A stretch of DNA of 64,000 bases, taken from the NCBI GenBank assembly GCA_016873165.1, contig VGXV01000004.1, positions 1 through 64,000 of the forward strand, read 5' to 3'. This stretch comes from Planctomycetota bacterium (GTDB lineage Bacteria; Planctomycetota; Brocadiia; Brocadiales; Brocadiaceae). Both the position numbers and the translations under genes were made by a program. The notes below the pieces were generated by a model. That model searched no databases and was not told the DNA's origin. It saw nothing but the letters and a program-made list of their open reading frames with translations. Below, in pieces: positions 1 through 64,000 of this stretch (its first letter is position 1; the number at the start of each line of letters is the position of its first letter).

Positions 1-54
1 TCTGCCAAGAGCTTCGCGTTCGTCTTTGGCAAGCGTCACGATGTATTTCTTCAT
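1..54 (-). CDS. N-terminus of an IS630-like transposase (partial)
   Basis: Reading leftwards from an ATG at 52-54, 18 codons run to the window edge and give MKKYIVTLAKDEREALGR. This matches the usual opening of IS630-family helix-turn-helix transposases. A purine-rich ribosome binding site (GGGGGA on the minus strand, about 58-66) lies just upstream. Only the first few percent of the gene is visible, so catalytic residues and intactness cannot be judged. Assignment rests on the short N-terminal motif alone. Confidence 0.5.
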   Translation of the reverse strand, partial: MKKYIVTLAKDEREALGR

Positions 55-308
55 ATTCAATCCCCCAATGGTTGTGGTTGAAATGAAGATAATATATCAC
101 ACTATTTACGACATTGCAAGGTTGACGTGACACTAGTTAAAGGCACTTTAGAGTTTTATTATTCTAAATTAATGCTGATTTTTAAAACGTGTCTCTAATA
201 ATTTATAGTTGTAAAAGAAAACTTTATTTTAGGTAAGAAGTCTTGTGCAAACAATGATAATCATGATTTTATTTATAAAAATATGCGGAGGTATTATCAG
301 GAGAAATT

Positions 309-462
309 GGGAGCATTCCCGTTTTTTGTAACGCATCATTTATATTATGCTTCCCTGCCTGTCGGCAGACAGGGACTCCGCTCAGTGTGTTGAGGAACTT
401 TTCATATCAGGCAGAATATATGGGCAATTGCTTTTTTTACAAAAAAAATCGGGAATGCTCCC
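309..462. mobile_element. MITE-like element, copy 1 (154 bp)
   Basis: The element starts and ends with inverted copies of GGGAGCATTCCCG followed by a T-run and GTAA. The left end is at 309-331 and the right end at about 437-462. It has no coding capacity. It is flanked by a probable 9-bp target duplication, GGAGAAATT at 300-308 and GGAGAAACT at 463-471, with one mismatch. The same terminal repeat bounds a second element at 7251-7390 whose interior differs. The parent transposase is not in the window. Confidence 0.75.
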
Positions 463-621
463 GGAGAAACTTCTGCTCTGGAACAGATTGCAGAAGAAAT
501 AGTCGCTAAAGAAAAAGGGAAGGTGCTGTTGCCAGATGATTTGCGTATTGCGAAAAAGCAGGGTTTAGAAGGACAAACTGAATTTGGAAAGAACATAGAG
601 AGTCTGTCTATGCTGCGGTGA
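463..621 (+). pseudogene. C-terminal remnant of an unrecognised protein
   Basis: Directly right of the MITE-like element an open frame continues to a TGA at 619-621. It encodes about 52 residues that look protein-like, with an acidic/basic helix (LEQIAEEIVAKEKGKV) followed by LLPDDLRIAKKQG. The frame reads back through the element's terminal repeat and stops at 391-393, with no start codon or ribosome binding site. I read it as the tail of a gene cut by the insertion. I do not recognise the family. Confidence 0.35.
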
Positions 622-633
622 AATGATGTATGA

Positions 634-1548
634 TTATTTGATATTGCCACTATTTATTTTCTGATCCCACATATTTTTCATATGCATTAAAGATTCTTCT
701 ATTTCCCAAAATCTTGTTCGCAGGCAACGGGAGGCTTTATCGTTTTTCATAGAACAATCTTTTGGTCTTCTGTCGCTGAAAGAAAATTCATCCGCAGAAC
801 AGGGAATAATCAAATCTTCATCAAAATCAAACTTTTTTGCCAATCTCACTCCAAAATCATAACGACTTAAACGTTCTTGACCGCAAATGTGAAGCAATTG
901 TGGCAAATCATCCCGCTCTGCCAGTTCTAATAGTATTTCACACAAATTATTAATATATATTGGTGATCTGAATTCATCAGTAAAAAGACGTACCTCTTTT
1001 TTATGTTTTAATTCTCTAACGATACATTCCGCAAAACATCTTGAAGAATTCAAACTCAATCCGAAACATAATGCCATTCGGGCAATGCAAAAATCTGAAC
1101 TTAGCGACGCTACCACCTTTTCTCCCTCTAATTTGGTTTTTCCATAAAAACATACCGGTTCCGGTATGTCTTCTTCAGAGGACATACTTTTATTCCCGCT
1201 AAATACCAAATCGGTAGAGAGATACACCAAACGAGCCCGAACCTTTTCTGCCGTGAGGGCAACATTTTCAGTTCCCCTGACATTAACATTCATGGCATAT
1301 TCGGAGTTTTCTGCTGATATATTCATATTTGCCACGGCAGCGGCATGGATAATCACATTCGGTGAAATATCACAAATCATTTTTTCAACGGATTCTTTGT
1401 TTGTAATATCCAAAAAAAATGCATTTTCCCCCTGATTCCGGGCAGAAGAAGAATGAAATGTTGTGCAGTACTTCCAGCGAGAAGAAGCAACAAATGATAA
1501 ATTCCCACCAACAAATCCACTACCGCCGGTTATTAACAACGTTTTCAT
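634..1548 (-). CDS. RmlD-like dTDP-4-dehydrorhamnose reductase family SDR
   Basis: An extended short-chain dehydrogenase of about 304 residues. The N-terminus carries the Rossmann dinucleotide motif GGSGFVG after MKTLLIT. A mid-protein YGKTK supplies the YxxxK catalytic pair, preceded by YLSTDLVFSG, which is typical of RmlD/NAD-dependent sugar epimerase-reductases that make deoxysugar nucleotides for surface polysaccharide. The first possible ATG is at 1557. I prefer the ATG at 1548 because the Rossmann strand then starts at residue 2 as usual. No clear ribosome binding site precedes either. It is convergent with no neighbour and lies downstream of the poly-Asp gene beyond a terminator. The exact substrate is not determinable from sequence. 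Confidence 0.75.
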   Translation of the reverse strand: MKTLLITGGSGFVGGNLSFVASSRWKYCTTFHSSSARNQGENAFFLDITNKESVEKMICDISPNVIIHAAAVANMNISAENSEYAMNVNVRGTENVALTAEKVRARLVYLSTDLVFSGNKSMSSEEDIPEPVCFYGKTKLEGEKVVASLSSDFCIARMALCFGLSLNSSRCFAECIVRELKHKKEVRLFTDEFRSPIYINNLCEILLELAERDDLPQLLHICGQERLSRYDFGVRLAKKFDFDEDLIIPCSADEFSFSDRRPKDCSMKNDKASRCLRTRFWEIEESLMHMKNMWDQKINSGNIK

Positions 1549-1562
1549 AAATATCATTACTG

Positions 1563-1600
1563 AAAAAAAGCACCCATTCTCTCAAAAGAGAGAATGGGTG
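1563..1600 (-). terminator. Intrinsic terminator of the poly-Asp protein gene
   Basis: The 13-bp perfect stem CACCCATTCTCTC / GAGAGAATGGGTG (1571-1600) with an AAAA loop is followed, on the minus strand, by a T-run (A-run at 1563-1569 on the plus strand). It sits 44 bases past the stop codon of the minus-strand gene ending at 1644, so it should end that transcript and separate it from the SDR gene. Confidence 0.9.
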
Positions 1601-1643
1601 CAAGTTATCCATTCAATTTTCACTACATTCCCACGTTTAACTC

Positions 1644-2867
1644 TTACCGTCTATTTTTCCCTTTCCCTTTCCCTTTCCCATTGTCATTGTCATTGCCCTT
1701 ACCCTTGCCATGATCATCATCATCATCATCATCGTCATCGTCGTCATCATCATCATCATCATCATCATCGTCATCGTCGTCGTCGTCGTCATCATCTTTT
1801 CCTTTTTTAGTTCCCTTTACCTTAACAGTATCGCTTCCCTCAAATTTTGTCCCATCCGATAATTCTCCGGTAATGGTAAACTCGACTGTTTCCGATTCAC
1901 TTGTTTTTAAATCCAGGTCTATTTGTAAATCACTTATATTAAACTTAACCTTGAGATAGTCCTTTTTTTCCTGACAATCTATTGCAGCAGCGCCTTCGCA
2001 TACCACCGTTTCACACACTATATCATCGATATCATACGGTGAAGGGAGTTCGATATTGGCAATAAATTTCCCGTTGCTGTTGAGATTAATCGTCTTCGAC
2101 TGGAAATTTATATCTGCCGTTATAACAGAAGGCTCCTGACCTGGCGTTGCTGTCGGAGTGGCAGAAGGTTCTGTTGGTGTTGCTGCAGGCGTAGCAGTAG
2201 CATCAGGAGTTGCAGACGGTGTAGGTGTAGGAGTCGTTTCTCCTTCCTCAATCACACCTCCCGGAACCAGCAGTTCAACAGCATCAACAGACAATGATGA
2301 AGAAATATTTAAGGCAGATGTTGAACTTGGTGTGGCAGTTGCAGTCGGCGCCGCAGGTGAAGTTGCAGCAGTTGGAGTTGGAGATGCCGATACAACAGGG
2401 GTTGGAGAACTTGCCGGAGAAGGCGAGGCAGTGGCAACCGGAGAAGGCGTGGGTGTTCCTGCTGGAGAAGTCTCTTCAGTAATAACGACCCGTATAATCT
2501 CCACTTTATCACCCGCTTGAAGATCCAGATCCCATTCCTCCGATGCGTCACCATCTACAATATCAAAAGGGAATTCATAGGTCTTCTCATCATTATTTAC
2601 TTCTGTTTCAATAACCAAAGTGCATGTTTTATTGGCAGACAACAGTGGTGTGTCCAGATGCATTAAATCAACTATTGACAACTGTACTTTTCCGTTTTTG
2701 TCTATTTCAATGCTTGCATTTAATTTGTTGATTGCATAAGCATTTGAATCACTTGCGGTAAGGCTGGTTTCATAAAGGGTATCAGCGCCCTTTCCTTCAG
2801 TGGCAAAAGCCAGACAAATACCTGCAAATACTACCGACCATACAAATAAAACAAATCTTCTTTGCAT
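1644..2867 (-). CDS. Secreted protein with TP/SP linker, beta-sandwich-like domain and 28-Asp tail
   Basis: About 407 residues. It begins with a signal peptide (basic start, hydrophobic core FVLFVWSVVFAGICLAF, then AT-EGKGA). A first domain of about 110 residues follows, then a long Thr/Pro/Ser/Ala linker with TPTPSP-type repeats. Next comes a domain opening with SKTINLNSNGKF and ending GTKFEGSDTVKVKG, resembling a repeat common in surface proteins of planctomycetes and archaea. The tail has 28 consecutive Asp codons (1713-1796) and ends in a Gly/Lys/Asn-rich basic segment. The upstream AGGAGG lies 6 bases before the ATG at 2867 and only 3 before the one at 2870, so I choose 2867. It is controlled by a c-di-GMP riboswitch. 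The function is unknown; an acidic, probably Ca-binding matrix or cell-surface protein is an inference. Confidence 0.85.
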   Translation of the reverse strand: MQRRFVLFVWSVVFAGICLAFATEGKGADTLYETSLTASDSNAYAINKLNASIEIDKNGKVQLSIVDLMHLDTPLLSANKTCTLVIETEVNNDEKTYEFPFDIVDGDASEEWDLDLQAGDKVEIIRVVITEETSPAGTPTPSPVATASPSPASSPTPVVSASPTPTAATSPAAPTATATPSSTSALNISSSLSVDAVELLVPGGVIEEGETTPTPTPSATPDATATPAATPTEPSATPTATPGQEPSVITADINFQSKTINLNSNGKFIANIELPSPYDIDDIVCETVVCEGAAAIDCQEKKDYLKVKFNISDLQIDLDLKTSESETVEFTITGELSDGTKFEGSDTVKVKGTKKGKDDDDDDDDDDDDDDDDDDDDDDDDDDDDHGKGKGNDNDNGKGKGKGKNRR

Positions 2868-2929
2868 CATCTTCCTCCTTTACTTCAAAAAAATTTTCAC
2901 TGATAAATTAACTGTTTTCCACCTTTACA

Positions 2930-2969
2930 AAATAAAAAACCCAAGGAAATGTTTGACATTCGCCTTGGG
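2930..2969 (-). terminator. Leader terminator, expression platform of the riboswitch
   Basis: On the minus strand the hairpin CCCAAGG...CCTTGGG (2940-2969) is followed by TTTTTTATTT (2930-2939). It lies between the riboswitch and the start of the poly-Asp gene, about 60 bases before the start codon. The sequence GAAGACCC that overlaps its 5' stem (2967-2974) is the exact complement of GGGTCTTC in the aptamer's second hairpin (3155-3162). This offers a simple antiterminator switch. Confidence 0.85.
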
Positions 2970-3121
2970 TCTTCGGTTTTAAAAGCCTATTAACCTTTTG
3001 TAAAACCTGATCAATAAAGTATCAATATTTATAAAAGGCATCAACCGTTCGGATTGATAAACCCTTTATAAAGAGATAACTTATCGATTCTTGCTTTCTC
3101 AATGATAAGCTTTTACACCTT

Positions 3122-3204
3122 TACAGGTGGCAACCTGGCATTCTTCCTTAAAAAGAAGACCCATGGCTTTGCGTCCCAACCTCACGATTGGTTTGCCGTT
3201 TAAG
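3122..3204 (-). promoter_or_regulatory. Cyclic-di-GMP-I (GEMM-I) riboswitch
   Basis: Read on the minus strand, the aptamer contains GGCAAACC (3190-3197). A hairpin CCAATC-GTGA-GGTTGG with a GNRA tetraloop follows, then the class hallmark GGGACGCAAAGCC (3165-3177). A second hairpin TCTTC...GAAGA comes next and the 3' strand GGTTGCC (3129-3135) closes P1 with GGCAA. These elements, in this order, define class I cyclic-di-GMP riboswitches. The aptamer starts a few bases after a predicted promoter and lies about 250 bases before the poly-Asp gene, with a terminator between. Whether ligand turns the gene on or off cannot be read from sequence alone. Confidence 0.9.
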
Positions 3205-3210
3205 TATATA

Positions 3211-3238
3211 CCTATACCACAATGATTCTATTAGTCAA
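3211..3238 (-). promoter_or_regulatory. Sigma-70-type promoter for the riboswitch transcript
   Basis: On the minus strand TTGACT (3233-3238) is separated by 16 bases from TATAGG (3211-3216). Transcription would start at about 3203-3206, right at the 5' edge of the riboswitch aptamer. The spacing and position support it; the -10 is a weak match. Confidence 0.6.
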
Positions 3239-3424
3239 GAAAATTATTACTGTTTTGGGAAAAAATATCTCTCTATCTACAACACTAATTATCGGCAAAT
3301 AACAGAATACTTTACTATAATAAGACGGCAAAAAATTGCATATTATTAAAAATTTTTTTCTTTTTGCACGGGATTTTTACTACAGATGGCCATTCTTGAA
3401 GACCAAATTATAACGTAGGGATGT

Positions 3425-4549
3425 TTATCGTGTCAGCTTTGCAATGAAGTAACCCGCGATAACGGCAGTGCCGATAACACCGGCAACATTTGGCCCCATT
3501 GCATGCATAAGGAGATAATTATTTTTGTCCTCCCGCTGCCCTTCCATTTGGACAATCCTTGCCGACATGGGAACGGCGGACACACCGGCCGCACCAATCA
3601 GTGGGTTAATGGGGTTTTTCGGGTTGATCCTGTTCATTAACTTTGCCATGAGAATGCCTCCTGCGGTCGAAATTCCAAAGGCAATTGCGCCGATAAAAAC
3701 AATCTTTAGCGTTTCAGCATTCAGAAATTGTTCTCCCTTCATGGTAATACCCACACAAACACCAAGGAAAATCGTAATGACATTAATAATCTCATTTTGT
3801 GCCGCATGTGATAACCGTTCGGTCACTCCGCATTCGCGCAGGAAGTTGCCGAGCATTAACATGAAAATCAATGGTGAAGCATCGGGAACAATAAACGCTC
3901 CCGCTATGATAATAATCAGACAAAAAAGCAATTTCTCCCGCCTTGACACTTTTCGGAGCGATTTCATGCGTATTCTTCTCTCCTGTTTTGATGTGAGTAT
4001 CCGCATAATAGGCGGCTGAATCAGGGGAACGAGGGAAATGTAAAGATACGCGCTTATGGCTATCGGCCCAATGAGTTCGGGGGCGAGTTTATTGCTTGTG
4101 AAAATGGCGACGGGACCATCCGCCCCTCCGATAATGCTGATTGACGCCGCCTGATGAGGGGAAAATCCCAATAAAACTGCGGCAATAAATGTCACACATA
4201 TCCCCAACTGAGCAGCAGCGCCAAGCAAGAGTGTGCGGGGATTCGCTATCAACGGGCCAAAATCCGACAAGGCGCCTACTCCCAAAAAAATCAGAGGAGG
4301 AAATATTTCCCATGTAATTCCCTTTGAAATATAATAAAATAATCCTCCCGGCCTGCCGTCTATGGGAAGATTTACCATGCCATGCGTGGGTAGATTTGCG
4401 ATAAGCGCCCCAAAGGCAATCGGAACGAGCAGTAATGGTTCAAAGCCTCTGTAAACCGCAAGATACAGTAATATGAATGCAATTATCCACATTACAATCA
4501 TGTGGAATGATACCTGCTGAACCGGCAATAAATGCAATAATGTAATCAT
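3425..4549 (-). CDS. oadB: Na+-pumping decarboxylase beta subunit (OadB/MmdB/GcdB family)
   Basis: A 374-residue polytopic membrane protein of the beta-subunit family that couples decarboxylation of carboxybiotin to Na+ export. It shows conserved GGADGP (about residues 141-146, with the essential Asp) and the C-terminal NPLIGAAGVSAVPMSAR region, both typical of OadB/MmdB/GcdB. Length is normal for the shorter members. It is last in a minus-strand run OadG, biotin carrier, OadB with gaps of about 30-40 bases, so it is probably one operon. No carboxyltransferase alpha subunit is nearby, so the substrate (oxaloacetate, methylmalonyl-CoA or glutaconyl-CoA) is open. No strong ribosome binding site precedes the ATG at 4549, and an upstream ATG at 4557 runs into a stop. 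Confidence 0.92.
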   Translation of the reverse strand: MITLLHLLPVQQVSFHMIVMWIIAFILLYLAVYRGFEPLLLVPIAFGALIANLPTHGMVNLPIDGRPGGLFYYISKGITWEIFPPLIFLGVGALSDFGPLIANPRTLLLGAAAQLGICVTFIAAVLLGFSPHQAASISIIGGADGPVAIFTSNKLAPELIGPIAISAYLYISLVPLIQPPIMRILTSKQERRIRMKSLRKVSRREKLLFCLIIIIAGAFIVPDASPLIFMLMLGNFLRECGVTERLSHAAQNEIINVITIFLGVCVGITMKGEQFLNAETLKIVFIGAIAFGISTAGGILMAKLMNRINPKNPINPLIGAAGVSAVPMSARIVQMEGQREDKNNYLLMHAMGPNVAGVIGTAVIAGYFIAKLTR

Positions 4550-4579
4550 GTAATCATGCTAAACATCATAGTGTTTTCA

Positions 4580-4945
4580 TTACGAAATGCTTAATAACAA
4601 TTGATCATCTTCAACGGCGTCTCCGATTTTTACATGAATAGTCTCTATTTTGCCATCATGAGGGGCGTATACATAATTATTCATTTTCATTGCCTCTAAA
4701 ACCATTAATCGTTCTCCCTCTTTCACATATTGCCCTTTTTGTATAAAAATAGCAGATACTTTTCCCGGTATCGGACTCGTAAGATCACCTTGTTTCTTCT
4801 CTGCTGGATGTGGTTTCTGAGAAATAATCGGACTCTGTGACGGCGCTTGTTTTTCCGGACGTGTAATCGCAGGAGCTTCTTCACCAAGGATTTCCACAAG
4901 TACCTCGTATACCTTTCCTTCAACAGTAATTCTCAGTTTTTTCAC
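4580..4945 (-). CDS. Biotin carboxyl carrier protein of the Na+-pump decarboxylase
   Basis: 121 residues. An N-terminal strand region (KLRITVEGKVYEVLVEIL) as in gamma/delta or alpha C-terminal carriers is followed by a flexible Pro/Gln/Lys linker. A biotinyl domain comes next, with the attachment motif EAMKM at about residues 84-88 (Lys87). It carries CO2 from the carboxyltransferase to OadB. In many organisms this domain is fused to the alpha subunit; here it is a free protein like GcdC or MmdC. It lies between oadG and oadB on the same strand, 42 bases after the former. Confidence 0.92.
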   Translation of the reverse strand: MKKLRITVEGKVYEVLVEILGEEAPAITRPEKQAPSQSPIISQKPHPAEKKQGDLTSPIPGKVSAIFIQKGQYVKEGERLMVLEAMKMNNYVYAPHDGKIETIHVKIGDAVEDDQLLLSIS

Positions 4946-4987
4946 CGATTGTCCTCAAAATACCCGTTTCTCAAACTGCAAAATAAA

Positions 4988-5371
4988 TCAGCGAACTTTG
5001 TGCGACGCAAAGTGCTGGCGTCTGCCTTCCGCAGACCATGCCTGGAGATAAAGCTTTCCGGACACTTGCCCCTCATCGACTTGCCGGATAGAAACAATTC
5101 TATGCGGTTCCTTTATTACCTCATCAACCGCCGTGGTAATAACTGTAAGAAGCGTATTTTGCTTCATTTCTTGCGGAAAAACCTTCAGTTTTCCCTGTGG
5201 TTTCCCCCCAAAAGTTGTTTCAGTACCAGCAGCAGATTTCCGGTCTTCCGTCTTTCTTATGAAATACCCCAGTATGTAAATTAACAGGGAAATTCCGCTC
5301 AGACTTGCTATCACAAAAAACAACCCTGTTATTTGAAAATAAACGGATTTCCAAAACGACCAATGTTCCAT
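4988..5371 (-). CDS. oadG: OadG-like gamma subunit of Na+-pump decarboxylase
   Basis: 127 residues with one N-terminal membrane helix (ITGLFFVIASLSGISLLIYI). A Gly/Lys-rich cytosolic linker follows, then a conserved C-terminal block with AVDEVIKEPHRIVSI and a closing W-SAEGRRQHFASHKVR. This arrangement is typical of OadG/MmdD proteins that anchor the alpha subunit to OadB. It is first in the probable oadG-carrier-oadB operon. The family is poorly conserved, so the assignment leans partly on its neighbours. Confidence 0.8.
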   Translation of the reverse strand: MEHWSFWKSVYFQITGLFFVIASLSGISLLIYILGYFIRKTEDRKSAAGTETTFGGKPQGKLKVFPQEMKQNTLLTVITTAVDEVIKEPHRIVSIRQVDEGQVSGKLYLQAWSAEGRRQHFASHKVR

Positions 5372-5489
5372 AGGTGTTTTCTTATTTTATGATTAAAGAT
5401 ATCGTAATATTTTAGTTTTTAAAAATATTCAGTGAAATAAAACTTAGCACATTCAAAAATTTAAAGGCTAAGGGGGGCAGAAAGGCTAA

Positions 5490-6687
5490 TGGGGTCAGAC
5501 CTGATCTATTGACAATAATATATATTTTTTCTTAAAACGATTATACATTTAACAGTTTTAATTACAAGGATATGTTGGGGATTGATTACTATGGCAGGTA
5601 AGCATTTTATTTGCATAGACAACTATTCGCCGGAGAGCATTTTATCGCACTGGTTATACAGGAACATTAGGGAATCGTCTTTCCGTATTTTCTCTTTCAG
5701 TCTCTTTCTTGCCTGACTCATCCCCCCAACGGTCAAACCTCCCAGCTCATGGCCGATTTCTCCTAAACTTTTATGATACAACCGATGCTTGCAACATAAA
5801 TCAATATACACCATCCTTGCTTCTCTAAATGCAGATCGCCGTTTTAACAATTCCGCGCTCTCAATTTCGAAAACGTTGCACACCGTATCTCTAATTACTT
5901 CCTGTGTAATCTCCTTAATGAGTTCTCTTGATTTTGACTGCTCTGCTTTATCAGGTTTGGCATTCTTTAACACTTTTTTATAAAGCCAATCTATAAATCC
6001 CGATCCGCCAATAACTACTTGTCCTTTCATGTCTTTAAATGGTGATTCGACATCTCTGATCAATCCCTCTTCCACATATTCCCTGTAACGCTTCCTCCCA
6101 TACGTATTATCCCCTCCTGTATATTCCAGAACATTACGGTAACACACAAAATCATTCCTGTATCGTAACAACCCGTATCCAGGGTTACTGCTCCACCGAT
6201 ATTTCTGTAAATACTCTCTCTGCTCAGAAACGGACAATTTCCGTATCTTTTTTACTTTAACAGGGTTTAAGTGGATATATCTCGAAAGCGCTAAAAGATA
6301 AGAATCCTTTTCAATAAGAATTGCCTTGTATCGTCCCTGATAGAGATGCCCGGCGCGATTATGTCTTCTGTTGTAATAGACAGTGTAGGTAGTGTTTAAT
6401 CTTTGTGCAAAACGATTAAGGTTTCCTGCGGGTGTGTGAAGGATAAGATGAAAATGGTTGTCCATGAGGACATACCCATGTAATTGCACCAGGTATTTTT
6501 CCAGACTATCTTTTAATATAACGAGAAACTTTTCGCGATCGGTGTCATCTTTGAATATGCTGTTTCTTTCGTTACCGCGTGAGGTGACATGGTACCATGC
6601 GCCATGATATTCTATTCGTAACGGTCTTGCCATGCCGATACATTAACAAATCAAATCGCTATTGTCAATAGATAAGGTTTGACCCCA
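5490..6687 (-). mobile_element. REP-associated Y1 transposon (RAYT), full-length copy
   Basis: The unit is bounded by inverted sequences. TGGGGTCAGACCTGATC...TATTGACAATA is at 5490-5517 and TATTGTCAATAGAT...TTTGACCCCA at 6660-6687. It encodes one intact IS200-like (HUH/Y1) transposase. A further stretch to about 6710 (CAAAGTTCCCAAAGTTTTT) resembles the same position in the second copy, so the right edge may be at about 6710. It truncates the 3' end of a hicA gene. A deleted copy lies at 8853-9478. Confidence 0.8.
5623..6633 (-). CDS. REP-associated tyrosine transposase (IS200-like, Y1)
   Basis: 336 residues. The N-terminal MARPLRIEYHGAWYHVTSRG opening, the HUH metal site in DNHFHLIL, and the RYIHLNPVK motif with the conserved tyrosine are diagnostic of transposase_17/Y1 REP-associated transposases. 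These cut and join single-stranded DNA via a phosphotyrosine. The C-terminal half (LGEIGHELGGLTVGGMSQARKRL) resembles the helix-turn-helix tail of DnaA-like/RAYT proteins. The frame is intact from ATG to stop, so this copy may be active. It lies within matching terminal sequences. Confidence 0.92.
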   Translation of the reverse strand: MARPLRIEYHGAWYHVTSRGNERNSIFKDDTDREKFLVILKDSLEKYLVQLHGYVLMDNHFHLILHTPAGNLNRFAQRLNTTYTVYYNRRHNRAGHLYQGRYKAILIEKDSYLLALSRYIHLNPVKVKKIRKLSVSEQREYLQKYRWSSNPGYGLLRYRNDFVCYRNVLEYTGGDNTYGRKRYREYVEEGLIRDVESPFKDMKGQVVIGGSGFIDWLYKKVLKNAKPDKAEQSKSRELIKEITQEVIRDTVCNVFEIESAELLKRRSAFREARMVYIDLCCKHRLYHKSLGEIGHELGGLTVGGMSQARKRLKEKIRKDDSLMFLYNQCDKMLSGE

Positions 6688-6853
6688 AAGTTCCCAAAGT
6701 TTTTCCTTCAAGGTTTTCGTCTATTTCATTATGTCTTGGAACAGGCTGCCTTTTCCCTGTGGCCGGATTTTTGTATAAGTCGTGACGGCTTCCATGTCTA
6801 ACAAAAACACATCCTGAATCAGTCAACCTTTTGATAAGGTCTTTTCTTTTCAT
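6665..6853 (-). pseudogene. hicA: HicA-type mRNA interferase, 3' end replaced by transposon
   Basis: The N-terminal MKRKDLIKRLTDSGCVFVRHGSRHDLY and QPVPRHNEIDENL match HicA toxins, whose catalytic His lies in the GSRHD/GSHHD motif. These are dsRNA-binding-fold mRNA interferases. After DENL the reading frame enters the right end of the transposon and reads EGKTLGTLGSNLIY before stopping. The normal final residues (usually ARRICKDLG-like) are thus lost. It overlaps the upstream hicB by four bases. Whether the truncated toxin still works is unclear. Confidence 0.8.
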
Positions 6854-7047
6854 ACGATAAGGGTAACTTCTTTAACTTTATGTTCTGCCGGAACGTCCTC
6901 CATCGTTATAAGCATAAAAGCATCTTTCATGTTTTCTTCGAGTTCTTCCAGCGTCTCACCTTGTGTCATTATTTCAGGATATTCAACGAGTTTACCCACC
7001 CAGAATTTTTCACCTTTCCAGTAAATCATTTTTAATTTTGTTTTCAT
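6850..7047 (-). CDS. hicB: HicB-type antitoxin (short form)
   Basis: 65 residues with the HicB partial RNase-H fold pattern: YWKGEKFWVGKLVEYPEIMTQG followed by TLEELEENMKDAFML. A GAGG ribosome binding site lies 7 bases before the ATG at 7047. It sits directly upstream of and overlaps hicA, the usual antitoxin-first pair that neutralises the toxin and represses its own promoter. It lacks a separate C-terminal DNA-binding domain, as many short HicBs do. It lies in the cassette-like island. Confidence 0.85.
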   Translation of the reverse strand: MKTKLKMIYWKGEKFWVGKLVEYPEIMTQGETLEELEENMKDAFMLITMEDVPAEHKVKEVTLIV

Positions 7048-7115
7048 CTTTTTACCTCACAGTGTTATTCTATGAAAATATGATAGCATAGAAGACCATG
7101 TTAGCATGCATAAGC

Positions 7116-7485
7116 TTATCTTTTCTTGGATCTTGAAGCCTCTTTCTGCATCACCTGGTCAAACCTTGTCCATCCCATTTTACATCCATATAAAGTTCCT
7201 TTGGGGAACCAGACTATAGAGACATTTGAAACAGTAAGCGTACCTAATACGGGAGCATTCCCAATTTTTTGTAAAATGTGGAGGTATTATGCGGGGGATA
7301 AACCACCCGCGCTACGACACATATTGCATGGTAGCGCCGATCCTTTATGGTCGGCTTTATTTTGATTTACAAAAAATTGGGAATGCTCCCCCTAATACCG
7401 CCCCATCAATTTTAACTTGAAATTCGACATCTGCCTTCCCGAGATCACGTTGCGGGATATTGAAAGAAACATCGTGTTTAGCCAT
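7116..7485 (-). pseudogene. Small conserved hypothetical gene split by a MITE
   Basis: The ATG at 7485, with AAGGAGA upstream, begins MAKHDVSFNIPQRDLGKADVEF and reaches GAVLG, where the 140-bp MITE at 7251-7390 interrupts it. Past the MITE the same frame resumes as GTLTVSNVSIVWFPKGTLYG and ends at TAA (7116-7118) after SRSKKR. Without the MITE and one target duplication it would be a compact protein of about 73 residues, of a kind I recognise only as a widespread small hypothetical. It begins about 20 bases after the attC-like site, as integron cassette genes do. Confidence 0.75.
7251..7390. mobile_element. MITE-like element, copy 2 (140 bp)
   Basis: Terminal inverted repeats GGGAGCATTCCCAATTTTTT at each end (7251-7274 and 7367-7390) match the element at 309-462. 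The perfect 8-bp target duplication CCTAATAC is at 7243-7250 and 7391-7398. The interior carries two small hairpins (around GCGGGGGATAAACCACCCGC and GCCGATCCTTTATGGTCGGC) and no gene. It splits a small cassette-type gene, which proves movement after that gene arrived. Confidence 0.9.
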
Positions 7486-7507
7486 TTTTATTGTCTCCTT
7501 TCCCTTG

Positions 7508-7635
7508 ACATAACGTCGGCGCGTCAGTTGCGCCCGACTAAAAAAGGCGCACCAATTAAACACCAAACGCTTGCCAACCACGAATACCTCTTAAACATGC
7601 GGCGTAAGGGTGTCAACTGCACGCGCATGTTAGGC
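7508..7635 (-). other. attC-like integron recombination site (128 bp)
   Basis: On the minus strand the site opens with GCCTAAC (7629-7635), a perfect RYYYAAC R'' box, and ends with GTTATGT (7508-7514), a GTTRRRY R' box with one mismatch. Inside, GCGCGT-G-CAGTTG pairs with CAACTGACGCGC, leaving one unpaired base on the R'' side. That is the extrahelical base which sets attC orientation. The site begins 21 bases past the higA stop and ends 22 bases before the next start codon, which is standard cassette spacing. All features were seen by eye; no covariance model was run. Confidence 0.75.
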
Positions 7636-7656
7636 TATCTGGTATGGTTTTCTATG

Positions 7657-7974
7657 TCACCCCTTGAACGGGATAGGCTGTGTCATGGATAAAACAACCA
7701 CCTCGCGGTTGATCCGCTTCGCCACTTTCGCTGCAGTGGCCTCCAGATCATACCGCGCCTGCAGGCGGAGCCAGACCACCGCACTCGTGCCAAAATACCG
7801 CGCCAATCGCAATGCCGTATCCGCCGTAACCGCACGCTACCCACGGATAATCTGACTAATCCGCAATGCCGGCACACCAATATCTTTCGCCACACGGTAC
7901 TGGCTCAGCCCCAGGGGCTTCATAAAGTCTTCTAATAATACTTCGCCAGGATGAACAGCCGGTAATCTTTCCAT
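7657..7974 (-). pseudogene. higA: HigA-family antitoxin gene with a premature stop
   Basis: The ATG at 7974, after AGGGAG, begins MERLPAVHPGEVLLEDFMKP and LGLSQYRVAKDIGVP, the XRE helix-turn-helix of HigA/VapI antitoxins. Codon 46 is TAG (7837-7839) at the position normally occupied by Lys in the motif GKRAVTADTALRLARYFG. The rest of the domain then continues in frame to a TGA at 7657. The antitoxin is therefore probably truncated within its DNA-binding domain. It follows the toxin ORF by 10 bases, the usual higBA order. Confidence 0.85.
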
Positions 7975-7984
7975 ACGTACTCCC

Positions 7985-8188
7985 TTATTTGTGATAATCC
8001 ACTATCTCCACGTCTCTTGCCTTGCCTTTGCCCCATTTGAAACAAATACGCCATTGGTCATTGATGCGGATACCGTGTTGACCGTCTCGGTCGCCTTGTA
8101 GGGACTCCAGCCGATTGCCCGGTGGGGCGGCCAAATCGCGTAAATCTTCCGCAACTTCCTTTAAGACAATGACTTTCCTTACTTTCAT
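7985..8188 (-). CDS. Chimeric toxin: ParE-like N-terminus joined to HigB-like C-terminus
   Basis: 67 residues. The first 16, MKVRKVIVLKEVAEDL, are a ParE/RelE-type opening. From DLRDLAAPPGNRLE through SIRINDQWRICFKW-like residues to DVEIVDYHK the protein is a HigB (RelE superfamily ribosome-dependent RNase) C-terminal half. The middle of both families is missing. The antitoxin directly upstream is the partner usual for ParE-like toxins, while the gene downstream is a higA. The simplest reading is a deletion that fused two adjacent toxin-antitoxin cassettes in frame. It is probably inactive. Confidence 0.8.
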   Translation of the reverse strand: MKVRKVIVLKEVAEDLRDLAAPPGNRLESLQGDRDGQHGIRINDQWRICFKWGKGKARDVEIVDYHK

Positions 8189-8391
8189 TTGCGTCCACGT
8201 GCTGTCAGTTCCTCGATTGAAATAAACTCGGCTTTACCTGTTTCAATTTTCTTTCTCCTATTTTCAAGAATTGTTCCGTGCCACTCTGGTGAATCGATTT
8301 CTTTATCTTCGTGGCATAAGGCATCCCAGAGTTCTTCCATCGCTCGTAAACGTTCAATTGTAGGCATTTTTTTAATTTCAATACTAGTCAT
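8185..8391 (-). CDS. Addiction-module antitoxin (TIGR02574-like)
   Basis: 68 residues from the ATG at 8391, which has AAAGGA 9 bases upstream. An earlier TTG at 8409 is less likely. The sequence MTSIEIKKMPTIERLRAMEELWDAL, then SPEWH and a C-terminal EFISIEELTARGRK, matches the short putative addiction-module component family that precedes ParE/RelE-like toxins. Its stop overlaps the toxin start by four bases. Its own toxin survives only as the first 16 residues of the chimera downstream. GTTAGCAT about 28 bases upstream of the start (forward 8418-8425) resembles a cassette boundary. Confidence 0.75.
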   Translation of the reverse strand: MTSIEIKKMPTIERLRAMEELWDALCHEDKEIDSPEWHGTILENRRKKIETGKAEFISIEELTARGRK

Positions 8392-8430
8392 CGTTTTCAA
8401 TCCTTTCAAAATTTTTTATGCTAACAATAA

Positions 8431-8583
8431 TTATACAGTCTGTATAAAACGGCAAACACAGACAGATTTGATATATATAAAAAGTTACCGTTTGTTCTTT
8501 TTGTTGGTTGCAACTTGCTTCGCATTAAGCATTTCCTGCTTGTTAGCCAAATAACTCATTCCGGTTTATACAGACTGTATAAA
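8431..8583. repeat. Inverted pair of 17-18-bp palindromes bounding 153 bp
   Basis: TTATACAGTCTGTATAAAACGG (8431-8452, on the plus strand) and TTTATACAGTCTGTATAAACCGG read on the minus strand (8583-8561) are inverted copies, each itself nearly palindromic. They frame 110 bases without a gene, lying exactly between the recombinase fragment and the first cassette-type gene. The region could be a small non-autonomous element, a recombination-site region or a pair of repressor sites. Nothing in the sequence decides between these. Confidence 0.65.
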
Positions 8584-8588
8584 CTGAC

Positions 8589-8865
8589 CTACAGCCCATC
8601 GACAGGACTCCGGACACCGTGGCCTCCTTTGGACATGGGTGTAAATCATAGTTGTGCTAACGTCTATGTGGCCAAGAAGTTCCTGGATAGTACGAATATC
8701 ATAACCAGCCTCAGGCAAATGCGTGGCAAAAGAGTGGCGGAAGGTGTGGCAACCGGCGTGTTTGACTACACCCGCATTGCGGACTGCTTCCCTGACCATC
8801 CGCTGAAGAATCGTCTCGTGGATATGATGCCGCCCTTCTTCACCAGAACCATTGGGGTAAACCCA
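8589..8865 (-). pseudogene. C-terminal fragment of an IntI-like tyrosine recombinase
   Basis: Read leftwards from about 8865 the frame gives [18 protein letters not shown], then the catalytic box [19 protein letters not shown], then [21 protein letters not shown] with the His and nucleophilic Tyr. This is the integron/XerC-like core typical of IntI. A one-base shift after THVQR moves the frame; in the shifted frame it ends [12 protein letters not shown] and stops at 8589. The 5' part is missing because the deleted RAYT copy begins inside the WVYPN codons. The gene is dead. Its 3' end faces the cassette-like genes. Confidence 0.85.
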
Positions 8866-9478
8866 ATCTATTGATAATAATATGTTTTTTCCTAAAACGA
8901 TTATACATTTAACCGTTTTAATTACAAGAATATGTTGGAATCAGGCAAATCCTTTTGCCTGCATAAATAACTATTCGTCAGAAAGCGCTTTACCACCGCA
9001 AATACACTCTCTGTCCTGAAACCGGCAATTTCTGTATTTTTTTTTAATCTTAACAGGGTTTAAGTAGAGGTATCGCGAAAACGCCAAAAGATAAGAACTT
9101 TTTCGATAAGAATTGCCTTCCATCGTCCCTGATAGAGATGCCCGGCGCGATTATGTCTTCTGTTGTAATAGACAGTGTAGGTAGTGTTTAATCTTTGTGC
9201 AAAACGATTAAGGTTTCCTGCGGGTGTGTGAAGGATAAGATGAAAAGGTTTTCCATGAGGACATAGCCATGTAATTGCACCAGGTATTTTTCCAGACTAT
9301 CTTTTAATATAACGAGAAACTTTTCGCGATCGGTGTCATCTTTGAATATGCTGTTTCTTTCGTTACCGCGTGAGGTGAAATGGTACCATGCACCATGATA
9401 TTCTATTCGTAACGGTCTTGCCATGCCGATACATTAACAAATCGAATCGCTATTGTCAATAGATTAGGTTTGACCCCA
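8853..9478 (-). mobile_element. RAYT element, internally deleted copy
   Basis: Left end TGGGGTAAACCCAATC at 8853 and right end TTTGACCCCA at 9478 match the full copy at 5490-6687. The flanking AT-rich stretch (CTAAAACGATTATACATTTAA) is also shared. About 570 bases of the transposase gene, corresponding roughly to 5650-6210 of the full copy, are absent. It has landed in, and truncates, the recombinase gene fragment at 8589-8865. Confidence 0.85.
8970..9424 (-). pseudogene. Truncated REP-associated transposase
   Basis: The frame begins identically to the intact transposase at 6633 (MARPLRIEYHGAWYH) for about 58 residues. A small deletion just before the HUH motif then shifts it to LMENLFILSF, destroying the HxH site. 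Most of the middle of the gene is deleted, and only remnants of the RYIHLNPV region (about 9040-9110) and the extreme 3' end remain. It cannot encode a working transposase. Confidence 0.85.
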
Positions 9479-9507
9479 AAGTTTTTTCCAAAGTTTTTTT
9501 GCAGAAC

Positions 9508-10419
9508 CTAACTTTTTTCTGGACCTTTGCCAAAAAGACCCTCTATCCTCAGAGTAAGGCGCCTTTTCAACTCTTCCTTGTTGTCATTTGTCCATTCAAT
9601 AAAGTAATACTGACGAATATCAAAATGAAGATTCTTTAGATCATCCTTCTCACAAAGCCAAAACACCTCTAACCCCAACCCCTTTGCAAATCCCGCCTCA
9701 AAATAAACACCGCCTCTATGCCTAGTAAAATCAGCAACAACAAACTTACTTCTTCTTATTTGAGCTATAATTTCATCATCAATTTTGTCATTATGTTCTC
9801 TCAAATCGACTTTGTGAGGTAGATATCCAGCGTCGGATATTGCCGGTGCAATTGCTTCTTCATACAATGATTTCAAATCATCAGAAAAACACATCGCAAC
9901 AAATCCTTGAGAGCTTTTTGAATTAGTTTTCGACAATTCTTCCAATCGTATCCATCCATTAGCAAGTACTTTATATTTATTTAACCATATTTGCGATTCT
10001 ATGATAACAAATATTCTTTTTGTTGTAATTAAGTAATCAGTTACGGCCTGTAATTCTTCTTCATTTACACACCAAGCCCTACTAATAAATGATTTATCAA
10101 ATTGAATTGAAGCACCTGCGAAATCAGATCTAGCGGCGATATGGCAAAGCAGACTATCTGCTCTATCAATAAATGACGGTAGTTTTAATTTGATTAGAAA
10201 GTTATCGAGGTTCTCTGAAGTTATTTCATATCCCTCATTTTCCGCTAGCCAACCCGATATGTTTGCCTTTTGTCGCTGCGTTAGTCTTCTTCTCCCGATT
10301 AACATTTCAATTTTTGCGTCTGCCGTATATTTTCCACATTGTGGACAATCTAAATATTTTCTATCTCTTGACCACATGTTTGATTTACATTTATTTAGGC
10401 AAATAGGACATTGTTCCAT
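9508..10419 (-). CDS. Zinc-ribbon protein with C-terminal deoxyribosyltransferase/TIR-like domain
   Basis: 303 residues. Residues 1-30 hold a zinc ribbon (CPIC...CPQCGKY). The middle is helical with WxHTH-like character. The C-terminal 130 residues form a Rossmann-like domain: GFVAMCFSDDL, YEEAIAPAISDAGYLP, EHNDKIDDEIIAQIRRSKFVVADF, then GGVYFEAGFAKGLG. This domain family is related to nucleoside 2-deoxyribosyltransferases and TIR-like NAD-binding folds, with a conserved Glu in YFEAGFA. A nucleotide hydrolase or defence effector role is inference only. It starts ATG with a purine-rich leader and lies at the edge of the mobile island with no obvious partner. Confidence 0.7.
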   Translation of the reverse strand: MEQCPICLNKCKSNMWSRDRKYLDCPQCGKYTADAKIEMLIGRRRLTQRQKANISGWLAENEGYEITSENLDNFLIKLKLPSFIDRADSLLCHIAARSDFAGASIQFDKSFISRAWCVNEEELQAVTDYLITTKRIFVIIESQIWLNKYKVLANGWIRLEELSKTNSKSSQGFVAMCFSDDLKSLYEEAIAPAISDAGYLPHKVDLREHNDKIDDEIIAQIRRSKFVVADFTRHRGGVYFEAGFAKGLGLEVFWLCEKDDLKNLHFDIRQYYFIEWTNDNKEELKRRLTLRIEGLFGKGPEKS

Positions 10420-10579
10420 ATTTTTTCCCTAATGTAAAAATTACCGTCTGAATACTATTTTATAATCTATAAAATACCCACAAAATAAAAACCATCTGTA
10501 CACCTTATTAATCATATCCCTGTCTGAGTTAGGTACTTTTATCACGACTCTATAAATATCATTGACATTAGCATTGCCC

Positions 10580-11185
10580 TTACGAATCCGCCAACTTATC
10601 CAAAATACTCCGCAACAGCCGTGGATCAATATAGCGGATGCCTAGTTTGTCTGCCCATTTGACGATGCCGGTGTCGGCGGTCATCAGGATGCCTTCCATT
10701 TCTTTTGCAAGGAGGATTAAATCGACGTCCTCTTTGCTGTCAATAATCCCCTCGCGCAGAGCCATGCGGTATTTTTTTCTGAGGTTCGCGATGGCCTCGG
10801 GTTCGGTATCGGGAGAGGCTTCTCTTACCGCAGTTTCCGCCACCCGCAATCCCTTATCGATCCTTTGCCGGACGTCTTCAATGAGTTCGTAGAGCAAAAA
10901 GGCGGGCACGGTCAGTTCGTAACGTTTGGGGGCTTTCTGGCGTATCAGCATTTGCAGGTCGATATGGATGTCTTTTATCTCCACAAAGGTAAGAAGCTCC
11001 TCATAAATCGTCTGCGGCATATAAAAGGTAGGCCCTTCCAGTTTGCTGATAATTTCCAGAAAAGAGCGCAAGGCGTCCGTCGGGTCGTTGCCAAAGGTAT
11101 GATAAACATCAGGATTGGTAAAAATGCTGGTATCGATGACTACCTTTTCATGGATGAGTTGTTCATGTTTTATGTCTTTTTGCAT
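10580..11185 (-). CDS. RNA-free ribonuclease P (HARP; PIN-domain, UPF0278)
   Basis: 201 residues. The opening [17 protein letters not shown], the central [19 protein letters not shown] with KGLRVAE, and the block [17 protein letters not shown] followed by TADTGI and [12 protein letters not shown] match the HARP family closely. This is the minimal protein-only RNase P first described from Aquifex aeolicus Aq_880, earlier annotated as RNA ligase partner protein. The acidic residues D18, D153, D155 and D171 fit PIN active-site positions. HARP removes 5' leaders from pre-tRNA. The gene overlaps the 3' end of the GlmU-like gene by 16 bases, so they are probably co-transcribed. Whether this genome also has RNA-based RNase P is not visible here. 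Confidence 0.9.
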
Positions 11186-12417
11186 ATCGTTCTTTCCTGT
11201 TCGGTAAGCTCAAATATCTTTTTAAAAAGCGTCTCTTCGGCAGCGGACATTTCCTTTCCCCGCCTTCCCATGGCAACTTTTGCCACGTTTAAAACCTTTT
11301 CTAAAATGTACACGATAACCCCGTGATCGGAACACCATGAGAACGAAGGGAGATATTTCGGGGGATAGCGGTTGGTGACGATATTGCAGGCATACCCAAT
11401 GACGCTTCCCGTCATGATCGTCGTATTTATAGCGGTTTTTGTGTGGTCTCCCATTGCCATGCCCAGAAAATTGTGGTTTGTGTTGATGAGTTCATTTCCC
11501 ATCTGGACTTTTATGCTGCCATAGGTATTCAGCAGATTGCTGTTCGTTGTATCCGCCCCGATATTCACCCATGAGCCAATATAGGAGTCGCCCAGAAATC
11601 CGTCATGCTGTTTATTGGTATAGCTGTGGAATATCGTGTTTACGTTTTCTCCCCCGATCTTGCACACATCTCCAATATTCGTTCCTCCCCGCAATCGTGA
11701 ATTGGCCTGTACTACAGAATTATCTCCTATATACACAGGGCCTTCGATGGTGGTGTTGGGGGAGATGGTGACGTTATTGCCAATATACACCGGGCCGTTT
11801 TCGGCGTCTATTACACAGCAGGGCTTTATCCTGCTGTCTTTCCCGATATGTATTTTATCTTTGTTCAGGAGATACGCGCCTTCGTAAATATTTCCCATGT
11901 TCCGCACTTCTTTGACAAATAAAGAGAAGTCTTCCTTTATTTGTGAGACATTGCGTTTTACAACGTCCCAGTAATAATGCAACGCCGGAACCCTGCTCTC
12001 AACACAGGGAAATGTTTTTTTCAGTTTCTCAACAGCATTTTCCTGAAGAAATGTGTCATGGGATATTTTCCCTGAAAAGTTCTTTTTGAGACGAAGGTAA
12101 ATAATCGTGTCTCCCTGTATGCCAAGTTCTTCAGGACCATCGGGAGAAACAGAGTTTGAGAAAATCGCGCGTCCATTGATAAAAAGGCAGTTATCCGCCG
12201 ATGCAGGGGGCACATTTACCTCCAAAGAATAGCGTTCTTTTACAACATCAGCAAGATAGTCCCTGCAGAAAAGGGTAATTTTGGAACCGGGATAGAGTTT
12301 ATGCACCCTCTCCATCTGAGTATACATGCCGCAGCGGAGTTCAAACGTTGCCCTCGCGTATACAAGGGGAAAAAGGCGTGAATAGTTGAAGTCTTCGAAA
12401 ATACAAATATGAGACAC
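11170..12417 (-). CDS. GlmU-like sugar-nucleotidyl/acyltransferase family protein
   Basis: 415 residues from a GTG start with an AGAGGG ribosome binding site 9 bases upstream. The N-terminal third ([24 protein letters not shown]) is the putative sugar-nucleotidyltransferase domain seen in Bacteroidetes and planctomycete GlmU-like proteins. From about residue 185 a left-handed beta-helix of hexapeptide repeats follows ([26 protein letters not shown]). These proteins are thought to act in UDP-GlcNAc or related sugar supply, but the canonical GlmU pyrophosphorylase signature is absent, so the reaction is uncertain. It overlaps the HARP gene. Confidence 0.8.
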
Positions 12418-12765
12418 TTTGAATTACCCTCTTTTCTTCTATTTAGCATGCAATCGATGAGCGCGCGGCGCCGGAGTGTAGAATACTGAGAGTGTTAAGT
12501 TTTGTCAAGCCAATAATATAGGGAAAAAACCACGCCGGACAGGCGCTGTTATTGTCCTCCCACTATATCATTGACGGAACTTATTAACTGTGCTAAAATT
12601 TCAACCATTTATATTATTACCATGTAAAAACTTCTTTTTTTAGCACGTTTTTTACCTCCCCTACATTCCCTCCTTGCGAAGGAGGGGAAAAAGAGGGGTG
12701 GTCAATTGGGTTGCGGCTATGCTGCCCTATGCAGATGCTTACCTTCGTTTTATGATCCTGATTGA
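12418..12765. other. Intergenic region with a REP-like palindrome
   Basis: A 348-base divergent gap between the GlmU-like gene and the GT39 gene. It contains CCCTCCTTGCGAAGGAGGG (12668-12686), a strong hairpin followed by GAAAAAGAGGGG. It resembles dispersed G-rich repeats rather than a terminator, since no T-run follows on either strand. No gene is supported here, and the promoters for the two flanking genes must lie in this gap. Confidence 0.5.
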
Positions 12766-14385
12766 ATGAATCAAACTGCGACAAATATACGTTTATTAAC
12801 GATCCTTCTCGTGTTGTTTCTTTCATTTCTCTTTCTTTTCAATACGGGAAACAGGGATCTCTGGGCGCCTGACGAACCTCGCTACGCGCAGGTTTCCAAG
12901 GAAATGCGGGACAGCGGCAATTTTATTCTCCCGCAGTTAAACGGTGAGCCGTATCCCCACAAGCCCCCCCTTTTATTCTGGATGATCAATCTGTTTTCGA
13001 TTCCCTTCGGCAAAATAACGCACCTGTCAGGGCGTTTGCCTTCCGCTTTCGCGGGGGTGGGATGCTGCCTCATACTCTTTAATTTCGCGCGGAATGTTTT
13101 TCAAAATACGCGGATCGGCCTGCTGGCAGCCCTTATCCTTGCCACAAGCATGAAGTTCCTCTGGATGTCGCACCGCGTGGCATTTGACGTCCTTCTGACC
13201 TTTTTTGTAATGGCATCCCTGTTTAGCTTTTATAAAGGATACACAGAAGACAAAAACAAGGTGCGCAGCTATACCCTCTTTTATCTATTCATGGCGCTCG
13301 GGGTGCTTACCAAAGGCCCTGTGGGATTTCTCCTTCCGTTTCTTACGGTAGTGGCATATTTATTTCTGAAAAGGGACATACGGGTTTTAAAGGAGACAAA
13401 ACCATGGATTGGGGGAGTCCTCTTTGCCATTCTGGTATTCTCATGGGTGTACCTGGCAAGCATATACGGCGGAAAGGAATACACACAGCAAATAATGTTC
13501 AAACAAAACGTCGGAAGGTTTGCTGATTCGTTTGCCCATAAACGGCCGTTTTATTACTTCTTTATCCAGTTCCCCCTGAATTATTTTCCGTGGAGCATCT
13601 TTATCCCCAGCACGGCGCTGTTTCTGTTTTCACGGGAAGGGAGAAAGAAGTTTCAGGAAGTTTCATTTCCGGCGGTCTGGTTTGCGGTTATCTTCGTTTT
13701 CTTTTCCATTGTTTCCGGGAAAAGGGATATCTACGTCCTTCCGCTGTATCCCGCCGCATCGTTGATTATCGCATGGTTTTTAAATGAGTTTATCGGACAA
13801 TTCAGGGATCTCCGGTTCAGAAGAACAGGCTACATCCCCTGTTACTTCGCAAGCGGTTTGTCCATGTTTTTAGGCTTGCTCCTGCCGGTTGGCGTTTACA
13901 AATTTCTCCCCGAACATGTTCGCCTGACCATACCGTTTGTGATACTCCTTTTTGCCGGTGGCATCATTATGCTGCGCTGCACAAAACGCTCAAGAATACT
14001 GCCCTTTCTCTTTACCCTTATTATGCTTGTTTTCCTTACCTTTACCATCAGCACCTTGCGGGTAATTCCCCTGTTAAACCAGCACAAATCGGCGAAGGAA
14101 ATTTGCGATACGGCAAACGCCGTAATGAAACCGAATGAACCTTTGGCCATGTATGGTTTTCTGAGGGATACGTATCTGTTTTATACGGACAGAAACCACA
14201 TAGAGGTTATTCATGAACCGGAGGATTTGAAAAAATATCTGATCTCAGAGGAACAGGTCTTTCTGTTTATCCAGGATAAAGATTTTGTGAAGATTACGGA
14301 GTCGTTAGAAATACCCGTCTTCGTCCTCGCAAAGGACTCAGTCGGCCACCGGAAGATGTTTTTCGTTTCGAACAGGGATATGTGA
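12766..14385 (+). CDS. GT39/ArnT-like membrane glycosyltransferase
   Basis: 539 residues with about 11-12 membrane helices and a first periplasmic loop carrying DLWAPDEPRYAQVSKEM, whose Asp-Glu pair is the catalytic signature of ArnT/PMT-type (GT83/GT39) enzymes. PYPHKPPLLFWMIN follows, as in ArnT. These enzymes move a sugar from a polyprenyl-phosphate donor to lipid A or protein on the outer face of the membrane. The C-terminal 110 residues form a soluble domain. It stands alone on the plus strand, with no ArnABC-type genes nearby, so the acceptor is unknown. Confidence 0.85.
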   Translation: MNQTATNIRLLTILLVLFLSFLFLFNTGNRDLWAPDEPRYAQVSKEMRDSGNFILPQLNGEPYPHKPPLLFWMINLFSIPFGKITHLSGRLPSAFAGVGCCLILFNFARNVFQNTRIGLLAALILATSMKFLWMSHRVAFDVLLTFFVMASLFSFYKGYTEDKNKVRSYTLFYLFMALGVLTKGPVGFLLPFLTVVAYLFLKRDIRVLKETKPWIGGVLFAILVFSWVYLASIYGGKEYTQQIMFKQNVGRFADSFAHKRPFYYFFIQFPLNYFPWSIFIPSTALFLFSREGRKKFQEVSFPAVWFAVIFVFFSIVSGKRDIYVLPLYPAASLIIAWFLNEFIGQFRDLRFRRTGYIPCYFASGLSMFLGLLLPVGVYKFLPEHVRLTIPFVILLFAGGIIMLRCTKRSRILPFLFTLIMLVFLTFTISTLRVIPLLNQHKSAKEICDTANAVMKPNEPLAMYGFLRDTYLFYTDRNHIEVIHEPEDLKKYLISEEQVFLFIQDKDFVKITESLEIPVFVLAKDSVGHRKMFFVSNRDM

Positions 14386-14389
14386 GTAT

Positions 14390-14600
14390 TTATAAACCAT
14401 TCCATTCATCAACAGTAATTTCTCTGCCTATTATTTCTTCTATTTCCCGAATCATCATTCGAAGTTGAGGAGAGGAATAGAGTATTCATTATAAGACGGA
14501 ATTGACAGACGATAACATTTATATGCCATAAACTGATGTCTCGTTCCGGAAAAATGGTCATTCAAAACCCAATACTCGTAACCGACGGATGAATTCCCTG
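14390..14600 (-). pseudogene. hicA: HicA-family toxin gene with several lesions
   Basis: Directly after hicB the minus strand encodes pieces of one HicA-like protein in three frames. The pieces are EFIRRLRVLGFE followed by a TGA, then FSGTRHQFMAYKCYRLSIP with SYNEYSIP, then PQLRMMIREIEEIIGREIT with VDEWNGL and a stop at 14390. The breaks fit one nonsense change (Gly to TGA), one extra T in a T-run and a 5-base duplication. The SGTRHQFM block holds the catalytic His. The toxin is certainly dead, leaving its antitoxin gene intact. Confidence 0.75.
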
Positions 14601-14603
14601 CGT

Positions 14604-14879
14604 TTACACGGTATCCATCGGCTCACACGTTGGCTCCGTATTTAAATCAATTCCGCCAATTACCGGTAAAGAATGTCCCAGTTTTAAACCTAACAAAATC
14701 CATTCTTCGAGTGCAGAATGTAATTCGCTTTCACACTCCCGTAAACTATTGCCAAATGCTATCACGCCTTTGCATAAAGGAATTTTCCCGGAAAATGTAC
14801 CATCTTCAAGCTTGTCGTAAATAGCTTGTGCCATAGCATGCTCGACATACTCGCTCAGGACATATCGTATTACCGGCAT
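14604..14879 (-). CDS. hicB: HicB-family antitoxin, orphaned
   Basis: 91 residues with the HicB fold pattern: YVEHAMAQAIYDKLEDGTFSG, IPLCKGVIAFGNSLRECESELHSALEEWILLGLKLGHSLPVI. GAGGGG lies 8 bases before the ATG at 14879. It normally binds and blocks the HicA encoded immediately downstream, but that gene is broken here. The intact frame may be kept as an orphan regulator or simply be young decay. It is convergent with the GT39 gene. Confidence 0.82.
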   Translation of the reverse strand: MPVIRYVLSEYVEHAMAQAIYDKLEDGTFSGKIPLCKGVIAFGNSLRECESELHSALEEWILLGLKLGHSLPVIGGIDLNTEPTCEPMDTV

Positions 14880-15032
14880 ATACTACCCCTCTATAACAGG
14901 TTCGCAAGTATTAAAGGATTGCCTCTAAAGAATGGCAACGTCAGAAGATATGTGGTGTCATTTTAGAGCTTTTGGATAGGCAGGTCAACATGTTTCATTA
15001 TCTCTCTTATTTAAAGCAGGTATGTAAAAATT

Positions 15033-16283
15033 TCATTCTTCTTTTTCCCCTACTTCCTCTTTTTCATTTAATGTTTCATACAAACTTTTCTCAAACTGGA
15101 AAACAACAGGGTTATTATCAAAGCATACCCACGTTTTTTCATCTACTAATGCGTAAGCAATCTTTATTGTATTCTCGCCTTCCTTTATCTCTTTCAACAA
15201 CTCCTGCTTTCGTGCCCATTCCGCATCTATACGGTAATCAACGACTTTAAATCTTTCCAGTTCCTTAATTTTTGGAAGAGCGATTTCAAGAAATTCTCCC
15301 GCGTTGGGGGCAATCTTACTTTTCTCATAAGAAGATATTTTATACACCGCAGAATTGCCTTCTTTTTTTACGTATATACCATCCTTCTTGTAAGCAAAAT
15401 GGATGGTATGTATCGTAGTATCCGCCATCGTAAACTGCACGTTCGTATCGGAAGTGTTAAATATATCGTCAGTGTATTCTTTCGGATCAACTGCCTTTTC
15501 AATGCGCAAAGAAACCGCCGCGGCCAGGATGTCATTGGCTTTTGCTTTTTTGATATCAAACACCCCATCATTCGCGGTAAGCTTCCATTCATATTCTTTC
15601 TTTCCTTCTGCTTCTTTGTTCTCTCCGGATTTCTCTTCTCCGTCAGCTTTTTTCTCTTCTTTTACAAACAGAAAATCCTTTCCGTTGTGCCGATACGAAA
15701 TTTTTTGTATTTGGTCTTTCTCAAGCTGCAAAAATTTGCGCTGTATCCAATCTTCCTGTTTTAGCGGTTGATCTCCCCACACCCCAATTTCACCACGGAT
15801 GTCCTGATCAATGGACAGGACATTTTCACTATCTGCCATCCTTGCAAAAGTCTCCTGCGATTCCGCCCCTCTTTTGCCAATTAAAATATGAAACGAAGAA
15901 GAATCTCCTGAAAGAATAATATTCAGGGCTTTTTCTTCGGTAAGATCGAAATTGCTGAAAAATTCCTTCCCCGTTGCCCGCACCTTTCCTTCCGCAGTTG
16001 AAACGGCAGAAAATATTTTTTGTATCTTTTCCGCATCGCCTGGCACATGAAAACTGCTTTCTACTATCCAGTTGTCATTGTCTTTTGAAAGTGTTATCCC
16101 TTGCTGTTTATCGGCGCCTCTGTACAATTCGACTCTTTTAATGCCGGCGGCGGAAAAATTACCGCACAAAGACTGATACCCTGCAACTACTGAAGATTTT
16201 TCCGGTCTTTTTATAACAACAAAATAAACAATAAGAAGAACACAAAAAACGGAAAGCGCTATTATTATCTGTTTGTTTTTCAT
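15033..16283 (-). CDS. DUF4340 protein of the Gld-type ABC exporter operon
   Basis: 416 residues, with one N-terminal membrane anchor (IIIALSVFCVLLIVYFVVI) and a large extracytoplasmic region with repeated beta-rich blocks (VELYRGADKQQGITLSKDNDNW; ITYTDDIFNTSDTNVQF-like). The middle has a Lys/Glu-rich stretch around residues 215-235. DUF4340 genes regularly follow GldA/GldF/GldG-type ABC transporter genes, as here, with only 15 bases between. A clear GAGGAGAG site precedes the ATG. The role is unknown; cooperation with the exporter at the envelope is the usual guess. Confidence 0.8.
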   Translation of the reverse strand: MKNKQIIIALSVFCVLLIVYFVVIKRPEKSSVVAGYQSLCGNFSAAGIKRVELYRGADKQQGITLSKDNDNWIVESSFHVPGDAEKIQKIFSAVSTAEGKVRATGKEFFSNFDLTEEKALNIILSGDSSSFHILIGKRGAESQETFARMADSENVLSIDQDIRGEIGVWGDQPLKQEDWIQRKFLQLEKDQIQKISYRHNGKDFLFVKEEKKADGEEKSGENKEAEGKKEYEWKLTANDGVFDIKKAKANDILAAAVSLRIEKAVDPKEYTDDIFNTSDTNVQFTMADTTIHTIHFAYKKDGIYVKKEGNSAVYKISSYEKSKIAPNAGEFLEIALPKIKELERFKVVDYRIDAEWARKQELLKEIKEGENTIKIAYALVDEKTWVCFDNNPVVFQFEKSLYETLNEKEEVGEKEE

Positions 16284-16298
16284 ATTTCTCTCCTCTTC

Positions 16299-18848
16299 CT
16301 ATGTATTCACCACTGTCAATTGATACATCGCACGTCGCCGCTTTCTCATGTATACCCTGAAAACACCAAACACTATCCAGAGTAAGGAAATAAAGAAAAC
16401 TACAAAAAATTTATAAAACAGTTTTGTGCCGGACGATACCTGGCCGATAAACTCCGCGGCCTTGCCCTTTGATCGTATGCTGATAAGCTCTTCACCAAGG
16501 GTGAGGGAATCGATGGCATTTAAAAAGAACAACGGATTCCCTCCGCTGAGAATTATCTGATCCTTGAACATTTCGGCACACCCTGAAATAATTGCTTTGG
16601 CGGGAACACATTCAATTTCCGGGGCAGTTCCTTCGTGTGCTTCTTTGTCTCCTTCTTGTTCAGGCGTTTCCTCCATCATTGGATTATGCGAGGAAGATTT
16701 TTCTGGCCATTCAGGGATATATTTCCCCGCGTAAGGAAAAGGAAATTTTCCCTCCACAAGTGCAATCAGCGGCTGGTTTGGCTTTATATCATGAAGTTTT
16801 GACGTAATATCCGACTTATCAATGGGTTTTTCCTTGAAGGGAATCGTCCAGCTCACATCACCCGAAGAGGCAAGAATCCTGTAATTCAAATTAAGGCTCT
16901 TGAGTTTCTCTGCATCGACATTCAATGAAGTTCCCCACAAATAAAAGAGGGAACTCAATTGGTCGGTAATAGAGACTTCTTTATTCATATTCTTTTCCAG
17001 AACCCGTATGTGTATCGGCAACTTCACCGGCTGGTTCTGGATAACGGAAAACATGCCTATATTCTTTCTGCTTGGTATCGCGACCGTTTCGTGATTATTG
17101 TCCATAAGGATTTCATCACTAATCGCAATGCCAAATGCAGACATTAAAGGGTTCACCTGCGTATCTATTTTATGCGGAATAGACTGAATACCGCCTTTTT
17201 CACTCACAGAATAGTTATAGTCATACATCTGTACTGCCATAAAAAGATTCGTTCCTCTGGCAAGCGCCTTGTTAATTTCATATCTTTGCCGTTCATTAAG
17301 GCTGTCAGGTTTCAATACTATCAGTGTTTTCGCGTCTTCCGGTATACCGGAGTCTTTCGTCAAATCAATCCTTCTGACGTCGTATCCCTGATGCTTTAAC
17401 GTTTCATCTATCACCGCGTAATAATCTTCCTGCATGGGAGGTTTTTGTCCCATTTGCATCATTATCTGGCGCATGGCGGGATCTTTCATCTGCGGGTTAG
17501 GATATTCCAGAGGGGCATACAGAGCAATCTTCGGCTTCTTCTCCAGCGTCATACGGTAAATCCTTGAAACCAGCTCATATTCCAGGGTATTTAAATTCTG
17601 GGGAATTATCTGAGGGATTACTTCTTCTTTTTTATCCAGATATGCAATACCGATAGCACTGTAAATGCGTTTCACATTAAAGGAATCCTGTTCTATGCTT
17701 TGCGCGTTAAAAGGAACGATTCCTTTCGACTGGAGTTTCTCGACTTTTTCCTGGATTTTATTTGCCAGTTCATCCGTATTCTCCTCCTCCGTTCCTACAT
17801 CTTCAATTCCTTTTGTAGGGTCTACAATCGATACCCGTATGTTTTTACTAAGTTTCCTGAACTCAGTAAGTTTATCGACAACGTCCTGTTCCAGGGATTT
17901 AAATGCGGTTGGCATCTTTTCCTTCGGGGTGACATAATACGTAATATCGAGAGGAACGTCTTTCAAACGCTCTATCACCTTTCGCGATGATGTGCTTATG
18001 GTATAAATATTATTTCTGGTAAGATCAAACCTTCCCAGATTGACGGGCATTACCACCATATTGATAACAATTGCAATGCCAAAGAAAATGGCGCAATTTA
18101 TGGCAAACTTGCGCCTCGAATGAAGTTTTATGCTGCTTTCAAGGGTGTAGGTATTGAGAAAAAGAAACGCTGCGGTAAACGAGAGAAAATATAAAATATC
18201 CTTGCTGTCAATCACACCCCGTTCGATAGCTGAAAAATGAGAGGCAAGGCCAATGGTAGAACTCAGAAACGAACCAAATTGAGGTATCCAGCCATCAATA
18301 AACGTTGCCACATAGTCTGTGCCAAGCATAAAAAAGATGAAGCAGATTACCATGGAAAGAATAAACGATACAATCTGATCTTTGAAGAAGGCGCTGATGA
18401 AAATACCAACCGCAAGATAAAAGGCGCCCAAAAACAGAGATCCAAAATATCCGCCAAGTATCGGCCCAAGGTCCGGCATACCCATGAAAGACAACATAAG
18501 CGGAATAGGAAATGTCCCGGCCAATGCGGTGAGATAAAATGCAAGACTGGCAAGAAATTTCCCTAACACCAGTTGCACACCCGACACGGGAAGGCTCTGC
18601 AACAGGGCGATAGTTCCTGATTTCCGCTCTTCCGACCACAATCGCATCGTAACTGCAGGAATGAAAACAATCAACACCCACGGAAGCATGCTGAAATATG
18701 CCCTCATTTCGGTAAGGCTCATCAGGAAAAAATTCGTCATAAAAAGACCGCAGCTTATTACCAGAAAAACAATGATAAAGATATAAGCAATCGGGGATAT
18801 GAAATAAGCCGCAAATTCTTTACGAAAAATAGTCCATAAACTCTTCAT
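16299..18848 (-). CDS. GldF-GldG fusion: ABC-2 permease plus auxiliary domain
   Basis: 849 residues. Residues 1-240 are a six-helix ABC-2 permease (FRKEFAAYFISPIAYIFIIVFLV; SEERKSGTIALLQSLPVSG). After another membrane helix at about 250-275, a large ABC_transp_aux/GldG-like extracytoplasmic domain follows (RNNIYTISTSSRKVIERLKDVPL; PKIALYAPLEYPNPQ). A final helix at about 815-835 precedes the end. In gliding Bacteroidetes these are two proteins; here they are one chain. With the ATPase gene 10 bases upstream it forms a complete exporter. The substrate is unknown. Confidence 0.88.
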   Translation of the reverse strand: MKSLWTIFRKEFAAYFISPIAYIFIIVFLVISCGLFMTNFFLMSLTEMRAYFSMLPWVLIVFIPAVTMRLWSEERKSGTIALLQSLPVSGVQLVLGKFLASLAFYLTALAGTFPIPLMLSFMGMPDLGPILGGYFGSLFLGAFYLAVGIFISAFFKDQIVSFILSMVICFIFFMLGTDYVATFIDGWIPQFGSFLSSTIGLASHFSAIERGVIDSKDILYFLSFTAAFLFLNTYTLESSIKLHSRRKFAINCAIFFGIAIVINMVVMPVNLGRFDLTRNNIYTISTSSRKVIERLKDVPLDITYYVTPKEKMPTAFKSLEQDVVDKLTEFRKLSKNIRVSIVDPTKGIEDVGTEEENTDELANKIQEKVEKLQSKGIVPFNAQSIEQDSFNVKRIYSAIGIAYLDKKEEVIPQIIPQNLNTLEYELVSRIYRMTLEKKPKIALYAPLEYPNPQMKDPAMRQIMMQMGQKPPMQEDYYAVIDETLKHQGYDVRRIDLTKDSGIPEDAKTLIVLKPDSLNERQRYEINKALARGTNLFMAVQMYDYNYSVSEKGGIQSIPHKIDTQVNPLMSAFGIAISDEILMDNNHETVAIPSRKNIGMFSVIQNQPVKLPIHIRVLEKNMNKEVSITDQLSSLFYLWGTSLNVDAEKLKSLNLNYRILASSGDVSWTIPFKEKPIDKSDITSKLHDIKPNQPLIALVEGKFPFPYAGKYIPEWPEKSSSHNPMMEETPEQEGDKEAHEGTAPEIECVPAKAIISGCAEMFKDQIILSGGNPLFFLNAIDSLTLGEELISIRSKGKAAEFIGQVSSGTKLFYKFFVVFFISLLWIVFGVFRVYMRKRRRAMYQLTVVNT

Positions 18849-18857
18849 ACCGTCTCC

Positions 18858-19802
18858 TTATTTTTCTACCCTTTCTTTTCCCACCAATGATAAAAATATA
18901 TCTTCCAGAGAAAGAGGATGTTCACTCATTTCCTTGATGTCCCATCCCTTCCGGCGTGAAATTGCGGAGAGTTTCATCCATAAAGTATCTTTTACATCGC
19001 TTTCCACCGATACTTCAGCAATACCATCTTTTTCAGCCATACTATCAATCTTTGCGATCTCAGGTATTTCAGAAAGGGTATGTTTTACATCGGAAGCAGA
19101 TGCTTTTACGGAAAAACGAATGGAGGAATGCAGATTCAGGGATTGAGCCATTTCTTTTACTGTGCCTTTCCCAACAATGCGGCCACGATCAATGATAACA
19201 AGTCTGTCGCTCACCTCCCCTATCTCATGCAATACATGTGTGCTGAGAATAATGGTTTTTTCCTTTGCCAGTTCGCGAATGAGTTTTCTGATGCCGATAA
19301 TCTGAACCGGATCAAGGCCTGAGGTGGGTTCATCCAATATCAATACCTGAGGGTCATGGATAAGCGCCTGAGCAAGTCCGACTCTTTGCCGGTACCCCTT
19401 AGACAATTCTCCTATCGGGCGGTAAAAAACATTTTTGAGATCGCAATGCGTCAGTACCCAATCAATGCGTTCCTTTTTTTTATTCCCTGTAAGGCTCCTT
19501 GCATCGGAAACAAAATTCAGATATTCGGCAACCTCCATTTCCGGGTACAAGGGGGCATTTTCCGGCAGATAGCCTAATATTTTTCGCACCTCTTTCGGGT
19601 TTTCCAATACATTGAAATCACCAACCTTCACTGAGCCTCTCACCGGCATAATATGCGTTGCAAGAATTCTCATCGCAGTAGTTTTGCCCGCTCCGTTTGG
19701 TCCCAAAAGCCCGACAATTTCTTTTCTTTCGGCAGCAAAGGAGACGTTTTCAAGCGCCACTGTCGAGCCATACCTCATACAAAGCCCCTGCACTTCGATC
19801 AT
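18858..19802 (-). CDS. ABC transporter ATP-binding protein, GldA-like
   Basis: 314 residues. It has the Walker A GPNGAGKTT, signature LSKGYRQRVGLAQ, Walker B VLILDEPTSGLDP and H-loop LSTHVLHE. A C-terminal DUF4162-like tail follows (SIRFSVKASASDVKHTLSEI). It energises the permease encoded immediately downstream. The start at 19802 matches the usual MIEVQGLCMRYG opening. It is first of three genes, so the promoter should lie in 19803-19991. Confidence 0.93.
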   Translation of the reverse strand: MIEVQGLCMRYGSTVALENVSFAAERKEIVGLLGPNGAGKTTAMRILATHIMPVRGSVKVGDFNVLENPKEVRKILGYLPENAPLYPEMEVAEYLNFVSDARSLTGNKKKERIDWVLTHCDLKNVFYRPIGELSKGYRQRVGLAQALIHDPQVLILDEPTSGLDPVQIIGIRKLIRELAKEKTIILSTHVLHEIGEVSDRLVIIDRGRIVGKGTVKEMAQSLNLHSSIRFSVKASASDVKHTLSEIPEIAKIDSMAEKDGIAEVSVESDVKDTLWMKLSAISRRKGWDIKEMSEHPLSLEDIFLSLVGKERVEK

Positions 19803-19991
19803 TGTTTTCTCCTTGAATTAATACTAAGCGTTGGCCTTACTTTTGTCTGTAGAGAAGAATCGGCCTGCAAATTTTGACATTATCATTGTTTTTCAGCCAT
19901 AAAAATCCCTCTTAAAAACATACACTTAATCATCAATTTTCAGTAAACATTGAATGCCGATAAAATGTTCCAAATGAACAAAAAATACTTA

Positions 19992-20765
19992 TTACTGCCT
20001 GGTAAGGGGGACAAACCTCACGGGAATGATAGATTTTTTTACCACCTTCGATGTTGCGTCTTTTGTTATCAGCATCAGTTCCTGTATTTCAAATACCCCT
20101 CCCACCGGAATCACCATACGCCCTGAAGGTTTCAGTTGATCAATGAGCGGTTGCGGAATTTTCTCCGACGCGGCGGTTACAATTATCGCGTCAAAAGGAG
20201 CACATTCAGGCCAACCATTATATCCATCTCCAATCTTAACCGCGATATTGTCAAATCCCATGGTTTGCAACTGTCTTTTTGCATGGTTACCCAATTCTTC
20301 CACGATCTCTATTGTGTATACCTGCTTTACGATTCTGGCAAGAATGGCTGCCTGGTAGCCGGAACCGGTGCCGACTTCCAAAACAACATCATTTTCATCA
20401 GGTTGCAACAATTCCGTCATAAATGCCACAATGTAAGGCTGGGAAATTGTCTGGCCATGGCCTATCGGAACAGGCTGATCGAAATAGCTGTAATAGCGAA
20501 CCGGTTCAGGAATAAATAAATGCCGGGGAACGGCTTCCATTGCCTCCAATACCTTTTCATCTATCACCCCCCTGTTCGCAATCTGCCTCTCCACCATTTG
20601 TTTGCGTTGCAACGCAAAAGTCTCTTCGTCTAATACTGCTTTTTTATCTCCCATCGCCAAAACCATACCTCTGTTGATTATTAAAAACGCAATTACTGCA
20701 ATAACAATTATTGCAAAAGAAGTAAGAGAAACAAACAGCTTTGGTTCCATGCTTTTTTTCTTCAT
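19992..20765 (-). CDS. pcm: Protein-L-isoaspartate O-methyltransferase, membrane-anchored
   Basis: 257 residues. The SAM-dependent repair enzyme core shows RHLFIPEPVRYYSYFDQPVPIGHGQTISQPYIVAFM and the SAM motif VLEVGTGSGYQAAIL, with the C-terminal VIPVGG loop. Unusually for Pcm, residues 10-35 form a hydrophobic segment (LFVSLTSFAIIVIAVIAFLII), so the enzyme is probably exported or tethered, acting on aged envelope proteins. It could also be started later, but the frame is open from the ATG at 20765. Confidence 0.9.
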   Translation of the reverse strand: MKKKSMEPKLFVSLTSFAIIVIAVIAFLIINRGMVLAMGDKKAVLDEETFALQRKQMVERQIANRGVIDEKVLEAMEAVPRHLFIPEPVRYYSYFDQPVPIGHGQTISQPYIVAFMTELLQPDENDVVLEVGTGSGYQAAILARIVKQVYTIEIVEELGNHAKRQLQTMGFDNIAVKIGDGYNGWPECAPFDAIIVTAASEKIPQPLIDQLKPSGRMVIPVGGVFEIQELMLITKDATSKVVKKSIIPVRFVPLTRQ

Positions 20766-21027
20766 GATGTAAAAGCGAAATCACGCTTTCCCGCAAATAC
20801 ACGAAAAACTTTTACGGATTGAGCTTCGACATATTTTTCATGGCACACAACCACAATTTCTGCCAGCACAAGCTTTTTTAACAACAGTATGAGTACTAAA
20901 TAGCACAAACATGCATGGATGGAAAGTAAATTCTGAGTAAAAGTACGGGTGATGAAATAGAAGAATACAGCATGCAGGAAACTGAGAAATCTTAAAGTTT
21001 TGTGTCTGTTCAATATATAACACTTAC
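20766..21027. other. Gene-free stretch between pcm and the pseudouridine synthase gene
   Basis: 262 bases. A minus-strand open frame spans it, but its composition (runs of Phe, Leu, Cys), lack of a ribosome binding site and overlap with both neighbours argue against a real gene. No RNA gene or repeat is recognised. Confidence 0.4.
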
Positions 21028-21852
21028 TCAGGAAATTAATGCCCTGAGACACTGCGCAAAATCATGCGGAATGCGCGCTGTGGCGGAAATCTTTTTGTGC
21101 GTATAGGGATGCTCAAAGGATATCCGATACGCGTGAAGCATCTGTCTTTTTGTTTCTCTGTGTAACGCGTCTTCAATATGTTTCCGCGCGTATTCTGCCT
21201 CGCCTATGACAGGATGTCCGATGGATGCAAGGTGAATTCTGATTTGGTGCCTTCTCCCCGTTTCCGTGCTTACCTCAAGGTATGAGGAGTTTTCTCCTTT
21301 CTTTAGCAATTGAACGTGCGTCACGGCAGTTTGCCCGCCTATAGGACTATTTACAGAAAAAGTTGTTTTATAAACATCTCCCATTACGATCACACGATAA
21401 ACCTTTTCTATTTCATGTTTTTTAAACACCTTCTTTATCTCTTCAAAAGCATCTTCGTTCTTGGCAAAAATAACTGCCCCGGAGGTATCTTTATCCAGGC
21501 GGTGAACAGCGTATATATGCTTATTATTTAACTGTAACCTTAAATCACTCTCCAGACTGTTTGGCCCGTTTGTTACAATGTCAGGAGGTTTCGCAACAAT
21601 GAGATAGTAATCATCCTGAAAAAGGATATCGTATGTCCTCTTTTCCGATTGTGGTGTTTTATCAAACAGGACTTCAACATTGTCTCCCTTTTTTAACTGA
21701 TAGGAAGCAATCCATACCCTTTTTCTATTAACAAAAACCAACCGGTCATCCAAAAGCTGTTTGGCTTTTTTATTCGACAAGGAAAGTTTTTGTGCAATAA
21801 AACGAAGCAACGGGAGAACGCTCTCCCGCTGCGTTACGGCAAATTTACGCAT
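21028..21852 (-). CDS. RluA-family 23S rRNA/tRNA pseudouridine synthase
   Basis: 274 residues. An N-terminal S4 RNA-binding domain (LLRFIAQKLSLSNKKAKQLLDDRLVFVNRKRV) precedes the catalytic domain, with the signature AVHRLDKDTSGAVIFAKN holding the nucleophilic Asp, and ETGRRHQIRIHLASIGHPVIGE near the end. It isomerises uridine in structured RNA. Family members RluA, RluC and RluD cannot be told apart with confidence; the S4 domain favours the RluC/RluD type. It overlaps the DUF1016 remnant upstream by 8 bases. Confidence 0.92.
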   Translation of the reverse strand: MRKFAVTQRESVLPLLRFIAQKLSLSNKKAKQLLDDRLVFVNRKRVWIASYQLKKGDNVEVLFDKTPQSEKRTYDILFQDDYYLIVAKPPDIVTNGPNSLESDLRLQLNNKHIYAVHRLDKDTSGAVIFAKNEDAFEEIKKVFKKHEIEKVYRVIVMGDVYKTTFSVNSPIGGQTAVTHVQLLKKGENSSYLEVSTETGRRHQIRIHLASIGHPVIGEAEYARKHIEDALHRETKRQMLHAYRISFEHPYTHKKISATARIPHDFAQCLRALIS

Positions 21853-22120
21853 ACAATTTTTCCGTTAAAAACAAGTATATATCATAGAGTTTGAAATATT
21901 CATACATAGTTATATTTCCACATTTTTTATATTTCCCTTCTTTTCTTCCCGCCCGCTTCCCTTTTAAAATTTCTTCATTGATTCGTTTACCGATTTGCCA
22001 GTAAAGCATGGTCATCGCGAAACTCACTGTTGTGGCAACTGTGAAACGGGTTTCATCAATAAGACAGCGGATGTCCTGATAAAAATTACTAACCGTAATA
22101 TCTTCTTTACTCTTTTCCAT
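21845..22120 (-). pseudogene. N-terminal remnant of a DUF1016/YhcG-type nuclease
   Basis: From the ATG at 22120 the frame gives MEKSKEDITVSNFYQDIRCLI, then ATTVSFAMTMLYWQIGKRINEEILKGKRAG, the N-terminal helical domain of DUF1016 proteins (YhcG, PDDEXK nuclease). After KRAG the expected YGKKIVATLSRQL is absent. About 30 unrelated residues follow to the stop. The catalytic C-terminal half is missing, so the gene is a fragment. Confidence 0.7.
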
Positions 22121-22295
22121 AATATTTATATTTATGCTTTTAAATAGCACAAAATGTATTATAAATGCCTCTTTTATTATTCTGAAGCAGAAATTACACA
22201 TAGATAGCCCTTATTATTTTCTCATAGTAAAATACCATAGAAATATATGCATATAGTATGCAGAAAGTTCAAATTACTAATGATTCACAAAATAG

Positions 22296-22324
22296 TTGAC
22301 AGTACCTGCTAATAGTCATATAAA
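22296..22324 (+). promoter_or_regulatory. Strong sigma-70 promoter giving a leaderless udp mRNA
   Basis: TTGACA (22296-22301), a 17-base spacer and TATAAA (22319-22324) form a near-consensus promoter. The ATG of the next gene is at 22333, eight bases after the -10 box, so the transcript should begin at or within a base or two of the start codon. No ribosome binding site is present. Confidence 0.8.
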
Positions 22325-22332
22325 TAAGCATC

Positions 22333-23100
22333 ATGAACAACGTATACCACCTTGATTTAAATAGCAAAAATATACAGGGTGCAAAAATTGCCCTATTGCC
22401 AGGCGACCCTTTCCGGTCTCAGGTCATTGCCGAAAGCATCTCAAAGGTTTACGGAACCGATAATGAGAAACTCGCCTGGAAACGCGAGTTTTGTACGTAT
22501 CTTGCGGAAGTGAACGGGGAAAAAATCCTTATCACCTCCACAGGAATCGGAGGGCCTTCTGCGTCAATCGCCATTGATGAATTGGCACAACTGGGAGTAC
22601 ACACCTTTATCAGAGTGGGAACGACGGGGGCAATACAGGAATTTATCACTATCGGTGATGTAATTATTACTTCCGGCGCGGTTCGCCTTGACGGAGCTTC
22701 AACACATTACGCTCCTATCGAATACCCCGCAGTTGCCCACCATGAAATTATCGATGCACTGATTGAAGGCGCAAAAAATTCGCAGATACAATATCATGTC
22801 GGCGTCACTGCGTCATCAGACACTTTTTATCAAGGCGAAGAACGGGATGATTCATTCAGAAAATATACCCTGAGGAAATTTCAGGGAATAACAAAGGAAT
22901 TGCAGGCGCTCCATGTGCTGAATTACGAAATGGAGGCGTCCACGGTATTGACCCTTACTGCGTCCATGGGACTGAAAGGGGGATGCATCACCGGCGTAGT
23001 GAACAAGCGAGGCATGGAAAAGATAACGGAACAACACCTTAAAACTGGGGAAACAAATGTAATCAAGGCCGCTGTCGCATCATTGAAATATTTGAAATAA
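22333..23100 (+). CDS. udp: Uridine phosphorylase
   Basis: 255 residues. This is a PNP/UDP family enzyme, with phosphate-site LLPGDPFRSQ, ITSTGIGGPSASIAIDELAQLGVHTFIRVGTTGAIQ and the ligand region LNYEMEASTVLTL typical of NP-I hexameric nucleoside phosphorylases. The phrase FQGITKELQ (substrate loop with conserved Gln) favours uridine phosphorylase over purine enzymes. It splits uridine to uracil and ribose-1-phosphate for salvage. It is probably translated from a leaderless message and is followed by 120 bases before era. Confidence 0.9.
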   Translation: MNNVYHLDLNSKNIQGAKIALLPGDPFRSQVIAESISKVYGTDNEKLAWKREFCTYLAEVNGEKILITSTGIGGPSASIAIDELAQLGVHTFIRVGTTGAIQEFITIGDVIITSGAVRLDGASTHYAPIEYPAVAHHEIIDALIEGAKNSQIQYHVGVTASSDTFYQGEERDDSFRKYTLRKFQGITKELQALHVLNYEMEASTVLTLTASMGLKGGCITGVVNKRGMEKITEQHLKTGETNVIKAAVASLKYLK

Positions 23101-23221
23101 CCTCTTTCGGGTAGCGATATTTGCTGTAATGATTTTGGTAGGGGCGAAGTTTTATTCCTTATTTACGTTTGCACCACACTATTCATTTTTTATACCATTA
23201 AAAAAATAAAGATCACTATTT

Positions 23222-24118
23222 ATGCAAAATAAAAAAATTTTTAGAGCAGGATACGTTGGAGTAATCGGAGAACCAAACGTTGGCAAATCAACCCTCATTA
23301 ACCATTATCTGGGATGTAAATTATCCATCGTTACCCACAAACCCCAGACAACGAGAAAAAAAATCATGGGGGTTTTAACAAAAGACGAGTATCAGATTAT
23401 CTTCTTTGATACGCCGGGCATAATCGAGCCCACGTATGAATTGCAGAAATACATGGTAAAAACCGCATACAACGTTATTAACGAAGCTGATTTAGTCCTT
23501 ATGATGATAGACCCTTTTAAACATCCGGCAAAGATACACAGGGACATACTGGAAAAGCTCGCAGCCTTCAAAAAACCGATACTTCTGGCAATTAATAAAG
23601 TAGATCTTGTGGAAGAGGACAAACTCCTTCCCATTATTGCGGCATTTGACGTATTGAAGAGGGTTACTGAAATCATTCCTATCTCTGCAAAGGAAGGAAC
23701 GAATCTTGATCGGCTGCTTTCTCTCATCGTACAATATCTCCCCGAAGGCGATCCCCTGTTTCCGGAAGATTATATGACGGACTACAACGAACGGTTCCTC
23801 GCCTCCGAAGTTATCCGTGAAAAGGTCTTCGAGTTTTACGGCGAAGAAATCCCTTATTCCACAACGGTGGAAATTGAAGAATTCAAAGAGAGGGAAAAAG
23901 GCAGGGACTACGTCAAGGCTATCATTTATGTTGAACGGAAATCGCAAAAAGGGATTATTATCGGTGAAAACGGCAAGGCGATCAAGCAGGTGGGCATTCT
24001 TGCACGAAAAGACATCGAAGAACAACTGGGAAGAGAGATATTCCTCGAACTGCACGTTAAAGTCATGGAAAAATGGCGAAAAGACAAACATAAATTAAAG
24101 AAATTGGGTTACGAATAA
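23222..24118 (+). CDS. era: GTPase Era
   Basis: 298 residues. G1 is GEPNVGKST, G3 is DTPG, G4 is NKVD and G5 ISAKEG. The C-terminal KH domain (VKAIIYVERKSQKGIIIGENGKAIKQVG) binds the 3' end of 16S rRNA during 30S maturation. Length and order are standard. It ends two bases before the next gene, so era, DUF2851 and the acyltransferase gene are probably co-transcribed. Confidence 0.96.
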   Translation: MQNKKIFRAGYVGVIGEPNVGKSTLINHYLGCKLSIVTHKPQTTRKKIMGVLTKDEYQIIFFDTPGIIEPTYELQKYMVKTAYNVINEADLVLMMIDPFKHPAKIHRDILEKLAAFKKPILLAINKVDLVEEDKLLPIIAAFDVLKRVTEIIPISAKEGTNLDRLLSLIVQYLPEGDPLFPEDYMTDYNERFLASEVIREKVFEFYGEEIPYSTTVEIEEFKEREKGRDYVKAIIYVERKSQKGIIIGENGKAIKQVGILARKDIEEQLGREIFLELHVKVMEKWRKDKHKLKKLGYE

Positions 24119-24120
24119 CA

Positions 24121-25686
24121 ATGCTGGATATTGAATCGTTTTCCAAAAATAATTTCTCTGCCGCTTACCGGAATATCGTTGCCATGTGCAGCGCGGATAC
24201 ACATTATGAAAACAACTCCTTTATCCTGGAAGGCACGGAAAAATTAATAAAGGAAGAACTGGTTCGATGTATCTGGTTCGGACAGCACGTTGAAAAGGAA
24301 AATGTCCGCACAGACGACGGACGACGTATAGAAATCCTCTCTCCCGGCTGGTGGAACAATGAGGAAGGACCCGATTTCAAACACGCTGAATTTCTTCTGG
24401 AAGGAAAGGGTCTGATAAGGGGCAATGTCGAAATCCATGTGTTTGCTTCCGACTGGATACACCACAAACATGAAAAACAAAAAACCTACGACACCGTAAG
24501 CCTGCACGTGGTAATGTGGAATGACCTCAAAGGGAAATGCGTCAAAAATTCTACAGGAGAAACAATTCCCCAACTGACATTATCAAACTACCTGGAGGCG
24601 GAATTAGACGATATAATTGAAACAATCGACGTCGGATCGTATATCAGTGATAAACAGGTAAACCCCGGACATTGCAATCTTGAAAGAGAAAAACACAAAA
24701 TAACGGAACAATGGATTGGTAGTTTTCTTGATTACGCAGGAGATGAACGCATCCTGCAAAAAGCAAAAAAATATGAAAAGTGGGTTGAAAACAAACCCTT
24801 CGAACAGGCGCTTTATGAAGCAATAATGGAATCGCTGGGATACAAAAACAACAAAAAACCCTTTCTGATGCTGGCTTCTTTGGTTCCGGTAGAAACAATC
24901 CGGTCTTTCGTGCCTGAAGACGCTTCCGCTCAGGAAAAGAAGATCATTCTCCAGTCCCTGTTGCTGGGCATGGCAGGGTTATTGACACAAAGAGAAGAGG
25001 CTGCAAAAGAATATGATGCCGAAACGTTACATTATTTTCATCTCATTGCCTCCGCATGGAGCACAATACAAAAGAAAATAAACCTGCTGCCCCTTTCACG
25101 GGAAAACTGGTCATACACAGGCATCCGGCCTGCAAATTTTCCTGAAAGGAGAATTGTTGCTATTGCCGGCATCCTCGCTGAGCACCTCACCCAAGGTATT
25201 TTCAGACACATTTTGCGCATCTTCCAAAAAACAGACGCTACGAAAAGAAACACAAAGCTATTTAAATCATTCGTTCCGGACATCATGTCCCTCTTTCTGG
25301 AAACACATGACGCATATTGGTCGTACCATTATACTTTAGGGGGAAAGAAACTGAGCAAACCGCAAAAACTCCTTGGGAAAGAAAGGGCATCCACTATCTT
25401 TGTTAACGTTATCATCCCAATCATGCTCGTATACGCAAGAAAACACAGCGACACGGCATTGGAGGAAAGATTACACCACATTTACCGGAACTACACCCCT
25501 CATCCCCCCACCAGTGTTTCAAAATTTATGGGCACGCGGATGTTCGGAACCACAAAGGTTTCAAATAAAGTAGTAAATTCCGCAAGAAGGCAGCAGGGGC
25601 TCTATCAACTCTTTAAGGATTTTTGCGAAAACGATACGGTCAGTTGCAATAAATGCGCATTGTACGTAGCCATGGGAAAAACATAA
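24121..25686 (+). CDS. DUF2851 family protein
   Basis: 521 residues. The N-terminal half has the family hallmarks: GRRIEILSPGWWNNEEGPDFKHAEF, then GNVEIHVFASDWIHHKHEKQKTYDTVSLHVVMWND. The arrangement of acidic, Glu/His and Lys residues recalls a nuclease-like core, but no function is established for the family. The C-terminus has CENDTVSCNKCALY, three Cys that may bind a metal. It begins three bases after era stops. Confidence 0.8.
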   Translation: MLDIESFSKNNFSAAYRNIVAMCSADTHYENNSFILEGTEKLIKEELVRCIWFGQHVEKENVRTDDGRRIEILSPGWWNNEEGPDFKHAEFLLEGKGLIRGNVEIHVFASDWIHHKHEKQKTYDTVSLHVVMWNDLKGKCVKNSTGETIPQLTLSNYLEAELDDIIETIDVGSYISDKQVNPGHCNLEREKHKITEQWIGSFLDYAGDERILQKAKKYEKWVENKPFEQALYEAIMESLGYKNNKKPFLMLASLVPVETIRSFVPEDASAQEKKIILQSLLLGMAGLLTQREEAAKEYDAETLHYFHLIASAWSTIQKKINLLPLSRENWSYTGIRPANFPERRIVAIAGILAEHLTQGIFRHILRIFQKTDATKRNTKLFKSFVPDIMSLFLETHDAYWSYHYTLGGKKLSKPQKLLGKERASTIFVNVIIPIMLVYARKHSDTALEERLHHIYRNYTPHPPTSVSKFMGTRMFGTTKVSNKVVNSARRQQGLYQLFKDFCENDTVSCNKCALYVAMGKT

Positions 25687-25707
25687 CGTAGCGAAAAAGA
25701 TGTTACG

Positions 25708-26364
25708 ATGAAAAAACTAAAGTTCTACATTGCAGGAATACTTGGCTGGATTTTAATAAGGGCGCTGCTTCTTACGCTGCGAATAGACCATGAACCAAAG
25801 GGCAGTCTTAAGAAAGTGAAAAGGTCGCAAAATATTTTCTCCTTATGGCATTGCACCTTGCTATGCCTCGCTTATATTGGCCGCAACGCAAACATTCAGG
25901 TACTTATCAGCCGGCATTCTGACGGTGAATACATTGCCAGCGTAATCAAACGGGTAGGTTTTGGCGTCGTCAGAGGATCAACCACACGGGGAGGCGCAAG
26001 GGCGTTAAAGGCATTAGTGGATAAGGCAAAGGCAGGGTATTCGCTTGCGATCACCCCTGACGGACCGCGAGGGCCACGATTTGTGGCACAATCAGGATGC
26101 ATATACCTTGCAAAAAAAACAGGCGTGCCCCTTCTCCCTGTTACCGTCGGGTTGTCAAATTACTGGAAACTTCCCAGTTGGGATGAATTTCGCATCCCCA
26201 AACCCTTCTCCCGGGCGTTGATACTTTACGGAGAACCGATCTTTATTCCTTCACAGCTTAGCGAAGAAGAAATGGAAACATACCGTCTGTCACTGGAAAA
26301 TACCATGCGTGAAATGATGGAAAAAGCGGATTCGCTGATACAAACGAAAATCACAAGCAAATGA
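25708..26364 (+). CDS. DUF374-type lysophospholipid acyltransferase
   Basis: 218 residues. It starts with a membrane helix (FYIAGILGWILIRALLLTLRI), then the acyltransferase signature in which the usual HxxxxD reads ISRHSDGEYIA, followed by GFGVVRGSTTRGGARAL and AITPDGPRGPRFVAQSG. This matches the DUF374/LpxL-related family that acylates lysophospholipids or a lipid A-type precursor. It is third in the era cluster, 21 bases after the DUF2851 gene. Confidence 0.85.
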   Translation: MKKLKFYIAGILGWILIRALLLTLRIDHEPKGSLKKVKRSQNIFSLWHCTLLCLAYIGRNANIQVLISRHSDGEYIASVIKRVGFGVVRGSTTRGGARALKALVDKAKAGYSLAITPDGPRGPRFVAQSGCIYLAKKTGVPLLPVTVGLSNYWKLPSWDEFRIPKPFSRALILYGEPIFIPSQLSEEEMETYRLSLENTMREMMEKADSLIQTKITSK

Positions 26365-26633
26365 ATCTTTGATAGAAATCCACAAACAAATAATGTCGTA
26401 TTATGTCGTATTATATTGTAAATACAACATAATACATCGCGAAAATAAACTTGATTATGTTTTTTGAGAAGACTAATATGATGCCAGTTTTTAGCAGGAG
26501 CATCACTAAAAAGAACCAATTTCATAATTGGCGTATGATAATGTGATAATTGAGAAGTTCATATAAAGTTAGATTAAAAAATTAAGCAAAATACTATTGG
26601 AACCATCTTTCATATTTTGAAGAGAGTTAAAAT

Positions 26634-28385
26634 ATGTATCAAAAAATCAAAGAAGAAATTTCTCAAGACTATTACCAGCAGAACTTCCTGAACGATGGCC
26701 AAAGATTTGTTGCTTGGTATCTAAGAAATATTCACCTTCAGGACACAAACGAAACAAAAGCAGATATCACTGATGGAGCTGACGATAAACAAATTGACGC
26801 TATTGTAATTGATGATAGCAGTAATAGCGTATTCGTTATACAAGGTAAATTTATTGGAGCAGACAAAGTTGACGCAGAACCTCTCCGCGAAGTTCTTTCC
26901 TCTTGGATACAACTTAAAGACCTTGTCCGTCTTCAAGAAACCGCAAACAATAAATTGAAACAAAGATTATCAGAACTCGCGATTGCTCTTGACGATGAAT
27001 ACGATATTCACTTTGAATTATTGACTACAGCAACCCTTACACCATCGGCAATGAATGATTTGGCAACTTTTCAAAAACAACTTGCCGATGCAGATGATTT
27101 GCCAGCAACGATTCATCTGGTTGATACTGACGAAATTCAAAAAAGATACGAAATAGCGCTTGAGAAAGAAAACCCTGTTCTCAAATACACATTAACTTTA
27201 GAAGATGGTAAATTCGTCAGACTCCAAATTGCAAATACGCAGTCAGTCATTGCAGCGGTCTCTTTAAAAGATTGCCTTCATTTTCCTGGAATTAAAGATG
27301 GCACATTATTTCAGAAAAATGTACGCCAGTCACTGGGTTTGAGCAATCGCGTTAACAAAGGAATAAAAGAAACCATTTATAAAAATAACAAAGACTTCTT
27401 TTTTTATCATAACGGAATAACCGCACTCTGCAACAAAATGGAATTTGAGAAAACTTCTCGAAGGTTAACACTTCATGGTCTAAGTGTCGTAAATGGTTGC
27501 CAATCGCTTACTACTATTCTTTCATGCAGTGAAAAAGTGAAACAACTTGAGGATTCCTATGTAATGTTTCGATTCTATGAAATTACAACTCGTGACAGGG
27601 CAGATCATATCAGTGTTAACACTAATTCGCAGAGTGCTGTAAAACCTCGTGATTTAAGAAGTAATGACAAACGAGTTTTAGGTCTCAAAAAACTTTTTGA
27701 ACAAAAATATCCAACAGGATATCTAATTACAAAACGAGGTGAGGAAGCACCTGCATCAAAAGAAAAGAAATATGTTTTAGACTTGTCAGACTTAGGGAAA
27801 TATATGATTTCCTGGCATTCACAAAGACCAAATATTGCGTACAGTGAAACAAAAATATTTGATAAATATTTTGACCAACTTTTTAAGAGAGATTATAGAT
27901 CAGAAAATGCTCAATCCTTAAATTTTATGATGCAAGGAGTGTGGAAAAGATGGTCAAAGGAAAACCCACTTGGTTTAAATGAATCACTTTTGGCGATGCG
28001 CGCCTACGCACCATACCATCATCTTTTTGCTGTTTCTCTTTGTTTCTGTGTTCTTAATAACATGGCAGAGGGTGTGCCAAATCCTGCACTGGCTCACGAA
28101 AAACTAATATCTGGGGCATGCTTCGATCAAACAATGGACATCGCTGGAACTTGCTTAAATAGTGCTCTGGAAGCGGCTGCCAATGAGCCACAACCAGCAA
28201 ACCGTGTTTTCAGTCCGCAGAATTGGATCAAAACCAAAGCCTGTCTTGCTGGAATTCGTGCTGCAATAAGACAGTATTTCGCAATGCTTCCGACAATGCC
28301 AAATGGTAAAGAAATGAGCCAACAAATAAAAAACTCATTAGTAATGGATTCCACAGCATTTGAAGCAAGATGGGCTGCAGATTGA
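26634..28385 (+). CDS. AIPR-family abortive phage resistance protein
   Basis: 583 residues. The N-terminal 80 residues have a PD-(D/E)xK-like pattern (DDKQIDAIVIDDSSNSVFVIQGKF, with Asp55 and Gln70-x-Lys72). The central and C-terminal region is the AIPR domain: FFFYHNGITALCNK, VNGCQSLTTIL, FRFYEITTRDRADHISVNTNSQSAVKPRDLRS. AIPR proteins are linked to abortive infection and usually accompany restriction genes, but none is seen here. A GAAGAGAG stretch precedes the ATG. Its AT-rich flanks and the adjacent toxin module suggest an acquired defence patch. Confidence 0.9.
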   Translation: MYQKIKEEISQDYYQQNFLNDGQRFVAWYLRNIHLQDTNETKADITDGADDKQIDAIVIDDSSNSVFVIQGKFIGADKVDAEPLREVLSSWIQLKDLVRLQETANNKLKQRLSELAIALDDEYDIHFELLTTATLTPSAMNDLATFQKQLADADDLPATIHLVDTDEIQKRYEIALEKENPVLKYTLTLEDGKFVRLQIANTQSVIAAVSLKDCLHFPGIKDGTLFQKNVRQSLGLSNRVNKGIKETIYKNNKDFFFYHNGITALCNKMEFEKTSRRLTLHGLSVVNGCQSLTTILSCSEKVKQLEDSYVMFRFYEITTRDRADHISVNTNSQSAVKPRDLRSNDKRVLGLKKLFEQKYPTGYLITKRGEEAPASKEKKYVLDLSDLGKYMISWHSQRPNIAYSETKIFDKYFDQLFKRDYRSENAQSLNFMMQGVWKRWSKENPLGLNESLLAMRAYAPYHHLFAVSLCFCVLNNMAEGVPNPALAHEKLISGACFDQTMDIAGTCLNSALEAAANEPQPANRVFSPQNWIKTKACLAGIRAAIRQYFAMLPTMPNGKEMSQQIKNSLVMDSTAFEARWAAD

Positions 28386-28391
28386 AGTAGT

Positions 28392-28568
28392 TAACAAACT
28401 CATCCAGCCAATGCCAAAAATAACTATTGAATACTGTAAAGAAAGAGTCATCATCCCGTTAAGTTATTGGGTTCATAAGGCTGTAGATGCTGCCGTATGG
28501 CACAATGCTACACGGTATGAACCATCTATGCCCGTGCCGGTAGTTGATAAAGACTATTCCAAATATCA
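28392..28568 (+). repeat. Direct repeat, copy 1 (about 177 bp)
   Basis: This begins TAACAAACTCATCC right after the AIPR stop codon and is repeated at 29176. About 82 bases from ATGCCAAAAATAAC onward are identical between copies; the second half diverges by scattered substitutions. The two copies flank a ParD/ParE-like toxin module. Confidence 0.9.
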
Positions 28569-28605
28569 AATAAAGTTGATTGAAATAGACTGTTATATTT
28601 TTTAA
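28411..28605 (+). CDS. Small repeated hypothetical protein, copy 1
   Basis: The ATG at 28411 gives about 64 residues beginning MPKITIEYCKERVIIPLSYW, then VHKAVDAAVWHNATR. The first 27 residues are identical to those at 29191. Past the repeat, about YSKYQI, the frame runs on for a few residues of unrelated sequence and stops. There is no clear ribosome binding site. It looks like a gene fragment or short domain rather than a complete protein. I do not recognise the family. Confidence 0.4.
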   Translation: MPKITIEYCKERVIIPLSYWVHKAVDAAVWHNATRYEPSMPVPVVDKDYSKYQIKLIEIDCYIF

Positions 28606-28690
28606 ATTCTTTGTGATTCTATATCCTCCACCTTATAGGGTCGTAAGGGATAGGAAATTCTCATATAAAATATAAAGGAGGTAGTTAATC

Positions 28691-28879
28691 ATGGGTACAA
28701 CAAAGGAAGAGGTAAAAGCCCTTCTGGATAAACTTCCCGATAATTGTTCGCTGGAAGATGTCCAGTACCACCTCTATGTGATCGAGAAAATTCGAAGAGG
28801 GATTGAACGTGCAGAAAAGGAAGGTGTGTTAAGTCAGGATGAGGTTGAAAGGAAATTCAATAAATGGACCTCGAAGTAA
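28691..28879 (+). CDS. Antitoxin of a ParD/ParE-like module
   Basis: 62 residues with a strong AAAGGAGGTAG ribosome binding site. It is helical and charged: MGTTKEEVKALLDKLPDNCS, LEDVQYHLYVIEKIRRGIERA, then KEGVLSQDEVERKFNKWTSK, a pattern common for small antitoxins that precede RelE/ParE toxins. Its stop overlaps the toxin start by 16 bases. DNA binding is not obvious from sequence, so the type is set mainly by its neighbour. Confidence 0.75.
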   Translation: MGTTKEEVKALLDKLPDNCSLEDVQYHLYVIEKIRRGIERAEKEGVLSQDEVERKFNKWTSK

Positions 28880-29178
28880 AGTGGTCGCCCGATGCGGTAG
28901 AAGACCTTGAATCCATTGCAGAATATATCGCACGTGATTCAGAATATTATGCAAGCGCCGTTGTCACTGAAATACTGGAGGTTTCACGTAATATTTGCAA
29001 ATTACCTTTCATTGGCCGCGTTGTGCCAGAAATAGCAAACGAACAAATAAGAGAACGGTTCATCTACAGTTACCGCATGATATACCAAATCGAACCCACA
29101 AGAATTCTAATCGTAGCGATAATTCATGGGAAACGGCTACTGGATAGTATTTCAGAAAGATTTGAAAAAATCACATAA
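28864..29178 (+). CDS. RelE/ParE-family toxin
   Basis: 104 residues. The sequence VKWSPDAVEDLESIAEYIARDSEYYASAVV, then PFIGRVVPEIANEQIRERFIYSYRMIYQIE and the C-terminal IVAIIHGKRLLD fit the ParE/RelE superfamily plasmid-stabilisation toxins. These act on gyrase or on ribosome-bound mRNA. The conserved Arg-Tyr-rich RFIYSYRMIYQI strand is present. The module is complete and apparently intact, bordered on both sides by a 175-bp repeat. Confidence 0.9.
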   Translation: MDLEVKWSPDAVEDLESIAEYIARDSEYYASAVVTEILEVSRNICKLPFIGRVVPEIANEQIRERFIYSYRMIYQIEPTRILIVAIIHGKRLLDSISERFEKIT

Positions 29179-29350
29179 CAAACCCATCCAATGCCAAAAA
29201 TAACTATTGAATACTGTAAAGAAAGAGTCATCATCCCGTTAAGTTATTGGGTTCATAAGGCTGTAGATGCTGAAGCATGGCACAATGCCACCCGGCATGA
29301 ACCGCCTCTGCCCGCGCCGGTAATTGATAAAGGCTATACCAAATATCAGA
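29176..29350 (+). repeat. Direct repeat, copy 2 (about 175 bp)
   Basis: This begins TAACAAACCCATCC at the toxin stop codon and matches 28392-28568. In copy 2 the codons for a second small protein start at 29191. The spacing between copies is 784 bases. This is consistent with a duplication or with insertion of the toxin module between two copies. Confidence 0.9.
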
Positions 29351-29388
29351 TTTGTTTGACTATATTTACAGGAAATTTCCTCTTGTAA
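29191..29388 (+). CDS. Small repeated hypothetical protein, copy 2
   Basis: 65 residues beginning MPKITIEYCKERVIIPLSYW and VHKAVDAEAWHNATRHEPP, then KGYTKYQI and a short unrelated tail. It differs from copy 1 by about eight amino acids in the second half. As with copy 1 I cannot name the family and suspect a domain remnant. It is convergent with the ubiA-type gene, whose stop is at 29393. Confidence 0.4.
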   Translation: MPKITIEYCKERVIIPLSYWVHKAVDAEAWHNATRHEPPLPAPVIDKGYTKYQICLTIFTGNFLL

Positions 29389-29392
29389 TTTG

Positions 29393-30259
29393 TTAAATAA
29401 AAATATCGATCAACGTCACACCCATAAGCCCCATGCTTATAGTTCCATTCACGGTAAAGAAAGCGGTATTGATCTTCGAAAGGTCTTTTGGCTTCACCAG
29501 TAAATGTTCGTAAAAAAGCAAGGCGGCAGTGACGCATACCCCGATTGAATAGATAATCCCCATGTCTGAGTATCTGGGGACGACAAACAGCGCCACCACC
29601 ATAAAAAAATGCAAAATACCGGAAAGTATCAATGCCCGGAGAAGGCCGATTCGTTTCGGCAGTGAGTGCAAACCCAATTTTTTATCATGCTCAATATCCT
29701 GACACGCATAAATAATGTCAAACCCCGCCGTCCAAAGCACGACAGCAAACGCCAGCAGAAAAGGAGTAATGCCGAATCTCCCCTGAATGCCTATCCATGC
29801 GCCGATAGGAGAAAGCGCAAGCGCAAGGCCAAGCACAAAATGCGATAAATCGGTAAACCGTTTGGTAAAGGAATATCCAAAAACAATTAGAATTGCCACC
29901 GGAGACATATAAAGGGCCAACCGGTTCAGCAAGCCCGCAAACGTAACAAAAAGACCCATGCACACCAGCGTAAAAATCCACACGTTCTTTTTGCCGATTT
30001 TCTTCTGCAATTCAACCCGATATGCCGTGCGGGGATTGTGAATATCAAATTCAACGTCAACAATGCGGTTAAAAGACATTGCGGCGCTACGCGCCATTGC
30101 CAATGCCCCGGCAATGAGAATTAATTGCCTGAAAGTAGGCATCCCGTCCGCGGCAATAAAAGCGCTCATTATTGCAAAAGGGACCGAAAAAATGGTATGG
30201 GAGAATTTAATTAATTCCAGCAGTGAAGAAATTTTTTTGAAAGGAATAGAAAAACTCAT
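29393..30259 (-). CDS. UbiA-family polyprenyltransferase
   Basis: 288 residues with eight or nine membrane helices. The first Asp-rich motif is NRIVDVEFDIHNPRT and the second DIIYACQDIEHDKKLG, both Mg-prenyl diphosphate sites. This level of similarity is typical of UbiA-like enzymes of the futalosine menaquinone route (MqnP) as well as 4-hydroxybenzoate prenyltransferases. The HNPRTAYRVELQKKIG stretch is usual for MqnP-type members. Menaquinone synthesis is the most likely use, but the substrate is inferred. Confidence 0.82.
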   Translation of the reverse strand: MSFSIPFKKISSLLELIKFSHTIFSVPFAIMSAFIAADGMPTFRQLILIAGALAMARSAAMSFNRIVDVEFDIHNPRTAYRVELQKKIGKKNVWIFTLVCMGLFVTFAGLLNRLALYMSPVAILIVFGYSFTKRFTDLSHFVLGLALALSPIGAWIGIQGRFGITPFLLAFAVVLWTAGFDIIYACQDIEHDKKLGLHSLPKRIGLLRALILSGILHFFMVVALFVVPRYSDMGIIYSIGVCVTAALLFYEHLLVKPKDLSKINTAFFTVNGTISMGLMGVTLIDIFI

Positions 30260-30739
30260 CGTATTTGGTGTTTCCCGTAATAATGTTAATGTTATTGTTG
30301 CTCAAAAATCCTTAAATAGTTAAAGACATCTTAGTGTTTTTCCGCAACCTTGTCTAGTTTTTATATTTCAAAATGCGCCTCTACCCTCTTCTGTGAAAGA
30401 AAAAGAACTCTGCTGCAATTCTCTGCCAACAAATCCACCAAAAAGCAATGAGACCAAAAAATACTACTGCCATAGTGACAGCAATCAATATTTTTTCACC
30501 GTAAAAATGTCATAATGGCAATAATGAAAGTTATTGACGGTTCAAATATTTTTTTTGTAAAATACAGCTTGTCAAAAAATATTACCGTGTTTATAAGTAC
30601 TTTATATAATTAGTTATATAGCATTGTTTTACTATTACCGAAACAAAGAAGTACACCCATATTATTCACCACTTCAAAACGGAAAACCAGGCAACAACTT
30701 TGGGACAGAGGAGAAGGCATAATATTTGCTAGCTGTAGG
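30260..30739. other. Gene-free region upstream of the response regulator gene
   Basis: AT-rich, with no supported gene. It must hold the promoter for the minus-strand prenyltransferase gene. Nothing more is recognised in it. Confidence 0.4.
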
Positions 30740-30748
30740 TGTTATAAT
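30740..30748 (+). promoter_or_regulatory. Extended -10 promoter of the response regulator gene
   Basis: TG-T-TATAAT (30740-30748) is a consensus extended -10 element 35 bases before the ATG at 30783. No clear -35 is seen, as expected for extended -10 promoters. Confidence 0.6.
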
Positions 30749-30782
30749 GTATTTTTAGAACATTTAAAAAGGACAAAAGGTC

Positions 30783-31187
30783 ATGGTGGCATTATACCAT
30801 CCTGATGCGTGTAATTTTTCGCTTCTTATTACTGATGATGACAAGTCGTGCCGCGATAGTTTACGGGAGATACTTGAACAAAAAGGTTACACTACTTACC
30901 TTGCAAGTTGCGGAAGAGAAGCGATAAAAATAGCCAGGTCGGAAGAGTTGCATGTATTGATTTTAGATGCGCATCTTCCGGACTACAGCGGACTGGAAAC
31001 ATTTAATATCATTAAGAAGGAAATAAGCATTTCCATCCCCTGCATATTCATCTCCGGGGACATAACAAAAGAACTGCGGATAAATCTTATTGACGCAAAT
31101 GCTTATACATTGATACCGAAACCCATCAATGTAAATATCTTCAGAGATTCCGTAGAACAGGTTATAGAAAAATACTACTGGAAATAA
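30783..31187 (+). CDS. Single-domain response regulator (CheY-like receiver)
   Basis: 134 residues. The acidic pocket ITDDDKSC, the phospho-acceptor Asp in VLILDAHLPDYSG, the Thr/Ser position FISGD and the Lys in LIPKPIN form a full receiver domain with no output domain. AAAGG lies 9 bases before the ATG at 30783. The partner kinase is not in the window. It is upstream of groES but has its own promoter, so a link is not implied. Confidence 0.9.
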   Translation: MVALYHPDACNFSLLITDDDKSCRDSLREILEQKGYTTYLASCGREAIKIARSEELHVLILDAHLPDYSGLETFNIIKKEISISIPCIFISGDITKELRINLIDANAYTLIPKPINVNIFRDSVEQVIEKYYWK

Positions 31188-31212
31188 TTTTTCAGTTTAC
31201 CCATTTCACTTA

Positions 31213-31241
31213 TTGAAAACAGTCAGGCAAAGTACTATTTT
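31213..31241 (+). promoter_or_regulatory. Sigma-70-type promoter of groES-groEL
   Basis: TTGAAA (31213-31218), a 17-base spacer and TATTTT (31236-31241) lie 36 bases before the groES ATG. No CIRCE inverted repeat is found nearby, so HrcA control is not indicated. Confidence 0.6.
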
Positions 31242-31276
31242 AAAGGGATAATTTTAAGGAATAGGAGATTTAAGTC

Positions 31277-31564
31277 ATGAATGTAAAACCCTTGGGAGAA
31301 AAAATCTTGATAAAACGCCTTGAAGCGGAAACAAAGACCGCAGGTGGGATATTGCTCCCCGAAACAGCCAAAGAAAAACCGAAAAAGGGAACAATAGTAG
31401 CTCTCGGCGATGGCAAGCTGCTTGAGAATGGCGGACGGGCTAAATTTCAGGTAAAAACCGGCGATACGGTATTATTTAGCTCATATGGCGGCACGGAAGT
31501 AAAGATTGATGACGAAGAATATTTATTAATGTCAGAGGATGATATCCTTGCAGTAATTAGTTAA
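31277..31564 (+). CDS. groES: Co-chaperonin GroES
   Basis: 95 residues with the mobile-loop region KRLEAETKTAGGILLPETAKEKPKKG and the C-terminal EYLLMSEDDILAVI, both diagnostic. It caps GroEL during protein folding. GGAATAGGAG provides a ribosome binding site. It stands 15 bases before groEL in the classical order. Confidence 0.97.
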   Translation: MNVKPLGEKILIKRLEAETKTAGGILLPETAKEKPKKGTIVALGDGKLLENGGRAKFQVKTGDTVLFSSYGGTEVKIDDEEYLLMSEDDILAVIS

Positions 31565-33193
<1,629 letters not shown>

Positions 33194-33216
33194 TAGTAGT
33201 AGGCAATTTCATATCA

Positions 33217-33261
33217 TAAAAAAGAAGGCGTTGCATATACGGAGCAACGCCTTCTTTTTTA
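33217..33261 (+). terminator. Terminator after groEL
   Basis: AAAAAAGAAGGCGTTGC / GCAACGCCTTCTTTTTT form a long perfect stem around a TATACGGA loop. The 3' T-run completes an intrinsic terminator; the 5' A-run would also serve a minus-strand transcript. Confidence 0.95.
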
Positions 33262-33301
33262 TAAATTGAATTTTCATAATCTTACATTATCATAGAAACT
33301 A

Positions 33302-34756
33302 ATGACTATGGATAATCATTACAAACAATATCAATCTCCGCTTTCTGACAGATACGCAAGCAAAGAGATGTGCTACCTCTTTTCGGATCATTATAAATTC
33401 AGCACGTGGAGAAAACTGTGGATCGCACTTGCCGAGGCACAACGCGAACTTGGATTGCAGGCAGTCACAGACGCGCAAATCAGCGAGATGAAACGTTTCC
33501 AGGATACCATTAATTTTGAGACGGCAAGAGAATATGAAAAAAAACTGCGGCATGATGTAATGTCGCACATCCACGCATACGGAGAACAGTGCCCTGCGGC
33601 AAAACCCATTATCCATCTTGGGGCAACAAGCGCTTATGTGCAGGACAATACCGACCTGATACAAATGCGGGACGCCTTGCATCTGATCCTTGCAAAACTC
33701 ATCAACATTGTAAAAATACTCTCCGACCGGGCAATTGCCTCTAAAGATATTGCAGCTTTAAGTTTTACCCATTTTCAATCTGCACAGCCGACAACTATGG
33801 GAAAACGTTTTTGTCTGTGGCTGCAGGATTATCTTTTCGATGTCGAGGAGGTTGAAACGAGAATTAAGAAATTGCGTTTTCATGGCGCAAAGGGAACCAC
33901 CGGCACGCAGGCAAGTTTTATGCTGCTTTTCAATAACAATACTGAAAAGGTAAAAAAATTAGACGAACTGGTTACAAAAAAAATGGGATTCGACTCCTAT
34001 TATCCGGTAACAGGGCAAACATATTCGCGTAAAATTGACAGCCAAATAATGTTTTGTCTGGCGGGCATCGCACAATCATCGTACAAATTTTCTAATGACA
34101 TCCGATTGCTGCAACACATGAAAGAAGCGGAAGAACCGTTTGAAAAAAATCAGGTCGGCTCATCCGCAATGGCGTATAAAAGAAATCCCATGCGCTGTGA
34201 AAGAATAGCGGCTATTGCGCGCTATGTCCTCTGTAATTCTTTAAATCCTGCGTTTACCGCCGCTTCACAATGGTTTGAAAGAACCCTGGACGATTCTGCC
34301 AACAAGCGAATTTCCATTCCGGAAGCCTTCCTCGCGGTCGACGGCATATTGAACATTGTGTTAAACGTTACTGCCGGATTGAACGTCTACCCCCAGGTTA
34401 TTGCCGGCAATCTTCAAAATGAATTGCCTTTTATGGTCACGGAAAACATTCTTATGGAAATCGTAAATGCCGGAGGCGACCGTCAGGAATATCACGAAAG
34501 AATCCGAAAACATGCCATAGAAGCCGCAGACAAAATGAAAGAAGAAGGAGCAAAAAACAACCTTCTGGAAAAAATTGCCGAAGATCCGGCTTTTTCCAGA
34601 ATACGATCAAAAATAAAGGAGATTTCCGACCCTCACAGGCTTATCGGAAGATCCGTGCAACAAGTGGAGGAATTTATCACCCAGATAGTTTCGCCCATTT
34701 TAGAGCAAAATAATCATCTTATTAATAAAAAATGGATACCGACGCTGCACGTATAA
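33302..34756 (+). CDS. purB: Adenylosuccinate lyase, eukaryote-type length
   Basis: 484 residues. The N-terminus resembles animal ADSL rather than the short bacterial PurB (SPLSDRYASKEMCYLFSDHYKFSTWRKLW), and the lyase signature reads GSSAMAYKRNPMRCER. The central GAKGTTGTQASFM, FTHFQSAQPTT and WFERTLDDSANKRI blocks are conserved. The enzyme acts twice in purine synthesis, releasing fumarate from SAICAR and from adenylosuccinate. An ATG at 33308 is an equally possible start. It is followed by thiE and hisI. Confidence 0.95.
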   Translation: MTMDNHYKQYQSPLSDRYASKEMCYLFSDHYKFSTWRKLWIALAEAQRELGLQAVTDAQISEMKRFQDTINFETAREYEKKLRHDVMSHIHAYGEQCPAAKPIIHLGATSAYVQDNTDLIQMRDALHLILAKLINIVKILSDRAIASKDIAALSFTHFQSAQPTTMGKRFCLWLQDYLFDVEEVETRIKKLRFHGAKGTTGTQASFMLLFNNNTEKVKKLDELVTKKMGFDSYYPVTGQTYSRKIDSQIMFCLAGIAQSSYKFSNDIRLLQHMKEAEEPFEKNQVGSSAMAYKRNPMRCERIAAIARYVLCNSLNPAFTAASQWFERTLDDSANKRISIPEAFLAVDGILNIVLNVTAGLNVYPQVIAGNLQNELPFMVTENILMEIVNAGGDRQEYHERIRKHAIEAADKMKEEGAKNNLLEKIAEDPAFSRIRSKIKEISDPHRLIGRSVQQVEEFITQIVSPILEQNNHLINKKWIPTLHV

Positions 34757-34776
34757 AAAATAGCCTTATATAACAC

Positions 34777-35442
34777 ATGTCTTTTTCGGAAAAACAATCT
34801 GCATACACACCCTTCTTCATGTTAATTACTGACAGAAAACAGTGTAAGCTGCCATTAATAACCACGGTAAAACTTGCACTAAAGGGTGGTGTTAAAACAA
34901 TACAGCTAAGAGAAAAAGACCTTTCAACCAAAGAACTATATTCCCTGGCGTGTGAACTAAGAACACTTACCCTCGATTTTAACGCCGGTTTAATTATTAA
35001 TGACAGAGCCGATATCGCAATGGCGGTGAATGCTGACGGTGTTCATCTGGGATGGCAGTCCATGCCTGCTGCTATCGTAAGAAATCTTGTTGGTTATAAA
35101 AAAATAATGGGCGTATCCACGCACAGTTTGCAAGAAGCATTGAACGCGCAAAATTCTAACGCAGACTATATAACATACGGCCCTGTTTTCAAGACGCCTT
35201 CAAAAGAAGGAATTATAGAACCAACAGGCACGGAAGGGATTCAGGAATTAAAAGAAAAAATCAAAATACCTGTAATTGCGCTGGGGGGCATCAAAGAAGA
35301 TAACGCAGAAAAGGTTATGGCCAGCGGGGCAGACGGTATTGCCGTTGTATCCGGTATTCTGAATGCAAATAACCCTGAAAATGCCGCATACAACCTTCAT
35401 AAAATAATTCACACTTACATCAAAATGCCCCTTTCGACTTAA
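34777..35442 (+). CDS. thiE: Thiamine-phosphate synthase
   Basis: 221 residues, a TIM barrel with MLITDRKQC, GGVKTIQLREKDLS, LIINDRADIAMAVNADGVHLG, YGPVFKTPSKEG and ALGGIKEDNAEKVMASGADGIAVVSGI, all diagnostic. It joins HMP-PP and thiazole phosphate. No TPP riboswitch precedes it. The gene follows purB after 21 bases, so it is probably read from the same transcript. Confidence 0.95.
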   Translation: MSFSEKQSAYTPFFMLITDRKQCKLPLITTVKLALKGGVKTIQLREKDLSTKELYSLACELRTLTLDFNAGLIINDRADIAMAVNADGVHLGWQSMPAAIVRNLVGYKKIMGVSTHSLQEALNAQNSNADYITYGPVFKTPSKEGIIEPTGTEGIQELKEKIKIPVIALGGIKEDNAEKVMASGADGIAVVSGILNANNPENAAYNLHKIIHTYIKMPLST

Positions 35443-35481
35443 TAAAAAACCTTATTTAAAAGAAGGAGGAGAAAAACTATT

Positions 35482-35865
35482 ATGCAATTGCTGGAAAAAT
35501 TACACTTCAATGAAAAGGGACTTATTCCCTCCGTAATAGCCGATGTTACTGACGGGAAAGTGCTGACTTTATGCTACATGAACAAAGACGCCGTTTTGAA
35601 GACAATTGAAACGGGAAAGATACATGTATTTCGCCGTTCTCAAAACCGCTTAATGATCAAAGGCGAAACATCGGGACATATTCAGATCGTGAAAAAAATA
35701 TATTTCGACTGCGAAGGCAATTCTCTCGTTTTTATGGTAGAACAACATGTAGCGGCTTGCCATGCCGGGTATAAGACATGTTATTACAGGGAATATATCC
35801 CTCAGACGGATAGCATACAGATTACCGAAAAAAAAGTCTTCGATCCGGAAAACGTTTATAAATAG
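35482..35865 (+). CDS. hisI: Phosphoribosyl-AMP cyclohydrolase
   Basis: 127 residues, a single HisI domain. LTLCYMNKDAVLKTIETGKIHVFRRSQNRLMIKGETSGH precedes the metal-binding cluster with Cys in YFDCEGN and the paired HVAACHAGYKTCYYRE. It is the third step of histidine synthesis. The usual DCDxD appears as DCEGN here, a mild deviation. An AAGGAGGAG site lies 10 bases upstream of the ATG. Other his genes are not nearby. Confidence 0.94.
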   Translation: MQLLEKLHFNEKGLIPSVIADVTDGKVLTLCYMNKDAVLKTIETGKIHVFRRSQNRLMIKGETSGHIQIVKKIYFDCEGNSLVFMVEQHVAACHAGYKTCYYREYIPQTDSIQITEKKVFDPENVYK

Positions 35866-36087
35866 CGTTTTCTCGCAGTGCGGGGAGGAAACTCATAACA
35901 CCACTTCGAATAGATTCTAAACAGAGAATCAAGTCAATACCGAATCAGTTGTGTACAAAGGTTTTAAAAATGAAATTCGAAGAAAAAACCCTTGAAAACA
36001 ACAATAACTGATGTTATAGTCTATCTTTATATTATTACAAAAATTTGAATTTCCTTTACATTAAACCAGACCCGCGGGAGAAAAAAT

Positions 36088-36759
36088 ATGTCTAAATGCA
36101 GGAAATATTTAAAGTTTTTCCTTTTAGCCGCATTTGTTGGAATGACGGGTTGTGCTGAATTAGATGAACTAAGGGTTTTAAACAGACGACAAGCAATTAC
36201 TATAAGAGACCAGGCAGATGAGATTGCCAGATACAAAAATCAACTTGCCTCTATGTCCGAAAAGATGAGATCCAGCGAAGAAGAAATGGAAAAACTTCGA
36301 AAACTGGCGGAGTCAATTGGCGGCGGCGTTTCTGTTCGTGATACCGTAGAAGGTCCGGTAGTGCTTTTCCCTGAAACGATTCTGTTTGATTCAGGGATGG
36401 CAGTAATTAAAGTAAACGGGGAAGAAGCTTTAAGAAAGATGGCAAGATTTTTAAAAGAAAATCCTGCCAATTCGATACGGATAGATGGACATACCGATAG
36501 CGATCCGATCAAGAGAACAAAACATCTGTGGGATTCAAACCATCATTTATCCGCCGCCCGTGCATTAAGCGTATTTCATTTCCTCACAAAAAATGAAGCA
36601 ATCCCGGAGCAAAGGGTACATATTGCTGGTTTCGGGCCAAATCGTTCAATAGCGCCAAACATCACAGCCGCAGGGAAAAAAGAAAACAGACGGGTAGAAT
36701 TTCTGATTTTGCCAACGGTGGCATCCTTGCCGCCAAAAGAAGCATTGCTTAACGAGTAA
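36088..36759 (+). CDS. OmpA-family lipoprotein
   Basis: 223 residues. It has a lipoprotein signal FFLLAAFVGMTGC (lipobox, cleavage before Cys). A coiled-coil-like stretch follows (QADEIARYKNQLASMSEKMRSSEEEMEKL), then an OmpA/MotB C-terminal domain with FPETILFDSGMAVIK, IRIDGHTDSDPI and NRRVEFLILP. It likely links outer membrane to peptidoglycan as a Pal-like protein. It stands alone between AT-rich gaps. Confidence 0.9.
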   Translation: MSKCRKYLKFFLLAAFVGMTGCAELDELRVLNRRQAITIRDQADEIARYKNQLASMSEKMRSSEEEMEKLRKLAESIGGGVSVRDTVEGPVVLFPETILFDSGMAVIKVNGEEALRKMARFLKENPANSIRIDGHTDSDPIKRTKHLWDSNHHLSAARALSVFHFLTKNEAIPEQRVHIAGFGPNRSIAPNITAAGKKENRRVEFLILPTVASLPPKEALLNE

Positions 36760-37128
36760 ATAACCAGCACAATTTTAGAACGGAAGAAGTTGCGAACAAA
36801 GTCTTGCGATAAAAGCAAGCATTCTTGAATATACTGAAATATTTTGCGGATATTTTGAAGGAACAAAACTGTTTTACGGGAGAGCACTTTTTTATCGTTA
36901 TTATCATCTGAACTTTTCCACTTTTTATTAAAGCACCTAGCCGCGTTATTTCCAATTCGCAAAACAAAGTATTAAACACCTGGTTCTATCCCTAAAGAAT
37001 TTTTCATTTCTTGGAACTTTCTTGGAACTCTGAATGTTGAATTTTAGTTAATTACTTTTGTAAAAAATATCTACAAGAAGTATTTGTCGGTTTTTTGTTA
37101 AGAAAAAACTTATTTATGGATTTTTATA
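36760..37128. other. Gene-free region before resB
   Basis: 369 bases, AT-rich. A weak hairpin (CTTGCGATAAAAGCAAG, 36812-36828) is too short to call a terminator. Promoters for resB probably lie in the distal part. No gene or RNA is supported. Confidence 0.4.
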
Positions 37129-39021
37129 ATGATGGGAAGTAGTAAAAAGAATCCGGCTCAGTTAAAAAATAATACCATTGGTGAAGATAAACAAATGAAT
37201 ATAAATAAACCTGCTCAAAGCAAGAGAAAGGATACAAACAAGGTTTGGGACTTTTTCTGCTCTGTTAAGCTCGCTGTAATAATTATCCTGGTAATGGCAG
37301 TCGCATGTGTGCTGGGCACAGTCATTGTTCAGGGAAGGGCTTTTGATGAATACACGGCACGATATGGCTCTGGATTGGCGAGTTTTATTCGAATAACTCA
37401 GCTAAATAATGTTTTCTATTCTCATTGGTTTTCTATCCTCCTCGTATTGCTTTGCGCGAATCTTATCTGTTGCACCATAAGAAGATGGCGGAATACTTTT
37501 CTTCAAACTGGTTTTGTGCTTACGCACCTCAGCCTGGTTTTAATATTAATCGGCGGGGTGATTAAGTTTCAACTGGGGGTAAAAGGAGGAGTAAATGTTT
37601 ATGAAGGAAAATCGGTAGATTACTTTTTAACACAAAAAATTGACAGTAGCGGCAGAATGGATTACGTTAAAAAAAGCCTTCCTTTTTCAATAGCATTGGA
37701 TAAATTTATCTTAGAAAAAAACGAGCCGAAGTATCAAATTGTTACCTATGTGAAGGATAAAGACAAACAAAAGATCATAGAGGCAAAGATTGGGAAAAGA
37801 CAACGAATACCAGGATCTGATTACAGAGTAACCATTAACGACTATATCCCGGATGCAGAATTAAAGCAAGAACCTGTCAATGAATCAGATAATCCAGACA
37901 ACCCTGCAATCTTCCTTCAACTTTTCGGGTCAGAAAGACTCATTGCGGAAGGATGGCTGCTGGCACACGCAAATAATTATCACGATGAAAAAAAACAAGA
38001 CTTGCGGCTGGAATATATATGGCTGTCTTCCCAGCAAGAATTCGATAACGCGGTAAATACCATACAAAATGCCCATGCCAAGGTATCTGTTTCCGTTCCC
38101 GAACTTGGGATTCTTCAGGATTACTCGTTAGAATTAAATAAAACATTTAAACTGAGCGGATCGGAGTATTCTCTGCGAATGCTGGAATATGTGCTTAACT
38201 ACGGAGACAGAAGGCCTATTAGCGAACAACCTGCAAATAATCCCGCAGTACAAGTGGAAATAGAGGGACCGGATGGCGTTGAAACACGATGGATTTTTGA
38301 AAATTTTCCGGATTGGGATAAAATGCATCCCGCAAAATATGAAAACATTAAGATTTCCTGTAGCAATATTGCAAATTCTCATATGACAAAAAATGTATTC
38401 AGGATATATCAGGCTCCCGGAGAAAATAAAAAAATCGTTTATATACGAGATAAACAGATAGTGGAAACAATCCCCTGGGAACTGGAAAAGCAATACTCGT
38501 TTACACATAATAGCTACCAGTTGACAATATCCAATTACTATCCTTCCTTCAATATAAAGAAAGATGTCGTTAAAAAATCTGATCAGATTGGCACCCCTGC
38601 TATTAACATTAGAATTGACGGACCGAATGGGAAATTGGAAAACTGGTTATTTGCGGATAGTAAATATGCCACATGGTACAAGGATAATAACTTCGCGATG
38701 ATTTATGAATCCACGGGTGAATCCGTTAAACATTATATCAGTGATTTGAGGATCGTAAAAAACAACCAGACCGTAATGGAGAAGTCAATAAAAGTAAACG
38801 ACCCTCTAAAGTATGATGGCTATGCGATTTATCAATCGAGTTATGACGCAGAGAAATTAAGTTATTCTGGTTTGCAGATTGTAAAAGATCCGGGTATTCC
38901 TGTGGTGTACTCCGGTTTCGGAGCATTGTGCTTCGGGGTTGTGTTTATATTTTACGTAAAACCGTTTTTACGGAAAAAAAAGAAAATTGGAAATGAGGTA
39001 GCGGAAAATGAGTATAGTTAA
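37129..39021 (+). CDS. resB: ResB-like cytochrome c biogenesis protein
   Basis: 630 residues. A polar N-terminal extension precedes WDFFCSVKLAVIIILVMAVACVLGTVI, the typical ResB/Ccs1 start. Further membrane helices follow (LILIGGVIKFQLGV), then a large periplasmic domain and a last helix near residue 600. With CcsA it moves heme and keeps apocytochrome Cys reduced in system II. An alternative start is the internal ATG at about 37195; the RBS evidence is weak. It overlaps ccsA by 14 bases. Confidence 0.92.
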   Translation: MMGSSKKNPAQLKNNTIGEDKQMNINKPAQSKRKDTNKVWDFFCSVKLAVIIILVMAVACVLGTVIVQGRAFDEYTARYGSGLASFIRITQLNNVFYSHWFSILLVLLCANLICCTIRRWRNTFLQTGFVLTHLSLVLILIGGVIKFQLGVKGGVNVYEGKSVDYFLTQKIDSSGRMDYVKKSLPFSIALDKFILEKNEPKYQIVTYVKDKDKQKIIEAKIGKRQRIPGSDYRVTINDYIPDAELKQEPVNESDNPDNPAIFLQLFGSERLIAEGWLLAHANNYHDEKKQDLRLEYIWLSSQQEFDNAVNTIQNAHAKVSVSVPELGILQDYSLELNKTFKLSGSEYSLRMLEYVLNYGDRRPISEQPANNPAVQVEIEGPDGVETRWIFENFPDWDKMHPAKYENIKISCSNIANSHMTKNVFRIYQAPGENKKIVYIRDKQIVETIPWELEKQYSFTHNSYQLTISNYYPSFNIKKDVVKKSDQIGTPAINIRIDGPNGKLENWLFADSKYATWYKDNNFAMIYESTGESVKHYISDLRIVKNNQTVMEKSIKVNDPLKYDGYAIYQSSYDAEKLSYSGLQIVKDPGIPVVYSGFGALCFGVVFIFYVKPFLRKKKKIGNEVAENEYS

Positions 39022-39859
39022 TCTTACTTTAATTGTATATGTAGTGGCATCAATATCCTATGTTGTAAGGGAAATATGGCGGTCTATTCCGGTTAAATGG
39101 ATTTCACTCGGATTGTTAATTCTAGCATTTTGTTTGAATTTAACATTAGTATTAAAACGCTCTATAGAGGCAGGGCATCCTCCATTCTCCAACCTATACG
39201 AATCACTTATATTTTACGCATGTTGTACCGCCTTTGTATATATCATTTTTGAATTTGTTTATAACTTCAGAATAGTTGGTGCATTGGCTTCCATCCTTGC
39301 GATGCTTATCCTGCTTTATGCGACCCTCCAGGACGACACCATACGACCAATTATGCCGGCATTAAAAAGCAATTGGATGTTAGTGCATGTTGTCACCTAT
39401 ATGCTTGGATATGCTGCGTTTGGCATTGCGTTTGTAACAAGCATAATATATCTGGTCACAAAACCCTTTTCCAAAAAAGGCAGTGACAGCAAGGAATCTG
39501 ATTCCAACAAAGAAATATTACCAAGAAATTTTGATAAACTCAGTTACAAAATCGTTGCCTTCGGATTTCCGTTTCTTACCCTAGGAATGGTTACCGGAGC
39601 CGTTTGGGCAAAGAAGGCATGGGGTGATTATTGGTCATGGGATCCGAAGGAAACGTGGTCTTTAATTACATGGCTTGCTTATTTGGTCTATCTGCATACA
39701 CCCCTTGTTTTACCCAAGATGAAAGTAAGCAAATCAAAGATGTCTGTAGCTCTCGCCTTTTGGCTGCTTGTTTCTTTCGGAATTGTAAACTTTACCTTTG
39801 TTGGTTTAAATTATTTACCTTCGGCTGATGATAGTATGCATGTTTATGGCGCAAAGTAA
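39008..39859 (+). CDS. ccsA: CcsA/ResC-type heme exporter and cytochrome c synthase
   Basis: 283 residues with eight membrane helices and the tryptophan-rich heme-handling motif WGDYWSWDPKETWSLITW. His residues for heme coordination are present (LVHVVTYMLG; LHTPLVLP). With ResB it forms the system II cytochrome c synthase, expected in an organism rich in multiheme proteins such as anammox bacteria. It is translated from within the 3' end of resB. Confidence 0.95.
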   Translation: MSIVNLTLIVYVVASISYVVREIWRSIPVKWISLGLLILAFCLNLTLVLKRSIEAGHPPFSNLYESLIFYACCTAFVYIIFEFVYNFRIVGALASILAMLILLYATLQDDTIRPIMPALKSNWMLVHVVTYMLGYAAFGIAFVTSIIYLVTKPFSKKGSDSKESDSNKEILPRNFDKLSYKIVAFGFPFLTLGMVTGAVWAKKAWGDYWSWDPKETWSLITWLAYLVYLHTPLVLPKMKVSKSKMSVALAFWLLVSFGIVNFTFVGLNYLPSADDSMHVYGAK

Positions 39860-39886
39860 TTTTCCAATTGTTTGATTATTTTGCCT

Positions 39887-40165
39887 ATGTCAAATGTCAG
39901 AGCGCATGTGTATATTCAAGGCCGTGTACAAGGGGTATTTTTTCGTGCCACTACCAGAGAAAAAGCTGCTGAATTTGGAATACGCGGTTGGGTGAAAAAT
40001 TGCGCGGATGGCAAAGTAGAAGCTGTCTTTGAAGGCAAAAAAGAAGCTGTTGATAAAATAATCGATTGGTGCCATAAAGGCCCTTCGGGTGCATTTGTTG
40101 AAGACATACAGATTCATACAGAAAATTTTTCCGGCAAATTTAATGGGTTTTCTATAATATATTAG
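39887..40165 (+). CDS. acyP: Acylphosphatase
   Basis: 92 residues from the ATG at 39887; an upstream start at 39872 is also open. The motif VYIQGRVQGVFFRATTREKA holds the catalytic Arg and phosphate loop, and GIRGWVKNCADGKVEAVFEG holds the Asn. It hydrolyses acyl phosphates. It follows ccsA and precedes the DUF167 gene by one base, so these belong to one operon. Confidence 0.93.
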   Translation: MSNVRAHVYIQGRVQGVFFRATTREKAAEFGIRGWVKNCADGKVEAVFEGKKEAVDKIIDWCHKGPSGAFVEDIQIHTENFSGKFNGFSIIY

Positions 40166-40166
40166 T

Positions 40167-40460
40167 GTGCTTGATATCATATCCACAAACACGGGCATCG
40201 TTATTTCCGTCAAAGTACAACCTGGCTCTGGTAAAAATTGCATTGTAGGAAATCTGGGAGGACGTTTAAAATTGGCGGTCTCCGCAGCGCCGGAAAAGGG
40301 CAAGGCAAATAAGGCCATTATTGAATTGCTGGCAAAAACACTTCATATTCACAAGTCTTCTATACACATTCTTTCCGGTGAAACTTCGCAAGATAAGAAA
40401 TTGAGGATAGAGGGCATAACTCCTGAAAACATAAACACTATGCTGAACTTTAATTCATAG
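40167..40460 (+). CDS. DUF167 (YggU) family protein
   Basis: 97 residues. The C-terminal region LKLAVSAAPEKGKANKAIIELLAKTL, then SGETSQDKKLRIEG, is typical of YggU/DUF167, a small mixed alpha-beta family of unknown function. The start is inferred near 40167, probably via a TTG or GTG. It lies in the ccsA-acyP-ileS cluster, 22 bases before ileS. Confidence 0.85.
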   Translation: MLDIISTNTGIVISVKVQPGSGKNCIVGNLGGRLKLAVSAAPEKGKANKAIIELLAKTLHIHKSSIHILSGETSQDKKLRIEGITPENINTMLNFNS

Positions 40461-40482
40461 GGAAACCCTACTTATACCTGCC

Positions 40483-43296
40483 ATGGACTATAAAAAAACG
40501 CTTAACCTGCCTACGACTAAGTTTTCAATGAAGGCAAATTTGCTCGAAAAAGAACCTCTTATTCAAAAAACATGGGAAAAAGAGGGACTGTATGCACAAA
40601 TTCGCAAAATGCGGGCAAATAATAAAAAATATATACTGCATGACGGACCTCCCTATCCAACCGGAGAATTACACATTGGAACGGGTCTAAATAAAATTTT
40701 AAAAGACTTTATCGTTCGTTTTTTTACTATGCAGGGGTACGATGCTCCGTATGTTCCCGGTTGGGATTGTCACGGACTTCCTATTGAGCATCGCGTTATG
40801 CAAGAGGTTGGAGATGAAGCCAAAAACCTCACAAAAACGGAAATACGCAAAAAGTGCAAAAAATATGCGGAAAAATTTGTAAATATCCAGAAAAAACAAT
40901 TCAAAGCATTGGGAGTTCTTGGCGATTGGGAACAACCGTATTTAACTTTCAATCCGGTGTATGAAGCAGGCATCATCGAGGTATTTGCAAAACTCGTTGA
41001 AAAAGGTTACATATACAGAAGCAGAAAACCTATCCATTGGTGCATGCGTTGTCATACGGCCCTCGCAGAAGCTGAACTTGAATATAAGGATAAAACAAGC
41101 CATTCTGTTTACGTAAATTTTAAAATAAAAGACACCCTGAACGATCTTTTCCGGAATACCGGGGATATTGATGCTTATGTAATGATCTGGACAACTACCC
41201 CATGGACATTACCGGCAAACCTGGCAATCGCTCTTCATCCTGAATACGATTACACTGCAATTTGCTATTCACATCCCAAAACAAACAAAAAAGAAATCAC
41301 CGTACTGGCAGATAAACGGATGGACGAAGCAGTACGATTATTAGGAATAAAGGACTTTAAAAAACTCGGTACAGTTCGGGGAAGTGCGTTAGAAGGAATA
41401 AAGTATCACCATGCTTTTCTTGAAAGAACCGGTTCTGTTGTCATGGCCAATTATGTCACTTTATCAGATGGCACAGGTTGTGTCCACATAGCGCCAGGAC
41501 ATGGCCAGGACGACTTTCTCACCGGCGTTAAATACCACTTGCCCATTCTGAGTCCCGTTAATGCAGAAGGTGTTTTCACAAGTGAAGCAGGTAAATTTGC
41601 CGGACAAAATATCGCCGATGGCAATGCCTCTATAATAAATAAACTCGACTCAATCGGGGCATTGCTTTATAAAACAAATATAACCCACTCCTATCCTCAT
41701 TGCTGGCGATGCAAAAATCCGGTAATTTTCAGAGCTACGGAACAATGGTTTGTCAATCTTGATCACAATAATTTACGTCGCACAGTTTTAAACGAGATAA
41801 AACACACGAAATGGATACCTTCCTGGGGTGAAAACAGGATGGAGAAAATGGTATCCGACCGCCCTGATTGGTGCATTTCACGACAGCGTTCGTGGGGCGT
41901 CCCCATACCTGCTTTTTTTTGTAAAGATTGCGGACAAGAACATGCCAACATAAAAACTATTTTTTTTGTGCGAGACAAATTCGAAACAGAAGGGGCAGAT
42001 GCCTGGTTTTTCAAAGATGCATCTTATTTCCTGCCTCCCGATGCGCGGTGTGAAAAATGCGGAAGCTCTCATTTCGAAAAAGAAATGGATATTTTTGACG
42101 TTTGGTTTGAATCCGGTTCAAGTCACAATTCCGTATTAAAAAAACGCGCAGAATTGTCCTATCCTGCCGATCTTTACCTGGAAGGCACAGATCAGCACCG
42201 CGGCTGGTTCCAGCTTTCATTGATTCCCTCTGTCGGTGCATGGGGAAAAGCGCCCTTTAAATCGGTTTTAACGCATGGGTTTGTCGTAGATGAAATGGGC
42301 GAAAAGATGTCAAAATCGATTGGAAATTTTATCTCCGTAGAAGATTCTTTAAAGGAATTTGGCGCTGATGTTTTAAGATTATGGACATCATCTATGGATT
42401 ATCAGCATGATATGGGAGTATCTCTCAATTTAATTAACAGATGCTCTGATGCATACCGGCGCATTCGCAATACATTCAGGTATTTACTCAGCAATCTTTA
42501 TGATTTTAACCCGGCATTAAATACTATCCCCTATGAAGAATTGCTGGAAATCGACCGCTGGGCGTTGCATAAAACACAAGAATTAATTATCAATATCACA
42601 GCAAATTACGAGGACTTGCAATTTCATAAAGTATTTCATAACATCCACAACTTTTGTGCGGTAGAAATGAGTTCGTTTTATCTGGATATTTTAAAAGATC
42701 GTTTGTATACCTTTGCAAAAGACTCGCGGGAACGCCGTGCGGCACAAACGGTGCTCCATCATATTTTACTTAATCTGGTAAAACTGTCAGCTCCCATTAT
42801 CGTTCATACCGCAGAAGAAGTCTGGTCAACTATTGAATATAAGGATGAAGACCTTTGGAGCGTTCATTTAACAACATTCCCAAAATGCAATCCTGCCTGG
42901 ATAAATACTTCATTACACCAAAATTGGGAAATTTTAATAAACATCCGCGCCGATGTGGCAAAGGAACTGGAAAAAATGCGTACGGCAAAATCAATCGGCA
43001 ATTCTTTAGAGGCATCGGTTTCTCTCTCCACAGATAATGAAGAACGTTACCAACTCCTCAAAAACTATGAGAATGATTTACCCGCCCTATTTATCGTCTC
43101 AGACGTGAGTGTGAGCAAAGATATCGGCAAAAATGCAGTAAGAGGAGAATCAGTGCGAGATATCCTGATTGAATGCAAGGTATCACAATATAAAAAATGT
43201 GACCGATGCTGGAATTACAGAAAAACCGTCGGAACCATCGAAAACTTTCAAACCGTCTGCGACAGATGCGCCGATGTCATAAGGAATCTATCCTGA
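40483..43296 (+). CDS. ileS: Isoleucyl-tRNA synthetase
   Basis: 937 residues. The HIGH motif reads PTGELHIGTGLN and KMSKS reads EKMSKSIGNF. The editing domain (TTTPWTLPANLAIA; GTGCVHIAPGHG), the anticodon-binding region and the C-terminal zinc finger (CDRCWNYRK...CDRCADVI) are all present. It charges tRNA-Ile. Its end overlaps holB, on the opposite strand, by 20 bases. Confidence 0.98.
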   Translation: MDYKKTLNLPTTKFSMKANLLEKEPLIQKTWEKEGLYAQIRKMRANNKKYILHDGPPYPTGELHIGTGLNKILKDFIVRFFTMQGYDAPYVPGWDCHGLPIEHRVMQEVGDEAKNLTKTEIRKKCKKYAEKFVNIQKKQFKALGVLGDWEQPYLTFNPVYEAGIIEVFAKLVEKGYIYRSRKPIHWCMRCHTALAEAELEYKDKTSHSVYVNFKIKDTLNDLFRNTGDIDAYVMIWTTTPWTLPANLAIALHPEYDYTAICYSHPKTNKKEITVLADKRMDEAVRLLGIKDFKKLGTVRGSALEGIKYHHAFLERTGSVVMANYVTLSDGTGCVHIAPGHGQDDFLTGVKYHLPILSPVNAEGVFTSEAGKFAGQNIADGNASIINKLDSIGALLYKTNITHSYPHCWRCKNPVIFRATEQWFVNLDHNNLRRTVLNEIKHTKWIPSWGENRMEKMVSDRPDWCISRQRSWGVPIPAFFCKDCGQEHANIKTIFFVRDKFETEGADAWFFKDASYFLPPDARCEKCGSSHFEKEMDIFDVWFESGSSHNSVLKKRAELSYPADLYLEGTDQHRGWFQLSLIPSVGAWGKAPFKSVLTHGFVVDEMGEKMSKSIGNFISVEDSLKEFGADVLRLWTSSMDYQHDMGVSLNLINRCSDAYRRIRNTFRYLLSNLYDFNPALNTIPYEELLEIDRWALHKTQELIINITANYEDLQFHKVFHNIHNFCAVEMSSFYLDILKDRLYTFAKDSRERRAAQTVLHHILLNLVKLSAPIIVHTAEEVWSTIEYKDEDLWSVHLTTFPKCNPAWINTSLHQNWEILINIRADVAKELEKMRTAKSIGNSLEASVSLSTDNEERYQLLKNYENDLPALFIVSDVSVSKDIGKNAVRGESVRDILIECKVSQYKKCDRCWNYRKTVGTIENFQTVCDRCADVIRNLS

Positions 43297-44347
43297 ACAA
43301 CGGCCTTTCATCTTTAAGCGCTTTTGGATCCGATATAATATAAAGTATCTCAGTAATCATATTCTCAATCAGTAAATTAATATTGGCATTATAATCGAGA
43401 TACTTTAAGGAAGTTTTTATTATATCCAAAATTTTAAATAATGTATTTTCCGTCAGAGATTTACCTTTCTTTATTAAGGCATCCTTCCAGTCATCGTAAT
43501 AGAGAGGAAAATCCGTCCCGCCTGCCTTACAAATAAGCATATCCCGGTAATACATCAAAAACAGGAAGAAAAGCTCTTTTACGTGTGTTCTTTTTTCCTC
43601 CAAAATATCAAAGTCCTGTATATTCCATTCATCCAGCACTTCTTGGGAAAAGGTTAAATTATCCGCGCAATTTATCTCAAAAAGCTTTTTTGCAAGCCAG
43701 TGCTTTTTTTCCAAAGCATTGGCATCCATCAACATTGCAGCTCTTGCAAGACTTCCGCCTGAGATAAAGGCAAATTGTGTTGCCTGTTGTTTATCCAATT
43801 GAAACCGCTCCGTAAGTATATTTCTTATTACATCCACTGGCAACGGAGAGAATCTTACGATCTGACATCTTGACTTTATCGTTTCACTGACAGACTCCAG
43901 AGAAGTTACTATTAATAATATAATGGCATATAAAGGCGGTTCTTCCAACGTTTTAAGCAAACAGTTTGAAGCTTCCTCATTCATCTTGTCCGCATCTTCG
44001 ATAATAACAATTTTATGCTTTGCTTCTATAGGCTTTACGTAAAGAATTTCCTGAAGATGTTTTAATTGTTCTAATTTGATTACCCGATGGTTTTTCTCCG
44101 GAAACAGAAAAAAAAGATCTGCAAAATTATCGACCATAATCCTTTTACATATGCTGCAAACATCACACGCATCGTCAATTTTGCCCGATTGACAAAAAAT
44201 CTTTTTTGCCAGTTCCCTGGCAAACATCATTTTGCCAATCCCTTCCTGTCCGGCAAAAATGTATGCATGGGCCAACCGTTCATTTTGAAGAGCGCTTTTG
44301 AATAAGGATAAAACCTGCTCCTGACCAATAATCTCCGTAAAAGACAT
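43277..44347 (-). CDS. holB: DNA polymerase III delta' subunit
   Basis: 356 residues. AAA+ clamp-loader features are AYIFAGQEGIGKMMFARELAKKI (Walker A), a zinc module CQSGKIDDACDVCSICKR, then KIVIIEDADKMNEEASNCLLKTLEEPP. It is a clamp-loader stator subunit. It is convergent with ileS, and the ATG at 44347 gives the expected MSFTEIIGQEQ start. Tau/delta' family separation favours delta' by its short length and lack of a C-terminal extension. Confidence 0.93.
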   Translation of the reverse strand: MSFTEIIGQEQVLSLFKSALQNERLAHAYIFAGQEGIGKMMFARELAKKIFCQSGKIDDACDVCSICKRIMVDNFADLFFLFPEKNHRVIKLEQLKHLQEILYVKPIEAKHKIVIIEDADKMNEEASNCLLKTLEEPPLYAIILLIVTSLESVSETIKSRCQIVRFSPLPVDVIRNILTERFQLDKQQATQFAFISGGSLARAAMLMDANALEKKHWLAKKLFEINCADNLTFSQEVLDEWNIQDFDILEEKRTHVKELFFLFLMYYRDMLICKAGGTDFPLYYDDWKDALIKKGKSLTENTLFKILDIIKTSLKYLDYNANINLLIENMITEILYIISDPKALKDERPLFRIDSL

Positions 44348-44427
44348 AAGAAAAGCTACTTACCATAAAAATTAAGGAATAACCTGTTCACATCTCTCAA
44401 TAAGACGGAAAAACTCATTCACAGCAA

Positions 44428-44733
44428 CTATTCATCCTCATCCTCGTCTTCATAATCATCATCTTCATCTGAATCTTCTTCATCTTCCTCGTCTTCTTCC
44501 GTCTCAAGTGTTGCTATAATATCACCCACTTTTACCACATCACCTTCCTGAACATATATCTCAACCAACCTTCCGGTAACCGGTGCATGTATGTTAAAAG
44601 TAGTCTTGTCAGTAATCATTTCAACAAGATCTTCACCTTCTTCAACCTCCTCATCTTCCTCCACATACCAAAAAGAAACCGTTGCCTCATCTCCGTTACC
44701 ATCTATTTCCGGCAACTCCACTTCAACTTTCAT
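44428..44733 (-). CDS. Stand-alone lipoyl-domain protein with acidic tail
   Basis: 101 residues. A lipoyl/biotinyl domain with the lipoyl-lysine loop EMITDKTTFNIHAPVTG (the Lys in DKTT corresponds to DKA in E2 domains) is followed by an extremely acidic tail rich in Glu and Asp from about residue 78 to the end. No E2 catalytic domain follows. Free lipoyl proteins like this act as carriers in H-protein-type or lipoate-based systems, but no partner gene adjoins. The AGGAGAG ribosome binding site supports the start at 44733. Confidence 0.82.
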   Translation of the reverse strand: MKVEVELPEIDGNGDEATVSFWYVEEDEEVEEGEDLVEMITDKTTFNIHAPVTGRLVEIYVQEGDVVKVGDIIATLETEEDEEDEEDSDEDDDYEDEDEDE

Positions 44734-44759
44734 ATCACTCTCCTAAAAATCTTAAAACA

Positions 44760-45608
44760 AAAAAAAGGGGGTAAAAATCAATTCAATTTCTAAGGGAAGG
44801 CGATTATACTGAACGACAAAAAACTTGTCAAGCGTCAAAGATAGTATTGGAAAATCAAGAAAAAGAGCGTCTTTAACCAACTTCCCAAGAGTCCTTAAAC
44901 CTTTTAATATTCGATATATAATTAACTTGACTTGATAAAAAAGATAATTTAATATTACGATTTGAATTGTCTATCGATACTCTGAATATGCAGAAAGAGT
45001 TTACATTTTAATCATCAATTATGTTCAACGAAAATTTTCCGACTTTTTCCTGATGCAAACAAATGTAAATTTCAGCAGACAACATATTCATTCTATTACT
45101 AATTTAAAATATTTGAATGATTGCGAGGTTTTTAAAACTAAGGGTTATTTCTATTTTGTAAGGTAAATATTTTAATACTGAAATTTGGAGATTATGAAAA
45201 AGCGACTTTCTGAATAATTCGAAAGTTTTTTATCCGGAATTCTTTAACATTACTATTAACACAATGTTAACTTCCAAGTTGATATTTATGTATCCAAAAG
45301 AAAAAATATACAAGCAACAAAATCTGGCAAAATTAACACCCCATGCTATTTTGCCAGGAGGACGTTTCGATAATTATTTTTTCAGATGTTTGTCACTATT
45401 GAACTATTGTATCAAAATGTAGTGCAAACATTACAGGATCGTGTTTTTTCTTTTTCATCCGGTTTCAGTTGCATGCCCTTAGTTTTTGTCATATCCTGAC
45501 AAAAATTCCCAATCTTCGCAATTCGTCTTTCTTAATTATCTAATACGACTATTGTGATGTTTCAATTTTTTCCGGAGGATGGGCACGATATACTGCTCAT
45601 AAATAAAA
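44760..45608. other. Long gene-free region upstream of rny
   Basis: About 850 bases of AT-rich DNA. The only distinct structure is the 9-bp inverted repeat TTTTTGTCA-TATCC-TGACAAAAA (45483-45505). It sits about 100 bases before rny and could be an operator or mRNA hairpin. There is no tRNA-like or conserved RNA motif that I recognise. Confidence 0.45.
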
Positions 45609-47165
45609 ATGCAAATCTATGAGTTTCCTATTTTCCTCCTTTTCCCTGTTTGTATTGCCATCGGCTATGTTATCTGCATTGTTGTTACCAGAAAAAAACT
45701 GGCCGCAAAGGAAAAGAAGGTAAAACAACTTATTGAAGATTCGACAAGAGAAGCTGAAAAAATAAAAAAAGAAGCCGAAGTTGCGGCAAAAGCCGAATTG
45801 TTTCAACGCAGAGAAGCAATAGAAAAAGAAATGCAGGAAACAAAAATGGAGTTGAGACAACAGGAAAGAAGGTTGAGCAAAAGAGAGGATAACCTGGAAC
45901 GAAAAGTCGAGTTATTGACAAAAAAAGAAAAACACCTTGATACACTTGCTATGAATTTAACCATTAAAGAAAAAAAACTTGATGAAAAGAAACTAGAATT
46001 TGAAAAAATCATCGAGGAAGAAAATAACGCGCTTCTTAAAATTACCAATATGGCAAAAGATGAAGCGGAAAAACTCTTACTGTCCCGATTAGAAAAAGAA
46101 CTCGATGTCAAATGCGCCGAACTAATCTCAAAGAAAATAGAAGATGCAAAGGAAAATGCGGAACAAACGGCAATATCATTAATTAGCACATCAATTCAAC
46201 GATGTGCTCCCACTCATACGGCAGAAAATATTGTCGGTTCCATTGAACTGCCTAACAACGAAATGAAGGGCCGCATTATTGGAAGGGAGGGAAGAAACAT
46301 TCGTGCTTTCGAAAAAGCAACAGGCATTGATGTTATCGTAGACGATACGCCAGGCGTAATTGTCCTTTCCGGGTTTGATAGTGTGCGACGTGAAATTGCC
46401 AGACAATCCATGGAAAAATTGATTGTTGACGGAAGAATCCACCCCGCACACATCGAGGAAATCGTAAAAGAAACAGAAAGAGAAATAGAACAAATTATTC
46501 AGGAAACAGGAAAGCAAACCTGCTTTGATCTGGGTATTCATCACCTGCATCCGGAACTAATAAAACTTATCGGGAGGTTAAAATACAGGACCAGTTATGG
46601 CCAAAATCAATTGAAGCACTCAATCGAAGTTGCGAATCTCATGGGCATCATTGCGGGAGAGTTAAAATTAGATGTACCTCTTGCAAAAAGATGCGGGCTT
46701 TTGCACGATATTGGAAAGGCTGTTGGGTCTGAATCCGAAGGCACACACGCTATCATAGGCGCCGATCTTGCAAAACGTTATGACGAAAAAAATGAAGTAG
46801 TTAATGCAATCGGCGGACATCACGAGGAAAGACCTGTTGAATCAATTTACACTGTACTGGTAAGCGCAGCCGATGCTATTTCCGCAGGAAGACCGGGCGC
46901 AAGACGGGAAACTCTGGAAAAATATATCAAACGCCTTGAAAAACTTGAAGGAATTGCAGCTTCTTTCAGTGGCGTAGAAAGCGCTTATGCTATCCAAGCC
47001 GGAAGAGAAATCCGTATCATGGTTTGTCCCGACAAGGTAAATGACAAGGCCGCGGCAAAAATGTGCTACGATATCGCGAGTGAAATTGAAAATCAATTAG
47101 AGTATCCGGGAGAGGTTGTTGTCACCGTTATTCGGGAAACACGCTTTGTAGAACGCGCGAAATAA
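45609..47165 (+). CDS. rny: Ribonuclease Y
   Basis: 518 residues. Membrane anchor FPIFLLFPVCIAIGYVICIVV, a long coiled coil (about 28-190), a KH domain (EMKGRIIGREGRNIRAFEKATG) and an HD phosphohydrolase domain (GLLHDIGKAVG). This endoribonuclease starts bulk mRNA decay. It overlaps no gene and precedes mnmG by three bases. Confidence 0.97.
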   Translation: MQIYEFPIFLLFPVCIAIGYVICIVVTRKKLAAKEKKVKQLIEDSTREAEKIKKEAEVAAKAELFQRREAIEKEMQETKMELRQQERRLSKREDNLERKVELLTKKEKHLDTLAMNLTIKEKKLDEKKLEFEKIIEEENNALLKITNMAKDEAEKLLLSRLEKELDVKCAELISKKIEDAKENAEQTAISLISTSIQRCAPTHTAENIVGSIELPNNEMKGRIIGREGRNIRAFEKATGIDVIVDDTPGVIVLSGFDSVRREIARQSMEKLIVDGRIHPAHIEEIVKETEREIEQIIQETGKQTCFDLGIHHLHPELIKLIGRLKYRTSYGQNQLKHSIEVANLMGIIAGELKLDVPLAKRCGLLHDIGKAVGSESEGTHAIIGADLAKRYDEKNEVVNAIGGHHEERPVESIYTVLVSAADAISAGRPGARRETLEKYIKRLEKLEGIAASFSGVESAYAIQAGREIRIMVCPDKVNDKAAAKMCYDIASEIENQLEYPGEVVVTVIRETRFVERAK

Positions 47166-47168
47166 CAT

Positions 47169-49007
47169 ATGCATATGGAGTTTGACGTCATTGTTGTTGG
47201 CGCAGGACATGCCGGATGCGAAGCTGCCCTGGCATCAGCACGCATGGGCTTAAACACTGCTCTGTTTTCTATAAATCTTGATACAATCGCACAAATGTCC
47301 TGTAATCCCGCAATCGGAGGACTTGCAAAGGGACAACTCGTGAGAGAAATCGATGCCTTGGGCGGTGAAATGGCAAAGGTGACCGATGCAACTGGCATTC
47401 AATTTCGCATGCTCAACACAAAAAAAGGCCCCGCCGTTCACTCTCCACGCGCTCAAGCCGATAAAAAAGCATATCAAATATCCATGAAAAAGAGATTGGA
47501 ATGCCAGGACAATCTTTTTTTGAAACAAGAAATTGTAGAAGATATTATCACTGATAACAATAAAGTAACCGGGCTTGCCGGTCAAAGCGGCTTAAAGTAT
47601 AAATCAAAAGCAGTGATTCTTACCACCGGCACTTTTCTTAAAGGCATAATCCATATTGGAACTTATATAACGAGCGGGGGCAGGATTGGCGAACTTTCTT
47701 CCGAAAAATTATCCGATTCGTTACGTAAACTCGGACTCGAAGTGCAAAGGCTTAAAACCGGCACTTCTCCCCGTCTTAACGGACGCACAATAAACTACAA
47801 AAATCTTAAACCACAATATGGCGATGAAAATCCCAGGCCATTTTCATTTTCAACGGAAACATTGCATCGCACGCAGGTACCCTGTTACATAACATACACA
47901 AACCCCGTTACGCATGAACTCATTACTTCCAATCTTAATCGAGCGCCTCTGTATACCGGACAAATCCGCACGACAGGCCCAAGGTATTGTCCGTCGTTAG
48001 AGGATAAAATAGTGCGTTTCCCCGATAAATTACAGCATCAGATATTTCTGGAACCGGAGGGCCTTGATACACTGGAAATATATTGTAACGGTATTTCAAC
48101 AAGCATGCCTCACGATGTGCAGGAAAAAATTGTCCATTCCATCGAAGGCCTGGAATCAGCAGAAATCGTGCGATATGGTTACGCGATAGAATATGACTTT
48201 GTTCCGCCCACACAACTCAAACCATCTCTGGAAACAAAACAGATAGAAAACCTTTACCTCGCCGGACAAATTAACGGCACCTCCGGTTACGAAGAAGCCG
48301 CCGCACAGGGAATAATGGCAGGAATCAATGCCGCATTAAAAATACAGGGGAAAGAGCCGTTTATCCTCGACCGTTCCGAAGCATATATTGGCGTGCTCAT
48401 TGATGATCTTGTTACGAAAGGCACTCAGGAACCATACCGGCTGTTCACATCACGAGCGGAATACCGGCTCCTTTTACGCCAGGACAACGCAGACAGAAGA
48501 TTAATGAAATACGGCCACCGGTACGGACTCATTTCAGACCAGCAATGGAATGCATTATTGGAAAAAGAAAAATCCATATCAGAAACCCTTGCATACTTAA
48601 ACAACAAAATGGCAGGTCCCGACACATTAGCAAAAATACTAAGCCGCCCGGAACAAACGTTTGATCAATTACTAAACAGAGACCCTGAACTTGCCCGAAG
48701 AAATATTCCTGCTGACGTACGGGAACAGGTGGAGATTGAAATAAAATATAAGGGATATATAGAACGCCAATACAGCCAAATAGAAAAATTTAAAAAGATG
48801 GAAGATTACAAAATTCCAAATGGGCTGGACTATTCAAGCATTTCCGAACTAAGAAAAGAAGCGCGTCAGAAACTTTCCCATATCCGCCCCCTGTCTTTAG
48901 GGCAGGCATCCCGTATTTCCGGCGTATCGCCGGCAGATATTTCTATCCTTATGATTTATATCGCAAAAAAGGGCATGTCGAATGGACACATTAATTCGTC
49001 AAAGTGA
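47169..49007 (+). CDS. mnmG: tRNA uridine-5-carboxymethylaminomethyl modification enzyme MnmG
   Basis: 612 residues. FAD site VVGAGHAGCEAALASARMG, conserved CNPAIGGLAKGQLVREIDALGG, ARMGL and RFMFSSRAEYR-like LFTSRAEYRLLLRQDNAD. The C-terminal helical domain (IRPLSLGQASRISGVSPADI) binds MnmE. It installs cmnm5U34 in tRNA. The gene begins three bases past rny and its end overlaps the GT39-LamG gene by 26 bases. Confidence 0.97.
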   Translation: MHMEFDVIVVGAGHAGCEAALASARMGLNTALFSINLDTIAQMSCNPAIGGLAKGQLVREIDALGGEMAKVTDATGIQFRMLNTKKGPAVHSPRAQADKKAYQISMKKRLECQDNLFLKQEIVEDIITDNNKVTGLAGQSGLKYKSKAVILTTGTFLKGIIHIGTYITSGGRIGELSSEKLSDSLRKLGLEVQRLKTGTSPRLNGRTINYKNLKPQYGDENPRPFSFSTETLHRTQVPCYITYTNPVTHELITSNLNRAPLYTGQIRTTGPRYCPSLEDKIVRFPDKLQHQIFLEPEGLDTLEIYCNGISTSMPHDVQEKIVHSIEGLESAEIVRYGYAIEYDFVPPTQLKPSLETKQIENLYLAGQINGTSGYEEAAAQGIMAGINAALKIQGKEPFILDRSEAYIGVLIDDLVTKGTQEPYRLFTSRAEYRLLLRQDNADRRLMKYGHRYGLISDQQWNALLEKEKSISETLAYLNNKMAGPDTLAKILSRPEQTFDQLLNRDPELARRNIPADVREQVEIEIKYKGYIERQYSQIEKFKKMEDYKIPNGLDYSSISELRKEARQKLSHIRPLSLGQASRISGVSPADISILMIYIAKKGMSNGHINSSK

Positions 49008-51282
49008 AAAAAAATTTCAATTAATTTTGATCGTCCTGTTATCCATACTCTTTTTCGTGGCTATCGGCTATGTTTATTGGTTTAGTCAAACCCGTTACTT
49101 TACCATCGATGAATATCAGTATGGCTGCATGACACACCTCATTTCACAGGGGAAATTACCCTATGTAGATTTTTACGAACATCACCCTCCGCTGAGCCAC
49201 TTTTTGCACTCCATTGTAATTAAGCTTAGCGACGGAAGCTTCCGGGAAAAAGCCCTGCTCTTGCGAAAAGTCTCGTTTTCTTATTTACTGTTGCTTTCTC
49301 TTTCATTGTTTTTCTCTTTTTATTACCTGACGAAAAACTATTCTTATGCCTTACTGGGAGCTATTGTGCCGCTTAGTCTGGGATTTGGCCTTATTTCATC
49401 CATCGATTACAGGGCAGACTGCTTCGGCGCTGTTTTTTTAACGATTTCAATCCTTTGTATCGATGCAAACAGACAATTGAAATTAAGATCGTTGGCTGCT
49501 ATCTCGGGTATTTTATTTGGAATTGCAATCTTTATGTCTCAAAAATTTGTTTACTACGGAGGCATCGCGTTAACAATTCTTTTCATTAACGAACTCAATA
49601 TAAAATATCTCCGAAGGGAACATTCGTCCTCCCACTTGGCTCATCCTCTATTGATTATCATCGGATTCGTTGCAGTTGCCGGAATTATGCTCACCCTATG
49701 CGCATGTTTCGGGTTGTTGCCAAAAATGATACAATTAATTTTTTTTGATGCGATAAAGCACGAACAAGTATATCCAGCAATACATTTCTCATCGTATCTG
49801 CACAACTACTTAAACCAGACAAAAATCTCCACACTTGTTCTTATATTTTTAGCAGTATACTTTTTAGTGGATCAACGAGACTTTCTCTGGTCTGCTGTTT
49901 GTTTCTCAACGATTATTTCTGTTTTTCTGATTAAAGCCCAATATCCCTATAATTTCGTTTTCCCCTGTTTCATTTTGGGAATTTGCAGCTCACGGGGTAT
50001 ATATTGTCTGGCGCAAAAACTCTCTTTAAACAAAAAAACAATTGTGAGCAGTATCTCTTTCCTGGTCATGGCGCTTGTGATATATGACCAGATACTCTTC
50101 ACTGCCGGAAAATCAAACAATATTCATCAACTAAAATTATTAGATAAGCTTGAGAAAATATCATCGGCCAACGATCGTTTCATTGATAATTCCGGAGGAG
50201 CTCTATTTTTAGAACCGGCAACCTATTTTTTCCAAAATGGCCTGGCACAAATGGAAATGTACAAAGAATACTTTTCCAAACAGATTATCTCAGATTACCG
50301 CAATTCCGGCGCCCGTTTTATGATATATGACGTCCGGCAAAACAATTTGCCAACTCATGTGCAGCAGTACCTGAAAAAACACTATCTTCACCTGGATGGC
50401 GATCTTTATGCATACGGCTTGAAACTCAACACCAACCCGAAAGAAACAATCAATCATGAATTTGAAGTTATTCATCCTGGAGAATATTATTTCTTTGATT
50501 CTATGGATATTCTTGTTACTCAAAACAACGTCGATACAAGTAATTTAGTTGCTCCGATTGTAGAAATATCCGATCGTTGTCAGACAAAAAAAGTATATGC
50601 TGAATACAGCAAACTGAAATTCCCTTCCGAAATTACCGTTGAGTTAATGGTAAAAGCAGACAAAAATCTCCATAATGCTCCTATAGTGCAAAAAGGAGAT
50701 TGGTCGCTCCTGCATTGGGACGCAGACTTTGAACAAATGCAAGGCATGGGATTTCAGGTGCATCTGCCTGAGACAAATTATTATATCGAATGTTCAGCAA
50801 TAACATCGCTTGACAGTTGGCATCATGTTGTTTGGACAATTTCCGGCACTACTTTGTCTTTTTATGTAAACGGCATTTTGAAAAAAATATCGTATGTGCC
50901 TCCAAACGATGTGGAGTCTCTGGCGGGGAATTCCGGTGTATTTAAAATAATGGAGGAGGAACAAGGCCATAGTTTCAATGGAACAACGGAAAATATCCGC
51001 ATTTATCCCTACTCAATGCCCCGCCAAACGATATTTGAACGATTCAACATCGTCAGAAAAAAATACGATATTACAGAATCATCCGAAACAGGAAATTTCT
51101 ACCGAAAGGTCGCAATTAACGGAAAACCACTGGAAAACAATGTGTGTAAATTGGAGAAAGGGATTTATCAATTGAGTATTTCTCCCTCCAGGCTACACGG
51201 TTATATTAGCTGTGTTGCTCCTCAATTCTTTAGTGAAGAAATAAATCGCGGCAAACGGCATGCTATGTATTTTGAATATTAA
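48982..51282 (+). CDS. GT39-type membrane glycosyltransferase fused to a LamG-like domain
   Basis: 766 residues. The N-terminal 390 residues carry about 11 membrane helices, with the loop YFTIDEYQYGCMTHLISQGK and YVDFYEHHPPLSHF, whose Asp-Glu and HHPP resemble polyprenyl-phosphate sugar transferases. From about residue 545 a LamG/concanavalin-type beta-sandwich follows (FPSEITVELMVKADKN; SWHHVVWTISGTTLSFYVNGILKK). The fusion suggests that a sugar-binding module acts beside the membrane enzyme. It is probably co-transcribed with mnmG, though unrelated in function. Confidence 0.8.
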   Translation: MDTLIRQSEKKFQLILIVLLSILFFVAIGYVYWFSQTRYFTIDEYQYGCMTHLISQGKLPYVDFYEHHPPLSHFLHSIVIKLSDGSFREKALLLRKVSFSYLLLLSLSLFFSFYYLTKNYSYALLGAIVPLSLGFGLISSIDYRADCFGAVFLTISILCIDANRQLKLRSLAAISGILFGIAIFMSQKFVYYGGIALTILFINELNIKYLRREHSSSHLAHPLLIIIGFVAVAGIMLTLCACFGLLPKMIQLIFFDAIKHEQVYPAIHFSSYLHNYLNQTKISTLVLIFLAVYFLVDQRDFLWSAVCFSTIISVFLIKAQYPYNFVFPCFILGICSSRGIYCLAQKLSLNKKTIVSSISFLVMALVIYDQILFTAGKSNNIHQLKLLDKLEKISSANDRFIDNSGGALFLEPATYFFQNGLAQMEMYKEYFSKQIISDYRNSGARFMIYDVRQNNLPTHVQQYLKKHYLHLDGDLYAYGLKLNTNPKETINHEFEVIHPGEYYFFDSMDILVTQNNVDTSNLVAPIVEISDRCQTKKVYAEYSKLKFPSEITVELMVKADKNLHNAPIVQKGDWSLLHWDADFEQMQGMGFQVHLPETNYYIECSAITSLDSWHHVVWTISGTTLSFYVNGILKKISYVPPNDVESLAGNSGVFKIMEEEQGHSFNGTTENIRIYPYSMPRQTIFERFNIVRKKYDITESSETGNFYRKVAINGKPLENNVCKLEKGIYQLSISPSRLHGYISCVAPQFFSEEINRGKRHAMYFEY

Positions 51283-51302
51283 TGAAAATTAAATATCCCG
51301 CT

Positions 51303-52802
51303 TCAACTATTTTGGAATGTCTGTTCCATTAAGTCTTCTATTGAGTCAGGGCGATTGCAAATTGCCAGCATCTGAAAGGCAAAAAGCCCTGGCCAGATTT
51401 TTGCCAACCGGCATGACAGCATATCGAGAAAGGCAACAAGTTTTGAACTGCCACGCATATCGAGTAAAGGAACGCCGAATCCGATGATCTTTTCAACTTT
51501 GAATCCTGAATTTTCAAGCAAACGGCAAAATGAATTAAACGTCATAAGCCGTTTGTGGGTTATGTCGAGTATTCCTCTCCTTCCGTAATTAAAACAACCG
51601 TAACAAAGCATGAAACGAAGAACAAAGAATGCGACATTGCCGGTGCTTGCATAAAGTTTGCCGCCGCTTTTGAGTAAATTGAAAATTTCTTTCGTTCCTT
51701 TTTCAGGACAATTCAAATGTTCGAGTACGTCCAAAGCAAACGCCACATCATATTTTTCCGCCGGAAACTGTTCACCCCAGGGCTCGTCAAGATTAACGAC
51801 ATAATGCCTGAGAACATCGCCCTGTGCAGAATCATATTGATCGAGAACCGTCACGTTAACCCCCCGTTCCGCATGTGCCAGAGACACAGCCCCAATTGTG
51901 CCGCCGCCGATATCTAACAACGTTTTGCCTTTTTCAATGGAAAGATTACGAATATAATGATGCAAGGAATTCTTTGCAGACTTGCTGGTATAGTGATGCT
52001 GCTTATTCACCCTTATATCAAATTTCGGATCATAAAAAATCTCGTAATTCATCAAACGGTATTTAACAAGAGTTTTGATACAATTCCAGGCGTAAGCAAT
52101 GCCATTCACATGGCATATTTCTTCACCATAATACGTTGGAATGGGAATTTCTTTTATTTTGAAACCGGCAGCATGAAATTGCACAATAATATCCGCATCA
52201 AAGTCAAACCCCCGGCTGTTATAATGAAAAGGAATCTGCCGAAGCGCCGATACCCGGTAGGAACGATAACCGGAATGCATTTCCGACATCCGGCTTTTGA
52301 GCAATGTATTTTGAATTTTTGTGAGAATCCGATTGCCGACCCATTTATACAATGGCATGCGACCTTTTAATGCGCCTCCCCTCTCCAAAAAACGGCTGCC
52401 AAAAACGGCATCTGCTTTTTCCGTATACGCAGCAAGTATATCAGGCAGGCTTTCAGGGGCATACTGACCGTCTCCGTGAAGAAGCACAACGATGTCAAAT
52501 CCTTTCCGGATGGCATAACTGTAACCGAGTTTTTGATTGCCGCCATAGCCCTGATTGTACGGTGTTTGATAAATCCGTAGCGGGGCAATTTCTCCCGACC
52601 ATTGAATATTTCGTGCTTTCCTATATGTATCATCAGTAGATCGATCATCGATAATATAGATCTCCGCTAATTTCTCCAAAACCCATCTCGGTATACGATT
52701 CAGCACGTTTTCGATATGGTGTTCTGCATTATATGCAACAATAAATATTGCCACACGATTGTTTTGAAGAACTTCCAGTGCTCGCTGTTTAATAGTATTC
52801 AT
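51303..52802 (-). CDS. GT2 glycosyltransferase fused to a SAM methyltransferase
   Basis: 499 residues. Residues 13-240 are a DPM1-like GT2 domain (AIFIVAYNAEHHIENVLNRIP; YIIDDRSTDDT; VVLLHGDGQYAPESL; GSRFL; MHSGYRSYR). From about 285 there is a class I methyltransferase (LLDIGGGTIGAVSLAHAERG; YDVAFALDVLEHL). The fused enzyme likely adds and then methylates a sugar for lipid or polysaccharide assembly. It is convergent with the GT39-LamG gene. Confidence 0.85.
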   Translation of the reverse strand: MNTIKQRALEVLQNNRVAIFIVAYNAEHHIENVLNRIPRWVLEKLAEIYIIDDRSTDDTYRKARNIQWSGEIAPLRIYQTPYNQGYGGNQKLGYSYAIRKGFDIVVLLHGDGQYAPESLPDILAAYTEKADAVFGSRFLERGGALKGRMPLYKWVGNRILTKIQNTLLKSRMSEMHSGYRSYRVSALRQIPFHYNSRGFDFDADIIVQFHAAGFKIKEIPIPTYYGEEICHVNGIAYAWNCIKTLVKYRLMNYEIFYDPKFDIRVNKQHHYTSKSAKNSLHHYIRNLSIEKGKTLLDIGGGTIGAVSLAHAERGVNVTVLDQYDSAQGDVLRHYVVNLDEPWGEQFPAEKYDVAFALDVLEHLNCPEKGTKEIFNLLKSGGKLYASTGNVAFFVLRFMLCYGCFNYGRRGILDITHKRLMTFNSFCRLLENSGFKVEKIIGFGVPLLDMRGSSKLVAFLDMLSCRLAKIWPGLFAFQMLAICNRPDSIEDLMEQTFQNS

Positions 52803-53534
52803 TAATTAAGTTTATAGAGAATTTATTAAGTAACTATAGATAAACAGGAAAAAAACCAAAAATATCGGATAATATCGTTATATAATCAATATCTTGCGAA
52901 ATTTTTTCGCGGTACAAATGCACATTCCCCATACATAATCATTAAAAAAATGGGTAACCCCAAAAAACATTATCTTTTATTATACATTATAAAGTAGTGC
53001 TAACATACCGGATTTAAGAGAGTTTCGGCATTATATTATTTTACTTACGGAAACACATAATTTTTAAAACACCCGTATCGCATAAAAATACTCCCTTTAT
53101 CGCTAAAAACGCATTTTTTGCGGTTGTTCTCACGAACTATGATTTCAATTTAGAAATTCTTGTCTAATAATTAGGACTATGGCAAAATCCTCATCATTGC
53201 TATAAGCCAATCTATAGTTGATAGTTACGTTATGCCATAATAATTATTAGATTAAAAAATTTATAGTAATACTTTTATTCTATAATAAATTGCTCGTCAA
53301 AAAAACAATGCTTAAAAAATTTTCATTCATGCCTTATTTTTATTTTAAATTTCATAATTTATTATTTATGCATACGTTGTATCTATTAGTTCTTATTATT
53401 ATTTACTCATCCTGCATAATACTTCCATTAAGAGATTTTTTTCAGGCATTATAATTGCTAATAAAATACAACAGAATTTGTAACAATTGTATGCCTTATA
53501 CTTATTTGGTTAAATAAAGAGGAGCGAGCTGTTT
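52803..53534. other. Very AT-rich gene-free region
   Basis: About 730 bases with no supported gene; AT is visibly higher than in flanking genes. It contains promoters for the genes on either side. I see no RNA gene, hairpin terminator or repeat in it. Confidence 0.4.
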
Positions 53535-53696
53535 ATGAAGAAATATAGTAAAAAAGATTGCACTGCTTGTAATGAATATCCCTATGGTTGTGATGATTGT
53601 TACAGCGAAATAAAAAGTTATATGACCATAAAAAGCAGACAATTCCTCAATAAAAGAAAAACTGTCAGGAAGAACGAATCGGTTTTTAGTATTTAG
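53535..53696 (+). CDS. Small CxxC...CxxC protein (53 aa)
   Basis: An AGAGGAGCG site lies 7 bases before the ATG at 53535. The product begins MKKYSKKDCTACNEYPYGCD and continues DCYSEIKSYM, with two CxxC pairs, CTAC and CDDC, separated by six residues; it ends in a Lys/Arg-rich tail. Two CxxC knuckles suggest zinc or iron binding. It is short, so it would be missed by a usual length cutoff. Its compact Cys arrangement and good start signal support it. Function unknown. Confidence 0.55.
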   Translation: MKKYSKKDCTACNEYPYGCDDCYSEIKSYMTIKSRQFLNKRKTVRKNESVFSI

Positions 53697-53889
53697 TATA
53701 TTCTTATATACCAATAATAAATTTTTTATGTACAGGGGTGTTTAAAAGCACATAAAGCCCCGCTAATTCCCCAATTAGATAAAATGTGCAACTCTCCTTT
53801 CTTCGGGAGGAAAAAAATAAAAAAGTTTTCGTTGATTATACCTATCAATTAATATAATGTGTATTACCAAAATGAGAAAAGGAGGAACA

Positions 53890-54132
53890 ATGATAGCAGA
53901 AAAAGAAGGAAAACACTTAACGTTTGTGTGCCCTCATTGTAAGGGGGACGATTTTATCTTTTTCGGCATGCAAAAGCAAAAGGGTTTGTTTAAAGACCAC
54001 GAATTGTGGAATTGCAAAACATGCCACAGCACTTTTGCAAGGGAAGCTATCGATGTAAAAAATATGGCTAAAAATTCCTCTTTTAATAACAAGGCTTTTC
54101 CCTTCTATTGCAGGACACGTTTTTCCATCTGA
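53890..54132 (+). CDS. Small zinc-ribbon protein
   Basis: 80 residues from the ATG at 53890, with AAAGGAGG five bases upstream. The core FVCPHCKGDDFIFFGMQKQK then WNCKTCHSTFAREAID holds two CxxC pairs typical of a zinc ribbon. The stop overlaps the start of the metallo-beta-lactamase gene (TGATG at 54130-54134), which favours translational coupling. It may be a nucleic-acid or protein-binding partner; no function is assigned. Confidence 0.75.
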   Translation: MIAEKEGKHLTFVCPHCKGDDFIFFGMQKQKGLFKDHELWNCKTCHSTFAREAIDVKNMAKNSSFNNKAFPFYCRTRFSI

Positions 54133-54764
54133 TGAAATCACCGGATATAATCTTTGAAACACTAGAAGTTGGCCCATTAGCCGTTAATTGTTATATTATC
54201 GGTTCTAAAACGGATAATACCGCCGCGGTAATAGATGCAGGCGGCAATGTGAAAGAAATCGTCAATATCCTCAAAAAACGAAATCTTACACTGAAATATA
54301 TTATCAATACCCACGCACATTTTGACCACGTGGGCGGAGTAAGCGAACTTCATGATTTGACAGGCGCGCCATTTTTACTCCATAAAGAAGATTCCCCGCT
54401 CCTTGATTTTCTCAATGAGCAATCGGATTTTTTCGGATTACCCTCAATTCCCAAACCAATAATAAATAAACACCTCATTGATAACGAAGAAATCGCTCTC
54501 GGAGATGATGCCATACGAATCATCCATACGCCGGGCCATTCTCCCGGGTGCGTTTGCTTCCTCCTTAATGACACCGTTTTTACAGGAGACACATTATTTG
54601 CCGGTTCTATAGGAAGGACAGATCTTTACGGTGGTTCGATTGATACGTTGATAAACTCCGTAAAAACCCGCTTATTCACTTTAGAGGATAAGGTATTGGT
54701 GTATCCCGGCCACGGCCCTGTAACCACAATTGGTCAGGAAAAGAAACACAACCCCTTCTTCTGA
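54132..54764 (+). CDS. Metallo-beta-lactamase-fold hydrolase (glyoxalase II-like)
   Basis: 210 residues from the ATG at 54132. The metal motif INTHAHFDHVGG, HTPGHSPGCVCF, FTGDTLFAGSIGRTDL and YPGHGPVTT match the short MBL-fold family of glyoxalase II-like thioesterases. The product is a small cytosolic hydrolase. It is translationally coupled to the zinc-ribbon gene and convergent with the YpdA-like gene. The substrate is unknown. Confidence 0.88.
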   Translation: MKSPDIIFETLEVGPLAVNCYIIGSKTDNTAAVIDAGGNVKEIVNILKKRNLTLKYIINTHAHFDHVGGVSELHDLTGAPFLLHKEDSPLLDFLNEQSDFFGLPSIPKPIINKHLIDNEEIALGDDAIRIIHTPGHSPGCVCFLLNDTVFTGDTLFAGSIGRTDLYGGSIDTLINSVKTRLFTLEDKVLVYPGHGPVTTIGQEKKHNPFF

Positions 54765-54785
54765 AACGAGAGAAACCAATCCTAT

Positions 54786-55784
54786 TTACCGCAAATTGCT
54801 GAGGATGATTTTCCCATGTTCAAGTGTATTCTCTATACTTGCTTTTTTCCCTTTCCACGTAAGTATCAACGTGCCACAGAGAAATATCCCCGGAATTTTA
54901 GTCTCTAACGTTTTCGAATTAAAAAGAGGGCGTTGAGTTCTTTTGTGAAAAGGAACAGAGGCTGTTTTCAGGAGGGAATAATCGGGTCCGTAACCGGTCA
55001 AAAGAAATATTACGTCAGTATCAATGGCAATATCTTCTGTTTCATCAAGCCTCAATATTACCTGTTTCTTTTTGATGGATCGAAGGAATGTTCTGTAATG
55101 AATCCGTATAAAACCGCTTTTTCGCGCCTCGTCAAACGGTGTAAGAATCCATGGTTTAATTTTACTTCTGGGAAGACGTGAACCACGGTATGAAAGCAAC
55201 ACCTCTGCCTTTTGTCCCGCCAGAGTTGTTGAAGCTTCAATTGCCGAATTACGCCCCCCAACCACCAACACTTTTTTATTTTTCACCGGCAAATCAGTGC
55301 GAAAATAATGATGCACATGCGGCATGTCTTCTCCGGGAATGCCCAGTAACCTGGGTTTATAATAGCCGCCGCCGGCAAAAATAACATTTTGCGAATATAC
55401 TTCCGTTATTGTCCCATCCTTTTTCCTGTAACGAACACAATGATTCAAATTGCCGGGAACAAGCTCAACAACGGCGCTGTGCAATTGAACTTTCAGTCCT
55501 TGTTGGGAAACCACCTTGCCAAGATAATCAAGATACTCTTCCCTTGCAGGCGCTTCATGCGGTTTCCCGGGAAAATGCACATTTCCAATCTGCAAATAAC
55601 AGCGATGGGAAAACAAATGAACGTTTTTCGGATAATTGAAAATCGTCTGTGCCAATCGGCCTGATTCAAGATGGAGATACTTTATTCCGGCATTTTTGAA
55701 TTCATATGCGGCAGCTATTCCGGTGGGACCGGCGCCAATTAAAATAGCGTCATATCGTGTTTTTTGATGAAATGCATCGGGCAT
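54786..55784 (-). CDS. YpdA-like FAD-dependent thioredoxin-reductase family protein
   Basis: 332 residues. N-terminal FAD site AILIGAGPTGIAAAYEFKNAG, central NAD(P)H site VLVVGGRNSAIEAS and a C-terminal FAD motif IPGIFLCGT. There is no CxxC redox pair. It matches the YpdA family, which in Bacillus reduces bacillithiol disulfide. A role in low-molecular thiol or ferredoxin-NADP reduction is plausible. It reads towards the MBL gene; it does not share an operon with it. Confidence 0.82.
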   Translation of the reverse strand: MPDAFHQKTRYDAILIGAGPTGIAAAYEFKNAGIKYLHLESGRLAQTIFNYPKNVHLFSHRCYLQIGNVHFPGKPHEAPAREEYLDYLGKVVSQQGLKVQLHSAVVELVPGNLNHCVRYRKKDGTITEVYSQNVIFAGGGYYKPRLLGIPGEDMPHVHHYFRTDLPVKNKKVLVVGGRNSAIEASTTLAGQKAEVLLSYRGSRLPRSKIKPWILTPFDEARKSGFIRIHYRTFLRSIKKKQVILRLDETEDIAIDTDVIFLLTGYGPDYSLLKTASVPFHKRTQRPLFNSKTLETKIPGIFLCGTLILTWKGKKASIENTLEHGKIILSNLR

Positions 55785-55881
55785 GCTGCTTTTGTTTTTT
55801 CAGAATTTCTGCAATGAGAGTATGTGCCAGAATATCCATAAACTGTCAGCAACGGGTAAAAAAACAGGAAGGGGCCTTTTA

Positions 55882-56790
55882 CTACCCGGCAGATACCACC
55901 CTGTTTTTCCCTTCTCTTTTAGCCCTGTAAAGGGCGTCATCCGCTTTTTTGAATAACATATCAGTATTAAGAATAGTTTCATCCAACCTGGCAACTCCCA
56001 AACTAACGGTTATTTTTTTAAAATGACCCTGAAATTTGCATTCTTCAGAGGCAATGCCTTCCCTGAACCGTTCCGCCACTTCAAGGGCTGATTTTAAATC
56101 CGTTTCCGGAAGGATACAGCAAAATTCTTCGCCCCCGTAGCGCGCTAAAATGTCCGTGTTTCTTAAGCCTGACTCAACTCTCGCAACAACCTCACGAAGG
56201 ACAAAATCTCCATACAAATGACCACAGGTATCATTAATATTCTTAAAGTTATCTACATCAAAAATAATTAAACAAAGAGGCGTGCCATATCTCTTATGCC
56301 GTTCGAATTCGTCCCTCAATCTATCCTCTAAATACTTACGGTTATATACTCCCGTCAAATAATCCCTCCTGGTAGCATCCAGTAGTTTGTACTCATATGC
56401 AACTATTTCAGTAACATCCCTTACTGCAATGCATATATACTTTATCTTCTCATTTCCATTACGGATCGGAAAGATAGAGCAGCTCTGCTGCATATATTCA
56501 AACTGATAGCCAAAAGAACTTACCGGCCTGAAAGGGAAGACATAATGATGCAGTTTTTGGGAAAGAAAGCTGTAATTCCCAAAGGCAAAGATTGATTTGC
56601 AATTACGAAGAAACTTTCGATCATTCAGGTTGGGAAAATACTCAAATAACACCGATCCGGTAATGTTTTCTGCGGATATTCCGCTGTGCAATTCCATCCA
56701 CTGATTCCAATATTGGACTTTAAATTCATTGTCCAAAAGAACCAGCCCCATATTTATCGAATTACAAATCTGATCAGGTATTTTATTCAT
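55882..56790 (-). CDS. PAS-GGDEF diguanylate cyclase
   Basis: 302 residues. An N-terminal PAS domain (VLLDNEFKVQYWNQWMELHSGISAENITGS) precedes a GGDEF domain with DYLTGVYNRKYLEDRL, the active-site YGGEEF and the upstream inhibitory site RNTD, nine residues before the active site. It makes cyclic-di-GMP from two GTP and is expected to be product-inhibited. It is third of a tightly packed operon with CheC- and CheY-like genes, overlapping by eight bases. Its product is the ligand of the riboswitch at 3.1 kb. Confidence 0.92.
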   Translation of the reverse strand: MNKIPDQICNSINMGLVLLDNEFKVQYWNQWMELHSGISAENITGSVLFEYFPNLNDRKFLRNCKSIFAFGNYSFLSQKLHHYVFPFRPVSSFGYQFEYMQQSCSIFPIRNGNEKIKYICIAVRDVTEIVAYEYKLLDATRRDYLTGVYNRKYLEDRLRDEFERHKRYGTPLCLIIFDVDNFKNINDTCGHLYGDFVLREVVARVESGLRNTDILARYGGEEFCCILPETDLKSALEVAERFREGIASEECKFQGHFKKITVSLGVARLDETILNTDMLFKKADDALYRAKREGKNRVVSAG

Positions 56791-57424
56791 ATTTCGCTAT
56801 AAATTTATCAGCCGCTTCTTTTATCTTCCCGATAGAATCCATATTAATAAGGAGAAACAAAAATCCCGTAATATCCGCTTTTTCAAACTGGAATATGGTT
56901 TTAAGGATAACCGCATACCCCTCTCCATCGAAAAAATTTCCGGGCATGTCTTCGTATAAATATTTTCCGTCAATATAGCGGGGAGGGAGATACGATACAA
57001 CATCCAACAGCAATTCCGCTATTTTGCTGATGCAAGCGCCGATTATAATATTCCCGACCTCGGTTAATGTTTCTTTCTCCAGCAAGTTAATTGACATGTT
57101 TGCAGGCATGTCACGATACTCTTCCAGCAATGAAATAAATAATTTTCCGCTATTCCGGGAAAAAACAAGATATGCAATGCCTTTGAATTTCGACGTGTAA
57201 TGCTGTTCTACGATATGTAAATCCTCACCGGCGCCAAATGCTTTGTTAATAAACTCACGTAATTCTTTCGAATGTAATATTTTTATTTCCGGAACATTTA
57301 AAGTAGCGTGTAATTCAATAACCTCGGAAAGAGATGCCGCTGCATCTCCAAATGCTATATTAATAATTTCCTTAAATGCATCTATCTGTAGTTCACTTAA
57401 AACGTTCCCGGCAGAACTTGTCAT
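56783..57424 (-). CDS. CheC-like phosphatase
   Basis: 213 residues. Two copies of the CheC active-site motif, ExxN followed by Pro after about 20 residues, are visible: DAFKEIINIAFGDAAASLSE with VP, and LTEVGNIIIGACISKIAELL with LPP. CheC dephosphorylates CheY-P. The gene overlaps the CheY-like gene by four bases and the cyclase gene by eight. There is no flagellar or chemotaxis array in the window, so it probably resets the adjacent response regulator. Confidence 0.85.
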   Translation of the reverse strand: MTSSAGNVLSELQIDAFKEIINIAFGDAAASLSEVIELHATLNVPEIKILHSKELREFINKAFGAGEDLHIVEQHYTSKFKGIAYLVFSRNSGKLFISLLEEYRDMPANMSINLLEKETLTEVGNIIIGACISKIAELLLDVVSYLPPRYIDGKYLYEDMPGNFFDGEGYAVILKTIFQFEKADITGFLFLLINMDSIGKIKEAADKFIAKYE

Positions 57425-57807
57425 TTTTTTACCCTACTCTCCTTTATCTCTTTTGCCTTAGATAAAGCGTTTAGAACGTCTTCTTTTTTAGGGGGTTTTC
57501 GCAACAATGTCAATGCGCCCAGCTCTTTTACTTTCTCTATCGTTTTAGGCTGGGTATCGGCTGTTATCACAATGGCTAACGCATCGTTATCAACTTTTTT
57601 CATTTCTTCGAGCATCTGAATGCCTGACATAACAGGCATTGTCAGATCCAAAAAAGTCAGGTCGGGAGAAAACCTTTTAAATTCCTCAAATCCTTTTAAA
57701 CCATCAGATGCCTCCCGTATCTCATACGAGGCATCGCTTGAAATAAATTTTTTTATACCCATTCGCGCAACAATAGAATCATCTACAATCAAAATCTTCT
57801 TTATCAT
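57421..57807 (-). CDS. CheY-like response regulator
   Basis: 128 residues. Receiver domain with KILIVDDSIVAR, phosphorylation Asp in LTFLDLTMPVMSG, TADTQ as the Thr site and Lys in TLLRKPPKKED. The first gene of the CheY-CheC-PAS-GGDEF operon. No histidine kinase is adjacent, so the phosphate source is elsewhere. Confidence 0.92.
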   Translation of the reverse strand: MIKKILIVDDSIVARMGIKKFISSDASYEIREASDGLKGFEEFKRFSPDLTFLDLTMPVMSGIQMLEEMKKVDNDALAIVITADTQPKTIEKVKELGALTLLRKPPKKEDVLNALSKAKEIKESRVKK

Positions 57808-57977
57808 AATTTACTCTTTCTATAATAAACATCATTTTTGATAGAAGAGAATCATACCTTCATACCTCTGCTCTTTCAGTGAGCTAAATATGTGCCCTTT
57901 GTTTCTTATAAAAAAAAATCATGAATATTTCTTATAACATATTATATCTAAACAATTTATAATATTTGCTGCTCAAC

Positions 57978-58014
57978 AAAAAAAGCCTGCACTACAATTA
58001 AATGTCGTACAGGC
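57978..58014 (-). terminator. Terminator after the cytochrome c lipoprotein gene
   Basis: On the minus strand GCCTGTAC...GTGCAGGC (57985-58014) forms a stem with one wobble, followed by TTTTTTTG (57977-57984). It lies about 95 bases beyond the stop of the gene ending at 58109. Confidence 0.8.
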
Positions 58015-58108
58015 AAAATAATTGTCATGGCAAAAATACCTTTGTTATGGCAAGAAAGCCATAATAATTATGGTTTAATAGAGTAACTTATGTGTACAGT
58101 TATTTGTT

Positions 58109-58597
58109 TCAATGAAACCACGATGTGGATGTTTCCTTTGGATTAAATTTGGCATGACATTCATCACACCCATTCACTACTTTGAAAAAGGCAGCCATCG
58201 CCTTATCCTTGCTCTTTTCCTGACATGCATTCACTAATTCAAGCGCATCTAAATGGAACTGGACGTCAAGCTGCACAAATTCTTTCGGCAGGCTATCCTT
58301 ATTTTCCCCGGTAAAAGCAACGGGGCTTGACTTTTTTAACTTTTTTGTGTCCTGCTGAATGGCTTTCCAGTCTTCATTATTAATAGAAGTTTGCAAATGT
58401 TTCAGCAACACTTTAATATCCTTCATGTGAACGATAAAACCTTCTTCATTTTTAATAAAACCTTGCTCCCCTTTAGAAGAAACGTTTGATTGATTCGTCC
58501 CGGTTGCAGATATTTTTTCCTCAAGTTTTTCCGTTTCGCTTCTGCCACAGCCAATAACACATAAAATTAACATTGCCACACTAATATATTTTTTCAT
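58109..58597 (-). CDS. Cytochrome c lipoprotein (class II-like)
   Basis: 162 residues from the ATG at 58597; an in-frame TTG at 58609 is less likely. It has a lipoprotein signal ending LCVIGC. Helical sequence (EFVQLDVQFHLDALELVNACQEKS) follows, with a single heme site CDECH near the C-terminus, as in cytochrome c' and other four-helix class II proteins. The heme sits at the end of a helix, HAKF. It is probably an outer-membrane or periplasmic lipoprotein electron carrier or gas sensor. Its His-ligand chemistry cannot be read. Confidence 0.85.
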   Translation of the reverse strand: MKKYISVAMLILCVIGCGRSETEKLEEKISATGTNQSNVSSKGEQGFIKNEEGFIVHMKDIKVLLKHLQTSINNEDWKAIQQDTKKLKKSSPVAFTGENKDSLPKEFVQLDVQFHLDALELVNACQEKSKDKAMAAFFKVVNGCDECHAKFNPKETSTSWFH

Positions 58598-58698
58598 AAC
58601 TAACACCAATTTACATTTCCAAAAAAATAAAGTAATTAAATAATGTTAAATTTTTTCCTCTAAAAAATCAACCGCATTAATACAGCATATTCTTGTTT

Positions 58699-59877
58699 TT
58701 AATTCAATATCTTCAATGCTTTTCCCGTTTTTTTTAAATATTCTACTGCCCATAAAATATCATCTTCGCTATGTGCGGCAGAAAGCATTGCGCGTAAACG
58801 TGCCTTTCCAACAGGTACGGTCGGATATCCAATTGATTGTATAAAAATTCCGTCCTCATACAATTTCCGGCTAAATTCTTTTGCTAACCTGGCATCTCCA
58901 ACCATTATCGGCGTTATGGGTGTTTGTGTCTTTCCGATATCAAACCCTATTTTTTTTATTCGTTCCTGGAATAAGGCAGCATTTGACCAAAGTTTTTTTA
59001 CCTGAGTCTCCGATTCCATAAGGATTTCCACCGCCGCAATACATGCCGCCACATCGGAAGAGGTAACTGCGCTTGAAAAAAGAAAAGGACGCCCCTTTTG
59101 CGCCAGATAATCTGTCAAATTTTTACTTCCCGCCACATAACCACCCACCACCCCAAATGCCTTTGACAACGTTCCGACCTCAATATCTACTCTCCCATGC
59201 AAATTAAAATAATCAACAATGCCTCTTCCTCCTTTTCCTAAAACACCTTCTCCATGCGCATCGTCCACCATGGTAATCGCATCGAATTCATCAGCAATCT
59301 TCACAATTTCCGGCAAGGGCGCGATATCGCCCTCCATGCTAAACACTCCATCGGTAATTATTAACCGCCTTTCCGCATTCCCTTCATAAGAAATTTTTCC
59401 TCTCAGATCGCGGGGATTGCAATGTTCGTACCTGATAATTTTCGCCCCGGAGAGACGGCATCCGTCTATAATGCTGGCATGATTCAGTTCATCTGAAAAA
59501 ATAACATCCTTTTTACCAACGATAGCAGGAACAACCGCCAGATTTGCACAAAACCCCGACTGAAAGGAAATAGTACTCTCAACGCCTTTAAACTGCGCAA
59601 GTTTCCGCTCCAGATCACAATGCACTGTGGTTGTTCCGGAAATAGTCCTTACTGCGGCAGGTCCTACCCCATATGCATCAATCGCTTTTTTGGAAGCGGA
59701 CTTTAATTTTTCGTTATTTGCAAATCCCAGATAATTGTTTGAGCAGAGATTCAGAACTTTCTTTCCATCTACATTGATCCAGGCGCCCTGCGGGCCTTCA
59801 ATGGTTCTTATGCTGATAAAAAGCCCATCTTCTTTAAGTTTTTCCAGTTCCTCATGAATAAAATTAAGGCTGCTCAT
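58699..59877 (-). CDS. kbl: Glycine C-acetyltransferase (2-amino-3-ketobutyrate CoA ligase)
   Basis: 392 residues, a PLP-dependent alpha-oxoamine synthase. [49 protein letters not shown] and the PLP-lysine in [17 protein letters not shown] are diagnostic. It converts 2-amino-3-oxobutanoate and CoA into glycine and acetyl-CoA. It follows tdh by 62 bases on the same strand, forming the two-step threonine to glycine path. Confidence 0.95.
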
Positions 59878-59939
59878 TATAATGGGATACTTTCTTTAAT
59901 TATCACAGGAATCTTTCAAACTATCCAATCGGAGTGAAA

Positions 59940-60974
59940 TCACGGCACAACCCGCAAAATAACTTTTCCGCACTCCCCCTCCCTCATTAATTGCATACCT
60001 TTCTCATATTCTTCCAATGAAAATGTATGGGTAATGACCGGGCCGGGATCTACCAGTCCGGAAGACAAAAACCTTGACGTCTTATACCACGTTGAAAATA
60101 TCTTTCTGCCGGTAATTCCATAGACACGTATTTTCTTAAAAATGATCTCTTTATTCAGATCAATTTCAACAGGCTTTTCATAAATCCCTAAAATCGATAT
60201 TCTTCCTCCGGGAGTAAGAGATTTTAGCCCCTGATCAAGAGCCGTATTATTTCCGGAAAACTCAAGAACCACATCCACACCATTTCCTTCTGTAGCTTCC
60301 GATACGAGTTTTGGAATATCTGTCTCTTTGGGATTCGCAACAATATTCGCACCCATTTTTTTACCGATATCCAGCCGATAATCGTTCGGATCGGAAATAA
60401 TGATCAATGAAGCGCCGCATGCTTTTGCTATGCCCACGGCAAAAAGTCCTATGGGACCTGCGCCTAAAATAAGAACCGTTTTTGAAGAAATATCCTCGGA
60501 CATCACCGTATCAACGGCATTTCCAAACGGCTCCTGAATTGTCGCCCATTCATCAGGAATATGAGGGTCGTCTTTCCACAATACATGCTCGGGCAAACAG
60601 AGATACTCGGCAAACGTTCCATCGCAGTCAACCCCTAACAACTTGCTCTTTCTGCATACTTCCCTGTACCCATTCTTGCATTGATAGCAATAACCGCATG
60701 AAATATGGCTTTCCGCAGAAACCCTCTCTCCAACCCTGACAAATGTAACTTCTTTTCCGGCTTCTTCCACGTAACCGGCAAATTCGTGGCCGATGGTACG
60801 GGGAGGTGTAAAGCGTTGTTGCGCCCAGCGCGTCCAGTCATCAATATGAACGTCCGTTCCGCATATGGAAGCAACTTGCACCTTAATCAAAACGTCTCTT
60901 GGCCCCAATTTTGGTTCCGGAATTTTTATCAATTCCAATCCTCTGGTGCGATTTGTTTTCACTACCGCCTTCAC
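59940..60974 (-). CDS. tdh: L-threonine 3-dehydrogenase
   Basis: 344 residues, zinc-containing medium-chain dehydrogenase. ASICGTDVHIDDW, GHEFAGYVEEAG, CGYCYQCKNGYREVC for the structural zinc, and VLILGAGPIGLFAVGIAKACGA for NAD binding. FSTWYKTSRFLSSGL is typical of Tdh. It oxidises threonine to 2-amino-3-oxobutanoate, the substrate of Kbl encoded downstream. Confidence 0.95.
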   Translation of the reverse strand: MKAVVKTNRTRGLELIKIPEPKLGPRDVLIKVQVASICGTDVHIDDWTRWAQQRFTPPRTIGHEFAGYVEEAGKEVTFVRVGERVSAESHISCGYCYQCKNGYREVCRKSKLLGVDCDGTFAEYLCLPEHVLWKDDPHIPDEWATIQEPFGNAVDTVMSEDISSKTVLILGAGPIGLFAVGIAKACGASLIIISDPNDYRLDIGKKMGANIVANPKETDIPKLVSEATEGNGVDVVLEFSGNNTALDQGLKSLTPGGRISILGIYEKPVEIDLNKEIIFKKIRVYGITGRKIFSTWYKTSRFLSSGLVDPGPVITHTFSLEEYEKGMQLMREGECGKVILRVVP

Positions 60975-61032
60975 TCAAAAATCCTTTCACAAGAACCGAA
61001 TATTTTTAGTGTAAATAAAAACCGACTGATCA

Positions 61033-61767
61033 TTACAGACAATATTCATACAACAACATGGAAGAAATCGCTATTGCGGCAGTCTCAATTCTCAAGGTAG
61101 AATTGCCCAGAGTTACCGGAATGCAGCCCTTTTCAATGGCACATTCAATTTCACGATCAGTAAAACCACCCTCCGGTCCTATAAGGCTCACAATTTTTTT
61201 CACAGAAGGCCGTTCGCGCAAAACAACTTTCAGCGGCTTTGTATTGGGTTCTAAACATGCAATGAGTGAAAGATCGTAATCACGTAAAGTATTCACTAAA
61301 TCTTCCACCGCCACGCCATCTGTTATTTTTGTCAAAACATTTCGTTTACATTGTTTTGATGATTCAATAGCTATTTTATTCCATCTCTCCCGCTTTTCCG
61401 TTGTATGTTCGCTTATCGTTACAACACTTCTTTCGCAATGGAGAGGAATTAAGGTATGTATCCCCAATTCAGAACACTTTTGGATTAAGATGTCCGAATA
61501 TTTCCCTTTGGGAATGGAAAAAGCTATTGTAATTTCCACTCCGGGTTCTCTGTCAACTACTTGAGCATTTTCAATAAATACCTTTACTCTGGAGCGTTGA
61601 ACTTCAACAAGTACTGCCTTATATTCTGTCCCTTTTCCATCAAAAAGGGTGATTTTATTTCCCTGTTTTGCTCTTTTGACGTGTAAAATGTGGTGTGCTT
61701 CTTTCCCTTCAATCCAGACTTCTGAATTTACGGGGGCATATGGTATGAAAAACCGATCCTGGTGCAT
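61033..61767 (-). CDS. rsmE: 16S rRNA m3U1498 methyltransferase
   Basis: 244 residues. An N-terminal PUA-like domain (FFIPYAPVNSEVWIEGKEAHHILHVKRAKQGNKITLFDGKG) and a C-terminal SPOUT domain with IGPEGGFTDREIECAIEKG and VTLGNSTLRIETAAIAISSML form the RsmE signature. It methylates U1498 of 16S rRNA. It is 10 bases from rnfB, so the two are likely co-transcribed. Confidence 0.94.
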   Translation of the reverse strand: MHQDRFFIPYAPVNSEVWIEGKEAHHILHVKRAKQGNKITLFDGKGTEYKAVLVEVQRSRVKVFIENAQVVDREPGVEITIAFSIPKGKYSDILIQKCSELGIHTLIPLHCERSVVTISEHTTEKRERWNKIAIESSKQCKRNVLTKITDGVAVEDLVNTLRDYDLSLIACLEPNTKPLKVVLRERPSVKKIVSLIGPEGGFTDREIECAIEKGCIPVTLGNSTLRIETAAIAISSMLLYEYCL

Positions 61768-61777
61768 CTATTTAACG

Positions 61778-62593
61778 CTATACAGCAGAGGTAAGACTTG
61801 CTTCTCTTGCGTAATTTATAATCGTATGATTAGGACAAACTTCTACACATTTGCCGCATGACGTACATTTGTGATAATCAATTACCGCAAGATTATTCTG
61901 TACATGAATTGCATCATAGGGACATTCCTTCTCACAACGTTTACAAGCAATGCAGGAATCCTGACATATTTTCTTGGCAACAGCGCCTTTATCCAATGAC
62001 TTACATCTTACATGCACCATTTTTGATTCAGGCAATATGCTGATTATCCCTCTTGGGCATACCTCGGCGCATTTTCCGCAACCTGTGCACCGTTCCCTTA
62101 TTACTTTGGGCAAGCCATCTTTTCCCATGTACATAGCTTCAAATTTACACGCTTCAACACACGTGCCTAACCCTAAACATCCGTAATCACACCCGAAATA
62201 ACCGCCGCTGATAATATTTGCCGCGCGGCAGTCTTTTATTCCATTATAGGTAAATTTGTCAGTCACACTTCTTGCATGACACATAACGACGGAAAGGACA
62301 CGTTCCTTACTTTCGAATTTGACCCCCATAATATTAGCAATAAGTTCCGCAACAGGAGACTGTCCCACTGTACAGCCGGTGACAGGAGCTTTTCCCTCCG
62401 CCACTGCCTGTGCAAAACCTCCGCATCCTGGCAAACCACATGCCCCGCAATTTGCGCCAGGAAGCACCTCGTTGATTTTTTCACTACGGGGATCAACTTT
62501 CACGGCAAACTTATCAGAAGCAATTGCCAACCCTATGCCAAAGATCACCCCTAATACGCCAAGTGTGATTGTCGCGCTTAAAATTAGTTCCAT
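61778..62593 (-). CDS. rnfB: RnfB-like electron transport complex subunit
   Basis: 271 residues. One membrane anchor, the Fe-S domain EVLPGANCGACGLPGC with later Cys (PVTGC), and then ferredoxin-type clusters in CLGLGTCVEACKF, CTGCGKCAEVCPRGII, CIACKRCEKECPYDAI and CTSCGKCVEVCPNHTI. RnfB takes electrons from ferredoxin into the ion-pumping Rnf complex. No other rnf gene is in view; the gene is the last on its strand before rsmE. Confidence 0.93.
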   Translation of the reverse strand: MELILSATITLGVLGVIFGIGLAIASDKFAVKVDPRSEKINEVLPGANCGACGLPGCGGFAQAVAEGKAPVTGCTVGQSPVAELIANIMGVKFESKERVLSVVMCHARSVTDKFTYNGIKDCRAANIISGGYFGCDYGCLGLGTCVEACKFEAMYMGKDGLPKVIRERCTGCGKCAEVCPRGIISILPESKMVHVRCKSLDKGAVAKKICQDSCIACKRCEKECPYDAIHVQNNLAVIDYHKCTSCGKCVEVCPNHTIINYAREASLTSAV

Positions 62594-62682
62594 TTTTTAT
62601 GCACCAATAATCTCAATATATCGCTGTTAGCTGTTAAATGATTATTTATTACAATTTTTCCATAACTGACAACATCCGGCAC

Positions 62683-64000
62683 CTATGCCATTGTTCCAAT
62701 CATTTGATGAATCGGTTGACCCGCAGGAACCATCGGGAAAACATTTTCATTTTTATCTATCCTGAAATCCATAACAACAGGTTGTTTGATGGAAAATGCT
62801 TTTTCCAATGTCGGGCGCACATCTTCCTTCTTTTCTATCAAAAACCCTTTCGCCCCATATGATTCCGCCAACTTTACAAAGTCAGGATTACCGTTTAAAC
62901 AAACACCGGAATACCTCTTGCCATAAAATAGCTCTTGCCACTGCCGAACCATGCCAAGATACCCGTTATTTAATATAACAACCTTTACCGGAATATTCAA
63001 CCGAACAGCAGTGCTTAGTTCCTGAATATTCATCTGGATACTTCCATCCCCTGCAATATCCACTACAATTTTATCAGGGCATCCCAATTGAGCTCCGATT
63101 GCAGCGGGGAATCCATATCCCATGGTACCCAATCCCCCTGAAGAAAGAAATGTCCGCGGCTTAGTATACGTATAGTACTGAGCCGCCCACATCTGATTCT
63201 GCCCGACCTCAGTTGTTATAATAGCCTCACCCTTTGCTGCTTCATGTATCTGTTCTATTACATATTGTGGCTTTATAAGGTTGCTGCTTTTATCATATGT
63301 TAATGGTTTTTGTTCTTTCCACTGTTTTATTTTATCCAACCATTCTTTTCTTTCAACAAAACTGATATGGCTATTAAGTTCTCTCAAAATATTTTTAGCA
63401 TACCCTACAACCGGTATATCTACCTTGATGTTTTTACTTATGGAAGAAGGGTCAATATCAATATGAATAATTTTTGCATTGGGCGCAAATTCGTCAATTT
63501 TGCCTGTTATACGATCATCAAACCTCGACCCGACTGCAATCAGTATATCGGATTCCGTAACAGCAAGATTTGCATACGCAGTCCCATGCATTCCTAACAT
63601 TCCCAAAGATAAATTATGATTCTCCGGAAATCCCCCGAGTCCCATAAGGGTTGTGGTAACGGGAATATTTCCCTTTTCCGCAAGTTCCAATAATTCCTTA
63701 GAGCTATCAGATGAAATAATGCCGCCGCCGGTATATAATACCGGGCGTTTTGCCTTATTAATTACCTCTGCGGCTATCTTTATCTGGCGAATATTCCCTT
63801 CATACGTTGGTTTGTAACCCGGCAAATCTACTTCCGGAGGTATTATTTCTTCACATTTTGCCATAGTGACGTCGACCGGCAGGTCTATTAACACCGGCCC
63901 CTGCCTGCCCGAACTTGCCAGATAAAATGCTTCTTTTACCACCCTTGATAAATCTTTAACATCTTTAACCAAATAACTGTGTTTTGTTATAGGGCGAGTT
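62683..64000 (-). CDS. ilvB: Acetolactate synthase large subunit (5' end outside the window)
   Basis: At least 439 codons, continuing to the right edge; the reading frame extends beyond 63972 as TRPITKHSYLVKDVKDLSR. Central and C-terminal regions are typical of IlvB: GPVLIDLPVDVT, PVLYTGGGIISSDSSKELLELAE, GMLGMHGTAYAN, and the ThDP motif DIAGDGSIQMNIQELSTAVRLNIPVKVVILNN. It makes acetolactate for valine, leucine and isoleucine. The ilvN gene is expected beyond the end on the right or elsewhere. Confidence 0.96.
   Translation of the reverse strand, partial: TRPITKHSYLVKDVKDLSRVVKEAFYLASSGRQGPVLIDLPVDVTMAKCEEIIPPEVDLPGYKPTYEGNIRQIKIAAEVINKAKRPVLYTGGGIISSDSSKELLELAEKGNIPVTTTLMGLGGFPENHNLSLGMLGMHGTAYANLAVTESDILIAVGSRFDDRITGKIDEFAPNAKIIHIDIDPSSISKNIKVDIPVVGYAKNILRELNSHISFVERKEWLDKIKQWKEQKPLTYDKSSNLIKPQYVIEQIHEAAKGEAIITTEVGQNQMWAAQYYTYTKPRTFLSSGGLGTMGYGFPAAIGAQLGCPDKIVVDIAGDGSIQMNIQELSTAVRLNIPVKVVILNNGYLGMVRQWQELFYGKRYSGVCLNGNPDFVKLAESYGAKGFLIEKKEDVRPTLEKAFSIKQPVVMDFRIDKNENVFPMVPAGQPIHQMIGTMA

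Follow-up and report, generated by a model that had tools for sequence, protein, structure and literature searches.

The site at positions 7508–7635 of the window (the whole 64 000-nucleotide stretch of DNA analysed here) is very probably an attC belonging to a cassette of a chromosomal integron that has decayed, with an integrase gene (intI) oriented toward attI and the cassettes. Its identity as an attC is made nearly certain by its context, which comprises an intI remnant, an attI and two toxin-antitoxin cassettes (Table 1). We infer that IntI once recombined the site and that, the intI copies of this genome being broken, it can now move only if the enzyme is provided in trans. The signs of decay are a truncated and frameshifted intI, a stop codon within higA, a MITE within cassette 2 and the loss of the terminal attC. 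The host is a planctomycete of a probable anammox family (Brocadiaceae).

Table 1. Features of the integron locus, in window coordinates
Feature	Position	Strand	Basis or remark
REP-associated tyrosine transposase (REP-Tyr) element	5490..6708		336-aa transposase at 6633-5623
Cassette 2 remnant	6709..7513	minus	Homology to G013; terminal attC gone
hicA, cassette 2	6853 onward	minus	3′ end replaced
hicB, cassette 2	7047-6850	minus	
73-aa ORF, cassette 2	7485-7117	minus	Split by the MITE
MITE in cassette 2 ORF	7251..7390		25-bp perfect terminal inverted repeats; 8-bp target duplication GTATTAGG
attC site of cassette 1	7508..7635	minus	Trained model, covariance model, folding, inspection of boxes and arms
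Cassette 1	7514..8424	minus	attI to attC; homology to G004 and to higBA modules
higA, cassette 1	7974-7657	minus	Internal stop TAG at 7839-7837
RelE/HigB-type toxin, cassette 1	8188-7985	minus	Chimeric, junction about 8142
PF09720 antitoxin, cassette 1	8409-8185	minus	
attI R box GTTAGCA	8419..8425	minus	Platform homology of relatives stops at GTT (8425)
Palindrome P2 TTATACAGACTGTATAA	8431..8447	minus	Ends 5 nt before the attI GTT
Palindrome P1 TTATACAGTCTGTATAA	8566..8582	minus	Directly after the ancestral intI stop codon
intI (integron integrase) remnant	8592..8865	minus	C-terminal residues about 215-314 of 314
Degenerate REP-Tyr element	8847..9483		Borders the 5′ side of the intI remnant

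Sequence and geometry of the attC site

Read on the minus strand, the site runs from an R″ box GCCTAAC (7635–7629), rightly called perfect in a preliminary description made from the sequence alone, to an R′ box GTTATGT (7514–7508). The boxes follow the consensus forms RYYYAAC and GTTRRRY with their conserved AAC and GTT; the R′ box, correctly read in that description, nonetheless departs from GTTRRRY at one position, which had gone unremarked. Between the boxes, the arm ATGCGCGT-G-CAGTTG-A (L″) lies opposite CAACTG-ACGCGC-CGAC, and the pairing runs through CAACTG-ACGCGC. The L″/L′ inverted repeat leaves a base unpaired on the R″ side, as had been proposed: G7620, the ninth base after R″, pairs with nothing and is the extrahelical base. 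A second extrahelical base, an A, lies six pairs deeper. This is the usual geometry among the 118 attC sites (42 integron loci, all from other genomes) on which we trained a log-odds model: in 101 of them the extrahelical base is the ninth after R″, in 102 it is a C or G, and typically an A or G six pairs further in is extrahelical too. The R′ spacer is long (10 nt), which, like the deviation in the R′ box, counts against an attC; the terminal loop spans 83 nt.

The distances of 21 and 22 nt to the flanking genes, given in the preliminary description, agree with the stop codon TGA (7659–7657) ahead of R″ and the ATG (7485–7483) beyond R′. A small correction concerns the neighbouring genes: ahead of R″ lies a higA that carries an internal TAG, and the gene beyond R′ is split by a MITE.

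From established integron biochemistry, one expects the bottom strand of attC (here the plus strand of the window) to fold into a hairpin whose R and L boxes IntI would bind, with the extrahelical bases telling it which strand to take. IntI would then cut R′ between the C and the A of the bottom strand, and the cut end would be joined to attI or to another attC. The crossover in this attC is accordingly expected between G7514 and T7513.

The integrase remnant and the attI platform

The integrase remnant, attI, the homology breakpoints of the cassettes and the decay of the array are all additions to the preliminary description. The intI remnant lacks the N-terminus and the region of the first catalytic Arg and is frameshifted after residue 299, so that the locus is without the intact intI in cis of a complete integron. 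Over 72–75 residues the remnant is 87% identical to the intact IntI of two relatives, G031 and G012. The remnant, attI and the cassettes follow one another in this order on the minus strand, and intI is transcribed toward attI, the same-direction arrangement of Treponema-type integrons. The loci of G031 and G012, as well as L049 and L050, share this direction.

Downstream of the remnant, the platform DNA is 84% identical to that of G031 and 67–79% identical to those of G012, L049, L050 and L053. The alignments to these five platforms all end at the GTT at 8425, beyond which the DNA differs in each genome. We therefore identify this GTT as attI, which thus lies beside intI with the cassettes inserted at it. 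A further attC running from GGCTAAC (near 8547) to GTTAGCA (8425) was rejected, because its L boxes would not be complementary and because this stretch belongs to the conserved attI platform.

The site could instead be a working attC of an active integron in this strain, served by an integrase encoded elsewhere in the genome. The attC is structurally intact, related genomes carry an IntI above our cut-off in 24 of 59 cases, and an assembly of 191 contigs may miss an intI copy. However, in this assembly, whose completeness is rated at 100%, no match reaches the IntI cut-off: the copy on contig C28 lacks residues about 89–187, that on C4 is truncated, and the matches on C8 and C96 are C-terminal fragments. 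We consider an active integron unlikely, and favour the decayed one.

The C28 copy (L044, C28:6555–7200) retains residues 1–88 and 188–315. In a second integron region of the same genome (L046, C8:1–14000), the minus strand carries several attC sites and the plus strand a C-terminal fragment of IntI (C8:8374–8526).

The cassettes and their transfer between genera

The first 284 nt of cassette 1, which hold the PF09720 antitoxin gene and the start of the toxin gene, share 88% identity with a G004 cassette, and this homology begins at GTT. In G004 the homologue of cassette 1 is not adjacent to attI: a different cassette, which has an attC of its own (score 46.2), comes first. The boundary of the homologue lies 7 bp past the R′ box picked by the model, a point against the attC reading. 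At the toxin junction (Table 1) the match to G004 stops and a match to the higBA modules of relatives (L135–L139, about 75% identical) starts. The toxin gene is therefore a fusion of two modules; it joins a RelE-type start to a HigB end, apparently drawn from two cassettes or modules.

Cassette 2, comprising the 73-aa ORF, hicB and hicA, is 92–97% identical to a cassette in G013, a member of another genus, and the homology starts one base ahead of the R′ box of the window attC. The core genes rpsB-tsf-pyrH, by comparison, are only 70% identical between the two genomes. This difference, together with the cassette edge at R′, indicates that the cassette moved between genera. The G013 cassette has a different attC in front of it (L128, 1416–1477) and an attC after hicA (2161–2220). 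In the window, a REP-Tyr element has taken the place of the end of hicA and the terminal attC. An additional attC between the 73-aa ORF and hicB was considered and dropped, because in G013 the ORF and hicBA form a single cassette. The MITE that splits the ORF has a MITE-free, empty site in G013 (L128). A similar MITE lies at about 304–463 of the window, with related ends at 304–330 and 443–463, and related ends also occur in L209.

A genuine attC might also have reached this place without IntI acting at attI, through transposition or an illegitimate recombination event. Two related REP-Tyr elements flank the region, and the two toxin genes inside cassette 1 were fused illegitimately. Against this, cassette 1 starts at the attI GTT and cassette 2 starts at R′, and we regard arrival without IntI as highly improbable. 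The breakpoints of the cassettes lend indirect support to past recombination by IntI.

BLAST found no second copy of the attC DNA in its own genome or in the order, and the exact attC sequence occurs nowhere else among 62 genomes of the order. Cassette 1 together with this attC is therefore unseen at a second place, which counts against the attC reading.

Model scores, folding and chance resemblance

A plain scan for arm complementarity was unspecific and scored the site at 47.0 against a shuffle maximum of 46.1. Because this result was borderline, we used the trained model instead, and the extrahelical-base geometry and the context carry the case for attC. The log-odds model gave the site 42.7 when read in the predicted orientation and 24.2 when read the other way, which bears out the earlier claim about orientation. 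The next-best place in the window scored 18.3, and the highest value in 12 dinucleotide-shuffled windows was 23.5; about 30% of the training sites score below the window attC. A covariance model (our model R1), built from 44 of the training sites, again from other genomes, and run with filters off, gave the site 31.6 bits (E 8.2e-5) and everything else in the window at most 9.2 bits. The attC-model search suggested in the preliminary description thus returned the site with both models.

The folding check it had likewise suggested came out as anticipated: when the plus (bottom) strand is folded with DNA parameters, its structure of minimum energy is the attC hairpin, in which the R boxes pair. 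The pairs between the R boxes and between the L boxes have an ensemble probability (Pfold) of 0.041 on the bottom strand and 0.00035 on the top, so that the bottom strand forms the hairpin ∼100 times more readily. Such a bias is expected because IntI binds the bottom strand of attC, with the first extrahelical base mainly directing the choice of strand (PMC2727003). Several other long sites of the training set have a lower Pfold than the window attC.

A chance or unrelated inverted repeat, such as a terminator or a REP-like palindrome, can practically be dismissed: shuffles do reach the crude arm-complementarity score and the fold z-score is only −1.2, but the trained models single out the site in the right orientation, an intI remnant and attI lie within 1 kb, and a homologous cassette in another genus begins at the R′ box, so that the homology breakpoint and the model scores already refute it.

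When a covariance model was run on this genome, the window attC was missing from the resulting list, perhaps owing to its long loop, and this too counts against the site. The same search listed some 26 other attC candidates with E<0.01 (these E-values are rough), several of them in arrays (e.g. on C8, C37 and C13). No Rfam family matched the attC at its gathering threshold, and a plasmid search yielded nothing beyond weak matches to the toxin genes. Elsewhere in the window, positions 3125–3206 (minus strand) match the c-di-GMP-I-GGC riboswitch aptamer barely above the Rfam gathering score, and a 408-aa ORF (1644–2870, minus strand) encodes a protein with a long run of Asp residues and a tail rich in Gly and Lys.

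A palindrome pair and dispersed attI platforms

The attI platform carries a pair of perfect 17-nt palindromes (TTATACAGNCTGTATAA) about 134 bp apart, where 0.01 would be expected in the window. We then used a consensus of only the inter-palindrome DNA to search 62 genomes of the order. Matches occur in 25 genomes, all of the host's family, with up to seven copies in each. Of the 36 copies fetched, 24 have a perfect P2 and 33 have GTT at +5, although the figure for the palindromes is somewhat inflated because some of the scored loci, and the platforms from which the consensus was made, were chosen by their palindromes. Full-length platform interiors average 85% identity to the query, and the first-cassette sequences past the GTT mostly differ. 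Many copies keep the last 25–27 residues of IntI, and the homology to intact intI ends identically in several genomes.

These observations raise the tentative idea of a distributed integron in the host's family. Many dispersed attI platforms without most or all of intI, each with a near-invariant palindrome pair, a GTT at +5 and a different first cassette, might be served by a single IntI in trans and controlled by a palindrome-binding factor; the window platform would be one decaying member. We think this less likely than not. The palindromes themselves may be an operator, as they overlap a TATAAT, or an accessory recombination site. LexA as their binding protein is unsupported: when no more than one mismatch is allowed, this genome has three copies, two of them those described here and the third at a second platform remnant on C1.

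That second platform remnant lies at C1:173138 (L209). In the dispersed attI platforms of relatives (L214–L263), intI is undetectable or reduced to its last 25–27 residues. The palindrome pair also occurs at IntI loci of MAGs labelled Omnitrophota, Actinomycetota and Desulfuromonas.

Comparison with known integrons

A search of the open-access literature found no paper on anammox integrons. The locus represents a known system, well documented here, rather than a new one, and its value lies in what it records. Exchange of cassettes between genera of the probable anammox family is documented here by breakpoints at the recombination points, and the locus displays the course of chromosomal integron decay. 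The attI palindrome pair, moreover, provides a sequence tag for platforms that have no intI and raises a testable question about a regulator or an accessory site.

One close parallel is the Treponema-type chromosomal integron (PMC3607928), which likewise has intI, attI and cassettes in one direction and an attC with a protruding base. In T. phagedenis, intI has been lost while attC and cassettes remain (PMC3607928). The present locus, in contrast, comes from a different phylum, has its intI truncated beside a REP-Tyr element and carries paired palindromes at attI. It shares phylum, R and L box architecture and chromosomal setting with the Planctomycetes attC sites modelled previously (PMC8352920), from which the window site differs in its long terminal loop. 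The absence of a functional intI beside the cassettes recalls a CALIN, a cluster of attC sites without an integrase (PMC7923331), yet the window locus still keeps its intI remnant and attI. Finally, its HigBA, HicAB and PF09720-RelE type modules are those of the toxin-antitoxin cassettes of chromosomal integrons, but here they are damaged, with a chimeric toxin, a stop in higA and a replaced hicA end.

Follow-up and report, generated by a model that had tools for sequence, protein, structure and literature searches.

The retention of a second, protein-only RNase P by some prokaryotes has yet to be explained (PMC10941002, PMC12153264). In bacteria, HARP and the RNA-based enzyme have already been reported to coexist in most cases (PMC6380272, PMC10941002), and the genomic context described for bacterial HARP genes is a convergent gene for the RNA ligase Rnl3, co-localized with HARP in 127 of 164 bacterial cases (PMC12153264). 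Five bacterial orders with HARP are named in the text of the latter paper, with a link to extreme habitats; Planctomycetes are named for HARP in PMC10941002. The closest described enzyme, PbHARP, cut pre-tRNA at the canonical and a neighbouring upstream site, reaching about 6% in 20 minutes; its catalytic residues are D151, D155 and D173, its two-helix domain contacts the tRNA elbow through R116, R123, R138 and R142, and R108, R110 and R146 are close to the active site (PMC9051087). Activity is not certain for every member of the family, since four recombinant bacterial HARPs formed oligomers and did not process pre-tRNA (PMC12153264). An annotated RNase P was counted in Scalindua profunda (PMC3655542), and full-text searches of the literature library, combining RNase P or RNA ligase with anammox and protein-only RNase P with the anammox genera, gave no treatment of HARP in anammox bacteria among the papers listed.

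The window analyzed here is a 64,000-nucleotide stretch of a Planctomycetota genome (G000; 4.05 Mb in 191 contigs, listed as 100% complete). The HARP gene and its neighbours are arranged as follows:

9508..10419, minus strand: 303-aa protein downstream of HARP, with weak Nuc_deoxyrib_tr and TIR resemblance
10580..11185, minus strand: HARP (protein-only RNase P), 201 aa, ATG start at 11185 and end at 10580; catalytic Asp D149, D153 and D171; elbow-contact Arg R114, R121, R136 and R140; further Arg R106, R108 and R144
11170..12417, minus strand: alt_bact_glmU (UDP-GlcNAc diphosphorylase / GlcN-1-P acetyltransferase-like), 415 aa, GTG start; TIGR03991, E 5.4e-111
12766-14385, plus strand: ArnT-like glycosyltransferase, divergent from the GlmU-like gene; NF009784, 170.6 bits, under the cut-off of 567

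A c-di-GMP-I-GGC riboswitch aptamer was also detected in the window (3125-3206, minus strand; 59.1 bits against a gathering cut-off of 59).

The sequence-only reading had identified the gene as a HARP, likening its motifs to those of Aq_880 of Aquifex, and both points were borne out. The protein matched Pfam PIN_5 (PF08745; E 1.5e-60, 204.6 bits, cut-off 27) and NCBIfam TIGR03875 (RNA_lig_partner, 'RNA ligase partner protein'; E 1.9e-60, 203.8 bits, cut-off 95.3). PADLOC gave no match for the protein. Among 13 sequences returned by a PDB search, seven distinct matching ones are named RNA-free ribonuclease P, with 7e8k the best (E 5e-80) and 7f3e, which we take to be Aq_880 of Aquifex aeolicus, at E 1.1e-54; the remaining six scored E 0.35 or worse. 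Both motifs quoted for the Aq_880 likeness can be read in the ORF, and the profile and PDB scores place that likeness beyond chance. Residues of PbHARP were transferred to the window protein through a gapless alignment, the shift of two being deduced from the motifs surrounding D149. Across 111 aligned HARP rows (the window plus loci L004-L113; 85 distinct sequences), D149, D153 and D171 were identical throughout, as were R106, R108, R114, R136, R140 and R144, and R121 was kept in 109 rows. The catalytic Asp triad and the elbow Arg set, both hallmarks of HARP, are present in the window protein. Judged by profile HMMs, solved relatives and residue conservation, the ORF is a genuine HARP and an ordinary member of the known family. 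In the Brocadia group, an insertion of 40 columns follows window residue 123 of HARP, in the linker between the two tRNA-elbow helices (R121-R136); it was found in 18 of 110 loci (L048-L054, L056 and ten loci under genome handles). An apparent split HARP gene in genome G020, suggested by two profile matches, proved to be one open frame of 235 aa with an insert.

Comparisons were made with a locus set (L034-L113, the best 80 of 183 places encoding a relative) and with 147 relatives searched as genomes, where group f1 is the window's family and group f4 was assigned to the Scalindua type by its lesions and a gene order common with Scalindua loci; the two sets overlap, so that their counts are not fully independent. 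The closest HARP among the best 80 of 183 loci was that of Candidatus Kuenenia hertensis (L034), which is 93% identical and has three window neighbours of HARP in the same arrangement; the HARP tree paired the two with a support of 100. The window's genome is that of an anammox bacterium of the Kuenenia group. HARP exceeded the cut-off in 45 of the 147 relatives, distributed as 31/33 in f1, 13/17 in f4 and 1/1 in f3, with none in f2 (0/9), f5 (0/2) or the relatives outside the order. The two f1 genomes without HARP over the cut-off were G009 (85% complete) and G025, in which the ligase gene reaches the end of its contig on the side where HARP is expected. Retention of HARP is unusually regular in the window's lineage and near-universal in one family.

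It had further been proposed that tRNA maturation depends on HARP if the chromosome lacks rnpB. This conditional does not apply, because G000 has both a class A rnpB covering the whole model (C33:12115-12498, 291.3 bits) and rnpA in an open frame (C12:36814-37086, 99.8 bits), together with a single HARP copy by profile search; the Aquifex-like state, in which neither rnpB nor rnpA is present, was not encountered in G000. Over the 147 relatives searched, rnpB exceeded the cut-off in 134. Both rnpB over the cut-off and rnpA accompanied HARP in 24 of 31 f1 genomes with HARP, one or both being missing in G006, G008, G011, G015, G016, G021 and G027, and in the 13 f4 genomes with HARP rnpB exceeded the cut-off in 10 and rnpA was found in all. 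Repeating the search with higher sensitivity in 17 chosen genomes again revealed no rnpB in G046, G048 and G052. These were rejected as examples of HARP without the RNA enzyme; because all three carry rnpA, an assembly gap is likelier, an unusual RNA being another candidate explanation. The L15 GGU motif of rnpB, presumably CCA-binding, was also set aside as a correlate of HARP: a strict pattern read only 6 of 36 sequences, a loose one produced many spurious extracts, and the readable sequences revealed no difference between HARP-positive f1 and HARP-negative f2 genomes.

The GlmU-like gene upstream of HARP ends 16 bases inside it (11170-11185), exactly the overlap given in the sequence-only reading, and the two genes are probably co-transcribed. 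An identical overlap was present in both other Kuenenia genomes read, and spacings ranged from a 113-base gap to a 47-base overlap in another 24 locus readings, which include repeated readings of the same genome. The claim that this context differs from known ones stands in so far as the published bacterial context is the convergent ligase, but the adjacency itself is family-wide, and most of these loci also have the ligase. Among the best 80 of 183 loci, all 22 of the Brocadiaceae type (L034-L054 and L056, counting partial matches or pieces in L051, L053 and L056) have the GlmU-like gene upstream of HARP; none of the 11 loci of the Scalindua clade (L057-L067) has it by HARP, nor does the one remaining locus (L055). 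The GlmU pairing is common to the family, and the absent ligase is a local change in Kuenenia, since GlmU and HARP stay together and the break falls between HARP and Rnl3. The 303-aa protein downstream scored 23.9 bits as a nucleoside deoxyribosyltransferase, under the cut-off, and 1.1e-10 as a TIR protein in PADLOC; it is also found downstream of HARP in Ca. Kuenenia hertensis and is probably outside the HARP system.

Rnl3 of G000 is not adjacent to HARP and lies on a separate contig (C33:22270-23370; TIGR01209, 338.2 bits against a cut-off of 136.9). Its counterpart in the genus mate G002 matched PF18330 and PF09414 and, among solved Pab1020-type ligases, 2vug (E 2.1e-79). HARP and Rnl3 are 1.19 Mb apart in the single-contig genome G001, and all three Kuenenia genomes have Rnl3 elsewhere, still with a TrkA_N-DHH-DHHA1 gene and a further gene. 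Among the best 80 of 183 loci, Rnl3 was convergent with HARP in 18 of 22 Brocadiaceae-type loci and, whole or as remains, in 11 of 11 Scalindua loci. Of 43 genomes having entries for the two genes, broken ligases included, 37 likewise had them convergent within 351 bases; in the other six, G000-G004 and G006, they are not convergent neighbours. HARP without any ligase entry occurred in G034 (77% complete, its contig ending soon after HARP) and in G055. The unusual feature of the window is the split pair: Rnl3, normally tail-to-tail with HARP, is elsewhere in Kuenenia and a few other genera. Two other associations of the ligase were examined and discarded. Rnl3 lies 9.8 kb from rnpB in G000 (C33) and 6.5 kb in G004 (C131), which represent two genera, but the distance is 658 kb in G001 and the ligases of G000 and G004 are on opposite sides of dnaG-rpoD-rnpB, so the closeness was treated as coincidence. 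Of 32 loci offering 1500 bases of space, 27 have the TrkA_N-DHH-DHHA1 gene in divergent orientation to Rnl3, but its product does not track HARP as a third partner would, because it is also found in HARP-negative f2 (4/9) and f5 (2/2) genomes.

In the Nitrospirota clade, Rnl3 was present in 15 of 46 HARP loci among the best 80 of 183. Within the same set, a DHH-CBS-PolyA_pol protein is encoded immediately upstream of Rnl3, in the same orientation, in seven of these 15, and none of the 31 Nitrospirota-clade HARP loci without Rnl3 has it. The protein resembles an A-adding tRNA nucleotidyltransferase; domains were checked in two of the seven and NCBIfam in four, all four of which scored 800-872 bits against NF041569, under its cut-off of 1440. 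The Rnl3 tree places all seven loci in a single clade of ten rows, the other three of which are near contig ends, and the linkage is therefore taken as a single event; the common theme that it suggests is tRNA ends. A TPR/LapB-like protein family was present in 43 of the 46 Nitrospirota-clade HARP loci (L068-L113, among the best 80 of 183), its gene usually just before HARP in seven maps and accompanied by nadD, rsfS or a gene for an RlmH-type SPOUT methyltransferase.

Selection on the genes was estimated by simple pairwise Nei-Gojobori comparison. Among the three Kuenenia genomes, with dS reaching 1.13, dN/dS was 0.048-0.066 for HARP, 0.13-0.14 for the GlmU-like gene and 0.09-0.11 for Rnl3; HARP of the window type is under strong purifying selection. 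The HARP and Rnl3 trees, built by a quick method without bootstrap, each separated anammox sequences from mostly Nitrospirota ones and resolved Brocadiaceae and Scalindua as separate groups (support of 71 for the Brocadiaceae branch in the HARP tree). The simplest reading is that HARP and Rnl3 have been kept vertically since before the Brocadiaceae/Scalindua split. Natural losses were found in Scalindua-type genomes. HARP is open in G055 (L191), where Rnl3 is a short 3' remnant with a stop, in G052 (L195), where an internal deletion leaves a 123-aa Rnl3 frame (the identical lesion in L062 is likely from the same genome), and in G038 (L269), where Rnl3 has two frameshifts that could be assembly errors (the same in L067, likely again one genome). 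Only remnants of either gene are left in G061 (L270), with a 33-aa match for HARP and matches of 53-79 aa for Rnl3, and G035 (L194) retains a 42-aa HARP match, with Rnl3 gone except for a doubtful match. Rnl3 over the cut-off beside a decayed HARP was not seen in any genome searched. HARP dN/dS was 0.046-0.106 in pairs with a ligase-broken genome versus 0.053-0.080 in three ligase-bearing pairs, and the only one of the 111 HARP rows with a changed K151 was that of G055; HARP may be mildly relaxed in ligase-broken genomes. Its survival there suggests that HARP has value without Rnl3.

We consider that HARP in this genome acts as an auxiliary RNase P beside the RNA-based enzyme, kept by selection for a narrower task (probability about 85%). 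The window HARP is a metallonuclease of the PIN-domain type (PIN_5), predicted to function as an oligomer and to remove the 5' leader of pre-tRNA. By homology to PbHARP (7e8k/7e8o), one HARP dimer is predicted to hold the tRNA elbow via the conserved Arg of the two-helix domain, and an adjacent dimer to cleave at -1/+1 using metal ions coordinated by D149, D153 and D171; the products would be a tRNA bearing a 5'-phosphate and a leader ending in a 3'-OH. Rnl3 is likely an accessory able to use 5'-phosphate and 3'-OH ends, and the RNA-based RNase P most likely does the bulk of tRNA processing in G000. ARAGORN, applied around 45 tRNA matches with identical sequences counted once, gave 45 tRNA genes in G000, with an encoded CCA in 30 and none in 15. 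Addition of a 3' CCA slowed H. thermophilus HARP tenfold on native pre-tRNA (PMC10652100); if the kinetics of this one enzyme, on which the argument draws, are transferable, HARP would be a poor general enzyme here, and the window HARP might favour the 15 CCA-less pre-tRNAs.

It is very unlikely that HARP is the main or only RNase P of the cell, even though HARP rescued RNase P-defective E. coli and yeast by complementation and is apparently the sole RNase P in Aquifex (PMC12153264), and one of the 45 HARP-positive relatives (G027, 58% complete) has neither rnpB over the cut-off nor rnpA. The full-length rnpB and open rnpA frame of G000 contradict such a role in that genome, and its 30 CCA-encoding tRNA genes also speak against it. 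Another RNA-cutting role, with RNase P activity as a side reaction, is less far-fetched though still rather improbable. The weak activity of PbHARP (PMC9051087), the coexisting RNA-based enzyme and the absence of a growth phenotype in archaeal HARP knock-outs (PMC12153264, PMC10941002) would all suit it, but each elbow-contact Arg is retained by at least 109 of 111 rows, consistent with ongoing recognition of tRNA. The latter argument is soft, because changing the elbow Arg singly to Ala did not obviously affect how full-length PbHARP bound pre-tRNA (PMC9051087).

Other explanations involve the ligase. A toxin-antitoxin pair, with HARP as the toxin, was raised and called unlikely for one archaeon (PMC12153264); the PIN/VapC-like fold given for HARP in the literature and the prevalent convergent order of the two genes are compatible with it. 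However, a toxin should not outlive its antitoxin, and in the three Scalindua-type genomes described above a still constrained, open HARP stands beside an Rnl3 gene that is broken or almost lost. As the reverse was unseen in the genomes searched, this argues against Rnl3 as an antitoxin; Rnl3 over the cut-off without HARP occurred only in G025, with the ligase at a contig end. We regard such a pair as highly improbable here. Maturation and circularization of C/D-box RNAs by HARP and Rnl3 is a main proposal of PMC12153264, from archaeal data that include circularization of these RNAs by Rnl3. In a search of 61 genomes, fibrillarin (PF01269) had no match in G000, so that the proposal lacks its machinery there, and the matches in 25 genomes were all partial and at 28.5 bits or less, six just reaching the cut-off of 27. 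They fell mostly near profile positions 64-133 of 227, presumably the methyltransferase-fold region. To our knowledge, C/D-box RNPs are not known in bacteria, and the proposal is scarcely credible for this genome. A tentative and on balance unlikely extension of the auxiliary role is that HARP and Rnl3 form a bacterial module for tRNA-end repair or circularization, separate from C/D-box biology and kept beside the RNA-based RNase P since before Brocadiaceae and Scalindua diverged. HARP would make a 5'-phosphate end that Rnl3 joins to a 3'-OH, with tRNA 3'-end enzymes taking part in some lineages, and the module would be kept perhaps for the CCA-less pre-tRNAs (15 of 45 genes) or for damaged tRNAs.

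Anammox bacteria provide a clean bacterial case of a second RNase P, combining near-universal retention in one family, strong purifying selection, a resident RNA enzyme, no fibrillarin match in G000 and lineages with a broken ligase and an intact HARP; why a second RNase P is kept is testable in these organisms, where two published ideas do not fit. With respect to known systems, PbHARP of Planctomycetes bacterium GWF2_40_8 aligns without gaps over window residues 2-198 and shares its catalytic Asp and elbow Arg with the window protein. Over 198 of 198 residues, the 7e8k chain and the L064 HARP are identical; the latter falls in the Scalindua clade of the HARP tree and matches the window HARP at 130 of 196 residues. 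The tested PbHARP is therefore of an anammox-type lineage. Unlike the window, its clade has no GlmU-like gene by HARP (0/11) and keeps Rnl3 or its remains adjacent (11/11; among the best 80 of 183 loci). Aq_880, the Aquifex aeolicus HARP, is of the same family, motifs and size as the window HARP, but Aquifex is without the RNA-based RNase P (PMC12153264) that the window's genome possesses. The HARP-Rnl3 pairs of PMC12153264 likewise join HARP and a TIGR01209 ligase in one genome and are convergent, as in most relatives examined here, whereas the pair is split in G000 and its two genus mates, which belong to Brocadiales, an order absent from those named in the text of that study.
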